Shown here: positions 1 through 49,474 of the stretch, piece after piece
How positions within the stretch are numbered: the first letter of the stretch is position 1
Layout of the letters: the number at the start of each line of letters is the position of its first letter
Assembly (NCBI GenBank): GCA_030610155.1
Contig: JAUWSG010000004.1
Span: 1 to 49,474 of the forward strand
Source: Gammaproteobacteria bacterium
Lineage (GTDB): Bacteria; Pseudomonadota; Gammaproteobacteria; SG8-11
Length of the DNA stretch: 49,474 nt
Direction of reading: 5' to 3'
Translations under genes and position numbers: made by a program
The notes under the pieces: model-generated
The model's input: only the letters and a program-made list of their open reading frames with translations
What the model was told of the DNA's origin: nothing
Databases searched by the model: none

Positions 1-1089
1 GTAGCTCACGTGGCCGGCGTGAAGAATGTCAAAGCAGCCATTGGTCATGACAATTTTCTCGCCCAGTGCCCGGGCACGTTTAACGGCAAGCAGGAGTTCA
101 TCTTCTTTAATCACCCCGGAGGATATTGACAGATCCTGTGTTTCAATTGCCGTTACGGCTTCACGCAGTTCATCCACTGATACACTGGCGGCACCTAATT
201 TTCCAACTGTAATACCGGCTGCCAGATTCGCCAGTGAAGTTGCCTGGTTCATGGAGAGGCCCGCGGCCAGTCCAGCGGCCAGTGTTGATATAACCGTGTC
301 ACCGGCACCGGTCACATCGTACACTTCGCGTGCTTTTGTCGGCAGGTGCAATGCATCGGCCTGTTTTTGAATCAGTGTCATGCCCTGTTCACCCCGTGTG
401 ACCAACAGGGCTTCAAAATCAAATTGCTGGCAAAGGGCGGTTCCTTTGGCAACTACGTCATCATCTGTGCTGCAGGGGCCAACGATATTGCAAAACTCGG
501 AAAAATTGGGTGTTAATAATGTTGCGCCACGGTATTTTTCGAAGTCATTGCCTTTGGGGTCGACCAGAACCGGAATGTTCTTTTCCCGCGCGATGTTGAT
601 AAATTGCTGAACATCAGACAGCGTGCCTTTTCCATAATCTGACAGGATGGCGATATCGTTATTGCTAATATGCTTTTTAAATCGGGAAACTAGGTCATTG
701 TTCTTTTCAGCATGGATCTGATCTTCAAAGTCCAGTCTGATAAGTTGCTGATGCAGGCTTAATACGCGTAATTTTATGATGGTTGCAATATCAGGCTGGC
801 CTTTGAAAAGACAGGTGATATTTGCATTGGTTAGTTGAGAAGCAAGTAGATCGCCCGCTTCGTCTTTCCCTACCAGGCCGTCGACAGCGACTTTTGTGCC
901 CAGTGCGGCGATGTTGAGTGCAACATTACCTGCGCCACCGGGGCGCGCCTCGGTATCTTTTATATGCACGATGGGCACGGGGGCTTCGGGTGAAATGCGC
1001 GAGGTTGAACCTTGCCAATAACGGTCGAGCATCAGGTCACCGACGACCAGAATGCGCGCTTTACTGAAATCAGGAATTTGTAATTTCAC
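1..1089 (-). CDS. hldE: HldE, bifunctional heptose-7-P kinase / heptose-1-P nucleotidyltransferase (3' end cut by window)
   Basis: Makes ADP-heptose for the LPS inner core: an N-terminal ribokinase-fold kinase phosphorylates heptose-7-phosphate at C1 and a C-terminal domain adds the nucleotide. Translation gives 363 codons before the window edge. The PfkB motif GGAGN is at residues 51-55, the kinase signature DVTGAGDT near 259-266, and the nucleotidyltransferase motif FDILHAGH begins at about 353, so most of the second domain is missing. The start is a GTG at 1089, six bases after AAGGAA; an ATG just upstream hits a stop after five codons. It lies downstream of gmhA on the same strand, so the two steps of the pathway are adjacent, but a palindromic element separates them. 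Confidence 0.95.
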   Translation of the reverse strand, partial: MKLQIPDFSKARILVVGDLMLDRYWQGSTSRISPEAPVPIVHIKDTEARPGGAGNVALNIAALGTKVAVDGLVGKDEAGDLLASQLTNANITCLFKGQPDIATIIKLRVLSLHQQLIRLDFEDQIHAEKNNDLVSRFKKHISNNDIAILSDYGKGTLSDVQQFINIAREKNIPVLVDPKGNDFEKYRGATLLTPNFSEFCNIVGPCSTDDDVVAKGTALCQQFDFEALLVTRGEQGMTLIQKQADALHLPTKAREVYDVTGAGDTVISTLAAGLAAGLSMNQATSLANLAAGITVGKLGAASVSVDELREAVTAIETQDLSISSGVIKEDELLLAVKRARALGEKIVMTNGCFDILHAGHVSY

Positions 1090-1115
1090 AGAGTTTCCTT
1101 CATAGCGTCAAGTTA

Positions 1116-1276
1116 AGGAACCTTTGATTAATTCTGAGACGAATGGATTATGTCTGAAAGCTTCAAAATCAAGGCGCGGAACGCAGTGAATATCGGGAAT
1201 ATTTACAAGTTTTGCAACGCCGAGTTTGGAGTTTTCAGACATAATACATTGTTCCATGAGTTAATCAGAGGTTCCT
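1116..1276. repeat. Palindromic MITE-like element between gmhA and hldE
   Basis: Ends are AGGAACCTTTGATTAA (1116-1131) and TTAATCAGAGGTTCCT (1261-1276), a 16-bp terminal inverted repeat with one mismatch. A second inverted pair, TTATGTCTGAAA and its complement, lies inside near both ends. No ORF is present. Similar ends occur at 4981-5043 and 46428-46480. The right end overlaps the gmhA stop codon. It looks like a small non-autonomous transposable element; no transposase is in the window to mobilise it. Confidence 0.75.
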
Positions 1277-1829
1277 ATAGTTCAAACGCATCACAAATTA
1301 AATGTAGCATGAGGATATGGGCTTCCTGAATGCGGGGTGTTTTTTCAACCGCAATAGTCAGGGGGAGGTCAACCAGTCCGGCCAGTGTGCCGCCGTTGCG
1401 ACCAAGTAAACCGACTGTTTTGATACCCATTTCTTTTGCTCGATTAACCGCGTTGACCACATTTGCCGAGTTGCCGGAGGTACTGATGGCAATTAATAAG
1501 TCACCTTTTCTGCCCAGGGCTTCGAGTTGGCGGGAAAAGACATAGTCAAAACCATAATCGTTTCCTATCGAGGTCAATGCTGAACTGTCCGTTGTTAATG
1601 CAATCGCCGGGTATCCCGGGCGGTCGTGTTCATAACGTCCGGTCAGTTCTGCGGCAAAATGCTGGGCATCGGCCGCAGAGCCACCGTTGCCGCATGTCAG
1701 GATGGTATGGCCTGAGTTAATCGTTTCCAACGCAGTTGTAATCACTTCCTGCAATTGTGCTTCGAGCCCGGCGACGCTTTCAATGGCCTGATTATGACTT
1801 TCAATTGCGGCTTTGATATCGACTGACAT
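1275..1829 (-). CDS. gmhA: GmhA, sedoheptulose-7-phosphate isomerase
   Basis: Converts sedoheptulose-7-phosphate to D-glycero-D-manno-heptose-7-phosphate, the first step of ADP-heptose synthesis for LPS, in the cytoplasm. It is a single SIS domain with CGNGGSAADAQHFAAEL (phosphosugar loop and His), SIGNDYGFDYVFSRQ, ISTSGNSANV and a C-terminal RIQEAHILMLHLICD helix, all typical of the GmhA/DiaA group. The reading frame opens further upstream (1877), but I prefer the ATG at 1829 (MSVDIKAAIE) because GGGAT lies about ten bases before it and the resulting 184 residues match the family. DiaA, a replication factor, has the same fold; the hldE neighbour supports the isomerase role. Confidence 0.9.
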   Translation of the reverse strand: MSVDIKAAIESHNQAIESVAGLEAQLQEVITTALETINSGHTILTCGNGGSAADAQHFAAELTGRYEHDRPGYPAIALTTDSSALTSIGNDYGFDYVFSRQLEALGRKGDLLIAISTSGNSANVVNAVNRAKEMGIKTVGLLGRNGGTLAGLVDLPLTIAVEKTPRIQEAHILMLHLICDAFEL

Positions 1830-1931
1830 TGAATGTGATCCCATGGTTAAGTTGATATATTGCGCAAATAATAGCACATCAAAGGCAATTATTTATTGTA
1901 ATATACTGTTTTGATTCAGGTTGTACTGTCA

Positions 1932-1960
1932 TTAGCATGTATTATAGGACAGCATGCTAA
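1932..1960. promoter_or_regulatory. Inverted repeat in the gmhA / glycosyltransferase divergent promoter region
   Basis: TTAGCATG (1932-1939) and CATGCTAA (1953-1960) form an 8-bp perfect inverted repeat with a 13-bp AT-rich spacer that includes TATTATA. It sits in the 249-bp gap between two divergent genes, a usual place for an operator. No regulator is known; it could also be chance. Confidence 0.35.
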
Positions 1961-2078
1961 AGAGCGCATTATGTCATTTGAGTCTGTTATATCAAGGTGA
2001 CAAGATTTGCAGTCGTCTAAGCTCAGGACACGGTATGATCAATAAGCCAATTATCACGAATTCAGATCGTAAAATTAA

Positions 2079-3140
2079 ATGAATCACTACTTATTTTTTA
2101 TTAACCAGTTGTACGCTTATTCAATCCTGCGGCCACTACAGGAGGTGATACGTCGACGGGGCGATGAGGTAGCCTGGTTTGTGCAAGGCACGGATGACCA
2201 ATATCTGCGCGATGACGAAAAGCAGTTGCATACGGTCGCTGAGGTTCAAGCCTATCAGCCTGTGGCCGTTTTTGTGCCCGGGAACTGGGCCCCGGATTTT
2301 TTCCCGGGTGTGAAAGTCGAGGTCTTTCACGGTCTGGCAACGGATGAAACAGGGAAGAAAGGCCATTACAAGATCAGGGGGCTGTTTGATTTATATTGCA
2401 CTCATGCACCGACAGTGACGCAGAAATTTAAAGAACTGGCAAATCAGTATGGGACATTCAGTGTAAAGGAAACAGGCTGGCCCAAGCTGGATCCTTTTTT
2501 TAATGTGCCGCAACAGATTCAAACCGGGATAGAAGCATTAAAAAAAGAAATTAATACTGACAAGCCTGTTGTGTTATACGCATCAACTTTTAGTCCTTCT
2601 CTTACGTCAGCGCCGGTATTGGTCGACACCATAAAAAAACTATCAGCTTCGGGGCAGTGGCATTGGCTCGTGACGCTGCATCCGAAAACGCCAGGGGATG
2701 TAGTGGCCCAATACCGGAATCTGGCTGGGCCTGATTTGACCTTTATTGAGAGTAGTCGAGATGTTTTGCCCTTGTTGAAAGTGGCGGATGTCATGTTGTG
2801 CGACACGTCGTCCATTGCGCTGGAGTTTATGCTGCTGGACAAGCCTGTTGTGACATTCCGTACAAAAGTGCCCGGGCCGCATGTTGTTGATGTTTTGCTA
2901 ATAACTGAAATAGAAGCGGCATTATCTCGTGCACTGAGCAGGCCGGCTGCCCTGATGCAGGCAACACAGTCCTATGTAGGCAAGTTGCATGCGTATCGTG
3001 ATGGTCAATCCAGCGAACGTTTGTTGCAGGCCACGGATGAGTTTATTCTGCATGAGAAAGATAAGTTGAAACCAAAGCCACTGAACCTGTGGCGAAAATA
3101 TCAGATGCGGAAGCGTATGGGGTATTACCGTATCAATTAG
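2079..3140 (+). CDS. CDP-glycerol glycerophosphotransferase-family protein
   Basis: Length 353 residues. It resembles the CDP-glycerol glycerophosphotransferase family (Glyphos_transf), which moves polyol-phosphate or a sugar to surface glycans. The N-terminus (MNHYLFFINQLYAYSILRP) starts the first Rossmann half; VFHGLATDETGKKGHY near 83-98 matches the family's HG motif; VMLCDTSSIALEFMLLDKP near 237-255 matches the conserved D-S-S-x2-E-F donor-binding region near the C-terminus. There is no signal peptide or membrane segment. In gammaproteobacteria such genes lie with LPS or capsule genes, which fits gmhA, hldE and kdsB here. The actual donor and acceptor cannot be told from sequence. Confidence 0.75.
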   Translation: MNHYLFFINQLYAYSILRPLQEVIRRRGDEVAWFVQGTDDQYLRDDEKQLHTVAEVQAYQPVAVFVPGNWAPDFFPGVKVEVFHGLATDETGKKGHYKIRGLFDLYCTHAPTVTQKFKELANQYGTFSVKETGWPKLDPFFNVPQQIQTGIEALKKEINTDKPVVLYASTFSPSLTSAPVLVDTIKKLSASGQWHWLVTLHPKTPGDVVAQYRNLAGPDLTFIESSRDVLPLLKVADVMLCDTSSIALEFMLLDKPVVTFRTKVPGPHVVDVLLITEIEAALSRALSRPAALMQATQSYVGKLHAYRDGQSSERLLQATDEFILHEKDKLKPKPLNLWRKYQMRKRMGYYRIN

Positions 3141-3149
3141 TCCGCGTGT

Positions 3150-3369
3150 TTCACCGCAAAGGCGCAAAGTGCGCAAAGTAGAAACGAATTTAAAAAGATA
3201 GAAAAACACTCCCCCTGGAAAGATTTGTAAACTACACCCCGTCATTCCGGCGCATGCCGGAATCCAGAGATGATGACAGGCCTCGGTGGTAGTATGGATT
3301 CCGGCATGCGCCGGAATGACGAGGTGAAACTATTAATTTTCTTTGCGCTCTTTGCGCCTTTGCGGTGAA
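3150..3369. repeat. CGCAAAG-family long inverted repeat, copy 1 (hosts another element)
   Basis: Left arm 3150-3178 begins TTCACCGCAAAGGCGCAAAG; right arm 3341-3369 is its near-perfect complement (29 bp, one or two mismatches). Each arm is a short tandem array of CGCAAAG with 1-2-nt spacers. It lies between two convergent genes, so it could act as a bidirectional terminator. Related copies are at 24596-24679 and 35839-35917. This copy is longer than those because a different palindrome (3240-3321) occupies its loop. Confidence 0.9.
3240..3321. repeat. CGTCATTCCGG...CCGGAATGACG inverted repeat (dRS3-like) nested in copy 1
   Basis: Arms 3240-3266 and 3295-3321 are perfect 27-bp inverted repeats. 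Each arm holds the shorter palindrome ATTCCGGCGCATGCCGGAAT. The pattern ATTCC-N10-GGAAT recalls the dRS3 repeats of Neisseria, but kinship is only inferred. It is the only copy in the window and lies within the loop of another inverted repeat. Confidence 0.85.
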
Positions 3370-3395
3370 TTTCTCTTCCCAGAATTATCGAGACT

Positions 3396-4151
3396 TCATG
3401 AAGTAGGCGGGCTGAGTAATTCACGTGCCTTGCGTAAATCGTTTTCTGTGTCGACTGACAGGCTCTGGTAATGAGAGACGGTTGTGACGCTGATGTTTAT
3501 CCCATGTTCAAGCGCACGTAACTGTTCCAGTTTTTCTATCATTTCCAGTGGTGTCTGTTTCTTTTTTGTCAGAAGTTCCAGCGTTTCCCGTGTATAGATA
3601 TAAACGCCGATATGCGCTAATGCCTGTTCGGGTAAACCACCGCTTTGGGTGACCGGGATACAGTGCCTGGAAAAATACAGCGCATTATCTTGCTGGTTAA
3701 TCACAACTTTGACGGTGGCGGGATCATTAAGGCTGTCAGGGTCTGTTATCGTATGGGCCAGTGTGCCCATTTGCGCGTCGGGATTGTTAAGAAAATCTTC
3801 GATTAATTTATCAATGTGTTCAGGGTTCAGTAGTACTTCATCACCCTGGATATTGACAAAAATATCACTGCTCGTATCTTGTTGCATGTACTGTGCTATG
3901 CGGTCAGTGCCGGAAGCACAATCCTCTGAGGTGAGGACGGCATGAAAACCGGCATTGGTGACGGTGTCCATAATACGTTGGTCATCAGTTAGCACCACAA
4001 CGTCATCAAGTAGTTTGGCTTGTCTGGTTTTCTCAACAACATGTAATACCATGGGTTTGCCGCCAATATCGCAGAGGGGTTTGCCTGGCAGGCGTGTGGA
4101 AGCATAGCGGCTTGGGATACAGCCTGTAATTCGCTTTTTTTCAGCCATCAT
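3396..4151 (-). CDS. kdsB: KdsB, CMP-KDO synthetase
   Basis: 3-deoxy-manno-octulosonate cytidylyltransferase; activates KDO with CTP for attachment to lipid A. Near the N-terminus is the nucleotide-binding CIPSRYASTRLPGKPL, then ASGTDRIAQ and the metal/nucleotide motif IQGDE. The usual QGDEP reads QGDEV here, a mild departure. Starting at the ATG at 4151 gives 251 residues, the family length; AGGA sits 5-8 bases upstream, while the longer frame to 4235 has a non-homologous leader lying inside the upstream gene. A second ATG follows at once (4148). The start overlaps the end of the glucosyltransferase gene by about ten bases, so translation is coupled. Confidence 0.93.
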   Translation of the reverse strand: MMAEKKRITGCIPSRYASTRLPGKPLCDIGGKPMVLHVVEKTRQAKLLDDVVVLTDDQRIMDTVTNAGFHAVLTSEDCASGTDRIAQYMQQDTSSDIFVNIQGDEVLLNPEHIDKLIEDFLNNPDAQMGTLAHTITDPDSLNDPATVKVVINQQDNALYFSRHCIPVTQSGGLPEQALAHIGVYIYTRETLELLTKKKQTPLEMIEKLEQLRALEHGINISVTTVSHYQSLSVDTENDLRKARELLSPPTS

Positions 4152-4944
4152 TCTTTTCCTGTTGTTGCGCTTGTTGGTGTTCCTGTCGGTACAGTGTCCA
4201 TAAACCCACATATTTATTAAAAGACACTTGTGCATAAAGCGCAGCCGATATAAGCCCTATGCGGCCATCGAGAAACCCAAGACGTAAAATATAAATATGA
4301 AAAAATGTCCATGCCGCACGCAGCAACGCGATAAAGGGTCCGCCACCGCGTTTTTTGGCAGCATGTCTTTTTTGTGCGCCCAACCAGGCATAGTGGGCGT
4401 TTTTATACAGGGCATGGCCATAATCCCGGTGGGTAAAATGTAATAAGCGGCCATTAAGTTTGCCGATTTTTCCCGGGGCTGGAATGATATGTTCATGGAC
4501 CTGGTCGGGACTGAAGCTCCCTCCCTGGCGGCGAAAAAATTTAAGCACGTCGCGTGCGCTACGACCAAAATCCAGGCGTTTTCCATAGACGGTCACGGCC
4601 CAGGGCATTTCAAATGCAACATATTCTGTTTTTTGGCTCAGGGCCTTGTCGATGTCCTGTCGTAGTTCGGGTGTCAGGCGCTCGTCGGCATCGAGAGAGA
4701 AGACCCAGTCACAGCTTGCCTTGTCCAGCGCTCGTTGTTTTTGCGGGCCATACCCCGGCCAGTCTGTGACGAAAATTTTATCGGTATAACGTTGGGCAAT
4801 CGAGACGGTATTATCTGTGCTGCCGCTGTCGAGTATGATGATTTCATCAGCCCAGTTGGCGACAGACTGGAGGCAGTCTTCAATTCGGTCGGCTTCGTTC
4901 TTTGTGATAATAGTGACAGAAATTGTTTGGTTACGTTGTGTCAT
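4141..4944 (-). CDS. waaE: WaaE/KdtX-like family 2 glycosyltransferase (LPS core)
   Basis: GT-A fold glycosyltransferase of 267 residues that matches the LPS-core beta-1,4-glucosyltransferase group (WaaE/KdtX). It has VTIITKNEADRIEDCL at the N-terminus, LDSGSTDNT, the metal-binding LDADERL near residue 90, and the long amphipathic C-terminal half typical of the group. It would act at the inner face of the cytoplasmic membrane on heptose of the core. It overlaps kdsB at its 3' end and is downstream of the zinc-finger gene with a hairpin between. The sugar specificity is inferred from family and context only. Confidence 0.85.
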   Translation of the reverse strand: MTQRNQTISVTIITKNEADRIEDCLQSVANWADEIIILDSGSTDNTVSIAQRYTDKIFVTDWPGYGPQKQRALDKASCDWVFSLDADERLTPELRQDIDKALSQKTEYVAFEMPWAVTVYGKRLDFGRSARDVLKFFRRQGGSFSPDQVHEHIIPAPGKIGKLNGRLLHFTHRDYGHALYKNAHYAWLGAQKRHAAKKRGGGPFIALLRAAWTFFHIYILRLGFLDGRIGLISAALYAQVSFNKYVGLWTLYRQEHQQAQQQEKNDG

Positions 4945-4980
4945 ATCACCATCAATGCTGATTGAAAGAAGTGTTTATAC

Positions 4981-5043
4981 CAGGGGCCTCTGATCAAGTC
5001 ATGGACGGCATATATGAGTCCAGACTTGATAGGAAGTCTCCTG
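4981..5043. repeat. Short palindromic element, AGGAACCTCTGAT family (degenerate copy)
   Basis: Left end CAGGGGCCTCTGATCAAGTC and right end (reverse complement) CAGGAGACTTCCTATCAAGT form an imperfect inverted repeat; the inner part ATCAAGTC-a-TGGAC pairs with GTCCAGACTTGAT to make a 13-bp stem with one bulge and an 11-nt loop. The CCTCTGATCAAGTCATGGA portion matches the end of the element at 1116-1276. It lies just after the zinc-finger gene and before waaE and may weaken readthrough between them. Confidence 0.6.
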
Positions 5044-5044
5044 T

Positions 5045-5251
5045 TTATTCGTCTGTTAATTTGAACTCGGTGCCGCAATAGGGACATTTGGCAACACCGT
5101 TACTGTCTTCGATAGGTAAATAAACTCGTGGATGTGAGTTCCATAGGCCCATGCTTTCAGTTGGGCAATAAAGAGGCAGGTTCTTTTTTGAGACCTGATA
5201 ATATTGTGTCGTACCAGATTTAGTCCCGGGTGCAGTGTTTTTTTCTGTCAT
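5045..5251 (-). CDS. zf-CHCC zinc-finger protein (NDUFS6-like)
   Basis: A 68-residue protein with the zf-CHCC pattern: Cys29, His40, Cys56 and Cys59 (CPYCGTEFKL at the C-terminus). The family includes the complex I zinc subunit NDUFS6 of mitochondria and small bacterial proteins of unclear role. In many beta- and gammaproteobacteria it sits beside ilvE, as here (75 bp after it, same strand). Function in this organism is not known; a structural Zn site is expected from the four ligands. Confidence 0.85.
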   Translation of the reverse strand: MTEKNTAPGTKSGTTQYYQVSKKNLPLYCPTESMGLWNSHPRVYLPIEDSNGVAKCPYCGTEFKLTDE

Positions 5252-5326
5252 TGATGTCCTCTCATTGTGCCAGGCACTTAATACACCAGGTTTTCATAAC
5301 TATTTTATAAAACCGGGTGTCTGGAT

Positions 5327-6247
5327 TTACACGTAAGCAAGCCATTCGGCATGTTGCTCTCTTCGACCATGAACCTGATCGAAAAACATGCTCTGTAACT
5401 TTTCTGTTATTGGGCCACGACTACCTGTACCGATTGCACGATCATCCAGTTCACGAATAGGCGTGACTTCTGCCGCGGTGCCGGTAAAGAATGCTTCGTC
5501 GGCAATATAAACTTCATCACGTGTGATACGTTTTTCAACGACCTGAACACCAATTTCCCTGGCCAGCTCAAATATCGTATTGCGGGTGATGCCATTAAGT
5601 GCAGATGTTAGTTCCGGTGTGTACAGGACGCCATCTTTGATAACAAAGATATTTTCTCCACTGCCTTCTGCCACAAAACCATCGACATCGAGTAACAGGG
5701 CTTCATCATATCCACAGCTCAGGGCTTCTTGTAACGCCATCATGGAGTTTATGTAGTTGCCATTTGCTTTTGCCTTGCACATGGTGACGTTGACATGGTG
5801 GCGGGTGAATGAAGATGTTCTGATACGAATGCCTTTTTCCAGACCTTCTGCCCCCAGGTAAGCGCCCCATGACCAGGCTGCGATCATCACATGGGTTTTA
5901 AGATTATCCGCGCGCAATCCCATTCCTTCAGACCCGTAAAAACACATAGGCCGAATGTATGCTGATTCAAGCTTATTGCGGCTGACGGCTTCGCAAGTGG
6001 CCTTGTTGAGCGTGGCTTTATCAAACGGCATGGACATGTTTAAAATGTGCGCTGAATCAAACAGGCGGTTTGTGTGATCTTCGAGCCTGAAGATGGCGGT
6101 GCCTTTTTCTGCTTTATAAGCACGCACACCTTCGAATACGCCCATACCGTAATGCAGTGTATGGGTCAGGACATGAATTTTTGCTTCACGCCAGGGTACA
6201 AATTCACCATCGAGCCAAATGACGCCATCGAGGTCGTCCATCGTCAT
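5327..6247 (-). CDS. ilvE: IlvE, branched-chain amino acid aminotransferase
   Basis: PLP enzyme of fold type IV; last step of valine, leucine and isoleucine synthesis, using glutamate as amino donor. The 306 residues match the family length. Visible motifs: HTLHYGMGVFEG (30-40), IRPMCFYG (98-105), the Schiff-base lysine in CKAKANGNY (K160) and EGSGENIF (194-201). The start ATG at 6247 is preceded by AGAAGGAGAA at good distance. It follows glnE by 89 bp on the same strand, linking amino-group transfer with nitrogen control, and ilvA elsewhere in the window supplies the isoleucine branch. Confidence 0.96.
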   Translation of the reverse strand: MTMDDLDGVIWLDGEFVPWREAKIHVLTHTLHYGMGVFEGVRAYKAEKGTAIFRLEDHTNRLFDSAHILNMSMPFDKATLNKATCEAVSRNKLESAYIRPMCFYGSEGMGLRADNLKTHVMIAAWSWGAYLGAEGLEKGIRIRTSSFTRHHVNVTMCKAKANGNYINSMMALQEALSCGYDEALLLDVDGFVAEGSGENIFVIKDGVLYTPELTSALNGITRNTIFELAREIGVQVVEKRITRDEVYIADEAFFTGTAAEVTPIRELDDRAIGTGSRGPITEKLQSMFFDQVHGRREQHAEWLAYV

Positions 6248-6336
6248 GCAAAATTCTCCTTCTACAACTGATTATGAAATACGGTTTGTGGTTTTCCCGC
6301 CCGCTGTACGCGTTGGGATCACTATTTTTAACATTG

Positions 6337-9282
6337 TTAATTAACTAACAACTTTTCCCAAATTCTGATTACTTGCTGGCGATATTCATCCAGTGTGGTG
6401 TCTGTGTCTTCCCCGGCAAATTGCGTTTTAATATCCACAACCGTGGGTTCAGCTAAAAGCGTTTGTTTATGTGCTGTATTTCGATAATGGCGATATGCCT
6501 CTATCAACAACGAAGCATCATTATGCGACAGGCGCTCTGTTCTGCCAAAGCATTCCAGCAGATTAATATTATCGCTAAATTCAAGCAGTTCCGGCTGATT
6601 ATGAGACCAGGCTAAAACACCATATTGGACCATAAATTCGATGTCTGCGATACCACCCTTAGCCTGTTTGAGATCAAATACTCGCATCCCGCCGCTTTTG
6701 CTGCGTTGCTCATTTGATTCGCGCATGCGTTCACGCATTTCGACTACATCCTGTTTCAATTTTTCAGTATCGCGTTTCTGACTGAGCGTTTTTTGTCTGA
6801 TGTATGCAAATGCTTGTGCAAGTTGTGAGTCACCGGCCACCACTCTGGCTCTGACCAGGGCCTGATGTTCCCAGGTCCAGGCCTTGTTGAGTTGGTAGTC
6901 GGCAAACGCATCAATATGACTGACTAACATACCGGATGCACCGCTGGGTCTTAGGCGCATATCGACTTCATACAAGACCCCCGACGGTGTAAGGGTATTG
7001 ATGAGATGGATAATGCGTTGTCCAAGACGGGCAAAAAAGACCGCATTGGCGACGGGCTTTGGACCGGACGTAGATTCATGATCATTTTTACTGCTATGGA
7101 GAAAAACCAGATCCAGGTCGGAGCCGTAACCCAGTTCAATGCCGCCTAATTTGCCATAGGCGATGACAATAAAGCCCGGTTCTGTTGCCTGGCCATCGAT
7201 TTCACAAGGTGGCGTCCCATGTCGGTTAACCATTTCACGCCAGACAATTTCAAAGACCTGCGTTAATAATGTTTCGGCTATCCAGGTCAGGTGGTCGCTG
7301 ACCTTCATTAGCGGTATAGCGTTAACGATGTCGGCGGCGGCGACGCGCAGGACATTGGCTTGTTTAAATTGCCGTAATGTTTCCATTTGGGTTTCAAGAT
7401 CATCTTCCGCGACATGGGCAAGAAAGCCTGCCAGTTCATAGTCCAGGGCATCCTTATCGGGTGGTTGATAAAGCGTTCTGGGATCGAGTAATTCATCGAG
7501 TAGAACAGGGTGCTTTGATAATAAATCTGCGATCCAGGTACTCGCCGCACATAATTTAACCAGTTGCGAGAGTGCCATCGGGTTTTCCAGCAACAGGGCA
7601 AGATAGGTTGTGCGTTGGGCGATGCGTTCCAGCAGTTTGATTATTCGCGGCAGTGTCTTGTCTGGCTGAACATTTTGCCCGATGGCGGCGATCAATAAGG
7701 GCATTAATTGCTGGAATTGACGGCGGCCGTTCGTTGCCAGTGAGCGATATTGATAGGACTGGTTTAAAGAGGTCAGTTGACGTAATGCGGCTTGTGCATC
7801 TTCGTAGCCTGCTTTTTCAAGTGCCTCTGTTGACTCAGCTTCGCTTGTCAGATTTTCCCATACATTCGCGGTATCTGAATCATCTGATTTTGTTGTTTCG
7901 GTTTGTGGTGCAACAAACATCTGGTCGAAATGATTTCTGACCTGTTGCCGGTATTTTTCCAGTTTGTTACTAAATGGTTCCCAGCTATCAAAGCCCATGG
8001 AAAATGCCAGCCGGGATTGTGCTATCGGGTCATCGGGGAGATTATGTGTTTGTTGGTCAGCATATTCCTGTATGCGATGTTCGGTGTTACGCAAAAATAT
8101 ATAGGCTTGTTTAAGCTCACTAGTGACATGTTCCGGTAGATGCTGAAGCTGGGTCAGTTGATCCAGAGTCGGTAAAAGATGCGGGTTTTGCAGTGCCGGT
8201 TCTCTACCGCCACGTATTAACTGCACCGTTTGACTGATAAATTCAATTTCCCGGATGCCGCCCGCCCCGAGTTTTACATTATGATTAATGTTTTTGCGTT
8301 GTACCTCGGTGACGATCATTTGTTTCATTTTACGCAGTGACTCGTAAACATTGAAATCCAGATAGCGCCGGAAAATAAAGGGCCTGAGGATGTCCCTGAG
8401 CTGTTGCTTTGCAGTATCATCACCCGTCAGCAGGCGTGCCTTGACCAGCGCATAACGTTCCCATTCCCGGCCGTGTGTCTGGTAATAATGCTCTAATGAA
8501 TCAAAATTCATCGCCAATGCGCCACTCTGACCAAAAGGACGCAGGCGCATGTCGACACGAAACACAAAGCCTTCAGCTGTATTTTCATCCAGTGCATTAA
8601 TAAACTGCTGGCCCAGGCGGATAAAAAATTCCGAGTTAGTCCGTGTTCTTGGGTTGCCTGTTGTTTCACCTTCTTCAGGATAAACAAACATCAAATCAAT
8701 ATCAGAAGAGAAGTTAAGTTCTTGTCCGCCCAGTTTACCCAGTGCAATAATGATGAGTGATTGTGGTTCACCTGCAGCATTTACCGGTTGCCCCATTTCT
8801 TCAGTTAAATTTTCATGCAGCTTTGTCAGTGTCTGTTGAATACAGGCATCAGCCAGGTTGGATAAATCTGCTAGAACTTCCTGTAAATCAGCCCGTCCGG
8901 AAAGGTCGCGCCAGGCGATACGGACCATTTCTCTTTGGCGCTGCAAGCGCAGTATTTGTTTTAAGGTTTGCTGGTCTTTGGTTTCTTTTAGTGCTTCGTG
9001 CAGTTTATGGGTATAGGTCGATGGGTCATAACGACGTAGCAGGTCACCACTTTTGATTAGTTGATTGAACTGTTCAGGTGCCCGTTGACACCAGCGTGAG
9101 ACAAATTCGCTACAGGCCCAAACTTTTACAATGTCGTCGGCCAGATCATCCGGGATGTCGTTTACTGCGAAGGCCTCAAAGAAGTTATCGAGTTGCTGTT
9201 TAAGCGGACCTCGCAGAGGAGCAGGCAATTTGCCTAACCGTTGTTCAATGTGTGCAGAAACTGGCCTGCTCAGGTTTGTCAT
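6337..9282 (-). CDS. glnE: GlnE, glutamine synthetase adenylyltransferase / adenylyl-removing enzyme
   Basis: Covalently switches glutamine synthetase off and on by adding or removing AMP at a tyrosine, under PII control. At 981 residues it has full length. There are two nucleotidyltransferase halves: GKLGGQELNFSSDIDLMFV near 183-201 (adenylyl-removing half) and AYGKLGGIELGYGSDLDLV near 705-723 (adenylylating half), each followed by a MRLRP motif and a helical GlnD/PII-uptake region. Its target GlnA is encoded at 17.5 kb and keeps the modified tyrosine (residue 398 counting Met). It heads the minus-strand run glnE-ilvE and is divergent from pilU. Confidence 0.97.
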   Translation of the reverse strand: MTNLSRPVSAHIEQRLGKLPAPLRGPLKQQLDNFFEAFAVNDIPDDLADDIVKVWACSEFVSRWCQRAPEQFNQLIKSGDLLRRYDPSTYTHKLHEALKETKDQQTLKQILRLQRQREMVRIAWRDLSGRADLQEVLADLSNLADACIQQTLTKLHENLTEEMGQPVNAAGEPQSLIIIALGKLGGQELNFSSDIDLMFVYPEEGETTGNPRTRTNSEFFIRLGQQFINALDENTAEGFVFRVDMRLRPFGQSGALAMNFDSLEHYYQTHGREWERYALVKARLLTGDDTAKQQLRDILRPFIFRRYLDFNVYESLRKMKQMIVTEVQRKNINHNVKLGAGGIREIEFISQTVQLIRGGREPALQNPHLLPTLDQLTQLQHLPEHVTSELKQAYIFLRNTEHRIQEYADQQTHNLPDDPIAQSRLAFSMGFDSWEPFSNKLEKYRQQVRNHFDQMFVAPQTETTKSDDSDTANVWENLTSEAESTEALEKAGYEDAQAALRQLTSLNQSYQYRSLATNGRRQFQQLMPLLIAAIGQNVQPDKTLPRIIKLLERIAQRTTYLALLLENPMALSQLVKLCAASTWIADLLSKHPVLLDELLDPRTLYQPPDKDALDYELAGFLAHVAEDDLETQMETLRQFKQANVLRVAAADIVNAIPLMKVSDHLTWIAETLLTQVFEIVWREMVNRHGTPPCEIDGQATEPGFIVIAYGKLGGIELGYGSDLDLVFLHSSKNDHESTSGPKPVANAVFFARLGQRIIHLINTLTPSGVLYEVDMRLRPSGASGMLVSHIDAFADYQLNKAWTWEHQALVRARVVAGDSQLAQAFAYIRQKTLSQKRDTEKLKQDVVEMRERMRESNEQRSKSGGMRVFDLKQAKGGIADIEFMVQYGVLAWSHNQPELLEFSDNINLLECFGRTERLSHNDASLLIEAYRHYRNTAHKQTLLAEPTVVDIKTQFAGEDTDTTLDEYRQQVIRIWEKLLVN

Positions 9283-9423
9283 TGTAATTTATTTATATAA
9301 TTCAATTGCTTAAATTTTTGTGCGTGTATTCTTTTGGCTGTCTGGCGTTAAAGGTTCAGCCAAATATACCGATACTCAAAGGTAATTAATATCGTCTAAT
9401 TTACCTTGGATCCGGGAAGCATA

Positions 9424-10602
9424 ATGGAATTTAAAGATTACCTTAAATTAATGGTTAAGTACGAAGCATCTGATGTTTATCTCACTACCGGTGCTGCACC
9501 CAGCGCCAGAATTCATGGGCTTATCAAGCCGATTGAACAAGCGACGCTGCCTGCCGGACGTGTGAAGCAAATCGCCCATGATGTCATGAATGAAGAGCAG
9601 AGGGCGGATTTTCACGCAAAACCGGAAATGAATCTGGCGATCGGTTTGCCGGGTGTTGGCCGGTTTCGTGTCAATATATTCCAGCAACGTAATGAAGTCG
9701 GTATGGTGATTCGCCATATTAAAACGGAAATACCTTCACCCGAGAGCCTTGAGTTACCGCAAATGCTCAAGAAGCTGATTATGCAAAAGCGCGGCCTGAT
9801 TTTGTTTGTCGGTGGAACAGGTTCAGGTAAATCAACTTCACTGGCGGCCCTGATTGACTATCGTAATGCCAACTCACAAGGCCACATTATTACCATCGAA
9901 GACCCGATTGAATTTATTCACAATCATAAAAAGTCCATTGTTAATCAGCGGGAGGTCGGTGTTGATACGGAGTCTTATGAGGATGCCCTGAAAAATACTT
10001 TGCGACAGGCACCGGATGTCATTCTTATTGGTGAGATTCGTGATCGTGAAACGATGGAGCATGCTATCACGTTTGCTGAAACCGGCCATTTGGCTATTTC
10101 CACGCTTCACGCAAACAGCGCTAACCAGGCGTTGGACCGTATTATCAACTTTTTCCCGGAAGAACGTCGACGGCAATTGCTGATGGATTTGTCGTTAAAC
10201 CTCAGAGGTTTTGTATCGCAACGCCTGGTACGAACGGTGGAAGAAACACGAACTGTTGCGGTGGAAGTTTTGCTGGGTACCCCACTTATTTGTGACCTGA
10301 TACTTAAAGGTGACTTGCACAAGATCAAGGAGGTCATGGCAAAATCAGAAAACCTCGGTATGCAAACGTTTGATAGCGCCCTGTTCAAACTTTTCAGAGA
10401 CGGCCGAATTCCTCTTGAAGAAGCTTTACGTAACGCTGATTCGCAAAATAACCTGCGTCTTAAAATCAGCCTGGCAGATGGTACCCCGGGTGCGGATGAT
10501 AATGATTTATCTTTATCGCCCAAGGACCAGATTAAGGGTCCCAGGAAGGCTGCGGCTGTCGATGCGGGGAATGACGATGCGCTTACGCTGGAACCGAAAT
10601 AA
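9424..10602 (+). CDS. pilU: PilU, type IV pilus retraction ATPase paralogue
   Basis: Hexameric secretion ATPase that helps PilT retract type IV pili. Walker A GGTGSGKST is at about 130-138, the Walker B-like ILIGEIRD at 200-207, the His box HLAISTLHAN at 221-230, and the PAS-like N-domain precedes. It matches PilU rather than PilT by its N-terminal MEFKDYLKLMVKYEASDVYLT and its long C-terminal tail. I start it at the ATG at 9424 (GGGAAG upstream), not six codons earlier; the protein is then 392 residues. pilT, normally just upstream, is absent; glnE is divergent instead. Confidence 0.93.
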   Translation: MEFKDYLKLMVKYEASDVYLTTGAAPSARIHGLIKPIEQATLPAGRVKQIAHDVMNEEQRADFHAKPEMNLAIGLPGVGRFRVNIFQQRNEVGMVIRHIKTEIPSPESLELPQMLKKLIMQKRGLILFVGGTGSGKSTSLAALIDYRNANSQGHIITIEDPIEFIHNHKKSIVNQREVGVDTESYEDALKNTLRQAPDVILIGEIRDRETMEHAITFAETGHLAISTLHANSANQALDRIINFFPEERRRQLLMDLSLNLRGFVSQRLVRTVEETRTVAVEVLLGTPLICDLILKGDLHKIKEVMAKSENLGMQTFDSALFKLFRDGRIPLEEALRNADSQNNLRLKISLADGTPGADDNDLSLSPKDQIKGPRKAAAVDAGNDDALTLEPK

Positions 10603-10728
10603 GGCTGGAGCAGGGAAAAGATAACGGGGAAAAGGGGAAAGTAAAAAACCCGGGAAATGTAGGCCAGGAGTAAATTCAGCTTTTGTATCATGCCTTTAAA
10701 TGCGTAAAGTGTTGTTCAGAGAATTTAA

Positions 10729-11499
10729 ATGTTTTCCAAAATAAATGTGATAGCAAAATATACTGCACTTGAAGCGCTGCGAACCCGGCTTCTCTGGGTG
10801 GTTTTCTTTGTTGTTATTGCCAGTATTGGTCTGGCGGAATTTATTTCACAGGTTGCTATTACCGAGTCGCAGCAAATCCAGAGTGCGATAGTCGGCGCTA
10901 TCCTGAGAATGGTCGCCGTTCTGATCCTCAGTTTGTTTGTGATTACCAGTATGGTGAGAGAATTTAATGATAAAGGATTTGAGCTGGTTTTATCTTTACC
11001 GATACCACGAGCAGGTTATTATTTTGGAAAATTTTTAGGTTATTCTCTGGTTGCGTTGTTAATTGCATTGTTATTCAGTTTTCCATTGTTGATCTATGTG
11101 CCATCGGATCAGGTGGCGATGTGGGGATTGTCGCTCTTTCTTGAGTTACTGATTATTGCTGCATTAAGTTTGTTATGTTTGTTTACGTTTAATCATGTCA
11201 CCATTGCCTTCATATGTGTTTTGGCATTTTATCTACTTTCACGATCAATCGGGGCGATACAGCTTATTGGCCATGGTCCGTTGGCGGAGACACATAAGCT
11301 TTCACAGCAAGTTATAAATTTCATAGTGGATACGATCGCTTATATTTTGCCGGCATTGAATCGTTTTACTTCAACTGAATGGCTGGTTTATCACAGCGCC
11401 ACTATGACTGACCTGTTCGTTGTGTTGGGTCAAAGTATGATTTATTTGCTTGTCTTGTCGGCTGCGGCCTTGTTTGATCTCTACCGGAAGGACCTTTAG
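10729..11499 (+). CDS. ABC-2 type transporter permease (PilI-like candidate)
   Basis: 256 residues, about six hydrophobic helices, with the ABC-2 layout: an amphipathic N-terminal stretch, TM1 near 22-38 (LLWVVFFVVIASIGLAEF), a cytoplasmic segment VREFNDKGFELVLSLPIPRAG near 82-101 (the coupling-helix region), then four or five more helices. It would pair with the ATPase encoded at 13131-13850, which lacks its own membrane domain. Substrate unknown. Its place between pilU and a prepilin gene recalls the Myxococcus PilGHI exporter needed for pilus assembly; this link is an inference. Confidence 0.75.
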   Translation: MFSKINVIAKYTALEALRTRLLWVVFFVVIASIGLAEFISQVAITESQQIQSAIVGAILRMVAVLILSLFVITSMVREFNDKGFELVLSLPIPRAGYYFGKFLGYSLVALLIALLFSFPLLIYVPSDQVAMWGLSLFLELLIIAALSLLCLFTFNHVTIAFICVLAFYLLSRSIGAIQLIGHGPLAETHKLSQQVINFIVDTIAYILPALNRFTSTEWLVYHSATMTDLFVVLGQSMIYLLVLSAAALFDLYRKDL

Positions 11500-11502
11500 C
11501 AG

Positions 11503-12207
11503 ATGCGTGTGCGATCTCTTGCAACTATTCCGAAGCCTGTTGTCCTGCTTGTTGTTATCAGCATGAGTGCGCAGATTTTCTGGCATAGTGTGCAACCGGG
11601 TAATCGCGCGCAGGCCCGGGACCTGATCTCATCACCCAGTGTTTCAAGCTTGCGGCTCCTGAGTTTCGGCGATCCTGTTTTTCTGGCAAAGCTATTAATG
11701 CTTTGGTTGCAAGCATTTGATAATCAGCCTGGCGTGAGTGTGCCATATGATGATCTGGACTATGACAAGGTTGAAGGCTGGCTGGGCTCCATCTTGCAGC
11801 TGGATCCCGGTGGGCAATATCCGCTATTGGCCGCCAGCCGTTTATATGCACAAGTACCTGATGAAGCAAAACAGCGGCAAATGCTGGAGTTTGTATATAA
11901 ACAATTTCTTATCGATCCACAAAATCGTTGGCCCTGGCTGGCACATGCGGCAATTGTGGCCAAACACCGCTTGAAGGATTTACCTCTGGCGTTAAAGTTT
12001 TCTCGTGCAATCGTCGATAAATCAACCAGTAACGATATACCTGCCTGGGCAAGCCAATTGCAACTGCTGGTCCTGGAGGAAATGGGTGAACTGGAAACCA
12101 TGCAATTTCTAATCGGTGGATTATTAACAAGTGGAAAAATTACTGATCCGAAAGAAATCAACTACTTGAATCAACGCCTGCAGGAATTGAGCGAAAAGAT
12201 TAACTAA
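11503..12207 (+). CDS. Membrane-anchored helical-repeat (TPR-like) protein of unknown function
   Basis: Begins three bases after the permease stop, so it is surely co-transcribed. The 234 residues carry an N-terminal hydrophobic anchor (PVVLLVVISMSAQIFW, 11-26) with no clear cleavage site, then a soluble all-helical part. Pairs of helices such as YPLLAASRLYAQVPDEAKQ and WPWLAHAAIVAKHRLKDLP resemble TPR/SEL-type repeats but no strict consensus is met. Most likely an inner-membrane protein with its bulk in the periplasm, acting with the adjacent permease and prepilin. By position it could be the counterpart of Myxococcus PilG; sequence alone does not prove it. Confidence 0.6.
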   Translation: MRVRSLATIPKPVVLLVVISMSAQIFWHSVQPGNRAQARDLISSPSVSSLRLLSFGDPVFLAKLLMLWLQAFDNQPGVSVPYDDLDYDKVEGWLGSILQLDPGGQYPLLAASRLYAQVPDEAKQRQMLEFVYKQFLIDPQNRWPWLAHAAIVAKHRLKDLPLALKFSRAIVDKSTSNDIPAWASQLQLLVLEEMGELETMQFLIGGLLTSGKITDPKEINYLNQRLQELSEKIN

Positions 12208-12253
12208 ACAAGGCAGCAATATATTACTAAAAGTTGAATAGCTGGAGAGAATA

Positions 12254-12916
12254 ATGAAACACAAGCAAGCGGGATTTACACTGGTTGAGATTAGCGTTGT
12301 TTTGGTCATCGTTGGTTTGTTAATGGGCGTTGTTTTGAAAGGCCAGGAATTAATTGCCAATGCCCAGGTCAGAAATGTCATTGATCAGGGCGAGGCGGTC
12401 ACTGCTGCTGTTTATGCTTTCCAGGATCGTTTTCGGGCAATACCGGGTGATTATGCGCAGGCAGCTGCTAATATTCCTAATGCAACAAGTTGTGCTGCAG
12501 CGGGTTGTGGTAATGGTTCGATAGATGAAAATGACGAACGTGGTTTGGCCTGGCAACAGTTAGCTCAATCAGGATTTATTATAGGTGCCTATGATGGTGT
12601 AGCAACAGGTGCAGGTTGGAGTTGTTCACAAAACACCTGTCCGCCGAATGCATTTGGCGGCACGATGCTACTTGATACCGGTAGTGAGGCACAAGGTACG
12701 GCTGTTGTCAGGGCTGAGTTGTATTCAGGGCAGAATATTCCAATTACAGTGCTTGCTGCAATTGACCGCAAGATCGATGATGGGTTACCAAATACGGGCT
12801 CTTTCCAGGTTTCGGTTACTCATACCGCTTGTGCAGCAGGTACTGCCGCGACTGATCAATATAATATTGCAGCTACCCCTGATGCGGTATGCGGCGGTGT
12901 GTATCGAAATTTTTAA
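12254..12916 (+). CDS. Prepilin-like protein with type IV pilin N-terminus
   Basis: Carries a textbook class III signal: short basic leader MKHKQAG, cleavage after Gly7, then FTLVEISVVLVIVGLLMG with the conserved Glu at +5 (E12) and a hydrophobic helix for assembly in a pilus or pseudopilus. The mature part (213 residues) holds six cysteines, two of them in SCAAAGCGNG and two in SCSQNTCPP, likely disulfides. It is larger than most major pilins and has DERGLAWQQLAQSGFI, a motif of many minor pilins and pseudopilins. A strong terminator follows. It lies between the TPR-like and ABC ATPase genes, which suggests it is cargo or partner of that transporter. Confidence 0.8.
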   Translation: MKHKQAGFTLVEISVVLVIVGLLMGVVLKGQELIANAQVRNVIDQGEAVTAAVYAFQDRFRAIPGDYAQAAANIPNATSCAAAGCGNGSIDENDERGLAWQQLAQSGFIIGAYDGVATGAGWSCSQNTCPPNAFGGTMLLDTGSEAQGTAVVRAELYSGQNIPITVLAAIDRKIDDGLPNTGSFQVSVTHTACAAGTAATDQYNIAATPDAVCGGVYRNF

Positions 12917-12949
12917 AATTACTGCTAGGAAAAATATTTCATTAATTGT

Positions 12950-12975
12950 AAACCCGCCTGATGGCGGGTTTTTTT
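12950..12975 (+). terminator. Rho-independent terminator after the prepilin gene
   Basis: Stem AAACCCGCC (12950-12958), loop TGAT, stem GGCGGGTTT (12963-12971), then a T-run to 12975. It closes the permease / TPR-like / prepilin transcript and separates it from the ABC ATPase gene, which then needs its own promoter. Confidence 0.9.
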
Positions 12976-13048
12976 ATGCGCGGAAGATATGCTCCTGTTA
13001 GTTATGTGGGCAGTGCCATGTTATTGTATTTTCAAATGTGTAGAAAAC

Positions 13049-13078
13049 TTGATCCTGTTTTTACAGTAGTGCTATATT
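13049..13078 (+). promoter_or_regulatory. Candidate sigma-70 promoter for the ABC ATPase gene
   Basis: TTGATC (13049-13054) and TATATT (13073-13078) with an 18-bp spacer, downstream of the terminator at 12950-12975 and 52 bp before the start codon. Found by eye only. Confidence 0.4.
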
Positions 13079-13130
13079 TCTGGTGTGTATATAACAATGT
13101 CAGTTTCTCGAGGATAAATGACGTAGCATT

Positions 13131-13850
13131 ATGTCTGATATAGCACTTTCATTTGATAAGGTCATCAAGTCTTATAAAAAAGATATTGTGCTTGATGGTA
13201 TTGAGCTCACGGTCAATAAAGGCGAATTCGTTGGCCTGGTCGGTGTGAATGGCGCTGGTAAGACGACACTGATAAAAAGTCTGCTGGATTTTTGTGAATT
13301 CGATTCAGGTACAATCAAAATATTCGGGGTTGATCATCACGATCCTTCTGCGCGTTCAAGACTGTCCTTTCTGCCCGAGCGATTTCTTCCTCCTTATTAT
13401 TTAACCGGGCGGGATTTTATCAATTATATGTCCCGTTTACATGGTGTTGATCTCGATGACGAGCAAATCAGTGCCATGTTCAATATGCTTGATCTGGATA
13501 TGGAAGTAATGGTGAAGTCAGTCAGTGAATTTTCCAAAGGTATGGCGCAAAAATTGGGGCTGGCGGCATGTTTTTTAAGCGGCAAAGATTTATATGTTCT
13601 TGATGAGCCGATGAGTGGTCTTGACCCAAAAGCACGAGCGCAATTAAAAAAATACTTTCTGCGAATGAAGTCTCAAGGCCGTACCCTGTTTTTCAGTACA
13701 CATATGCTGGCTGATGTGGAAACCCTGTGTGACCGCATTGCCATATTGCATCATGGACGAATACGATTCCTTGGTTCACCAGCACAATGTTGCGAAAAAT
13801 TCGGCACCGACAACCTCGAGCAGGCCTACCTTAACTGCATCGAGGATTGA
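13131..13850 (+). CDS. ABC transporter ATP-binding protein (PilH-like candidate)
   Basis: A stand-alone 239-residue ATPase of the ABC-2 exporter class. Walker A GVNGAGKTT near 38-46, a signature reading SEFSKGMAQK near 134-143 (FSKGM replaces LSGGQ, common in CcmA/NatA-type ATPases), Walker B YVLDEPMSGLDP near 155-166 and an H-switch in FFSTHML. It has no membrane part, so the permease at 10729-11499 is the natural partner, although a terminator and two genes separate them. The start has only weak ribosome-binding signal (AGGA lies about 18 bases off). Together with the permease it forms one exporter encoded around a prepilin gene. Confidence 0.85.
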   Translation: MSDIALSFDKVIKSYKKDIVLDGIELTVNKGEFVGLVGVNGAGKTTLIKSLLDFCEFDSGTIKIFGVDHHDPSARSRLSFLPERFLPPYYLTGRDFINYMSRLHGVDLDDEQISAMFNMLDLDMEVMVKSVSEFSKGMAQKLGLAACFLSGKDLYVLDEPMSGLDPKARAQLKKYFLRMKSQGRTLFFSTHMLADVETLCDRIAILHHGRIRFLGSPAQCCEKFGTDNLEQAYLNCIED

Positions 13851-13861
13851 ACCTTAAGACC

Positions 13862-14068
13862 TTTTACCACGGGGAACACGGGGCGCACGGGGAGGGGGAA
13901 TAATAAAAAGATAGTTTTACCACGGAGGTCACGGAGAAAGAAATGAGAGGATTGTTTCCCTCTCCCAAAGGGAGAAGGGACTAAACCAAAAAGATTTTCT
14001 CCGTGACCTCCGTGGTAAAAAAACGTTCTTAGGCCTTTCCCCGTGCGCCCCGTGTTCCCCGTGTAAAA
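13862..14068. repeat. Three-layer nested inverted repeat, copy A
   Basis: Outer arms 13862-13892 and 14039-14068 carry CACGGGG units (TTTTACCACGGGGAACACGG...). Middle arms 13915-13939 and 13995-14020 carry CACGGAG units (TTTTACCACGGAGGTCACGG...). The core, 13958-13979, is the palindrome CCCTCTCCCAAAGGGAGAAG. Each layer is almost perfectly self-complementary, so the whole folds as one long stem with internal loops. It lies between the convergent ABC ATPase and ntrC genes. Equivalent layers in the same order occur at 22619-22933 and 30847-31135. Confidence 0.9.
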
Positions 14069-14099
14069 TTTGGTATTGATCTCCCTTTTGTGAAAGGCC

Positions 14100-15509
14100 T
14101 TAAGCCACATCCTGGTCCATGTTGAGCTCTTTTATTTTGCGTGTCAGCGTGTTTCTTCCCCAGCCAAGTAGCTTGGCTGCATCCTGGCGTCGTCCGCCGG
14201 TATGTTTAAGTGCGGTTTCAATCATGATGCGTTCGAAACGGGGCATTGCTGTGTTCAGTAATGTTGCTTCACCTGCGGCAAAACGATGGTCAGCCCAGCG
14301 GCGTAATGCGTCACCCCAGTCATCACCGGTTGCTATAGTGGCATTCTCTTCCCGTAATTCGGGAGGCAAATCTTCCAGGTGTATGGTATTGCCTGGAGAC
14401 ATGACGGTAAGCCAGCGACAGGTGTTCTGCAATTGTCTGACATTGCCGGGCCAGTCAAGGCGGGTAAGATAGGCTTCGCTGTCGGTGTCCAGCGTTTTTG
14501 TTTCAACTTCAAGTTCTTTTGCGGCGGCGATAAGAAAATGTTTTATGAGTAAGGGTATATCTTCCTGACGTTCACGTAGAGCAGGCGTGTGTATTCGTAT
14601 CACATTCAGTCGATGAAACAGATCTTCACGGAACTTGCCTTCTTTTACATGTTGTTCCAGATTCTGGTGTGTTGCTGCGATAATACGTACATCAACTTTG
14701 ATAGGCGTATGGCCACCAACACGATAAAACTCACCGTCAGATAATACACGCAGCAGGCGGGTTTGTAATTCGGCGGGCATGTCACCGATTTCATCAAGGA
14801 AAAGTGTGCCGGTATCCGCCTGTTCAAAGCGGCCGCGGCGCATATTTTGCGCGCCAGTAAAGGCGCCGCGTTCATGTCCGAACAATTCTGATTCAAGCAG
14901 GTCTTTGGGGATAGCGGCGGTATTGAGCGCGATGAAAGGCTTGTCTGTACGTGGGCTATGCCGATGCAGGGCCTGGGCAATTAACTCTTTACCAGTGCCC
15001 GACTCACCATTAATCAAAACAGTAATTTTGGACCGGGACAGACGACCAATAGCTCGAAACACTTCTTGCATTGAGGGTGCTTCACCGATTATTTCCGGCA
15101 TGACTGGCTGTGCACCAGCAGAGATATTTGCTGGCTTGTTCTGGCTGAACTGAACTGCCCGTTTGACCAGTTCAACAGCATCATCGACATCAAACGGTTT
15201 CGGTAGATATTCGAAAGCGCCTTCCTTGTAAGCTGCGACAGCATTGTCCAGGTCTGAATGTGCTGTCATGATGATGACGGGCAAGTCAGGGTAGCTTGTG
15301 TTGATTTGTTTGAGTAGTTCAAATCCATTAATGCCGGGCATACGAAGGTCAGTCAAAATGGCGTCGGGCTGATTATCTTGTATGGCATTCATAATGTTGC
15401 TGCCATCTTCAAAGCAGGTGACATCCATGTTTGCCTGGCTTAGTGCTTTTTCCAGGACCCAGCGAATCGCACGATCATCATCGATAACCCAGATTTTTTC
15501 TTTACTCAT
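14100..15509 (-). CDS. ntrC: NtrC (GlnG), nitrogen response regulator
   Basis: Sigma-54 activator of nitrogen-limited genes. The 469 residues hold a receiver domain with phospho-acceptor Asp54 (LTDLRMPG), an AAA+ domain with Walker A GESGTGKE, the sigma-54 contact loop GAFTGA, and a Fis-type helix-turn-helix at the C-terminus (RQDAAKLLGWGRNTLTRKI). Length equals that of E. coli NtrC. It follows ntrB by 18 bp. Its expected binding sites are visible upstream of ntrB (16774-16790) and glnA (19237-19251), so it probably controls both its own and glnA expression. Confidence 0.98.
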   Translation of the reverse strand: MSKEKIWVIDDDRAIRWVLEKALSQANMDVTCFEDGSNIMNAIQDNQPDAILTDLRMPGINGFELLKQINTSYPDLPVIIMTAHSDLDNAVAAYKEGAFEYLPKPFDVDDAVELVKRAVQFSQNKPANISAGAQPVMPEIIGEAPSMQEVFRAIGRLSRSKITVLINGESGTGKELIAQALHRHSPRTDKPFIALNTAAIPKDLLESELFGHERGAFTGAQNMRRGRFEQADTGTLFLDEIGDMPAELQTRLLRVLSDGEFYRVGGHTPIKVDVRIIAATHQNLEQHVKEGKFREDLFHRLNVIRIHTPALRERQEDIPLLIKHFLIAAAKELEVETKTLDTDSEAYLTRLDWPGNVRQLQNTCRWLTVMSPGNTIHLEDLPPELREENATIATGDDWGDALRRWADHRFAAGEATLLNTAMPRFERIMIETALKHTGGRRQDAAKLLGWGRNTLTRKIKELNMDQDVA

Positions 15510-15527
15510 GTTTATGCCTCTTACATC

Positions 15528-16574
15528 CTACAGTGGGAGTAATATAGTGAACCGGGTTTGTCCCGGCTCACTTGTACATTCAATCAGTCCACCGTGCTGA
15601 TTTATTAAAGATTGGGCGATAGACAGACCAAGTCCTGTTCCTTCAGGTCTCCCTGTCACCATTGGGTAAAAAATACTTTTAATCAATTCAGGTGCAATAC
15701 CTGAACCGTTGTCAATAATATCAACTTGCAAAACCAGTTTGTGTCGCGTTTGCCCTATAGTAAATTGCCTTGCAGTACGAGTGCGTAAAATAATTTCACC
15801 TGTCTCGTTAATTGCCTGTGTGGCATTACGCACAATGTTCAGGAATGCCTGTATCAACTGGTCCTGGTCAGCAAAGATATCGGGAATACTGGGATCGTAG
15901 TCCCTGACCAGTGTAATGTTGTTGGATACTTCAGCCGTGACCAGTGTTCGGACATGTTCCAGTACCTGGTGGATATTTATGGTTTCCATTTGCGGCAGGG
16001 ACGTCGGCCCCTGCATGCGGTCAACAAGATTCTGTAATCTGTCAGCTTCCCCGATAATAATGCCGGTGTATTCTTTCAGCGCCTTATTTGGCAGTTCTTT
16101 TTCCAATAATTGTGCGGCTCCACGCAGCCCACCCAGTGGGTTTTTAATTTCATGGGCCAGCCCTCGAATCACTGTGCGTGCCAGTTCATGTTGTGTTAGT
16201 TGATTACCTTCACGTGAGATGCGTAAGTGACGTTCCATCTGGATCAGTTCAATCAACAGTGCGTTAGCAATATTGGGGTCATTAATTGGCGTGACGACAC
16301 AATCGACGTCAATTGTTCTGGCATCTGGTAGTGTGATTTGAAGCTCGCGTTCGGTGAAGCCTTGCGCATTTTGTACTACTTTTTTGACACGCTCGATCAT
16401 TTTTTCCACATCTAAAAAAAGTTCATCTATCGATAAACCCTTGAGCCGCCTTGCGCTGATTTCAAATAACATCTCACCTGCTGGATTAATGTATTCCAGC
16501 CTGAAATCCTTGTTGAACATCAGTACTGTTGTCGTCAGGTTTTCAGCGATTTGTTTGTGAATGTCAGTTTGCAT
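15528..16574 (-). CDS. ntrB: NtrB (GlnL), nitrogen sensor histidine kinase/phosphatase
   Basis: Partner kinase of NtrC, controlled by PII. 348 residues: an N-terminal PAS domain (MFNKDFRLEYINPAGEMLF), the dimerisation/phosphoacceptor helix GLAHEIKNPLGGL with His141, the N box, and the ATP-binding G boxes DNGSGIAPE and GTGLGLSIAQ. There are no membrane segments, as expected for a cytoplasmic sensor. A sigma-54 promoter (16607-16622) lies about 20-50 bp upstream of the start and an NtrC palindrome about 200 bp upstream, so ntrBC is probably autoregulated. Confidence 0.97.
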   Translation of the reverse strand: MQTDIHKQIAENLTTTVLMFNKDFRLEYINPAGEMLFEISARRLKGLSIDELFLDVEKMIERVKKVVQNAQGFTERELQITLPDARTIDVDCVVTPINDPNIANALLIELIQMERHLRISREGNQLTQHELARTVIRGLAHEIKNPLGGLRGAAQLLEKELPNKALKEYTGIIIGEADRLQNLVDRMQGPTSLPQMETINIHQVLEHVRTLVTAEVSNNITLVRDYDPSIPDIFADQDQLIQAFLNIVRNATQAINETGEIILRTRTARQFTIGQTRHKLVLQVDIIDNGSGIAPELIKSIFYPMVTGRPEGTGLGLSIAQSLINQHGGLIECTSEPGQTRFTILLPL

Positions 16575-16606
16575 GCTTGTTATATATTGATGTCTTTGTA
16601 TTGATT

Positions 16607-16622
16607 AGCAAAAACCACTCCA
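16607..16622 (-). promoter_or_regulatory. Candidate sigma-54 promoter of ntrBC
   Basis: On the minus strand TGGAGTGGTTTTTGCT has GG and GC separated by exactly ten bases, the invariant geometry of -24/-12 promoters (consensus TGGCAC-N5-TTGCW). The -12 part is perfect; the -24 part is TGGAG. Transcription would start near 16595, leaving a leader of about 20 nt before ntrB. Confidence 0.65.
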
Positions 16623-16773
16623 TTTGTTGCCCGGGATGTTTCGTATATCAGTGAAAGTAGCGTGAAATGATGTAATGCTATGAAATTAAAGGGTTTAAAT
16701 TCAGTAAATTTGTTCTGTGATGAATACTAAAGGTCACTTCAGATGGCTGATTATACCTGAAACCCTGTTTGGG

Positions 16774-16790
16774 CGCACTAATATAGTGCG
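16774..16790. promoter_or_regulatory. NtrC-binding palindrome upstream of ntrBC
   Basis: CGCACTAATATAGTGCG: GCAC and GTGC with seven bases between, the same spacing as the E. coli NtrC consensus TGCAC-N7-GTGCA. It lies about 155 bp upstream of the sigma-54 promoter, a normal enhancer distance. Confidence 0.7.
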
Positions 16791-16843
16791 ACAGAAGAGT
16801 TTGTATACAGATTAATGCCTCCCGGGCGGGCAGATGATGGGTG

Positions 16844-17371
16844 TTAACGCGAGGAATGTCTCTGCAGGTGGAAAGTCACGGAGGCTGTTTTTAGTACTTT
16901 TCCTGCGCCATCAACAATTTTTGCCGTTACGGTGCGTGTTCCACGATCCATGTTGGTAAATTGATAAGACAGGCCGGATGTTTCCGCTTTTTTACTGCCA
17001 TCGAGATAAATCTCGATCTTGTGGTTTCTGCTGCTGTTTAATCCAGGAGAAATACTCATAATGATGCTGACATTACCGGTATTTTCCCTGACCGCCTGGT
17101 CATTGGCGGGTTGGTCAATAGAAAATGTGCTGTAGCTAACTCTGTTCTGAGTGCTGTTTTTACCTGCCGTATCCGGTGTAAATGTGATTTTTTTTTGTGG
17201 TGTAGTGGGTTTATAGGTCGTTAGAGGCGGGCCTTTTACTTTTTCTGAGCTGCCATTAGGGTTGGGTTTATCGGAATAAATTATTTTGCCATCCTGGTCA
17301 GTCCATTTATACATTTCTGCAACGGCGGCTGTGCTGATACAAAAGATAGCCAAGAGTACAAATATTCGCAT
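16844..17371 (-). CDS. DUF4124-domain secreted protein
   Basis: 175 residues from the ATG at 17371, chosen because GGAG lies six bases upstream. The first 18 residues are a cleavable signal peptide (MRIFVLLAIFCISTAAVA). The mature N-terminus, EMYKWTDQDGKIIYSDKPN, is the DUF4124 motif found in many periplasmic proteins of gammaproteobacteria. The C-terminal half looks like a beta-sandwich (KIEIYLDGSKKAETSG...GTRTVTAKIVDGAGKVL), an Ig-like fold that often ends such proteins. Function unknown. It sits between glnA and ntrBC, a common place for DUF4124 genes in this class, but a terminator separates it from glnA. Confidence 0.85.
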   Translation of the reverse strand: MRIFVLLAIFCISTAAVAEMYKWTDQDGKIIYSDKPNPNGSSEKVKGPPLTTYKPTTPQKKITFTPDTAGKNSTQNRVSYSTFSIDQPANDQAVRENTGNVSIIMSISPGLNSSRNHKIEIYLDGSKKAETSGLSYQFTNMDRGTRTVTAKIVDGAGKVLKTASVTFHLQRHSSR

Positions 17372-17435
17372 GATAATCTCCATTTATGACAGGGTGCCAC
17401 TTCCAGAAGTTAAATTGAAGCATTATTAGAGACAA

Positions 17436-17465
17436 AAAAAAAGCCCCCTGATGGGGGCTTTTTTA
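17436..17465 (-). terminator. Rho-independent terminator of glnA
   Basis: Stem AAGCCCCC / GGGGGCTT (17441-17460) with a TGAT loop. On the minus strand it is followed by a long T-run (the A-run at 17434-17442 of the plus strand); the plus strand also has T's after the stem, so it can work both ways. It lies about 40 bp past the glnA stop. Confidence 0.92.
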
Positions 17466-17499
17466 GTTATAACATAGTAATGACAACGTAATAAGTGAC

Positions 17500-18909
17500 T
17501 TATGTGCTGTAATACATATCAAACTCGACCGGATGTGTGCTCATACGTATTCTTGTCACATCATCCATTTTCAGCGCGATATAAGCGTCGATCATATCGT
17601 CAGTAAATACACCGCCAGCCGTCAGGTACGCACGATCGTTATCCAGTGCTTCCAGCGCCTGTTCAAAGGAAGAGCAGACTGTTGGAATATCCTGGGCTTC
17701 TTCTGGTGGAAGGTCATAAAGATCCTTGTCCATAGGTTCGCCAGGGTGGATCTTGTTTTGTATTCCATCCAGGCCAGCCATTAACAGAGCCGAGAAGGCA
17801 AGGTATGGATTGGCAGTCGGATCCGGGAAGCGCACTTCGATACGCGTTGCTTTAGGATTAGCATCAAACGGAATACGAATAGACGCTGAACGGTTTCGAG
17901 CGGAGTATGCCAGCATAACAGGCGCTTCAAAACCCGGGACCAAACGTTTGTAGCTGTTTGTGCTCGCATTGGTTAGCGCGTTTAATGAGCGGGCATGTTT
18001 GATGATGCCGCCGATATAAAAAAGTGCGGTTTCGGACAGGCCTGCAGACTCATTGCCGGTAAAAACATTTTGCCCATCTTTGAAAATGGATTGATGAACA
18101 TGCATGCCGTTACCGTTGTCACCGACCAGAGGTTTAGGCATAAATGTGGCTGTTCTACCATAAGAATGTGCAACATTATGGACAACATATTTCAGGATTT
18201 GAGTTTCGTCTGCTTTACGAACCAGGCTGCTAAATCGTGTTCCGATTTCACATTGTCCTGCGGTTGCGACTTCATGGTGGTGTACTTCAACGGACAGACC
18301 CATTTCTTCCATTGCCAGGCACATTGCAGCTCGAATGTTATGCAATGAGTCAACAGGTGGAACAGGGAAATAACCGCCTTTTGCGCCTGGACGATGGCCC
18401 ATGTTGCCATCAGAGTAGACACGTTCAGTGTTCCATTCCGCTTCTTCTGAATCTACTTTATAAAATGCACCCGACATATCCGCACCCCAGCGAACATCAT
18501 CCAGAACAAAAAATTCAGGTTCCGGGCCGAAAAAAGATTCATCACCGATGCCGGTTGATTTCAGATAGGCTTCAGCGCGTTTAGCGACAGACCGTGGGTC
18601 ACGGCCATAACCTTGCATCGTGGAGGGCTCCAGGATATCGCAGGTGATGTTAATAGAAAGTTCATCTGAGAATGGATCCAGGACGGCGGTCTCGACGTCA
18701 GGCATGAGTACCATGTCAGATTCGTTAATGCCTTTCCAGCCAGCGATAGATGATCCGTCAAACATTTTGCCGTCTTTAAAGGTGTCTTCATCGACGATAC
18801 TTGCAGGAACAGACACGTGCTGTTCTTTACCTTTGGTATCTGTGAATCGAAAATCCACAAATTTAACATTTTTGTCTTTAATTAATTTTAAAATATTGCT
18901 GGCCGACAT
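17500..18909 (-). CDS. glnA: GlnA, type I glutamine synthetase
   Basis: Makes glutamine from glutamate, ammonia and ATP; entry point of ammonium assimilation. From the ATG at 18909 the protein has 469 residues, exactly the E. coli length; GGAGGA lies just upstream. Motifs: the latch region [32 protein letters not shown], the ATP loop [13 protein letters not shown], and the adenylylation site [10 protein letters not shown] with Tyr398, target of GlnE in this window. This marks it as GSI-beta. A sigma-54 promoter and an NtrC site lie upstream, a terminator downstream. Confidence 0.98.
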
Positions 18910-18997
18910 CGGGTCCTCCAAAACTTTTTTCAGACTGCATGTGCAGTATATTTACGGGATATTGAAAATATTTTATTACTATAGAGTGGTAGCAAAG

Positions 18998-19013
18998 AGC
19001 AGGAAGCATGCCA
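18998..19013 (-). promoter_or_regulatory. Candidate sigma-54 promoter of glnA
   Basis: Minus-strand TGGCATGCTTCCTGCT: GG and GC are ten bases apart and the sequence differs from TGGCACG-N4-TTGCW at only two positions. Predicted transcription start near 18986, giving a leader of about 75 nt to the glnA ATG. Confidence 0.75.
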
Positions 19014-19236
19014 CAGACCAGAATGTATTTCTAGCAGTCTGGGATTGTTTAAAAAATAACAGGCAGGCATTCGGGCGGTTTTTCAGGTGTTTGTATTCAT
19101 TGATATTTTTGTGGGAGTCGTTGCCTGTGGCCGGTTTTTTAGCGGTAGTGGGCAGGTTTTTTTATTTTGGTTTCAGGTAAAATGAGTAAAATCATGCACC
19201 AAAATAAACAGTGCTGGATTATGCTGCACTCCTGGC

Positions 19237-19251
19237 GCACTGATATGGTGC
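19237..19251. promoter_or_regulatory. NtrC-binding palindrome upstream of glnA
   Basis: GCACTGATATGGTGC: GCAC-N7-GTGC as in the E. coli consensus. Additional half-sites (TGCACCAAAAT at 19195, TGCACT at 19224) lie between it and the promoter, about 225 bp downstream. The rest of the 18910-19252 gap holds no ORF or structure that I can support. Confidence 0.7.
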
Positions 19252-19252
19252 T

Positions 19253-20404
19253 TTATTCGCAGAAGTAAACTTTAATTTTTTCGATATTTTTATCGGATTC
19301 AGCGAGCCGGGCAAATTTTTGCGAGATTTCATGCGCTTTTTTTGATGATTCCGCCAGGTGTAAGGGTAGCTGGATGCTGATGTGGATGTGTCCTCCCAGA
19401 TAATGCAATGTGACATTTTCAATGTCTTTTGATTCTTCAAACGCAGACCAGCGTTTTGCCAGCATGTCCAGGAGCTCACTGCGCGCAGGTAAATGGTTTG
19501 ATGGACGTGATGTTTCGTCATCTTCAGGGTCGATATGCACAGTAACATCATTGATGTCACTAAACTGTTCAGTTAACATCGCGCGGACTTTTTCACCAAT
19601 TTGATGCCCTTCCGATACGCTGATTTCAGGATCGACAATCACATGAACATCGACCAGCGCATCACTGCCCATACGTCGGGTTCGCAACATATGCAGGGCG
19701 CGTACCCCTTGTGTTTCCTTGATGGCCTGTTTGATTTTTTCGACATATTCAGCATCAAGTCCGGTATCAATTAATTCGCGAACACTTTTCCAGCTTAAAT
19801 TCCAGCCAATAATGGCGACCATAAAGGCAACACCCACTGCGGCCACTGCATCCAGATATTCCAGACCGGCCATGGAACCGATGATACCTATGATGACAAT
19901 AACGGAAGAAATAGCATCGGTACGGCTGTGCCAGGCATTGGCCCTCAATAATTCTGAATTTAATTTGCGCGCAGCCCGCATGGTGTACTGGTATATCGCT
20001 TCTTTGGATATTACGGATATTGCGGCAATGCCTAATGCGTAGAAACCGGGATGCATCAAGCGCTCCGGTTGAAATAAACGTAGTATGGCGTCCTGCGCGA
20101 TACCGCCTGAGACGGCGATCAGTATCAGCCCCAGTGCAACGGTCATCAGTGTTTCAATGCGACCATGTCCGTAAGGGTGCTCATCATCGGCTGCGCGACT
20201 GCCATGTTTAAAGGCCACCAGCACCATCAGGTCCGTCGCCAGATCTGATAATGAATGTATGCCGTCGGCGAGTAATGCCTGTGAGTTGTCGAGTAGCCCG
20301 ATTGTAATTTTGCCGACGCCCAGCAGTAAGTCGACGATAGAGCCGATGAGCGTTACTTTTCGCGCTTCCTGGTAACGTGCAATATTTGCGGGGGTGCCTG
20401 TCAT
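19253..20404 (-). CDS. Cation diffusion facilitator (FieF/MamB-like) metal exporter
   Basis: 383 residues. Six membrane helices in the first 210 residues, with metal-site motifs DGIHSLSDLATD near 47-58 (TM2) and HSRTDAISS near 158-166 (TM5). The C-terminal cytoplasmic CDF domain (HMLRTRRMGSDALVDVHVIVDP) is followed by about 90 extra residues with DVTVHIDPEDDE and a second ferredoxin-like stretch (NVTLHYLGGHIHISIQLPL). This extended tail is longer than in E. coli FieF (300 residues). Likely exports Zn2+, Fe2+ or a similar divalent ion; specificity not certain. It begins one base after the tusA-like stop, so it belongs to the PP-loop operon. Confidence 0.87.
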   Translation of the reverse strand: MTGTPANIARYQEARKVTLIGSIVDLLLGVGKITIGLLDNSQALLADGIHSLSDLATDLMVLVAFKHGSRAADDEHPYGHGRIETLMTVALGLILIAVSGGIAQDAILRLFQPERLMHPGFYALGIAAISVISKEAIYQYTMRAARKLNSELLRANAWHSRTDAISSVIVIIGIIGSMAGLEYLDAVAAVGVAFMVAIIGWNLSWKSVRELIDTGLDAEYVEKIKQAIKETQGVRALHMLRTRRMGSDALVDVHVIVDPEISVSEGHQIGEKVRAMLTEQFSDINDVTVHIDPEDDETSRPSNHLPARSELLDMLAKRWSAFEESKDIENVTLHYLGGHIHISIQLPLHLAESSKKAHEISQKFARLAESDKNIEKIKVYFCE

Positions 20405-20405
20405 A

Positions 20406-20642
20406 TCAGTTGTTCTGGTTGTCTACTCTGACCGTAATCACAATGTCGTTGTCCTTGTCTGCCATGCCAATGATTTCATGGCCATTGATTCTACACCATG
20501 CGGGAATATCATTTTTTGCGCCAGGATCGGTACAAATAACATCGACTGTATCGCCTTGTGCCAGTGTGGCAACAAAGTTCTGTGTTTTTATGACGGGCAT
20601 GGGGCAGAGTAAACGCCTGGCATCCAGAGTATGATGGCTCAT
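20406..20642 (-). CDS. TusA-family sulfur carrier
   Basis: Small 78-residue sulfurtransferase: the N-terminal motif LDARRLLCPMPVIKT holds the sulfur-carrying cysteine (Cys13) in the CPxP signature at the start of helix 1, followed by the beta-alpha-beta-alpha-beta-beta TusA fold (GDTVDVICTDPGAKNDIPAWC). The ATG at 20642 overlaps the stop of the PP-loop gene as ATGA, which fixes the start and implies coupled translation. TusA proteins pass persulfide sulfur to tRNA thiolation enzymes or to oxidation pathways; the coupling suggests delivery to the adjacent PP-loop protein. Confidence 0.92.
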   Translation of the reverse strand: MSHHTLDARRLLCPMPVIKTQNFVATLAQGDTVDVICTDPGAKNDIPAWCRINGHEIIGMADKDNDIVITVRVDNQNN

Positions 20643-21727
20643 ATGTACCACTCTTTAGGAATATCATCACTCGGTATGGGGGTGACATCCAGGGTAAATT
20701 CTTTTTTATCCGCTTGTCTCACCATGACTTTAACAGAGGATGCATCGCGACCATGACTGAATCGCGCAGTCAGCTGAGCGGCAAGTTTGATATCATCCTC
20801 GTTGGTTTTACCGTCAATCAGGACGAATGGGCCGGTATGGCTGAGTGTATACATGGAGGTAAATTGATTTTTATAACCTTCCATGAAATTGTTTTCGCCT
20901 TCTTCGCGACCGACAATGATTTTAAAATGCGGGCGCGGCCGCAGATGACGCCCCATTTTCAGTAACATGATGTCGTCAAATTCATATTTCCTCTCGCCCT
21001 GGGCTTGCCACAGGTCAGCCAGTTTGACGGAATAGGATTTGTCTGTCAGGAAGCAGCATCCGCCTGCAGGTTGTGCGTAATCAGAAAATCCAAACTCGCT
21101 GGCAAGTTTGAATTGCGGTTTGCGGGAGCGTCCGTTGAAGCCATGCATTTTTTCACGGTCGATCCAACCCTGTTTTTCAGGGTAGGTTGCGGGAAGGTTT
21201 TTTGCGCACAGTGGCCGTACCAGTAAATCATTGGCGCCTGACTCGCGGGCAACAACAGGCATAGTGTCTTTGCGTTGAGACATCGGGCGTTGTCCAACGA
21301 CTTCGCCGGTGATAATGAAATCGAAATCGTTTTCTTTTAACCATTCCATGGCTTTGCTGACCATAAAGCATTTGCAATCCAGGCAGGGATTGAGGTTTGC
21401 ACCATAACCATGTTTCGGGTTGATCACGACGTCTTTGTAATCTTCGATCACATCGATGATATGTAATTTTATGCCAAGCTGTTCAGCTGACCATAATGCA
21501 TTGTTGCGCTTTGGTTTGGCCTTGTCCTTTTTGCGTATTGCGTGTGTATGACCTTCGACACAAAAACCGGTGAAGAAATTGATACCTTCAACATGGATAC
21601 CTTGTTCTATCATGACGCGGGCGGCCAGGAGTGAATCCAGGCCGCCTGATATAAGCGCAACGGCTTTTCGCTGTTTTGTTTGCTTGTTTTGAGACATATT
21701 GTTTTGAGATATATTGTTTTGAGACAT
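20639..21727 (-). CDS. MnmA-like PP-loop ATPase, putative (t)RNA thiolase
   Basis: 362 residues. The pyrophosphatase loop SGGLDS (27-32) activates a substrate by adenylation. Cys115/Cys118/Cys120 in NPCLDCKCFM and the pair GGCC (222-225) resemble the two catalytic cysteine sites of 2-thiouridylase MnmA. The C-terminal third, with MGRHLRPRPHFKIIVGREEGEN, looks like the NFACT-R_1-type domain found on some PP-loop proteins and often annotated 'tRNA methyltransferase' in error. It is not MnmA itself, which lacks this tail. The gene overlaps tusA by four bases, making it the probable acceptor of TusA sulfur. The exact substrate (tRNA or other) is unknown. Confidence 0.8.
   Translation of the reverse strand: MSQNNISQNNMSQNKQTKQRKAVALISGGLDSLLAARVMIEQGIHVEGINFFTGFCVEGHTHAIRKKDKAKPKRNNALWSAEQLGIKLHIIDVIEDYKDVVINPKHGYGANLNPCLDCKCFMVSKAMEWLKENDFDFIITGEVVGQRPMSQRKDTMPVVARESGANDLLVRPLCAKNLPATYPEKQGWIDREKMHGFNGRSRKPQFKLASEFGFSDYAQPAGGCCFLTDKSYSVKLADLWQAQGERKYEFDDIMLLKMGRHLRPRPHFKIIVGREEGENNFMEGYKNQFTSMYTLSHTGPFVLIDGKTNEDDIKLAAQLTARFSHGRDASSVKVMVRQADKKEFTLDVTPIPSDDIPKEWYI
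21683..21727 (-). repeat. Three 15-bp repeats at the 5' end of the PP-loop gene
   Basis: Minus-strand units ATGTCTCAAAACAAT, ATATCTCAAAACAAT and ATGTCTCAAAACAAG run in frame from the start codon, encoding MSQNN-ISQNN-MSQNK. Units 1 and 3 both supply an ATG, so the protein could start at residue 1 or 11. Neither has a clear ribosome-binding site. The conserved domain begins after the repeat. Confidence 0.8.
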
Positions 21728-21886
21728 CTTGTTCTGAATTGTTCCGATATTTTCAACTGCGAAAAAACGCCCATTTTATCCTATCCTGGAGTTATTTGCA
21801 CAGCGATGTCAGGAGCCGCTACAGGGTGCAGGGGCTATACAGGGCAAAATATCCCTATATAAATAGTAGATACTAGGATGGGTTTT

Positions 21887-22459
21887 TTAATGTTTCTTGT
21901 GGCTGATAATGCTTGCAGGCAAGGCGCTGCTTGTTTCCAGCAGGGTTTTGTATGCGTGTTGGCTCTTTGTTTCATCCCAGAGTTCAAACGCATGCAGCGG
22001 GTCAGTCAACTCATGGTCACTGCCTAAAGTACGTATAGTCCGCAATACATCCATCAATGAAACAAATGATTCAGACAATTGCGCATACATATTGGCGAGA
22101 CTATGACGTAATGATCCGGACAGGTCTGAATACGCACCTCTTCCAAGATTGACATAATAGCTATTTTTAAGCTGTCTGCGTTCGGCAAGTTTGGGAAACA
22201 GGCCGGAAAACAGCAGGCATTGATCGCCTACGTCACGTAACAGTTCCTGTCGTATTGTGCCGCTTGAATTTTGGCAGTTAAGATAATCAAGGGCGAGTAT
22301 TTTAGATAGCGCAGAAGGTTTGTCTGTAAAACGCATAAGCAAAAAAACAAGATAACTCTCGAGGTCATGGTCAAGCTTGATGTCCATCGCTTCTTCAGCA
22401 TCACAAACCAGCTTATGCCATAGTGCAGTCGGTGTAGGTTGTAACTCAAGTATACTCAT
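21887..22459 (-). CDS. Conserved protein of unknown function (190 aa)
   Basis: I do not recognise a named domain. The 190 residues are mostly helical, without signal peptide or membrane segment; a repeated-looking core LESYLVFLLMRFTDKPSAL and LLRDVGDQCLLFSGLFPK reads like a conserved motif block of a small cytoplasmic protein. A strong AGGAGG lies nine bases before the ATG, so the start is secure and expression is probably good. It is followed after 159 bp by the PP-loop/tusA/CDF operon on the same strand and may be transcribed with it. Confidence 0.75.
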   Translation of the reverse strand: MSILELQPTPTALWHKLVCDAEEAMDIKLDHDLESYLVFLLMRFTDKPSALSKILALDYLNCQNSSGTIRQELLRDVGDQCLLFSGLFPKLAERRQLKNSYYVNLGRGAYSDLSGSLRHSLANMYAQLSESFVSLMDVLRTIRTLGSDHELTDPLHAFELWDETKSQHAYKTLLETSSALPASIISHKKH

Positions 22460-22618
22460 GAGGCGTCCTCCTCTTAAGTACTACTATCGGCCAAGCCATT
22501 GATTTCTTTAGCGGCAAAGCGACCGTGTCCTGCTATCGCCCCTTACCTGCATCCCTGTAGGCAACGGTGGGGAGGCCTTTTACCACGGGGGGAGGATGAT
22601 ATATAAGACCGAAGATCA

Positions 22619-22933
22619 AGACCAAAATTTACCACGGGGAACACGGGGAACACGGGGCGCACGGGGAGGAAAAATAATAAAAACGATTGTTTTGCCACGG
22701 AGGTCACGGAGAAAATCTTTTTGGCTTAAGTTCCCTCTCCCCTTTGGGGAGAGGGTGAGGGGAATGTGTAAGCGTGGGGCACAAAATTCAAAAGCCCCCT
22801 CATCCTAGTCGCTTACGGCATCCATGCCTCACGCGACATAAGCACATCCCTGTGCAAAACCTTCTCCCCAAAGGGGAGAAGGAACTTAAAACCAAAAATT
22901 TGCGCCCCGTGTTCCCCGTGGTAAATTTTGGTC
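22619..22933. repeat. Three-layer nested inverted repeat, copy B (asymmetric)
   Basis: Outer arms: GACCAAAATTTACCACGGGG at 22619 onward and its complement at 22905-22933, 29 bp paired. The left arm has four CACGGGG units, the right arm two. The middle CACGGAG layer is present only on the left (22692-22716). Two inner palindromes follow: CCCTCTCCCCTTTGGGGAGA (22733-22755) and CCTTCTCCCCAAAGGGGAGA (22860-22882). An extra partial unit lies at 22579-22595. It fills most of the 514-bp gap between plsY and the 190-aa gene; the remainder holds only that gene's ribosome-binding site. Confidence 0.88.
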
Positions 22934-22974
22934 TTGATCCTGGTTTTCCGGTCTTGATGTCGCCCGCAGTTAAG

Positions 22975-23550
22975 CTAGTCTTCCGTGCCTTCAAGCAGTT
23001 TCTGAATATTGCTGCGATGGCGCCAGATTAGAAGAATCGATAAAACTATCGTGAATATGAGATAGGGAGGTGAAGGTTCAAGTAACCACATATAAAGCGG
23101 TGCGAGGAGGGCGGCGGTCAGGGCGGACAAGGAAGAGATTTTGAATATATATGCCATGATTAGCCACGTGCCTGGTACCGCAAGCGCGACAGGCCATGAC
23201 AGGCCTAATAAAACACCCAGCGAGGTGGCAACGCCTTTGCCGCCCTTGAATTGATAGAACACAGGATACAAATGTCCCAGAAATGCAAAAAAGGCAACCA
23301 GGGCCAGCGTGGTGTGATTTGAAGTATAGTTCAACGCGATGAGCACAGGAATGAGCCCTTTTAACAGGTCGCCAATCAGAGTGATGATAGCGGCTTTTTT
23401 TCCGCCTAATCGCAGTACATTGGTTGCACCCGGGTTTCCCGATCCATTAGCCCGGGGGTCGGGAAGCCCCATAATCTTGCAAGCAATGATTGCGGTGGAT
23501 AAAGAGCCTAACAAATAGGCGAACAATACAAGTAAGGTATCAGTAATCAT
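22975..23550 (-). CDS. plsY: PlsY, acyl-phosphate:glycerol-3-phosphate acyltransferase
   Basis: First acylation step of phospholipid synthesis, in the cytoplasmic membrane. 191 residues with five membrane helices and the three PlsY motifs: GSLSTAIIACKIMGLPDPR, GSGNPGATNVLR (phosphate loop, near 36-47) and FKGGKGVATSLG (near 103-114). The divergent folB neighbour is a conserved arrangement in gammaproteobacteria. The start at 23550 lies 160 bp from folB, across a tandem repeat. Confidence 0.95.
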   Translation of the reverse strand: MITDTLLVLFAYLLGSLSTAIIACKIMGLPDPRANGSGNPGATNVLRLGGKKAAIITLIGDLLKGLIPVLIALNYTSNHTTLALVAFFAFLGHLYPVFYQFKGGKGVATSLGVLLGLSWPVALAVPGTWLIMAYIFKISSLSALTAALLAPLYMWLLEPSPPYLIFTIVLSILLIWRHRSNIQKLLEGTED

Positions 23551-23577
23551 GCGAACGGTATTTATAAATTTTCAGGT

Positions 23578-23583
23578 TATAAT
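23578..23583 (+). promoter_or_regulatory. TATAAT hexamer, possible -10 of folB-folK
   Basis: A perfect TATAAT with no convincing -35 at 17 bp. If used, the 12-bp tandem repeat would lie in the folB leader. The opposite strand of this stretch is also AT-rich and could serve plsY. Confidence 0.3.
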
Positions 23584-23598
23584 ACAATACGTTTTCTA

Positions 23599-23648
23599 TC
23601 GTAGTTGTAATAGTAGTTGTAATCGTAGTTGTAATCGTAGTTGTAATC
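23599..23648. repeat. Tandem 12-bp repeat (about four units) between plsY and folB
   Basis: TCGTAGTTGTAA at 23599, 23611 (TA for TC), 23623 and 23635, followed by a partial TC. Period 12 exactly. It has no coding frame or inverted symmetry. It lies in the divergent promoter region, where copy number could change spacing. Confidence 0.85.
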
Positions 23649-23709
23649 ACAAATCTGTGTTGAGTATATTAGCGGATTATAAAGGAAAAAAGACATTCGA
23701 GGTGAGGAA

Positions 23710-24069
23710 TTGAATACAGATATCGTTTTTTTGCATGATTTGAAGATTGAGACCGTAATAGGGATATATGACTGGGAGCGTAAAATCAAACAGACTGTGA
23801 TCCTTGATCTTGATATGGCAGCAGATGTGAGCAAGGCAGCAGCCAGTGATCATATTGACGATGCGATAAATTATAAGTCCGTTGCAAAAAGATTAATCGA
23901 TTACGTTGAGGAGAACCATTTTCAGCTGGTTGAAACCTTGTCTGAGCGTGTTGCGGAAATAGTGTTGACTGAATTTGGTGTGAGGTGGGTCAGGTTGCGA
24001 GTAAACAAAACAGGTGCGGTGAGTTATGCGGGTGATGTCGGCGTCATAATAGAAAGAGGTGAGCGATAA
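23710..24069 (+). CDS. folB: FolB, dihydroneopterin aldolase
   Basis: Folate pathway enzyme that cleaves dihydroneopterin. 119 residues, the usual length, with IVFLHDLKIETVIGIYDWER at the N-terminus (the substrate-binding Tyr and Glu region), INYKSVAKRLIDYVEENHFQLVETL, containing the conserved N-Y and the E-T-L motif, and RVNKTGAVSYAGDVGV, whose K is the catalytic lysine. The start is a TTG at 23710 with GTGAGGAA directly upstream. It is followed by folK after 12 bases in an operon. Confidence 0.93.
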   Translation: MNTDIVFLHDLKIETVIGIYDWERKIKQTVILDLDMAADVSKAAASDHIDDAINYKSVAKRLIDYVEENHFQLVETLSERVAEIVLTEFGVRWVRLRVNKTGAVSYAGDVGVIIERGER

Positions 24070-24081
24070 GGTGCCTCTGTC

Positions 24082-24594
24082 ATGACCCGCATTTATATAT
24101 CAATAGGAAGTAATATTTCCCGGGATGAAAATGTACGCCAGAGTGTATATTTTCTTGGGAAATATTTTTCGAATCTTTTATTGTCTTCTGTGTATGAAAC
24201 GGAAGCTGTCGGGTTCGAGGGTGATGATTTTTTTAACCTGGTGGTTGCCGCAGATACTGATCAGGAACTTAAAACAGTCAGAGGTTGGTTGCAGAAAATT
24301 GAAGAACAGCAAGGACGACTTCGAACGCAGGCGCGTTTTACGCCGCGGACCATTGATCTGGATTTGTTATTGTTCGGAAATGAAATAATAAAACAACAGG
24401 GGCTCGAAATACCACGTGCCGAAATCACAGAGTATGCATTTGTACTGAAACCATTAGCAGAAATAGCGCCAGCAGAACAGCATCCGGTGACAGGGTCTAC
24501 CTATAGTCAGTTGTGGGATGAGTTTGACCGGGAAGGCCAGGCATTAACCAAAATCAATTTCCAGTGGGGCGATCACCCTGATTTTAGCCGTTAG
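24082..24594 (+). CDS. folK: FolK, HPPK (6-hydroxymethyl-dihydropterin pyrophosphokinase)
   Basis: Transfers pyrophosphate from ATP to the folate precursor, the next-but-one step after FolB. 170 residues: SIGSN near 7-11, VYETEAVGFEGDDFFNLVV with the pterin-binding FxN, and the signature RFTPRTIDLDLLLFGN near 92-107 with the Mg-binding D-L-D. Overlap of function and short spacing with folB support an operon. It ends against a CGCAAAG-family inverted repeat. Confidence 0.95.
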   Translation: MTRIYISIGSNISRDENVRQSVYFLGKYFSNLLLSSVYETEAVGFEGDDFFNLVVAADTDQELKTVRGWLQKIEEQQGRLRTQARFTPRTIDLDLLLFGNEIIKQQGLEIPRAEITEYAFVLKPLAEIAPAEQHPVTGSTYSQLWDEFDREGQALTKINFQWGDHPDFSR

Positions 24595-24595
24595 A

Positions 24596-24679
24596 TTTAC
24601 CGCAAAGGCGCAAAGACGCAAAGGTGCAAAGAATTTTTTTATATTAAAAACTTTGCGTCCTTTGCGCCTTTGCGGTGAA
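24596..24679. repeat. CGCAAAG-family inverted repeat, copy 2
   Basis: Left arm 24596-24631 (TTTACCGCAAAGGCGCAAAG then two more units); right arm 24651-24679 is complementary. The left arm has four units and the right three. The loop is a 19-nt AT stretch. It lies two bases after the folK stop and 16 bases from the stop of the convergent Atm1 gene, a good position for a two-way terminator. Confidence 0.9.
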
Positions 24680-24694
24680 ATAATTTTTCCAATT

Positions 24695-26494
24695 TTATTG
24701 TGTTTCCTGTTTTTGTTCTTCCTGCTGTAGTGTCCACATATTAAAATAACTTCCTTTTTTGTCCAGCAGTGCCTGGTGTGCGCCTTGTTCAATGATGCGC
24801 CCGTTCTCCATTACCAGGATCTGGTCGGCGTCAATGATGGTCGAGAGACGGTGTGCAATCACCAGTGTTGTATGGTGCATGGCAACATTTTTAAGTGCTG
24901 TCAGAATGGCCTTTTCTGATTTGCTGTCCAATGCTGAGGTGGCTTCATCGAATATCAGTATTTTCGGGTTTTTCAGTACCACTCTTGCAATCGCGATGCG
25001 TTGTTTTTCCCCTCCAGACAGTTTTAAACCACGTTCACCTACCAATGTGTCATAAGCATCCGGGAGAGACTCGATAAAGTCATGTATATGGGCCGTGCGG
25101 GCGGCTGCAAATATTTCTTCACGGCTGGCCGAGGGTCGTGCATACGAGATATTAAAATAAATGCTGTTATTGAACAGCACGGTATCTTGCGGGACGATAC
25201 CGATTTGTTCGCGCAGACTGGCCTGGGTAACATCACTGATATTTTGATCGTCAATCAGGATTTGTCCCTGGCTGACGTCATAAAAACGAAACAATAATCT
25301 GACCAGTGTCGATTTTCCTGCGCCCGATGGGCCGACGACGGCGACCTTGTTGCCGGGGGCGATTGTAAAATTGACGTCATTGAGTATTTCGCGGTCAGCG
25401 TTGTAATTAAAACCGACATTATCAAATTGCACTTTCCCCCGGGTAATGTTTGCAGGCCTGGCATTGTCGGCATCCCTGATTTCGGGTATTTGATTGAGAA
25501 GTTTTAACATTAAATCCATGTCGGCAAGAGAATGGATTGTTTGTCTGTATATGATGCCGAGGAAGCCGAGCGGGATAAAAAGCTGCAGCAGGAAGGCGTT
25601 GATCAATACCAGGTCACCCAGGGTTAATACACCATCAACGACGCCCTGGCCGGCGTAAATCATAATGAGTGTTACACCGACCGCAATGATCGTGCCCTGG
25701 CCAAAATTCAGGGCGGACATGGAAGTCTGACTTTTTACTGCGTCATTTTCCCAGTCGGTCAGGGTGTTGTCGTATCGATCAACTTCATAGGATTCATTGC
25801 CAAAGTATTTTACAGTTTCATAGTTTATCAGCCCGTCAATCGCCTGTGTGTTTGCCTGCGAGTCGAGTTTATTCATCGAGTGCCGGAAGTGCATGCGCCA
25901 TTGGGACATGGCAAGTGTAAAACCGATATATATAAAGGCAGTTACAAATATGATAATCGTAAATTTGATATCATAATTGCTGATCAGGATGGCGGCAATC
26001 AGCGCAAATTCCACAATGATGGGCAGAATGCTGAATGTCATGTAATTTAGCAGAGTGCTGACACTTCGTGTGCCCCGGTCAAGATCGCGGGAGATGGCGC
26101 CTGTTTTTCTCTCGAGATGAAACCGCAGTGCCAGTGTGTACAGGTGGTCCAGTAATCGCGTCGAAAGTCGCCGCATGGCGCGATAACGCACGCGGGCAAA
26201 AATAGAATCACGTAATTCATTAAATAAGGAGCTTGCCAGGCGCAGAACACCATAGGCTAATAAAAGCACAATTGGCAAGGCAATTATGCTATGTTTACTG
26301 CTGTCTAATGCGTCTACAATTTCTTTTAAGACCAGTGGTATACCAACATTTGCCATTTTGGCGAGTAACAGGCAGCTCAGCGCAATAATGACTCTGCCGA
26401 TATAATCTGTCAGAAATGGCGTGACAGCGCGCAGGTTTCTAAAGTCATTACGGTTACCGTGCGGCGCTTCTGTGAATGGTGTATGTGGCGACAT
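24695..26494 (-). CDS. Atm1/HMT1-type ABC exporter (half-transporter)
   Basis: 599 residues with a fused membrane domain (six helices, about 30-330) and an ATPase. Walker A VGPSGAGKST near 389-398, signature LSGGEKQRIAIAR near 485-497, Walker B ILIFDEATSALD near 507-518 and a switch His in IAHRLST. The sequence NYETVKYFGNE in the membrane half is typical of the Atm1/HMT1 group, which exports glutathione-linked sulfur or metal compounds. It would act as a homodimer in the inner membrane. The locus' other thiol genes (tusA) may be related only loosely. Confidence 0.9.
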   Translation of the reverse strand: MSPHTPFTEAPHGNRNDFRNLRAVTPFLTDYIGRVIIALSCLLLAKMANVGIPLVLKEIVDALDSSKHSIIALPIVLLLAYGVLRLASSLFNELRDSIFARVRYRAMRRLSTRLLDHLYTLALRFHLERKTGAISRDLDRGTRSVSTLLNYMTFSILPIIVEFALIAAILISNYDIKFTIIIFVTAFIYIGFTLAMSQWRMHFRHSMNKLDSQANTQAIDGLINYETVKYFGNESYEVDRYDNTLTDWENDAVKSQTSMSALNFGQGTIIAVGVTLIMIYAGQGVVDGVLTLGDLVLINAFLLQLFIPLGFLGIIYRQTIHSLADMDLMLKLLNQIPEIRDADNARPANITRGKVQFDNVGFNYNADREILNDVNFTIAPGNKVAVVGPSGAGKSTLVRLLFRFYDVSQGQILIDDQNISDVTQASLREQIGIVPQDTVLFNNSIYFNISYARPSASREEIFAAARTAHIHDFIESLPDAYDTLVGERGLKLSGGEKQRIAIARVVLKNPKILIFDEATSALDSKSEKAILTALKNVAMHHTTLVIAHRLSTIIDADQILVMENGRIIEQGAHQALLDKKGSYFNMWTLQQEEQKQETQ

Positions 26495-26610
26495 TTGGGA
26501 TACTTTTTTTGGTGTAAATAAACAGGCTTGTAAAAAGGTCTCTGTGTATGATGATACTGTACTCTAACATTGGTGGTTTGTGTTTTCTAAATTACAGGTT
26601 TTATTATTAA

Positions 26611-27681
26611 ATGCATATCAGTAAAACATCAGGGGTTTTTCTGGTGCTAATCCTTTTCTTGAGTGCGTGCACTCAAGAGCAGGACAGTGCTCCCGCTAAA
26701 AAACCCCGGGGTGACCACCTGGTTGAAACAATCCTTATTAAAAAAGATACGCTCAGTCATGTCAGTGCTCACACCGGCACATTAAGGGCAAATCGAACAA
26801 CACGAATTTTTAATCAGGAAGAAGGCCGTATCAAGCAACTACCCTTTTATGAAGGAGACCGTGTTGCAAAAGGTGATCTTCTTGTTGAGCTGGATGACCA
26901 ATTGCTTGGTGCGCAACTGAGTAAGGCAGTTGCGACCCGGCGGCAGGCAAAAGGGGATTTGCAAAGGCTGGTCGGGCTGGAGAAAAAGCAACTTGTATCC
27001 AGAGATGAAAGGGTGCGCGCAGAGACCGCATTGGAAGTTGCGTTATCGGAGGAGCAAGTCTTGAAAACCCGGCTGGGTTATACGCGGATCAAGGCGCCTT
27101 TTGGCGGTATTATAAGTGAACGCCTGGTTGAGTCGGGCGATATCGCACCGCGTTATACTCATCTGCTTACCTTGTATGATCCTGATTCACTGATAACCGA
27201 GATATCAGTGTCCGAGCTTTTATTACCTTATGTGCATCGTGGCGACAAGGTTGAGGTCAGGATTGATGCGCTTGGCGACCGTGTTTTTAGCGGCAAGATA
27301 CAGCGTATTCACCCGGCCCTGGACGAGAGAACAAGGCGCAGCAAGATCGAGCTTGTTATCGACCCCGTGCCCAGTGGTGCAATGATAGGTCAGTTTTGCC
27401 GGGTGTATTTGAATACACAGGCAAAGGCACGTCTGGTTGTACCATTCAGATCACTGCAGCGGGATCGCAAGGGTGAGTTTGTTTACCTTGTGGGTGAAGA
27501 TCAGCAGGTCAAAAGGGCGGCTGTTCGCAGCGGACTTCGTTTGGCGGATAAAGTTGAAATACTCGAAGGTCTGGCCGAGGGAAGTAACGTGGTGGTAAGA
27601 GGGTTTCTTGGTCTGCGTCATGGAAAGAAAGTCAAAGTTATTGCCTCGCGTACTATACAAGATCAGGGAAGCTCTGATTAA
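26611..27681 (+). CDS. RND efflux periplasmic adaptor (lipoprotein)
   Basis: 356 residues with a lipoprotein signal: hydrophobic run then lipobox LSAC with the lipidated Cys20. Mature part follows the membrane-fusion layout: barrel-sandwich half (SAHTGTLRANRTTRIFNQEEGRI), short helical hairpin (SKAVATRRQAKGDLQRLVGLE), second lipoyl half (IKAPFGGIISERLVESGDI), beta-barrel and membrane-proximal domain. It stops right before the GTG of the permease gene. It links the pump to an outer-membrane channel, which is not encoded nearby. Confidence 0.92.
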   Translation: MHISKTSGVFLVLILFLSACTQEQDSAPAKKPRGDHLVETILIKKDTLSHVSAHTGTLRANRTTRIFNQEEGRIKQLPFYEGDRVAKGDLLVELDDQLLGAQLSKAVATRRQAKGDLQRLVGLEKKQLVSRDERVRAETALEVALSEEQVLKTRLGYTRIKAPFGGIISERLVESGDIAPRYTHLLTLYDPDSLITEISVSELLLPYVHRGDKVEVRIDALGDRVFSGKIQRIHPALDERTRRSKIELVIDPVPSGAMIGQFCRVYLNTQAKARLVVPFRSLQRDRKGEFVYLVGEDQQVKRAAVRSGLRLADKVEILEGLAEGSNVVVRGFLGLRHGKKVKVIASRTIQDQGSSD

Positions 27682-30600
27682 GTGAGTATCGATAATCGAT
27701 TAAAAACAGGTGGCCTGGCCGTTTGGTCTATGCGGCATCCGGTTGGTGTGCTGATGATTGCATTGGCGGTCATTGTGCTGGGCACGTTTTCGCTCAACTT
27801 ATTAAGTATTAACTTGTTGCCTGATCTTATCTATCCGGAGATACGGGTGCGTATCTCTGATCCAGGTGTGCCAGCTCGCATTATGGAGGACCGTGTAACT
27901 CGCCAACTGGAAGAGCAGTTGGCCATTACAGAAGATGCAATCGATGTGCAATCGCGCACATCGGAAGGTAAGAGTAATATTGATTTGTCTTTTCAGTATG
28001 GCAAGGACATTGATATTGCATTCAGGGATGCCAGTATCCGTCTTGACCGGGCCAAGCGTTTTTTGCCTGATACCGTTAGCGCGCCAGTAATTTATAAGCG
28101 TGATCCTTCGCAAATTCCTGTGCTGGAATTTGTCGTCAGCTCGACATTAAAAGACCCTGCCGAATTACGCAGTTGGGTTGATTACATATTTGCCAAGTGG
28201 TTCCTCAATCTGCCGGGTGTTGCGGCAGCCGAAGTTGGTGGCGGCCTGGTGCGTGAAGTTCAGGTATTGCCTGACCAGCAGCGCCTGACAGGCTTTGGAT
28301 TGGAGTTGACTGATATTGTTGAGGCACTGGAACAGGGGAATGTTGATACGCCGGGAGGGCGCCTGAATATGGCTGACCGGGAGATTGGCAGTCGAACAAT
28401 GGGTCGATTCGCCAGTGTGGAAGAAATCGCAAGCCTGCCTATCATTGTTCCCGGTGTAAATAATGCTAACCCGGAGTTTATACGGCTTGACGAAGTGGCC
28501 GAAATTATCGACACGAACCAGGATGAGAGGTTACGTATTCGGTTGGATGGTGTTCCCGGTATCAAGTTATCAATTCAGAAGCAACCGAAGGCCAATACGG
28601 TTGCGGTTGTTGATAATGTAAATGAAAGATTGCGTTGGTTAAAGGAGCAGGATCTTTTACCAGCTGATATTGAGGTGCAATCAGTGGGTGACCAGGCGGT
28701 ATTTATACGTCATGCATTGCAAAACGCCATGTCGGCAGCGTTGACCGGGGCATTGCTGGCGATGATTGTGGTGTATGTGTTCCTGGGTGATATCAGGCGC
28801 ACGTTAATCATTGGCAGTGCGATACCTATTGCTATTATGGTGACGTTTGTATTAATGGAACTAAGTGGTTTAAGCCTGAATATAATGACCCTGGGCGGCC
28901 TGGCATTGGGCGTGGGTATGCTGGTGGATAATACGATCGTGATGCTGGAAAATATTTATCGGCATCAGCGCGAGGGGGAGTCTTCTTCTGTTGCGTCTGT
29001 TAATGCGGCCAAAGAGGTGACCAGCGCGATTGTTGCCTCGACATCAACAAATCTGGCGGCAGTTTTACCTTTTTTGTTTATCAGTGGCCTGGTTGGTTTG
29101 TTGTTCAGAGAGCTTATTGTGACGATTTCAGCTGCCATCGTCGCATCTCTGGTTATTGCGCTGACCCTGGTGCCGGCCTTGTCTGCCAGGGTAGGCACGA
29201 ATGAACCGGGTTTTCTCAGGTTGTTAGTTGATGCGGCGATGAGAAATATGCAAGAAGCCTATAGTCGGTTTATTTCCTGGATATTAAATGTTCCGCTGAT
29301 ACCTGTGGTTTTATTTGTTAGTGCAATATTTTTTATTTTTCCGACTTTTCAATCCGATAAAGAGGAATTTTTACCTAAAGTTGATGAAGGTCAGGTACAT
29401 GTCCGGCTCACAGCAGATCCAGGTGTCAGTATAGATGAGATGGATCGTGCGGTTGGTATTGTTGAACAGGTGATTGGCAAGCAACCGGAAGTAGTCTCCA
29501 TGTTTTCTACAATAGGCGGCTGGGTATATGGTCGTTCCCAGTATGAATCGAGTAACAAGAGTTCTATACGCGTGCAGTTACAATCAAGATCCGGGCGGAA
29601 CCTGTCAAGTGATGAATGGATTGAGCGTGTCACAGAACTGATAGAGCAGGTAAAGCCTGCTGGTGTGCGTGTGCGAATGTGGACCAGGGGTATACGGGGT
29701 GTACGACTGGGTCGGGGTGATAATAAGATCAGTTTGCGACTGCAGGGGCCTGACCTGGATGTGCTTGCGTCCCTTGGCGATAAATTGGCCCGGCAATTAA
29801 GAGCAACGGATGGCATTAGATGGTCAACCCATTCGGCAGAAGAAATAAATCAGGAGCTGGCAATTATTGTCGATCGCGAACGTGCCGCGACATTGGGTTT
29901 ATCAGTTAAGGATGTAGGTGATGCGTTGCGTTTTGCCTTGCAGGGCGAAGTGATTTCGCAATATATTGAAGGCGATCGCAGTTATGATATTCGTGTCCGG
30001 CTGTCGCAGGCGGACATGTCTAACCCGCAGGATATTGAGTCGATTGTTTTATTTGGATCTGGTGAAGATAAGCCGGCAGTTTATCTAAGTGATGTCGCTA
30101 ATGTTGAACTGAATCTTTCGCCGGCCAAGATATTACGTGATCAGCAGAAACGTATTGTTGAGGTTAGCGCCACATTGAAGGAGGGTTTTACCCTTGGCGA
30201 TGTGTCAAAACAAATTGAAAAAATCACATCTGATTTTTCAATGCCAAAAGGTTACTCATTATATGATGGCGGTGCTGGAGAAGTGTTACAAGAAGGGCGA
30301 GACTTGAGTTATATGTTGCTTGCGTTGGCTTTGTTTCTGGTTTTTGTTGTCATGGCGGTTCAGTATGAGTCCATACGTAATCCTGTAGTGATCCTTCTCA
30401 GTGTTCCTTTTGCTGCAATTGGTGTGGCGATTGGTCTGAATGTCGTAGAGCTTTCACTGTCTATGCCGGTCTGGCTTGGTATGATCATGCTGGCGGGTAT
30501 TGTCGTTAATAATGCTATCGTGCTGGTTGAGTACATTGAGATTGAGCGTGATCGCGGCGCACAGGTGCGGGATGCAATTGTGAATGCTGCTCGATTAAGA

Positions 30601-30834
30601 TTAAGACCGATATTGATGACGACATTTACCACGGTTGTCGGGATGCTGCCACTGGCAATAGGATTGGGTGATGGTGCAGAAATGCTACAGCCTTTGGCGG
30701 TGACTATTGTTTCAGGACTCAGTTTTTCTATGCTCGTTAGCCTGGTGCTTGTGCCCGTTATTTATTATCTGATGAATGGTGGTCTTGTGAAGGGTAGCGA
30801 AGCTGCGGGTATTGCGGAAGGTGTGAGTAAGTAG
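27682..30834 (+). CDS. RND efflux permease (HAE1-like, divergent proton relay)
   Basis: 1050 residues, the usual length for the RND family: twelve membrane helices and two large periplasmic loops. TM4 reads GMLVDNTIVMLEN, so the first relay Asp is kept (D416) but the second is Asn (N417; AcrB has DD). TM10 reads GIVVNNAIVLVEY, with Asn943 where AcrB has Lys940. Thr in RPILMTTF (TM11) is kept. Therefore the proton pathway differs from AcrB; such DN/NN members exist in the wider HAE1 group. Start is a GTG directly after the adaptor's stop. Substrate unknown. Confidence 0.93.
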   Translation: MSIDNRLKTGGLAVWSMRHPVGVLMIALAVIVLGTFSLNLLSINLLPDLIYPEIRVRISDPGVPARIMEDRVTRQLEEQLAITEDAIDVQSRTSEGKSNIDLSFQYGKDIDIAFRDASIRLDRAKRFLPDTVSAPVIYKRDPSQIPVLEFVVSSTLKDPAELRSWVDYIFAKWFLNLPGVAAAEVGGGLVREVQVLPDQQRLTGFGLELTDIVEALEQGNVDTPGGRLNMADREIGSRTMGRFASVEEIASLPIIVPGVNNANPEFIRLDEVAEIIDTNQDERLRIRLDGVPGIKLSIQKQPKANTVAVVDNVNERLRWLKEQDLLPADIEVQSVGDQAVFIRHALQNAMSAALTGALLAMIVVYVFLGDIRRTLIIGSAIPIAIMVTFVLMELSGLSLNIMTLGGLALGVGMLVDNTIVMLENIYRHQREGESSSVASVNAAKEVTSAIVASTSTNLAAVLPFLFISGLVGLLFRELIVTISAAIVASLVIALTLVPALSARVGTNEPGFLRLLVDAAMRNMQEAYSRFISWILNVPLIPVVLFVSAIFFIFPTFQSDKEEFLPKVDEGQVHVRLTADPGVSIDEMDRAVGIVEQVIGKQPEVVSMFSTIGGWVYGRSQYESSNKSSIRVQLQSRSGRNLSSDEWIERVTELIEQVKPAGVRVRMWTRGIRGVRLGRGDNKISLRLQGPDLDVLASLGDKLARQLRATDGIRWSTHSAEEINQELAIIVDRERAATLGLSVKDVGDALRFALQGEVISQYIEGDRSYDIRVRLSQADMSNPQDIESIVLFGSGEDKPAVYLSDVANVELNLSPAKILRDQQKRIVEVSATLKEGFTLGDVSKQIEKITSDFSMPKGYSLYDGGAGEVLQEGRDLSYMLLALALFLVFVVMAVQYESIRNPVVILLSVPFAAIGVAIGLNVVELSLSMPVWLGMIMLAGIVVNNAIVLVEYIEIERDRGAQVRDAIVNAARLRLRPILMTTFTTVVGMLPLAIGLGDGAEMLQPLAVTIVSGLSFSMLVSLVLVPVIYYLMNGGLVKGSEAAGIAEGVSK

Positions 30835-30846
30835 ATCAAAACCAGG

Positions 30847-31135
30847 TTTTACACGGGGAACACGGGGGGAAGATTGTTTAAAGCGACTTTTGCCACGGAG
30901 GTCACGGAGAAAATCTTTTTAGGTTTTAGTCCCTTCTCCCTTTGGGAGAAGGTTAGGATGAGGGGCGGTATTGAAATTAGTTCCTATATTTTAATTATTT
31001 CCCTTACTCTAACTCTCTCCCTCACCCTGGCCCTCTCCCAGAGGGAGAGGGAAACAACCCTTTATTTTTCTCTGTGGCCTCAGTGGCTAATTCTGGTTTT
31101 CTTTCCATTTTTATCCCCGTGCTCCCCGTGTAGAA
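30847..31135. repeat. Three-layer nested inverted repeat, copy C (degraded)
   Basis: Outer arms 30847-30867 and 31115-31135 (TTTTACACGGGGAACACGGG, two units), middle arms 30889-30913 (CACGGAG type, TTTTGCCACGGAGG) and 31064-31089 with mismatches, inner palindromes CCCTTCTCCCTTTGGGAGAA (30930-30951) and CCCTCTCCCAGAGGGAGAGG (31031-31051). Same layers in the same order as at 13862 and 22619. It fills most of the 456-bp gap between the RND pump and the diguanylate cyclase; the rest shows nothing I can support. Confidence 0.85.
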
Positions 31136-31291
31136 TCGGTCTTAAGGTCTTCGAAAAAGCAAAACAGCTCTATTTATACTGCCAGCGCTCACATCGGACC
31201 CTCTCTGGTCAATAAGCTAAACTAATCCCCTGAGGGCTCGATATATATCTACTAGAACTATTGACATATCTGTTGTGACCTGGGGATTTAA

Positions 31292-32536
31292 GTGTCTGAT
31301 AATAATACAGAAAATACTGAAGAGCACTTGCCGGATCTTTCTGTTTTAACGGCGTCAGAGGATAAGCGGGCGGCTAAGATTCTGGTGGTGGATGATTCGG
31401 TGACGATTCGGGCCGGGCTGACACGCGCTTTAGTTGATGAGTTAACCATTGTCGAGGCCGTCAATGGGGAAGATGGCTGGACTGTGCTACTGGAAAGTGA
31501 GGACATCGAGTTGGTGATCACTGACCTCGATATGCCGGTATTAAACGGTTATGACCTGATCAAACGAATCCGGAATTCGGAAATTTCCCGTATTGCCAAT
31601 ATTCCCGTCATCGTTGTAACGGGTGCAGAAGATCTAAAAGCCAAATATCGCGCATTCGTAGAAGGTGCGAATGATTTTATATCTAAAAATTCTGATCGTG
31701 TGGAGTTAATGGCACGCGTTCGGGCCCATCAGAAGCTGGCGCAAACAATACGGGATCTGGAAGCCAGCCGACTCATTTTAAAAAGTCAGGCGGACACAGA
31801 TTCACTCACGAAGTTAACCAATCGACGTTCATTCTTTGTCAAAGCTGAAGAATGTCTGGAATTATTGCGCCGTCATAAAGAGCACTTTAGTGTTTTAATG
31901 GTTGATATCGACCATTTTAAAACAATTAACGATGCTTATGGCCATCAGGCGGGTGACTATATTCTGGTTGAGGTTGCAAAGATACTGTCAAGCAATGTAC
32001 GAACAAACGATGTACTGGCAAGAATAGGGGGTGAAGAATTTACTATTGCATTGCCTTATTCCAATCGTCTCGCCTCAATTGTAATGGCTGAAAGATTACG
32101 CAGCGCCATATCTTCCGCAAAATTCATTTATGCTGACAAGCAAATAAATGTCACGATCAGTTTAGGGGTGGCCTCGCTAGATAAGGATGATGAGGAATTC
32201 AAGAGTGTTGATGAATTGTTGGCAATAGCGGACAGACGGCTTTACACGGCTAAACGTAAAGGCCGGAACCGCTTATGTGCTTCTGATGATGGCAAGGAAC
32301 TGGAGGAAATTGTTGACGAAGACAATTCTTGTCCTAAAGTGGATGATGCTTTGACAATGATCTCGCATGGTAACGAGGAAGAGTTGTATAAATATCTATA
32401 TGCGTTAATTCTAAAGACAATGCCGTTGTTCAAGGCAGGAAATGAAATCAATAAGCCCTTGTTTGATGTGCAGTCAATTGAGGCTGGTCTTGAGGAGTTA
32501 AAAAAGGAAATTGAACTTCATAAGCCTGGCTCTTGA
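31292..32536 (+). CDS. Response regulator / diguanylate cyclase (REC-GGDEF with C-terminal extension)
   Basis: 414 residues. An N-terminal tail, then a receiver domain with phospho-acceptor Asp78 (VITDLDMP) and switch Thr/Lys, a short helix, and a GGDEF domain whose active site reads GGEEF (246-250), with the inhibitory I-site RTND (237-240) exactly five residues before. It should make cyclic di-GMP when phosphorylated. About 85 residues follow the GGDEF domain, charged and helical, unlike WspR or PleD. No cognate kinase is near. Start is a GTG with GGGGA upstream. Pilus genes elsewhere could be outputs, which is only inference. Confidence 0.92.
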   Translation: MSDNNTENTEEHLPDLSVLTASEDKRAAKILVVDDSVTIRAGLTRALVDELTIVEAVNGEDGWTVLLESEDIELVITDLDMPVLNGYDLIKRIRNSEISRIANIPVIVVTGAEDLKAKYRAFVEGANDFISKNSDRVELMARVRAHQKLAQTIRDLEASRLILKSQADTDSLTKLTNRRSFFVKAEECLELLRRHKEHFSVLMVDIDHFKTINDAYGHQAGDYILVEVAKILSSNVRTNDVLARIGGEEFTIALPYSNRLASIVMAERLRSAISSAKFIYADKQINVTISLGVASLDKDDEEFKSVDELLAIADRRLYTAKRKGRNRLCASDDGKELEEIVDEDNSCPKVDDALTMISHGNEEELYKYLYALILKTMPLFKAGNEINKPLFDVQSIEAGLEELKKEIELHKPGS

Positions 32537-32581
32537 GATGAAGTAAGTTGAGATGAATAAGTATTGTTGAGTATTGCCAGT

Positions 32582-33322
32582 TTATTGCGTCATTTCCTTT
32601 TCGTTATTTTCGGTTGTTCCTCCGGTTGCTTGATCTGATACGATAGAGCGTGTATCTATCACGGGTATCCAGATACTTTCTGCAGGTTTTTTTCCGGATA
32701 TAGATTCAATTATTGTCAGTATCATGGCATTTTCATTTTTTATGTTTTGTCCTGCAACTTGCGCAGTAAAGTCCTGGCTGGCTTTTTTAAGAATAGGTTG
32801 CAGGTTTATTCTCCATACACCATCTTCATTAAGAAACTCCAGGAAAGTGTCTGTGTTGCGTGTACCTCTAAGTAGTTCGGCGCTGGCATATGCGCCATAG
32901 ACGCTAATTATTCCAATATTATATGGTGCTACATCTTCCTTGGATATCCATTCCTGATTAACGCCAAAAGCGAAAATGTCTTTTGCTGACATTTGCTGTA
33001 ATAAACTACCGGAGATTGAGTGACGCATGTTAAGAACAACAAACTTGTTGTAGGCGGATAATTGATTCAGTTCATCAATGCTGGCCGCTAATGCCAGTGA
33101 CCTCAGGTGAGCATAATGTTGAATTGTTTTTTCACTTATCAGGTCCGCAGCATCTTTGCCGAGATTGTTCAATAAGGCATATTTATATGCTGAAAATGTT
33201 TCCCTTGCCGCTTGCTGGTCTATGTTTTCATTTTCTTCTGGTTGAAGTTGTAAAACACAGGAAGCCAGAAATGTAGCGCTGACAATTAAAATTAAATATT
33301 TATGTAATTTTTTAAGAGGCAT
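32582..33322 (-). CDS. Putative lipoprotein of unknown function
   Basis: 246 residues. Lipoprotein signal with basic start MPLKKLHKYL, hydrophobic run and lipobox LASC (Cys22); Val at +2 gives no inner-membrane retention signal, so outer membrane is likely. The mature part has helical stretches (AARETFSAYKYALLNNLGKDAADLI) and resembles nothing I can name; the fold looks like a SnoaL/NTF2-like domain (FLEFLNEDGVWRINLQPIL), a weak guess. It is convergent with the diguanylate cyclase and follows rpiA on the same strand after 50 bp. Confidence 0.75.
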   Translation of the reverse strand: MPLKKLHKYLILIVSATFLASCVLQLQPEENENIDQQAARETFSAYKYALLNNLGKDAADLISEKTIQHYAHLRSLALAASIDELNQLSAYNKFVVLNMRHSISGSLLQQMSAKDIFAFGVNQEWISKEDVAPYNIGIISVYGAYASAELLRGTRNTDTFLEFLNEDGVWRINLQPILKKASQDFTAQVAGQNIKNENAMILTIIESISGKKPAESIWIPVIDTRSIVSDQATGGTTENNEKEMTQ

Positions 33323-33371
33323 AATTTATTAAGCACTTAGTCTGTACGAGAATGCGAATCATTTGTTTTTA

Positions 33372-34028
33372 TCAGGTCAAAGTTTTTATCCCTTCCTTTG
33401 TGCCAAGTAATAATACATCTGCAGGGCGTGCAGCAAACAAACCGTTCGTGACGACACCAACAATGTTATTGATTTTTTGCTCAACTTCTACGGGGTCCAT
33501 GATTTGCATATTTTTCACGTCAAGAATGATGTTTCCGTTGTCTGTTGTAAATCCTTCCCGGTAAACCGGTTGCCCGCCCAGTTTGACCAATTCGCGGGCG
33601 ACATAACTTCGAGCCATTGGTATGACTTCAACCGGGAGTGGAAATTCGCCCAGAATATCGACCAGTTTTGATTCGTCCGCGATGCAAACAAACTTGTCGG
33701 ATGCAGCGGCAATAATTTTTTCACGGGTCAGTGCGCCACCACCACCTTTTATTAAATGCAGATATTTATTGCTCTCATCAGCGCCATCCACGTAGACTGA
33801 TATGTCGTCAACCACATTCAGTTCCAATACGCGTATACCATGACCTTTCAGCCGTTCTGCTGTTGCAACAGAACTGGCTACGGTGCCATCTATTTTTGAT
33901 TTGATTTTGGCGAGTTCATCGATAAAATAATTTGCTGTACTGCCTGTGCCGACGCCGATAATAGTGCCTGTTTCTACATAGTCTATTGCCGCTATGGCGA
34001 CATTTTTTTTCAATTCGTCCTGGTTCAT
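33372..34028 (-). CDS. rpiA: RpiA, ribose-5-phosphate isomerase A
   Basis: Interconverts ribose-5-P and ribulose-5-P in the pentose phosphate pathway. 218 residues with [13 protein letters not shown] near 22-34, DGADE (phosphate and catalytic Asp) near 82-86 and [12 protein letters not shown] near 94-105. Length and motifs equal those of E. coli RpiA. In many gammaproteobacteria rpiA is divergent from ilvA, as here. Confidence 0.97.
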
Positions 34029-34288
34029 TTTTTAGCCTTTGTCTCCCTGGATCCATCCCTGTTTCATTTTTGTGTGGTCTGATATATCCGGCCACTATAT
34101 ATAGGGCATAAATCGTTAGTATATCCGGGTGTTACCCGCTTCAGAAAATAGTATACCGGATTGTATCCAGTGCTGACACATCAGCGGTCCCCTGGATGTT
34201 GCAATAAATATCAATTCAGTTACCGTACTCAATCAGAGGTTTACTGGCATATAATGCAACATCGGCTTTAAGCTGTTAATTTACCACG

Positions 34289-35809
34289 ATGAATGATGAT
34301 TATTTGACAAAAATACGCAATACGCGTGTATATGAGGTTGCCAGGGAAACCCCTCTGGACCAGGCGACGAGATTATCCCGGCGCTTTAATAACCGTATAT
34401 ACCTCAAGCGTGAGGATACCCAACCGGTATTTTCCTTCAAGTTGCGGGGTGCGTATAACAAAGTTTCCCGGCTTTCCCCGGAGGCGCAACAAAAGGGCGT
34501 TATCACCGCCTCTGCAGGCAATCATGCCCAGGGCGTGGCCCTGGCGGCTGAAAAATTGGGAATTAATTCCCTGATTGTCATGCCGAAGACAACGCCTGGC
34601 ATAAAGGTAGCGTCGGTAAGAAGTTATGGTGCCCAGGTCACCTTACACGGCAATACCTATGATGCGGCTTATAAACATGCCTGTAAATTGGCGCAATCCA
34701 ATGGTATGACATTTGTACATCCCTATGATGATGTGGATGTTATAGCCGGACAGGGGACGATTGCGGTGGAGATACTCAAGCAGCATCCAGAGGAAATTTA
34801 CGCGATTTTTGTGCCTGTTGGTGGTGGCGGATTGATTGCGGGCATTGCGGTTTATATCAAGCAGTTGCACCCTCAGATCAAGATCATTGGCGTGGAGCCG
34901 GATGATGCAGCCTGTATGCATGATGCCCTGAAGGCCGGGGAACGTGTGATTCTGGAGCAGGTGGGAATATTTGCTGATGGCGTGGCGGTTCAACAGGTGG
35001 GTGAGGAACCTTTCCGGATCGCCAGGGACCTTGTGGATGAAGTTATTTTGGTCAGCACAGACGAAATATGTGCCGCCATCAAGGACATATTTGATGATAC
35101 ACGCTCAATTACTGAGCCGGCCGGTGCGCTTGCGATCGCCGGATTAAAAAAATATGTTGAGCGAGAAGGAATCAGTAACAAAAACCTGATTGCAATAGAC
35201 AGTGGCGCAAACATGAATTTTGATCGTCTGCGTCATGTAGCAGAACGAGCCGAGTTAGGTGAGCAGCGCGAAGCGCTTATTGCTGTCACGATTCCTGAAT
35301 GTCCAGGCAGCTTTCGAAAATTCTGCGAGATAGTCGGGCAACGTGGCATCACTGAATTTAATTATCGTTATTCCGGGCCAGAGGATGCGCATGTGTTTGT
35401 GGGTGTGCAGCTTGAAAATGGTATTCAGGAAAAAAATGAACTTGTTGAAGAATTAAAAGCAAAAAATTATTCTGCTGTCGATATGACTGACAATGAAATG
35501 GCGAAAATTCATGTGCGTTACATGGTGGGCGGTCGTGCTAAAAATCTTCAGAATGAATGTTTGTACCGTTTTGAATTTCCTGAACGCCCCGGTGCTTTGT
35601 TACGGTTTTTGAACAGGATGGGGCAGACCTGGAATATCAGTATGTTTCACTATCGTAATCAGGGCGCGGCGTATGGTCGTATCCTCACAGGCGTGCAAGT
35701 GCCTGAAGGCGAGAAAGAAGATTTTGAAACATTCCTGCGTGAACTGGGTTATGCCTATTGGGATGAATCCGAAAATCCAGCGTACCAGTTGTTTCTTGGT
35801 GTGACGTAA
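34289..35809 (+). CDS. ilvA: IlvA, biosynthetic threonine deaminase
   Basis: First step of isoleucine synthesis, threonine to 2-oxobutanoate. 506 residues; PLP lysine in FSFKLRGAYN (Lys51), phosphate loop GGGGL near 177-181, and a C-terminal half of about 180 residues with two ACT-like regulatory parts (ECPGSFRKFCEIVG and FPERPGALLRFLNRMG), so feedback inhibition by isoleucine is expected. A TATAAT at 34250-34255 is a possible -10 box. Works with ilvE at 5.3 kb. A CGCAAAG-type inverted repeat follows the stop. Confidence 0.97.
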   Translation: MNDDYLTKIRNTRVYEVARETPLDQATRLSRRFNNRIYLKREDTQPVFSFKLRGAYNKVSRLSPEAQQKGVITASAGNHAQGVALAAEKLGINSLIVMPKTTPGIKVASVRSYGAQVTLHGNTYDAAYKHACKLAQSNGMTFVHPYDDVDVIAGQGTIAVEILKQHPEEIYAIFVPVGGGGLIAGIAVYIKQLHPQIKIIGVEPDDAACMHDALKAGERVILEQVGIFADGVAVQQVGEEPFRIARDLVDEVILVSTDEICAAIKDIFDDTRSITEPAGALAIAGLKKYVEREGISNKNLIAIDSGANMNFDRLRHVAERAELGEQREALIAVTIPECPGSFRKFCEIVGQRGITEFNYRYSGPEDAHVFVGVQLENGIQEKNELVEELKAKNYSAVDMTDNEMAKIHVRYMVGGRAKNLQNECLYRFEFPERPGALLRFLNRMGQTWNISMFHYRNQGAAYGRILTGVQVPEGEKEDFETFLRELGYAYWDESENPAYQLFLGVT

Positions 35810-35838
35810 TTTCGGTGGCGGGTATTAACTCTGAAATA

Positions 35839-35917
35839 TTTACCGCAAAGGCGCAAAGGACGCAAAGAATACTTTTTTACACAAAAAAACTTTGCGTCCT
35901 TTGCGCCTTTGCGGTGA
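35839..35917. repeat. CGCAAAG-family inverted repeat, copy 3
   Basis: Arms 35839-35867 (TTTACCGCAAAGGCGCAAAG then GACGCAAAG) and 35890-35917, complementary over 28 bp, with an AT-rich loop of 22 nt. It lies between the convergent ilvA and EVE genes, 30 bp after one stop and five bp from the other. Confidence 0.92.
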
Positions 35918-35921
35918 GACA

Positions 35922-36389
35922 TTAAGTTTTCTTTTCCTGCCCGAGGATAAAATTCCAATCTTCTTTTGTGACGGGCATGATTGATAAGCGGTTGCCTTTT
36001 CGGACCAGGGGAAAGTCTTTGAGTTCTTTAAGTTCCTTTAGTTCTGCCAGGGTAATGTTGCGCTTCAATTCGCGTATGTATTTTACATCAACCATGAACC
36101 AGCGTGGGTTTTCCGCTGTGCTTTTCGGATCGTAATACGGGCTTTTGGCATCCTGTGCCGTAAAGTCCGGGTAGGCCTCTTTGACGATTGTTGCAATGCC
36201 AACAATGCCGGGTTCTTTGCAATTCGAATGATAGAAAAAAGCCAGGTCGCCTTTTCTCATGTCCTTCATCATAAAGTTTCGGGCTTGATAGTTACGCACA
36301 CCATCCCAGTGATCTGTTTTGTTAGGCATATTACTTAAATCGGTAATGCTGAATGTGGATGGTTCAGACTTAAATAGCCAGTAATTCAT
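35922..36389 (-). CDS. EVE-domain protein
   Basis: 155 residues, one EVE domain, related to the PUA/YTH fold that binds modified nucleobases. MNYWLFKSEPSTFSI at the start, then HWDGVRNYQARNFMMKDMRKGDLAFFYHSN and GIVGIATIVKEAYPDFTA are family motifs; the W and R residues line the base pocket. Bacterial members may bind modified DNA or tRNA; some sit with restriction systems, but no such genes are here. Neighbour fau is unrelated. Confidence 0.93.
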   Translation of the reverse strand: MNYWLFKSEPSTFSITDLSNMPNKTDHWDGVRNYQARNFMMKDMRKGDLAFFYHSNCKEPGIVGIATIVKEAYPDFTAQDAKSPYYDPKSTAENPRWFMVDVKYIRELKRNITLAELKELKELKDFPLVRKGNRLSIMPVTKEDWNFILGQEKKT

Positions 36390-36510
36390 AATATCCTCAC
36401 AAGATTTTGTTCCTTTGTTATTTTCGCAGCCATATTAAGCCGTGTTTAATTGCCTCGTCTTAAGATGGCCCATCATACGTTGTGATGCAATCAGAGTCAG
36501 GTAGTTTTCA

Positions 36511-36624
36511 ATGAATAGATCAAGATTTAAACATTCACGCAAAAAAGTTGATTATTTTTTGTTATTAGCCATTTTCGTTGTGGTTGGGTTTTTATTGACG
36601 CAGGTATCACAGAATATTTTTTAA
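36511..36624 (+). CDS. Candidate 37-aa single-TM protein
   Basis: ATG at 36511, stop TAA at 36622. The product has a basic N-terminus (MNRSRFKHSRKKVDY), one hydrophobic helix (FLLLAIFVVVGFLL) and a short polar tail (TQVSQNIF). A weak AGGTAG lies about eight bases upstream. It lies in the 267-bp gap between EVE (divergent) and fau (convergent). The basic-then-TM layout is like small membrane proteins but there is no homology evidence from sequence alone. Confidence 0.4.
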   Translation: MNRSRFKHSRKKVDYFLLLAIFVVVGFLLTQVSQNIF

Positions 36625-36656
36625 AATATCATTTGTCACATTAGTCTGAGGATCGG

Positions 36657-37247
36657 TCAGGCAATGTCATATTGTTTAATTTCTGTCAGCACGCCATGCA
36701 TAGGGATATCCCAGGCTTTTTTTCTGATGGCGCTAACTTGCTGGAATTCATAGGCGACGCCATAGATTTTAGGTTTTAACCAAACTTCTCGCTGGCTCAT
36801 AAACGCCAGTGTTCGATCGTAAAATCCGCCTCCCATACCCAGGCGGTTTCCCTGACCATCAAATGCCACGAGCGGTACCAGGACAAGATCCAGATTAAGT
36901 GCGTGAAAAGTATCCCGGGTAGGGACTATGGGTTCAGGTATTCCGAATTTATTTTTTCTAAGTCGTGAATTGGTATTGTATTGAGCAAATAATAGCTGGC
37001 GGTGATTTAATTGATTCAGGACGGGCAGGTAACAGGTCTTATTCATTTTCCAGATTTGCTCAATGACCAGTTGCAAATTCATTTCACCGTCGTTAGGTAA
37101 GTAACAGGCTATTCTCTTGCTGGTTTTGAACAGGGGGGTATGCAGAAAATGTTGGGTGAACTGCATCGCAAGATGGTTGCGCATATAGTCGTTCAGATAG
37201 CATCGTCTATGCCGCATTTTTTTTCGAATTTGATTTTTTGAAGTCAT
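36657..37247 (-). CDS. fau: 5-formyltetrahydrofolate cyclo-ligase
   Basis: Turns 5-formyl-THF into methenyl-THF. 196 residues with KNQIRKKMRHRR at the N-terminus, IACYLPNDGEM (substrate region) and the ATP-loop signature GMGGGFYDRTL near 138-148. It is the YgfA gene of the zapA-ssrS-ygfA cluster and lies 133 bp downstream of the 6S RNA. In E. coli the two are transcribed together; the same is likely here. Confidence 0.92.
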   Translation of the reverse strand: MTSKNQIRKKMRHRRCYLNDYMRNHLAMQFTQHFLHTPLFKTSKRIACYLPNDGEMNLQLVIEQIWKMNKTCYLPVLNQLNHRQLLFAQYNTNSRLRKNKFGIPEPIVPTRDTFHALNLDLVLVPLVAFDGQGNRLGMGGGFYDRTLAFMSQREVWLKPKIYGVAYEFQQVSAIRKKAWDIPMHGVLTEIKQYDIA

Positions 37248-37380
37248 TTATTATGTTTCGAAAATTCTGTTCGTCCAGAATATCACTGTTGAGTGGCGGG
37301 AACGAGTGAAGTATTGGTTTCACGGGCGGGTATGCCCTGGTCTGGGATTATTGGACTTTTGCTTCCTGGTAAAATAAGAA

Positions 37381-37571
37381 GCGTCCCCGCAAGTGCCGTG
37401 GTGGCGTTAACCCTTGAACCCTATAGGCTCAGGTGGGAGCAAATGTTAATGCGTTAGGCTTTCCGCGTTAGCAGACATGCGCACGGCACTATCTTAATGG
37501 TCCCGGGGTCGCAAATTATCGGCTCAAGAATATATCAGCACACTCACAAACACCGCAGGTGACGCATAGCT
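37381..37571 (-). ncRNA. ssrS: 6S RNA (SsrS)
   Basis: Found in the 706-bp gap between zapA and fau, the E. coli position. On the minus strand, TTGAGCCGATAATTT and GGGTTCAAGGGTTAACGCC match the E. coli 6S RNA segments CTGAGCCGATATTT and GGGTTCAAGGGTTACAGCC in the same order and at similar spacing. The ends pair: 5' GCGTC-a-CCTGCGG with 3' TTGCGGGGACGC. About 190 nt. It inhibits sigma-70 polymerase by mimicking an open promoter. Ends are approximate. The remaining gap up to 37953 is AT-rich and holds no ORF I support. Confidence 0.88.
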
Positions 37572-37953
37572 TAAAACTTGTATGTCCAGGTCGTCAGTCA
37601 GATAAAAGTATCGGCTGCATTTCTCGTTGCTTTATCTTTTAAATGCATTATTTTATTACAATTTGTAACAAATAATAACTTAACGACTTATATTACATGA
37701 TACTCAAAATTGAGATGTCTACAAGTGATTATTTGATATTAAATTTTTCTATTAATAACAGATATGTGTGAAGCTTTTGGTCATTTTAATGAGTAATTAA
37801 AGTAATTTTCCTGTAAGAAATAGTCAGTTCCCGGGTGACAATTTCTTCGTGACAGAAGTTTGCGACAGAAGCGGGCAGGGTGTAGATGACGCGGGGTAAA
37901 GGTAAAGCGGGAAATGTAAAAATACGCGTTTTAATTATGAGCTTGTGGTGATG

Positions 37954-38268
37954 TTAGAATTCCAGTTGTTTGCTTTTAAAAAGCGCATTCTCAACTTTGT
38001 TCTGTATGTTTTTAATGCGTGAATTAAATCCATCGTCATAAAAATCTTTTTGTGTGGATGTTTCCAGTAATTCGTGCGCAATATTCAAGGCGGCCATGAC
38101 GGCAATGCGGTCTGTGCCGATGACTTTACGGCTGTCGCGAATTTCCCGCATTTTTTTATCCAGCATACGTGCTGATTCAATCAGGCTGTCGCGTTGATCA
38201 TTTGGGCAGGAGACACAAAATTCCTTGTCCATTATGCGCACCGTAACGGGAACGGACTCGTTGTTCAT
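37954..38268 (-). CDS. zapA: ZapA, FtsZ-associated cell division protein
   Basis: Promotes FtsZ bundling at the division ring. 104 residues: the N-terminal beta part VTVRIMDKEFCVSCPNDQRDSLIESA and a helical tail from about 55 (RIAVMAALNIAHELLE...NKVENAL) that forms the coiled coil. Its start shares one base with the stop of the upstream 76-residue gene (TAATG), so they are coupled. The order zapA-ssrS-fau is like E. coli. Confidence 0.95.
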   Translation of the reverse strand: MNNESVPVTVRIMDKEFCVSCPNDQRDSLIESARMLDKKMREIRDSRKVIGTDRIAVMAALNIAHELLETSTQKDFYDDGFNSRIKNIQNKVENALFKSKQLEF

Positions 38269-38498
38269 TAGTCACTCTCCAGAGATTTCAAACGGTCGAT
38301 CATTGCCTCTACTCTGACACGTGCAAGTTCTGTTTTTTCAATCAGGCTTGCGCGTTCTTCGACCAGTGATGTTTGGCGTTCACGTAACAGGTGATTCTCG
38401 CCTTTGAGTTCACTACAAATCTTGATGAGCTGGTCAACTTGTTTCTCGAGATTATTAAGATCCGATTCTGCTTTAGCAGGATTGTTTTCATTATTCAT
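38268..38498 (-). CDS. TIGR02449-type short coiled-coil protein (ZapB-like)
   Basis: 76 residues from the ATG at 38498. It is one long coiled coil: LNNLEKQVDQLIKICSELKG, then ENHLLRERQTSLVEERASL, then ARVRVEAMIDRLKSL, with the L-x6-L spacing. Matches the small family found before zapA in Pseudomonas and relatives; a division-ring role like ZapB is suspected. The frame stays open to 38534 from a TTG, but that is inside a promoter. No ribosome-binding site precedes the ATG, see the promoter entry. Confidence 0.85.
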   Translation of the reverse strand: MNNENNPAKAESDLNNLEKQVDQLIKICSELKGENHLLRERQTSLVEERASLIEKTELARVRVEAMIDRLKSLESD

Positions 38499-38505
38499 GA
38501 ATGCA

Positions 38506-38534
38506 AATATAGAGCGGACAGCAGGCAGGGTCAA
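38506..38534 (-). promoter_or_regulatory. Strong sigma-70 promoter of the zapA operon
   Basis: On the minus strand TTGACC (38534-38529), 17 bp, TATATT (38511-38506). Start of transcription by spacing is about 38499, one base before the ATG at 38498, so the message would be leaderless or nearly so. Lack of a ribosome-binding site before that ATG fits. Confidence 0.6.
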
Positions 38535-38699
38535 CGGGTAGATGGCCTTATCTGCTACAAAAAGCGCTTTTGTGGTTAAGTTTTTATGAATATTTACTGT
38601 ACAATACTGGGATTTTCTAATTTAACAAGCTGCCTGCTTGATTTTACGGATGCTATCTGTGATCAAATTATGGGGCTGACTAAGCAGAGGTAATAATTG

Positions 38700-39272
38700 A
38701 TGCAACTTGATTATAACAGTCTGGGGGAGACACTTTCCCAAATTGGACCCGGTTTTAATGCTTCTGAGTGGCATAGCATTTTAGTTGGTCTGCTTTGTAT
38801 AAATGCCAGTGGCGCCCAGGTTTTATGGCGTGATCATATTATTGCTGAATTGGGTGAACACAAGGATCTGGCCCCTGAAGAGCAAATCAACCGCTTGTTA
38901 CTCCCGGTTTACCAGGAAACCTTGCGGCAATTATCCAGTCCGGATTGTGATTTTCAACCGGTGTTGCCTGATGATTCAGCAAGTATTGCAGAAAGAACCC
39001 AGGCTCTGGCGCAGTGGGCTCAGGGCTTACTGGTGGGTATGAGTTATGGCGGTTTGCAGGATTTGAAGGATTTACCGACTGATTCGAAGGAAATTCTGAT
39101 GGATATGACCAAAATTGCCAAGGCAGGCGGGTATGCTGTGGAAGGCACGGAAGAAGATGAAAACGCTTTCACTGAAATCGCGGAATACTTGCGGGCAGCA
39201 GTGTTACTTGTTTTTCAGGAGCTTAACCCCGCGGAATCCACACATCCAGCAGATAAAACCCATTTGCATTAG
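38700..39272 (+). CDS. ygfB: YgfB, UPF0149 family protein
   Basis: 190 residues from the ATG at 38700 (AGAGG upstream); one codon earlier is a TTG. All-helical UPF0149/YecA-like protein; the motifs FNASEWHSILVGLLCINASG and LAQWAQGLLVGMSYGGL are those of the family. Its cell role is poorly known; in Pseudomonas YgfB affects beta-lactam resistance. First gene of ygfB-pepP-ubiH-ubiI, divergent from zapA as in E. coli. Confidence 0.93.
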   Translation: MQLDYNSLGETLSQIGPGFNASEWHSILVGLLCINASGAQVLWRDHIIAELGEHKDLAPEEQINRLLLPVYQETLRQLSSPDCDFQPVLPDDSASIAERTQALAQWAQGLLVGMSYGGLQDLKDLPTDSKEILMDMTKIAKAGGYAVEGTEEDENAFTEIAEYLRAAVLLVFQELNPAESTHPADKTHLH

Positions 39273-39369
39273 TTGTTGACTTGCCTGGGTCGAATCAGAC
39301 CAGGCTGGGCAACAAATAAGGACAATTTTATAGCAGCGTCCTTTGTTGTTTTTCTGGCATAATCGGAAC

Positions 39370-40677
39370 ATGGAAGAAAAAGAATTTACCCGTCGACGCA
39401 AACGCCTGATGCAAATGATGGGTCATGGCGATATCGCCATCCTGCCAACTGCGCCGGTTAAAATACGTAACCGTGATGCAGAGTATCCCTATCGTGCGGA
39501 TAGTGACTTCTATTATCTCACCGGGTTTCCTGAGCCTGAAGCGGTTGCCGTTATTATACCGGGACGCAAACACGGCGAATTTATTCTGTTTTGCCGTGAA
39601 AAAGATCAGGAAATGGAAACCTGGCATGGTCGCCGGGCGGGACTGGAAGACGCTTGTGAAATTTATGGCGCTGACGATGCATTTCCCTTTAGTGATATCG
39701 ACGAAATATTGCCTGGCTTACTGGAAAATCGCGAACGGGTGTTTTACACCATGGGTTGTGACGCACACTTTGATCAGAGTGTCATTGGCTGGGTAAATCA
39801 ACTGCGGGAGAAGGTACGCGCGGGAATTCATGCTCCGGGCGAGTTTGTGACGCTGGACCACCTACTTCATGATATGCGTCTGTATAAAAGCAGAAGTGAA
39901 ATAAAGACCATGCGCCGGGCAGCCAAAATTTCTGTTGAAGCGCATAAACGGGCCATGAAGATTTGCAAGCCCGGGATGATGGAATATGAGCTCGAGGCGG
40001 AATTAGTGCATGGTTTTAAGAAGCATGGTTGTCATCCTGCCTATAACTCCATTGTGGGCGGAGGGGCGAATGGGTGCATTTTGCATTATGTCGAAAACAA
40101 CGAAGAGCTGAATAATAAAGAGCTGGTTTTGATCGATGCAGGTGCCGAGCTGGATTGTTATGCCTCGGACATTACCCGCACATTTCCTGTAAACGGCCGG
40201 TTTACTGCAGCACAAAAAGCATTGTATGAACTGGTATTGGCTGCACAGAATGCTGCGATAGCAAAAGTGGCACCGGGTAACCACTGGAACGACCCGCATA
40301 TAGCGGCTATCAGGGTGTTGACCCGGGGACTGGTGAAGCTGGGCCTGCTTAAGGGGCAACCTGCCAAATTAATCAAGGAAGAAGCCTATCGACGTTTTTA
40401 TATGCATCGCACCGGTCATTGGCTGGGAATGGACGTGCATGATGTTGGCGACTATAAGGTCGGGGAGCAATGGCGAGTCCTGGAGCCTGGCATGGTGTTG
40501 ACGGTTGAACCTGGTATTTATATCCCTGCAGGTAGTAAAGGCGTGGCTAAAAAATGGTGGAACATTGGTATTCGTATTGAAGATGATGTTCTGGTGACGC
40601 GTGATGGGCATGACCTTTTAAGTAAACATCTGCCAAGAACGGTTGAAGAAATTGAAGCGCTGATGGAAGGCGATTGA
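39370..40677 (+). CDS. pepP: PepP, Xaa-Pro aminopeptidase
   Basis: Removes N-terminal residues before proline, cytoplasmic. 435 residues from the ATG at 39370 (MEEKEFTRRRKRLMQ); the earlier TTG would add non-homologous residues. N-domain with YPYRADSDFYYLTGFPEPEAV; C-terminal pita-bread domain with the dimetal ligands Asp in LIDAGAELDCYASDITRTF, His in HRTGHWLGMDVHD, Glu in LTVEPGIYI and Glu in GIRIEDD. Directly followed by ubiH. Confidence 0.97.
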   Translation: MEEKEFTRRRKRLMQMMGHGDIAILPTAPVKIRNRDAEYPYRADSDFYYLTGFPEPEAVAVIIPGRKHGEFILFCREKDQEMETWHGRRAGLEDACEIYGADDAFPFSDIDEILPGLLENRERVFYTMGCDAHFDQSVIGWVNQLREKVRAGIHAPGEFVTLDHLLHDMRLYKSRSEIKTMRRAAKISVEAHKRAMKICKPGMMEYELEAELVHGFKKHGCHPAYNSIVGGGANGCILHYVENNEELNNKELVLIDAGAELDCYASDITRTFPVNGRFTAAQKALYELVLAAQNAAIAKVAPGNHWNDPHIAAIRVLTRGLVKLGLLKGQPAKLIKEEAYRRFYMHRTGHWLGMDVHDVGDYKVGEQWRVLEPGMVLTVEPGIYIPAGSKGVAKKWWNIGIRIEDDVLVTRDGHDLLSKHLPRTVEEIEALMEGD

Positions 40678-40680
40678 TTA

Positions 40681-41937
40681 ATGTCACACACTCGACAGCA
40701 ACTCAGTGAAACCGATTATGATGTGCTGGTCATAGGCGGTGGATTGATCGGCGCCAGTTTTGCCTGTGCAATGTCGACGCAGGGCTTGCGTATTGGTGTG
40801 CTGGAAGCCGTATCGCCAGGTAGTGCCTCTCAGCCCAGTTTTGATGACCGGTCTATTGCACTTTCCCTGGGTTCAAAACGTATTTTTGAGGCAATTAATA
40901 TCTGGCCATCCCTCGAGGACTATGCGACCTCGATAAACAAAATTCATGTATCGGACCGCGGACGATTTGGGGTGACCCGGCTCGATAGCCTGGAGCAAGG
41001 TGTCGAGGCATTGGGTTATGTGGTGATGAGCAGGGACATGGGGCGGGCGCTGGGTGAGCGCATGTCGACCCTGGATAATGTCGATTTGATTTCACCCTCA
41101 AGCGTCATCGGTGTCGATATGCCTGAAAAAACGGCGGGTGACAGGGTGGGCATCACGATTAACCACCAGGGCATTAAACAAAAACTCTCCGCACGTTTGC
41201 TGATTGCGGCAGATGGCCGGGACTCCTTTGTACGGCAATCACTGGGTATTAAAACAACAGACTGGGATTATCAACAAACGGCTGTGATTGCGAATATAAC
41301 ATCGCAATACCCGCATCATCATGTTGCCTATGAACGTTTCACCGATAGTGGTCCTATTGCAGTGCTGCCTATCTCGGCGGGGCGCTGTGCCATTGTCTGG
41401 ACCTGCGCCAATAATGAAGTCGAGGCAATAATGGCGCTGGATGATGACGCATTTATATCTGCCTTCCAGCAAAAATTTGGTCAACGTCTTGGCAGATTTT
41501 TAAAAGTCGGTGTTCGGCAGGCTTATCCTTTGCGGTTGGTGCATGCGCGTGAACAGGTTCGGCCGCGTCTGGCGCTCATTGGCAATGCGGCACATTCATT
41601 ACATCCGATTGCGGGCCAGGGATTTAATCTGGGCTTGCGTGATGTCGCGACATTGGCAGAAATCATCAGCACCGCCCAGGCACAGAAACGGGATATCGGA
41701 GACCTTGCGGTGTTAAACGACTATGCGAAATGGCGTAAGCGAGACCATTTACGGGTCGTCGCCTTTACTGATGGCCTGGTGCGGACTTTTTCAAATAATT
41801 TTCTGCCGCTTGCCATTGCACGCAATGCAGGCTTGATAGCATCGGACCTGATACCACCGGTAAAACGTTTATTATCACGTCAGGCTATGGGGCTGACCGG
41901 CAAGTTGCCACGTCTGGCAAGAGGGCTGGGATTATGA
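40681..41937 (+). CDS. ubiH: UbiH, 2-octaprenyl-6-methoxyphenol hydroxylase
   Basis: FAD monooxygenase for hydroxylation of the ubiquinone ring. 418 residues; dinucleotide-binding VIGGGLIGASFACAMS (18-33), the second FAD motif AADGRDSFVRQ near 177-187 and the third ALIGNAAHSLHPIAGQGFNL near 297-316. It starts three bases past the pepP stop and its stop overlaps the ubiI start (ATGA). Assigned UbiH by its first place in the pair, as in E. coli. Confidence 0.9.
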   Translation: MSHTRQQLSETDYDVLVIGGGLIGASFACAMSTQGLRIGVLEAVSPGSASQPSFDDRSIALSLGSKRIFEAINIWPSLEDYATSINKIHVSDRGRFGVTRLDSLEQGVEALGYVVMSRDMGRALGERMSTLDNVDLISPSSVIGVDMPEKTAGDRVGITINHQGIKQKLSARLLIAADGRDSFVRQSLGIKTTDWDYQQTAVIANITSQYPHHHVAYERFTDSGPIAVLPISAGRCAIVWTCANNEVEAIMALDDDAFISAFQQKFGQRLGRFLKVGVRQAYPLRLVHAREQVRPRLALIGNAAHSLHPIAGQGFNLGLRDVATLAEIISTAQAQKRDIGDLAVLNDYAKWRKRDHLRVVAFTDGLVRTFSNNFLPLAIARNAGLIASDLIPPVKRLLSRQAMGLTGKLPRLARGLGL

Positions 41938-43184
41938 GTAATCAAACAGAACAATACGATGTGATTATTGTTGGTGGTGGCATGGTAGGTGCTTCATTTG
42001 CCTGCGCATTAGCGGATAGTCAGTTAAAGATTGCGCTGGTGGAAAATGTTCAGGCACCGACATGGACGCAGGCAGACCACGATCTGCGTGTGAGTGCCAT
42101 AACACAGGCGTCAGAATGTTTTCTGCGAAACATTGGTGTCTGGGAAGGTATTGTGGCGCGTCGCATCAGTCCTTTTCGAGAAATGCATGTCTGGGATGGT
42201 AGTGGTAGCGGTGTAATTCATTTTGATAGTGCGCATATCGGCGAAGCCACATTGGGTCACATCATCGAAAACAGCGTGATACAACTGGCTGCGCTGGAGC
42301 GCCTTGCAGAGATGAAGAATGTTCACTACATTGCGCCTGTTGAAGCCGCTGCGATGAATGTCGAGGATGACCGGGTTGTATTGAGTTTAAGTGATGGCAG
42401 GATATTGGAAGCAAAATTAATAGTGGGTGCTGATGGTAGTCGTTCCTGGGTCAGGCAACAGGCCAATATTGATGTAAAGGGCTGGAGTTATCATCAGAAG
42501 GCCGTGGTAACAACCGTCAAAACAGCTATTTATCATAATGAAACAGCCTGGCAGCGCTTTCTACCCGATGGTCCACTGGCTTTTTTACCATTAACTGATG
42601 GTTATAGTTCAATCGTCTGGAGTGCAACGACGCAACGGGCTGATGCATTACTGGCCTTGAATGACGTTGATTTCATGGCTGAACTCAAGTCAGCTTTTGA
42701 TGGCAAACTGGGTGATATCGAGTCGGTTAGTGCACGCGGGGCTTTCCCTCTCAAGTTGCAGCATGCAACACGTTATGTGGGTGAGCGCACGGTGTTAATC
42801 GGTGACGCAGCCCATACGGTTCATCCACTTGCCGGTCAGGGCGTTAATTTGGGCTTTATGGATGCCGCTGCTCTGGCTGAAGTATTGATTGACGCGACAG
42901 AAAAATATAAAACATCTCATGTTGATTTTGCGGCCCATCGTGTGTTGCGACGTTATGAGCGCTGGCGTAAAACTGACACCCTGGCAACGCTCGCAGCGAT
43001 GGATTTGTTTAAACGTTTGTTTGGTCACAGATCTCCTGCTGTGTGCTGGGCCAGGAATACCGGGCTGACATTAACGCATCAAGCGGAACCGATAAAAAAT
43101 ATTATTATGCGGCATACCATGGGTTTGAGCGGTGATTTGCCGGCATTGGCTAAACCGTCATATGTAAATAAAGTTGCAGTGTGA
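41934..43184 (+). CDS. ubiI: UbiI/VisC family FAD hydroxylase
   Basis: Paralogue of UbiH, 416 residues, for another ring position (C5 in E. coli). FAD motifs VGGGMVGASFACAL near 13-26, VGADGSRSWVRQ near 164-175 and LIGDAAHTVHPLAGQGVNLG near 287-306. Coupled by ATGA to ubiH and by GTGA to the next gene. Annotations UbiI, UbiF and UbiM overlap in gammaproteobacteria, so specificity is inferred from place. Confidence 0.88.
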   Translation: MSNQTEQYDVIIVGGGMVGASFACALADSQLKIALVENVQAPTWTQADHDLRVSAITQASECFLRNIGVWEGIVARRISPFREMHVWDGSGSGVIHFDSAHIGEATLGHIIENSVIQLAALERLAEMKNVHYIAPVEAAAMNVEDDRVVLSLSDGRILEAKLIVGADGSRSWVRQQANIDVKGWSYHQKAVVTTVKTAIYHNETAWQRFLPDGPLAFLPLTDGYSSIVWSATTQRADALLALNDVDFMAELKSAFDGKLGDIESVSARGAFPLKLQHATRYVGERTVLIGDAAHTVHPLAGQGVNLGFMDAAALAEVLIDATEKYKTSHVDFAAHRVLRRYERWRKTDTLATLAAMDLFKRLFGHRSPAVCWARNTGLTLTHQAEPIKNIIMRHTMGLSGDLPALAKPSYVNKVAV

Positions 43185-44674
43185 AGTGTCTTATGGATAA
43201 CAGTGTGACGTCATATGTCCTTCCTTGTCAGTTTTCCAGAGTAGTGCAATGGTTAAAATTCGCAACAGTCATGTTGCTGATTGTCTTTTTGGCTGCTTGC
43301 GCGAAAAGTTCAGTCAAAAAAGGCCCGCTTCCTGTCTGGCCAAATCCACCTGATCAACCACGTTTTAAATACGAATCCACGTTGCGTTCTGAAACCAGTG
43401 TGGTTCGGTTGACACGTGAACAGGAATTACGTCAGATTGTGCTCGGTAGCAATGAGATGGAACTTATCGCTTATGAAAAGCCTTATGATGTTGCCGCACG
43501 CAATGGTCGTATTGTGGTGTCGGATACCATGGTTAATTCGCTGGTATTGTTTGATTTAACCAGAAATCGTCTGTTCCGCATCGGACACTTGACAGAGGGT
43601 CGGCTATTAAATCCTTTTGGTGTTGCAATTGATCATTTGCTGAATATTTATGTTGCCGATGAGGCGGCTAAAACAGTCAATATTTATGATGATGTGGGTT
43701 TTTTCCTCAGACACGTAGGCAGTTCTGAAACACTGGTAAGGCCAGTTGATGTGGCAGTTAACCCGACCGGTGATCGAATTTATGTGGTTGATAATGGCGG
43801 CATCAGCAGCCTGGAACACCGGGTCGTGGTGTTTGATCGAGACGGTAAGCACCTTATGAATATCGGTGCCAGGGGTAGCAAGGAAGGCCATTTCAATTTA
43901 CCTATTCAGGCGGCGGTAGCCCCTGATGGTACATTGTATGTGCTGGATGCAGGTAATTTCAGGGTCCAGGCTTTCGACCGGAACGGGAATTTCTTGCGTA
44001 CCTGGGGTAAAGTTGGTCGGAACATTGGTGATTTTGCCCGGCCCCGTGGTATTGCAGTGGATGACGAGGGTAATGTTTATGTCAGTGATGCGGCATACCG
44101 TAATTTCCAGATATTTAATTCTAAAGGTCAGTTGTTGATGTGGGTGGGTAATCAAGGTCTGGATAACAGGCCGGGGCAGTATGCCATGCCGGCCGGTATT
44201 GCGGTTGATGAAACCAACCGTGTTTATATTGTTGATCAATTGCATCGAAAAGTTGAAGTGATTCGCCGTCTGTCTGAAGATGAAGGTAAACGGCTGGTAA
44301 AAAAATACAGGCAAACACACGGTGCAGTCGCCAGCTCAAGCAAGCCCGCAGAGCGACCGGTATCATTTTCCAGTACCAGTCTGGAAACATCACTTGATGG
44401 TATGGACCCGGACGTGATTATTCCAACTGAAGCTGAAATAGAGGAATTCAAACGCAAAGCTGCTGAAGAAAAAGCGCTGGCTGAGGCAAAAAAACAGGCT
44501 GAGGCAAAAGAGCAGGCTGAAGCAAAAGAGCAGGTTGAGGCAAAAGAACAAGCATCACTGCCAGACCCTGTTGAAGAGCAGAACACGGCATCCAGTACGG
44601 CAGAAAATACGCAGTCATCAGAGATAAAGCCTGTTCAGGAAGAGAGTGTGCAAACTGAAACGGCGACACCCTGA
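43181..44674 (+). CDS. NHL-repeat beta-propeller lipoprotein
   Basis: Up to 497 residues. A lipobox LAAC follows the run FATVMLLIVFL, so the mature protein is anchored to a membrane facing the periplasm. Six NHL-like blades follow: RPVDVAVNPTGDRIYVVDNG, QAAVAPDGTLYVLDAGNFRV, PRGIAVDDEGNVYVSDAAYR, PAGIAVDETNRVYIVDQLHR and others. The last 90 residues are polar, with the AEAKEQ tandem array. The GTG at 43181 overlaps the ubiI stop; a GTG at the WLKF region would give a more usual signal length, so the start is uncertain. Role unknown; such propellers bind proteins or glycans. Confidence 0.83.
   Translation: MKCLMDNSVTSYVLPCQFSRVVQWLKFATVMLLIVFLAACAKSSVKKGPLPVWPNPPDQPRFKYESTLRSETSVVRLTREQELRQIVLGSNEMELIAYEKPYDVAARNGRIVVSDTMVNSLVLFDLTRNRLFRIGHLTEGRLLNPFGVAIDHLLNIYVADEAAKTVNIYDDVGFFLRHVGSSETLVRPVDVAVNPTGDRIYVVDNGGISSLEHRVVVFDRDGKHLMNIGARGSKEGHFNLPIQAAVAPDGTLYVLDAGNFRVQAFDRNGNFLRTWGKVGRNIGDFARPRGIAVDDEGNVYVSDAAYRNFQIFNSKGQLLMWVGNQGLDNRPGQYAMPAGIAVDETNRVYIVDQLHRKVEVIRRLSEDEGKRLVKKYRQTHGAVASSSKPAERPVSFSSTSLETSLDGMDPDVIIPTEAEIEEFKRKAAEEKALAEAKKQAEAKEQAEAKEQVEAKEQASLPDPVEEQNTASSTAENTQSSEIKPVQEESVQTETATP
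44480..44551 (+). repeat. Four 18-bp coding repeats (AEAKEQ)
   Basis: Units at 44480, 44498, 44516 and 44534, each GCT-GAG-GCA-AAA-GAG-CAG with third-base changes, encode AEAKKQ, AEAKEQ, AEAKEQ, VEAKEQ in frame. A charged helical linker that can expand by slippage. Confidence 0.85.
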
Positions 44675-44730
44675 AGGCGGCATGCTAATTTATAATTAAA
44701 ACAATTCGTATATAAAATATAATAAACCAG

Positions 44731-45492
44731 ATGCACGCGCACGAATTCAATTTACATGCCGGAGTTGAGGACAAGCACTGGTGGTTTAAAGCCAGGCGCA
44801 ATATTATCCTGAACTTGCTTTTGCGATTCATGCGCGGTGAAATAAAACATCTGGTCGAGATTGGTTGTGGTACGGGTGGCAATCTCAGATTGTTAAGTCA
44901 ATATGCTGAAAAAATAACGGGTGTTGATGTGTCGCAAGACGCGGTCGAATATGCCAGAGAGCGGGTAGAGGGTGATATTTTACAAGGCGACTTTCGTCTG
45001 GAATTAAAAGATAAATGGCAGGACATTGATGTTGTCTTGCTGGCAGATGTGCTGGAGCATGTGGACGATGATGTGAATTTTCTCGGGGACATAATTCAAT
45101 CGTTAAAACCGGGCGCGTTAATTATTATCACCGTGCCGGCACACAAAATGCTCTGGAGTAATCATGATGTTGCCCTGGGGCATAAACGCCGTTATCAGAG
45201 AGCAATGCTTCAGCGGTTGTGGGGGAGTCAACCAGTGGAACAATTGTTTTTTTCACCTTTTAATTTTGTTTTGTCTCCCTTGGTATTTTTGAATAGATTA
45301 TTGCAAAGCAAACATCGAAATACGCAGCAGAGCGATCTTAAGGAACACTCTGTTGTGGTTAATACGGTACTCTTTTTATTGTTTAATCTGGAAAGCAGGT
45401 GGTTACAGTTTTTTTCCTTGCCCTGGGGCTGTAGCTATGCAGCTGTTCTTAGAGTAAAGGGTAATGGAAACGGAAAGACAACAGAAAAATAA
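44731..45492 (+). CDS. Class I SAM-dependent methyltransferase
   Basis: 253 residues. SAM-binding motif I VEIGCGTGGNL near 43-53, acidic motif GVDVSQDAVEYARERV, and LADVLEHVDDDVNFL (motif with the DxLEH of Methyltransf_11-type enzymes). The N-terminus MHAHEFNLHAGVEDKHWWFKARR has the EDKHWWFxARR motif seen in methyltransferases of surface-glycan loci. A membrane-proximal C-terminus (SPFNFVLSPLVFLNRLL) suggests attachment to a lipid-linked substrate. It is followed six bases later by a GtrB-like glycosyltransferase. Confidence 0.85.
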   Translation: MHAHEFNLHAGVEDKHWWFKARRNIILNLLLRFMRGEIKHLVEIGCGTGGNLRLLSQYAEKITGVDVSQDAVEYARERVEGDILQGDFRLELKDKWQDIDVVLLADVLEHVDDDVNFLGDIIQSLKPGALIIITVPAHKMLWSNHDVALGHKRRYQRAMLQRLWGSQPVEQLFFSPFNFVLSPLVFLNRLLQSKHRNTQQSDLKEHSVVVNTVLFLLFNLESRWLQFFSLPWGCSYAAVLRVKGNGNGKTTEK

Positions 45493-45498
45493 AATGAT

Positions 45499-46440
45499 AT
45501 GACATACGAAGTCTCAATTATTATTCCGGCCTATAATGAAGAAGATAATATAAATCCGGTCTTCATGCGTGTGAAGAACGTGATGGAAGAGGCCAATATT
45601 TCATATGAAGTTATTTTTGTTGATGATGGCTCAACAGATAAAACGCTGGAGCGGATCAAAGACCTGGTGACAGGCAATAAGAATGTCCGGTTTACCAGTT
45701 TTAGCAGAAACTTTGGTCATGAAGCCGCCTCAAGTTGCGGATTCAGGATGGTGCAAGGCAAGGCGGCTGTGCTGCTCGACGCAGATTTACAGGACCCACC
45801 TGAAGTGATTCCTCAGATGTATCAAAAATGGAAAGAGGGCTACGAGGTTGTTTACGGTCGTCGTAGTCGCCGTCAGCAAGAGCCGTTGTTAAAAAGAGCG
45901 TCCTCCTATCTTTTTTACCGGGTCCTGCGGTTGTTTACTAATGTACCTATTCCGCTGGATGTCGGTGATTTTCGCCTGGTGGACAGAAAAGTGGTCACGT
46001 TATTTAATGCGCTCCCGGAACGTAATCGTTTTGTGCGTGGCATGTTCGCCTGGATCGGGTTCAAGCAGACGGCCGTTGAATACGAGCGCGAAGCGCGTCA
46101 TCTTGGCGAAACCAAATACGGGTTTATAAAGCTGGGCTTATTGTCCATTGATGCCCTGGTCAGTTTCAGTCTTGCACCTTTACGCATTTGTATTGCCTTT
46201 GGTCTGATTATTACTGCCATGAGTTTTTTTATTACCCTGGTCATTGTTGTGCAACGCCTGGTCTGGGACCTGAATATTCCTGGTTATGCTTTGATGACCG
46301 CCGGTATGTTCTTTCTCGGGGGAGTGCAGCTCATGTTTTTAGGTATCATCGGTGAATATATTGGGAAAATATACAAACAGGTCCAGGGCAGGCCACTTTA
46401 TATAGTCGGTGAAAGTAGTGAAGATCCAGGGAACCTCTGA
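45499..46440 (+). CDS. GtrB/DPM1-like polyisoprenyl-phosphate glycosyltransferase
   Basis: 313 residues. GT-A catalytic domain with VSIIIPAYNEEDN, FVDDGSTDKT and the metal site LLDADLQDPPE; two C-terminal membrane helices (LRICIAFGLIITAMSFF and LMTAGMFFLGGVQLMFLGIIGEY). Makes a polyprenyl-phosphate sugar at the inner face for a GT-C partner. The partners are likely the two polytopic genes that follow. Its stop codon lies inside a palindromic repeat (46428-46480), so the last residues come from the repeat. Confidence 0.88.
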   Translation: MTYEVSIIIPAYNEEDNINPVFMRVKNVMEEANISYEVIFVDDGSTDKTLERIKDLVTGNKNVRFTSFSRNFGHEAASSCGFRMVQGKAAVLLDADLQDPPEVIPQMYQKWKEGYEVVYGRRSRRQQEPLLKRASSYLFYRVLRLFTNVPIPLDVGDFRLVDRKVVTLFNALPERNRFVRGMFAWIGFKQTAVEYEREARHLGETKYGFIKLGLLSIDALVSFSLAPLRICIAFGLIITAMSFFITLVIVVQRLVWDLNIPGYALMTAGMFFLGGVQLMFLGIIGEYIGKIYKQVQGRPLYIVGESSEDPGNL

Positions 46441-46480
46441 TCAATTCATAGCCGTTCACCCAGACACATCAGAGGTTCCT
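46428..46480. repeat. Short palindromic element, AGGAACCTCTGAT family
   Basis: AGGGAACCTCTGA (46428-46440) and TCAGAGGTTCCT (46469-46480) form a 12-bp inverted repeat with a 28-nt middle that keeps the family's TCAATTCAT. It has the same ends as the 1116-1276 element but a deleted core. It provides the TGA stop of the glycosyltransferase. Confidence 0.75.
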
Positions 46481-46494
46481 AACATTAAATAATT

Positions 46495-47997
46495 ATGCAG
46501 GTAATTCAGACCAATAAAACCAGATTGGGCCAACTGCTTTGTTTGCTTGGCATTTTAATTACGTTTTTTGCATATTTTTCTGCTGATATCTGGGATTCGG
46601 ATTTCTGGTGGCATATCGCGACGGGTAAATGGGTTGTTGAAAATAACGCGCTGCCAACAGTCGATCCATTCCAGGTTTTTTCTGATAGCAACAAGATCCG
46701 CAATGATACCGTCCTCAAGGGGCAATGGTTAGGGCAGGTTGCTCTCTATAAGGTGTATGACCTGTTCGGGGCGCAGGGGATCGTGTTTCTGCGTGCCGGC
46801 ATACTGGTTCTATGTTTATTTTTATTGTTTGTTCGCGCTAGAGCGCAGAATGCCTCCCTGATTGCAACCTGGCTTATCGTCAGTCTGGCCGGTCTGATCT
46901 CTCTGGGATTCACCAGTGACCGTCCACAGCTTTTTTCCTATTTGTTCGCGGCGCTCATATTCCTTGTGCTGGAGTGGTACGAGAAATACCGCAAAGCTAA
47001 ATACTTGCTGGTCTTGCCGCTTATTGGGCTGATATGGGCTAATACCCATGGCGGTTTTATTCTGCTGGTTGTGTTGTTATTTATTTATGTCCTGCTTGAT
47101 AGTCTGCAGTCCCTGGCAAAAAACAAATCGATTGATGGCCATGCGATATGGTTAATCGGTATTTTTATATCATTTGTCCTGGCTACATTATTGACGCCGA
47201 ACGGGATAACGACTTACCAATATCTTTTTAGTCTCGAAGGCAGCCAGTTACAATCAATGACCTCTGAATACAGGAGTTCGTTCAAGTTGTATGAGCTGGG
47301 TTATATGTTGCCACAATTGTGGGTGGTTTTGATTTATGCGCTGTCACTGGTCGCGCTGTTTGGTTTGTTCAGAGCGCCACCGAATCGATTGCTGATAATG
47401 TTTCTTCTCGCCGCCATAAGCGCCTGGTCTTATCGTTATTTCGCTTTTTTTATTTTTATCGCTGGACCTTATATTGCGCAAGGCGTCACATTGGCGATGC
47501 GGGATTACAGGTTTGGGGAAATACAATTTTTTCAGGTGATAAATAAATACAGTGGTCTGTTGTTTCTAATCGTGGCCCTGGTGATGCTCGGATTTGGTTT
47601 AAAAAATAACTGGATATTTCACAAAGATGTCAAGGCGTCCATGTATCCAGTCGGCGCCACTGAGTTTATCAAAGCGCAGGGTTTGCATGGAAAAGTGTTT
47701 AATCATATGCAATGGGGAGGTTACCTGATCTGGCACCTTTACCCTGACCTGGAGATATATATCGACGGCAGAATGCTGGAAGAATCAAAAATCCCGCCCT
47801 ATACAAACATGCTGTGGGCAACGCCTGAAGGGCTGGGGGTATTTAATAAGGCGCAATTTGATTTTGTCATGATCCCGTTGAAAAATCGTTTTACGGGTGA
47901 GGCTTATACACTGAACAACTATCTTCTGACGCGAAAGGACTGGCAGGTCATTTATAAAGATAAAGACATGTATTTGTTCCGTAAGAACTCTCTCTGA
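46495..47997 (+). CDS. Polytopic membrane protein, probable GT-C-type glycosyltransferase
   Basis: 500 residues with 10 or more membrane helices and a soluble C-terminal tail. After TM1 is ADIWDSDFWWHIATGKWVVE, an acidic loop like the DxD/ExD of GT-C enzymes, then LPTVDPFQVFSD. The C-terminus (MQWGGYLIWHLYPDLEIYIDGRMLEE) is also seen in uncharacterised GT-C-like proteins. It would use the polyprenyl sugar from the preceding GtrB-like gene at the periplasmic side. Acceptor unknown. Confidence 0.7.
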   Translation: MQVIQTNKTRLGQLLCLLGILITFFAYFSADIWDSDFWWHIATGKWVVENNALPTVDPFQVFSDSNKIRNDTVLKGQWLGQVALYKVYDLFGAQGIVFLRAGILVLCLFLLFVRARAQNASLIATWLIVSLAGLISLGFTSDRPQLFSYLFAALIFLVLEWYEKYRKAKYLLVLPLIGLIWANTHGGFILLVVLLFIYVLLDSLQSLAKNKSIDGHAIWLIGIFISFVLATLLTPNGITTYQYLFSLEGSQLQSMTSEYRSSFKLYELGYMLPQLWVVLIYALSLVALFGLFRAPPNRLLIMFLLAAISAWSYRYFAFFIFIAGPYIAQGVTLAMRDYRFGEIQFFQVINKYSGLLFLIVALVMLGFGLKNNWIFHKDVKASMYPVGATEFIKAQGLHGKVFNHMQWGGYLIWHLYPDLEIYIDGRMLEESKIPPYTNMLWATPEGLGVFNKAQFDFVMIPLKNRFTGEAYTLNNYLLTRKDWQVIYKDKDMYLFRKNSL

Positions 47998-48062
47998 CCC
48001 AAGCTTCCTGAAATTCTTCATACGTAATTTGTAGGTTGAACTTTTTTCTGGCCCCGGTTTTG

Positions 48063-49474
48063 TCAGTTTTTAATTTCCAATGCCCGCTGTTGATAATAAG
48101 CCGCCTTGTTTATATCGCCCAACATTTTGTATAACAATGACAGGTTATAGGCTGCCTGATAATTGTTTCGGTCTGCACTGAAGGCCTTTTCGTAATACGA
48201 GCGCGCCGCCTGAAAATCTTTTCGTGACCAGGCGTTATTGCCAAGTCCAACCAGTACTGTGGAGCGCCCGGGTGCCAGTTCATAAGCTTTTGTATAATAC
48301 GCGGTACTTTGAGCGACGTTGCCTTGCATGCCGTATATCAGGCCAATATTTTCATAGGCCGCCACTTTGGTTGCGGTGTCTCCCAGCTCAATGGTTCTTA
48401 AATAATATTGAATGGCTTTCTGATCCTGCTTGTTACGCTGATAATATTTTGCCAAACCAGAAACCGGGCCGGCATGTGTGGGTGTGACCTCATTGGCATG
48501 CGTGTAAAATGTTTCTTCATTCTGCCAGTTCAGATTTGCCATCATTGTAATCGAGGAAAAGACCAGCAATAGCGCAGCGCCGGTAATAACAGCGAATAGT
48601 TTATAACGCGTAAATAGCGGTTGTATTAATGTTGGCAGCATCAGGGCCAGTCCAACAGAAGGTAAATATAAAAACCGAATGGAAAAATTGGGTTCCTGGT
48701 GAAAGGCCAGCGATAATGAAGGCAGCAATGTCAAAATAATCCAGGCCATTGAAAATAGAATGACCTTGTTGTCCAGTTTTCCTTTGAGCAGTAAAACAGA
48801 CAAGCCGCCGATCAAGCCCAGAACCACAACACCACCCCAGAGTTGCAGTAGACCGTCTGCAGGCACCGCGTAATAATAATTGATCGGCCAGGGAGCGATG
48901 AGTAGCTTGAAATATTCAGCCGTAAACTCAAATAGATAAAAAAAGCCAGATAGAGAAAATTCAGATAATGCGATTGTCGTACCCAGCGCCAGTTTTCTTG
49001 CAATCAAATAAATGATTAATACCGCAATAAAGGCGCCGATGTTTCTCAATCTGCGTGGTTCCCTGAGGATTTTTCCATATGCGAGTGCATAGGCTATCAG
49101 GATAAACGGCAGCATCACGGCGGTTTCCTTGGAGAGCAAGGCCAGTACAAACAGTAATAATGAAATAGCGAGGCGGGCAGGATGGGGTTTACTCTCATGA
49201 CCCAGATAAACAAGAAAAGAGCCCAACAAAAAAAGCGTGACAAGCGGATCGGTTATGCCGGCGATCCAGCTGACCGATTCCGCGTGTACCGGGTGGAGGA
49301 CAAACACTAGTGCTGCAAACAATGCGGGCCAACGTCTGTCACAACTATTCAATCGCAAGACCAGGAAAAATACCATAATGGCATTGAGTGTGTGCAGGGC
49401 CAGGTTCAGTGCATGATATGCAACAGGTGCCCCGTCAAATAGCTGATTACCCAGGTAGTGTGTCAGCAGAAATA
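48063..49474 (-). CDS. TMTC-like membrane glycosyltransferase with TPR tail (5' end cut by window)
   Basis: Open to the right edge, 470 codons seen. The N-terminal visible part HYLGNQLFDGAPVAYHALNL and VLHPVHAESVSWIAGITDPL are the motifs of TMTC/GT-C O-mannosyltransferase-like proteins; about eight membrane helices follow. From about 310 to the end are TPR repeats (AYENIGLIYGMQGNVAQSTAYYTKAYELAPG, shortened here to YELAPG etc.) in at least three units. It is convergent with the GT-C-like gene. Could attach a sugar to proteins or build a glycan; not determinable. Confidence 0.8.
   Translation of the reverse strand, partial: FLLTHYLGNQLFDGAPVAYHALNLALHTLNAIMVFFLVLRLNSCDRRWPALFAALVFVLHPVHAESVSWIAGITDPLVTLFLLGSFLVYLGHESKPHPARLAISLLLFVLALLSKETAVMLPFILIAYALAYGKILREPRRLRNIGAFIAVLIIYLIARKLALGTTIALSEFSLSGFFYLFEFTAEYFKLLIAPWPINYYYAVPADGLLQLWGGVVVLGLIGGLSVLLLKGKLDNKVILFSMAWIILTLLPSLSLAFHQEPNFSIRFLYLPSVGLALMLPTLIQPLFTRYKLFAVITGAALLLVFSSITMMANLNWQNEETFYTHANEVTPTHAGPVSGLAKYYQRNKQDQKAIQYYLRTIELGDTATKVAAYENIGLIYGMQGNVAQSTAYYTKAYELAPGRSTVLVGLGNNAWSRKDFQAARSYYEKAFSADRNNYQAAYNLSLLYKMLGDINKAAYYQQRALEIKN

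Follow-up and report, generated by a model that had tools for sequence, protein, structure and literature searches.

4-Thiouridine (s4U) at position 8 of tRNA is the near-UV sensor of bacteria and the textbook product of ThiI. In E. coli, a second PP-loop enzyme, MnmA, is fed by TusA through TusBCD/TusE. From domain architecture and gene neighbourhood, Burroughs and Aravind (writing in RNA Biol in 2014) reportedly predicted a further pathway in which NFACT-R and TusA proteins carry out 4-thiouridylation. For MnmA, a [4Fe-4S] mechanism has been proposed, with Asp99, Cys102 and Cys199 as catalytic or proposed cluster ligand residues (PMC11784392). The modification can also be erased, since RudS, a TudS-DUF1722 fusion, was shown by experiment to strip tRNA of s4U; all six RudS proteins tested, taken from ThiI-type hosts and a phage only, were active on s4U (PMC11417400). 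The same study counted 884 genomes with RudS, 637 of them with ThiI, and left two ThiI-less groups unexplained (PMC11417400).

The window considered here is a stretch of 49,474 nucleotides from a gammaproteobacterial assembly. Its minus strand encodes a 362-aa protein that matches PP-loop and NFACT-R_2 profiles and is predicted to be a tRNA 4-thiouridine synthase (20639..21727), a 78-aa TusA-family sulfur carrier (20406..20642; PF01206, 3e-22) and a 383-aa cation diffusion facilitator or CDF (19253..20404; PF01545 (Cation_efflux) and PF16916 (ZT_dimer)). The ATG of the TusA gene at 20642 overlaps the stop codon of the PP-loop gene as ATGA. The TusA stop lies at 20406 and the CDF gene begins with an ATG at 20404, one base on. 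Thus, the three-gene operon described in an earlier note on this DNA is real, with both the overlap and the one-base gap confirmed. Downstream of the CDF gene lies glnA (17500-18906).

The amino terminal part of the PP-loop protein presents an SGGLDS motif (residues 27-32; 21632..21649, minus strand) that is invariant in a 37-sequence alignment. One homologue without this motif was encountered (L149, genome G088) and is probably decaying or misassembled. The carboxy terminal part (residues 259-361; 20645..20953, minus strand) is a predicted RNA-binding domain, NFACT-R_2 (PF18297, 8.1e-36), which scored 122.8 bits against a gathering threshold of 26.9 and whose profile also matches RqcH. This assignment replaces the "NFACT-R_1-like" domain of the earlier note, which had also used the term "thiolase" in error for what would be a thiolation enzyme.

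Along with the SGGxDS motif, the protein has the catalytic cysteines expected of a PP-loop RNA thiolase. In an alignment to E. coli MnmA, Cys115, Cys118 and Cys225 occupy the positions of Asp99, Cys102 and Cys199. The Cys115-x-x-Cys118 site (21374..21385, minus strand), aligned with Asp99-x-x-Cys102, is present in 100% of 148 homologues and is kept in Fusobacteria. Within Cys224-Cys225 (21053..21058, minus strand), conservation among the same 148 sequences is 98% and 100%, respectively, and one Cys of the pair is retained in Fusobacteria. The earlier suggestion of MnmA-like cysteine sites is upheld for these four residues; the Cys120 that it included is unconserved, and it overlooked Cys56 (21560..21562, minus strand), which is 98% conserved among the 148 homologues, in Pseudomonadota, and absent in Fusobacteria. 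Of the conserved cysteines, fusobacterial homologues retain only the positions of Cys115, Cys118 and Cys225. The arrangement corresponds to the CxxC plus Cys form of C-type MnmA (PMC11784392). A CxxC with a distant third cysteine, all invariant, is also shared with the Fe-S-dependent tRNA thiolases TtuA, TtcA and archaeal U8 sulfurases; however, these have other RNA-binding domains.

An AlphaFold2 model of the protein had a mean pLDDT of 88.8. A fold search with this model matched the PP-loop part to MnmA, LarE, ThiI and TtuA, and the NFACT-R part to FBPS/RqcH. Global TM-scores were low, as expected if the combination of PP-loop and NFACT-R_2 has no solved structure. With LarE among the best PP-loop matches, the protein might instead insert sulfur into a small molecule or cofactor, with only an indirect link to RudS. 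Such a role is extremely improbable, since an RNA-binding NFACT-R_2 domain belongs to the family and the s4U eraser RudS tracks the protein across families, as described below.

Similarity scores place the protein outside both described enzymes. The Pfam PP-loop models of ThiI and MnmA score it nearly equally (44.5 and 43.7 bits) and do not separate them. The ThiI equivalog TIGR00342 gave 50.9 bits for the protein and 43.7 bits in a genome search against a cut-off of 264.5, with the match confined to the PP-loop part (residues 19-175, 1e-13), and a Pfam analysis detected neither a THUMP nor a rhodanese domain. Where ThiI has a THUMP and, in its E. coli type, a rhodanese domain, the protein has NFACT-R_2 and a partner TusA. 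Against the MnmA equivalog NF001138 it reached 44.4 bits (cut-off 284), and a separate MnmA in the host genome scored 472.7 bits. The C-terminal domains of MnmA are replaced by NFACT-R_2. From these scores, from the coexistence with MnmA and from the exclusion of ThiI detailed below, a canonical MnmA or ThiI can be ruled out. The view that this is a thiolation enzyme of neither kind, which had been put forward from the DNA sequence, is therefore supported.

The TusA protein scored 78.7 bits against its family profile PF01206 (threshold 28.6) and 50 bits against the E. coli-type TusA equivalog NF001423, below the cut-off of 78. Its predicted persulfide-carrying residue, Cys13 (20604..20606, minus strand), lies in the sequence LLCPMP and is more than 90% conserved in 127 aligned TusA proteins. 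The PP-loop and TusA genes are adjacent in 98 of 110 near relatives, a set that includes some duplicates and in which several of the 12 loci lacking an adjacent TusA stop at a contig edge. Of 39 gammaproteobacteria chosen for their diversity, 29 show this adjacency, as do 21 of 26 genomes from beyond the Gammaproteobacteria. Since it recurs across families and classes, the gene order is far beyond chance and is no curiosity of one genome. All five genomes of the host's order carry the PP-loop gene, and the loci that were read in detail have the PP-loop/TusA/CDF order.

This conserved adjacency supports the earlier proposal that the translationally coupled TusA is a probable dedicated sulfur donor. 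The host genome has two further TusA genes, one adjoining a DsrE-like gene and the other a YeeE/YedE-like transporter (neighbours judged by eye), an arrangement in line with a dedicated role for the TusA of this operon. An adjacent TusA is absent in 10 of the 39 diverse gammaproteobacteria and in Fusobacteria, so a TusA gene next to that of the enzyme is not a requirement. In one 1.4-Mb genome (L166, G032), which shares its genus with two carriers, the PP-loop gene is broken by in-frame stops and the TusA and CDF genes persist. The enzyme was apparently lost recently and its carrier retained, which suggests that this TusA may have other clients.

The CDF protein is a clear member of its superfamily (TIGR01297, 251.1 bits against a cut-off of 82.35), and the gene is found at the locus in 81 of 110 near relatives. 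It has been suggested that a metal exporter at this position points to metal sensitivity of the sulfur relay. The CDF would then be a functional part of the relay that guards it against metals, and the retention of the gene order in 81 of 110 near relatives and in members of the host's order with readable loci is compatible with such a role. In many genomes, however, both among near relatives and among the diverse gammaproteobacteria, PP-loop and TusA genes are followed directly by glnA without a CDF, and glnA is about as conserved a neighbour as the CDF itself. A part for the CDF in the relay is thus quite unlikely, and the special role proposed for it is unsupported. The CDF is a common and dispensable neighbour outside the thiolation system as assigned here; since it is often missing and TusA is then followed directly by glnA, the consistent partner is TusA.

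The distribution of the PP-loop/NFACT-R_2 protein is complementary to that of ThiI. The class sample comprised 276 gammaproteobacterial genomes with a completeness of 90% or more, the host excepted; 140 had the protein, 20 had canonical ThiI and none had both. In a phylum sample of 299 genomes, a few of which are shared with the class sample, the corresponding numbers were 34, 98 and none. Neither these counts nor those for RudS given below are corrected for the species tree, and because the genomes are not independent, the simple P values (Fisher, 3e-7 and 8e-7) are too optimistic; more weight falls on the fact that no exception occurred. The choice of threshold is immaterial because bit scores for the protein in the class sample are bimodal, either above 380 or below 40, bar one second, partial copy. 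In the host genome, whose assembly is only 85% complete, a canonical MnmA was found but no ThiI of the canonical type. Canonical ThiI was likewise not found in 12 further genomes reached via named loci, nor in a 2.1-Mb Fusobacterium vincentii record. Methylomonas koyamae, Thiohalobacter thiocyanaticus and Sedimenticola selenatireducens are cultured carriers of the gene in which canonical ThiI was not detected. MnmA, in contrast, accompanied the protein in all 80 genomes tested, in 78 of them above the cut-off. It follows that the protein is not an MnmA substitute and that ThiI is what it excludes.

If the PP-loop/NFACT-R_2 protein makes s4U, RudS would be expected with it and not in genomes missing both synthases. 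In the class sample, RudS was present in 67 of 140 genomes with the protein, 10 of 20 with ThiI and 0 of 116 with neither. The phylum sample gave 16 of 34, 68 of 98 and 0 of 167, respectively, and included RudS in 15 of 30 carriers of the protein outside the Gammaproteobacteria. The expectation held with zero exceptions. All 12 RudS loci that were retrieved encode complete TudS-DUF1722 fusions; 11 of these loci belong to genomes that also have the PP-loop/NFACT-R_2 protein. RudS was never found beside the PP-loop gene in the fetched flanks from near relatives, diverse gammaproteobacteria and genomes outside the class.

Both the gene order and the pattern of RudS and ThiI might reflect shared ancestry without any functional linkage, given that the samples are phylogenetically non-independent and that the 80 named loci are nearest matches. 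By family, RudS was present in 50 of 79 against 0 of 60. Within families that mix carriers and non-carriers of the protein, it was found in 5 of 10 against 0 of 12 genomes (stratified exact P = 0.02, with few contrasts), and with ThiI families added in 29 of 38 against 0 of 31 (stratified exact P = 6e-9). These within-family contrasts, for the protein alone as for either synthase, point in the direction seen in the two samples, where no exception occurred among 276 and 299 genomes from numerous families in at least two classes. Ancestry alone is therefore a very improbable account.

A different concern is the position or atom that is thiolated. The active-site cysteines align with those of MnmA, a 2-thiolation enzyme, and because all RudS proteins assayed were those of ThiI-type hosts or a phage, the substrate of RudS in hosts of the PP-loop/NFACT-R_2 protein is itself an inference. 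The enzyme could then thiolate a different site or atom in RNA (e.g., another s2U, s2C or an rRNA base), with RudS removing that mark in these hosts. This is considered unlikely in light of the strict exclusion with ThiI and not with MnmA, of a RudS architecture that is shared by both groups and always comes with one or the other enzyme, and of the activity on s4U of all six RudS proteins tested (PMC11417400).

From these comparisons, the PP-loop/NFACT-R_2 protein is probably a ThiI-independent, ThiI-replacing tRNA s4U synthase, presumably acting at U8, that is fed by its own TusA. The earlier description of an unassigned thiolation stands as regards the type of enzyme, and the reaction can now be assigned to tRNA 4-thiouridine with good confidence from ThiI exclusion and RudS co-occurrence. 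On a wider scale, it is likely that a large share of Pseudomonadota, together with Fusobacteria, make s4U without ThiI by means of this MnmA-like enzyme, usually with a dedicated TusA. At least within Pseudomonadota, this would explain the bacteria that the 2024 study found to have RudS and no ThiI.

As a mechanism, we infer that NFACT-R_2 would bind tRNA in place of the THUMP/NFLD module of ThiI, and that the PP-loop would use ATP to adenylate the uridine, presumably U8. A cysteine desulfurase would charge Cys13 of TusA with a persulfide, and TusA would supply this sulfur in place of the rhodanese domain of ThiI or of direct transfer from the desulfurase. The Cys115/Cys118/Cys225 site may then pass the sulfur to C4 of the adenylated uridine. 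For this step it may carry a persulfide or, in line with a proposal made for C-type MnmA, a [4Fe-4S] cluster. For the loci without an adjacent TusA (10 of 39 diverse loci, and Fusobacteria), an unlinked TusA may supply the sulfur, or a desulfurase may do so directly.

A literature search for NFACT-R with TusA or 4-thiouridine identified no experimental study, nor did it yield nucleoside data for a carrier of the PP-loop/NFACT-R_2 gene. To call this an undescribed system, as the earlier note did, is too strong. The pathway attributed to Burroughs and Aravind is said to link a PP-loop and NFACT-R protein to TusA with the same predicted product, a description that this locus matches, and the idea itself is probably not new. 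ThiI exclusion and RudS co-occurrence go beyond that prediction; as far as could be found, this evidence, the coexistence with MnmA and the scale of the distribution are new. Genome comparison now lends strong support to an earlier prediction, that of a second route to a known nucleoside which does not require ThiI.

Should this prove correct, the question of why RudS occurs without ThiI (PMC11417400) would be answered for Pseudomonadota. In addition, s4U would be predicted for roughly half of the gammaproteobacterial genomes sampled, although a search for ThiI alone would call it absent there. The system would also be an example of an s4U enzyme supplied by TusA, and one in which Fe-S and persulfide chemistries of thiolation could be compared directly. 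A function would also be available for proteins labelled 'MnmA/TRMU family' or '7-cyano-7-deazaguanine synthase'. These labels are carried by the homologues of Haliovirga abyssi and Fusobacterium animalis (L217 and L218), which have no adjacent TusA, and are likely wrong. A Fusobacterium homologue adjoins sepF.

With respect to mobile elements, no phage-borne copies of the PP-loop/NFACT-R_2 gene were found, and plasmid records gave only three matches to the protein, all fusobacterial. RudS homologues are present on 279 PLSDB plasmid records, 174 of which are typed as conjugative, mostly from Klebsiella and Escherichia (e.g., NZ_CP055164.1 and NZ_CP147051.1). Plasmid RudS may thus be considered a putative mobile eraser of tRNA 4-thiouridine.

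Directly upstream of the PP-loop gene in the window is a 190-aa ORF (21887-22459, minus strand) that has no Pfam or NCBIfam match and is kept in 50 of 110 related loci. Beyond it lies plsY, and a non-coding stretch between the two (22600-22960) contains CACGGGGAACACGGGG-like and CTCTCCCC/GGGGAGAG-like repeats.
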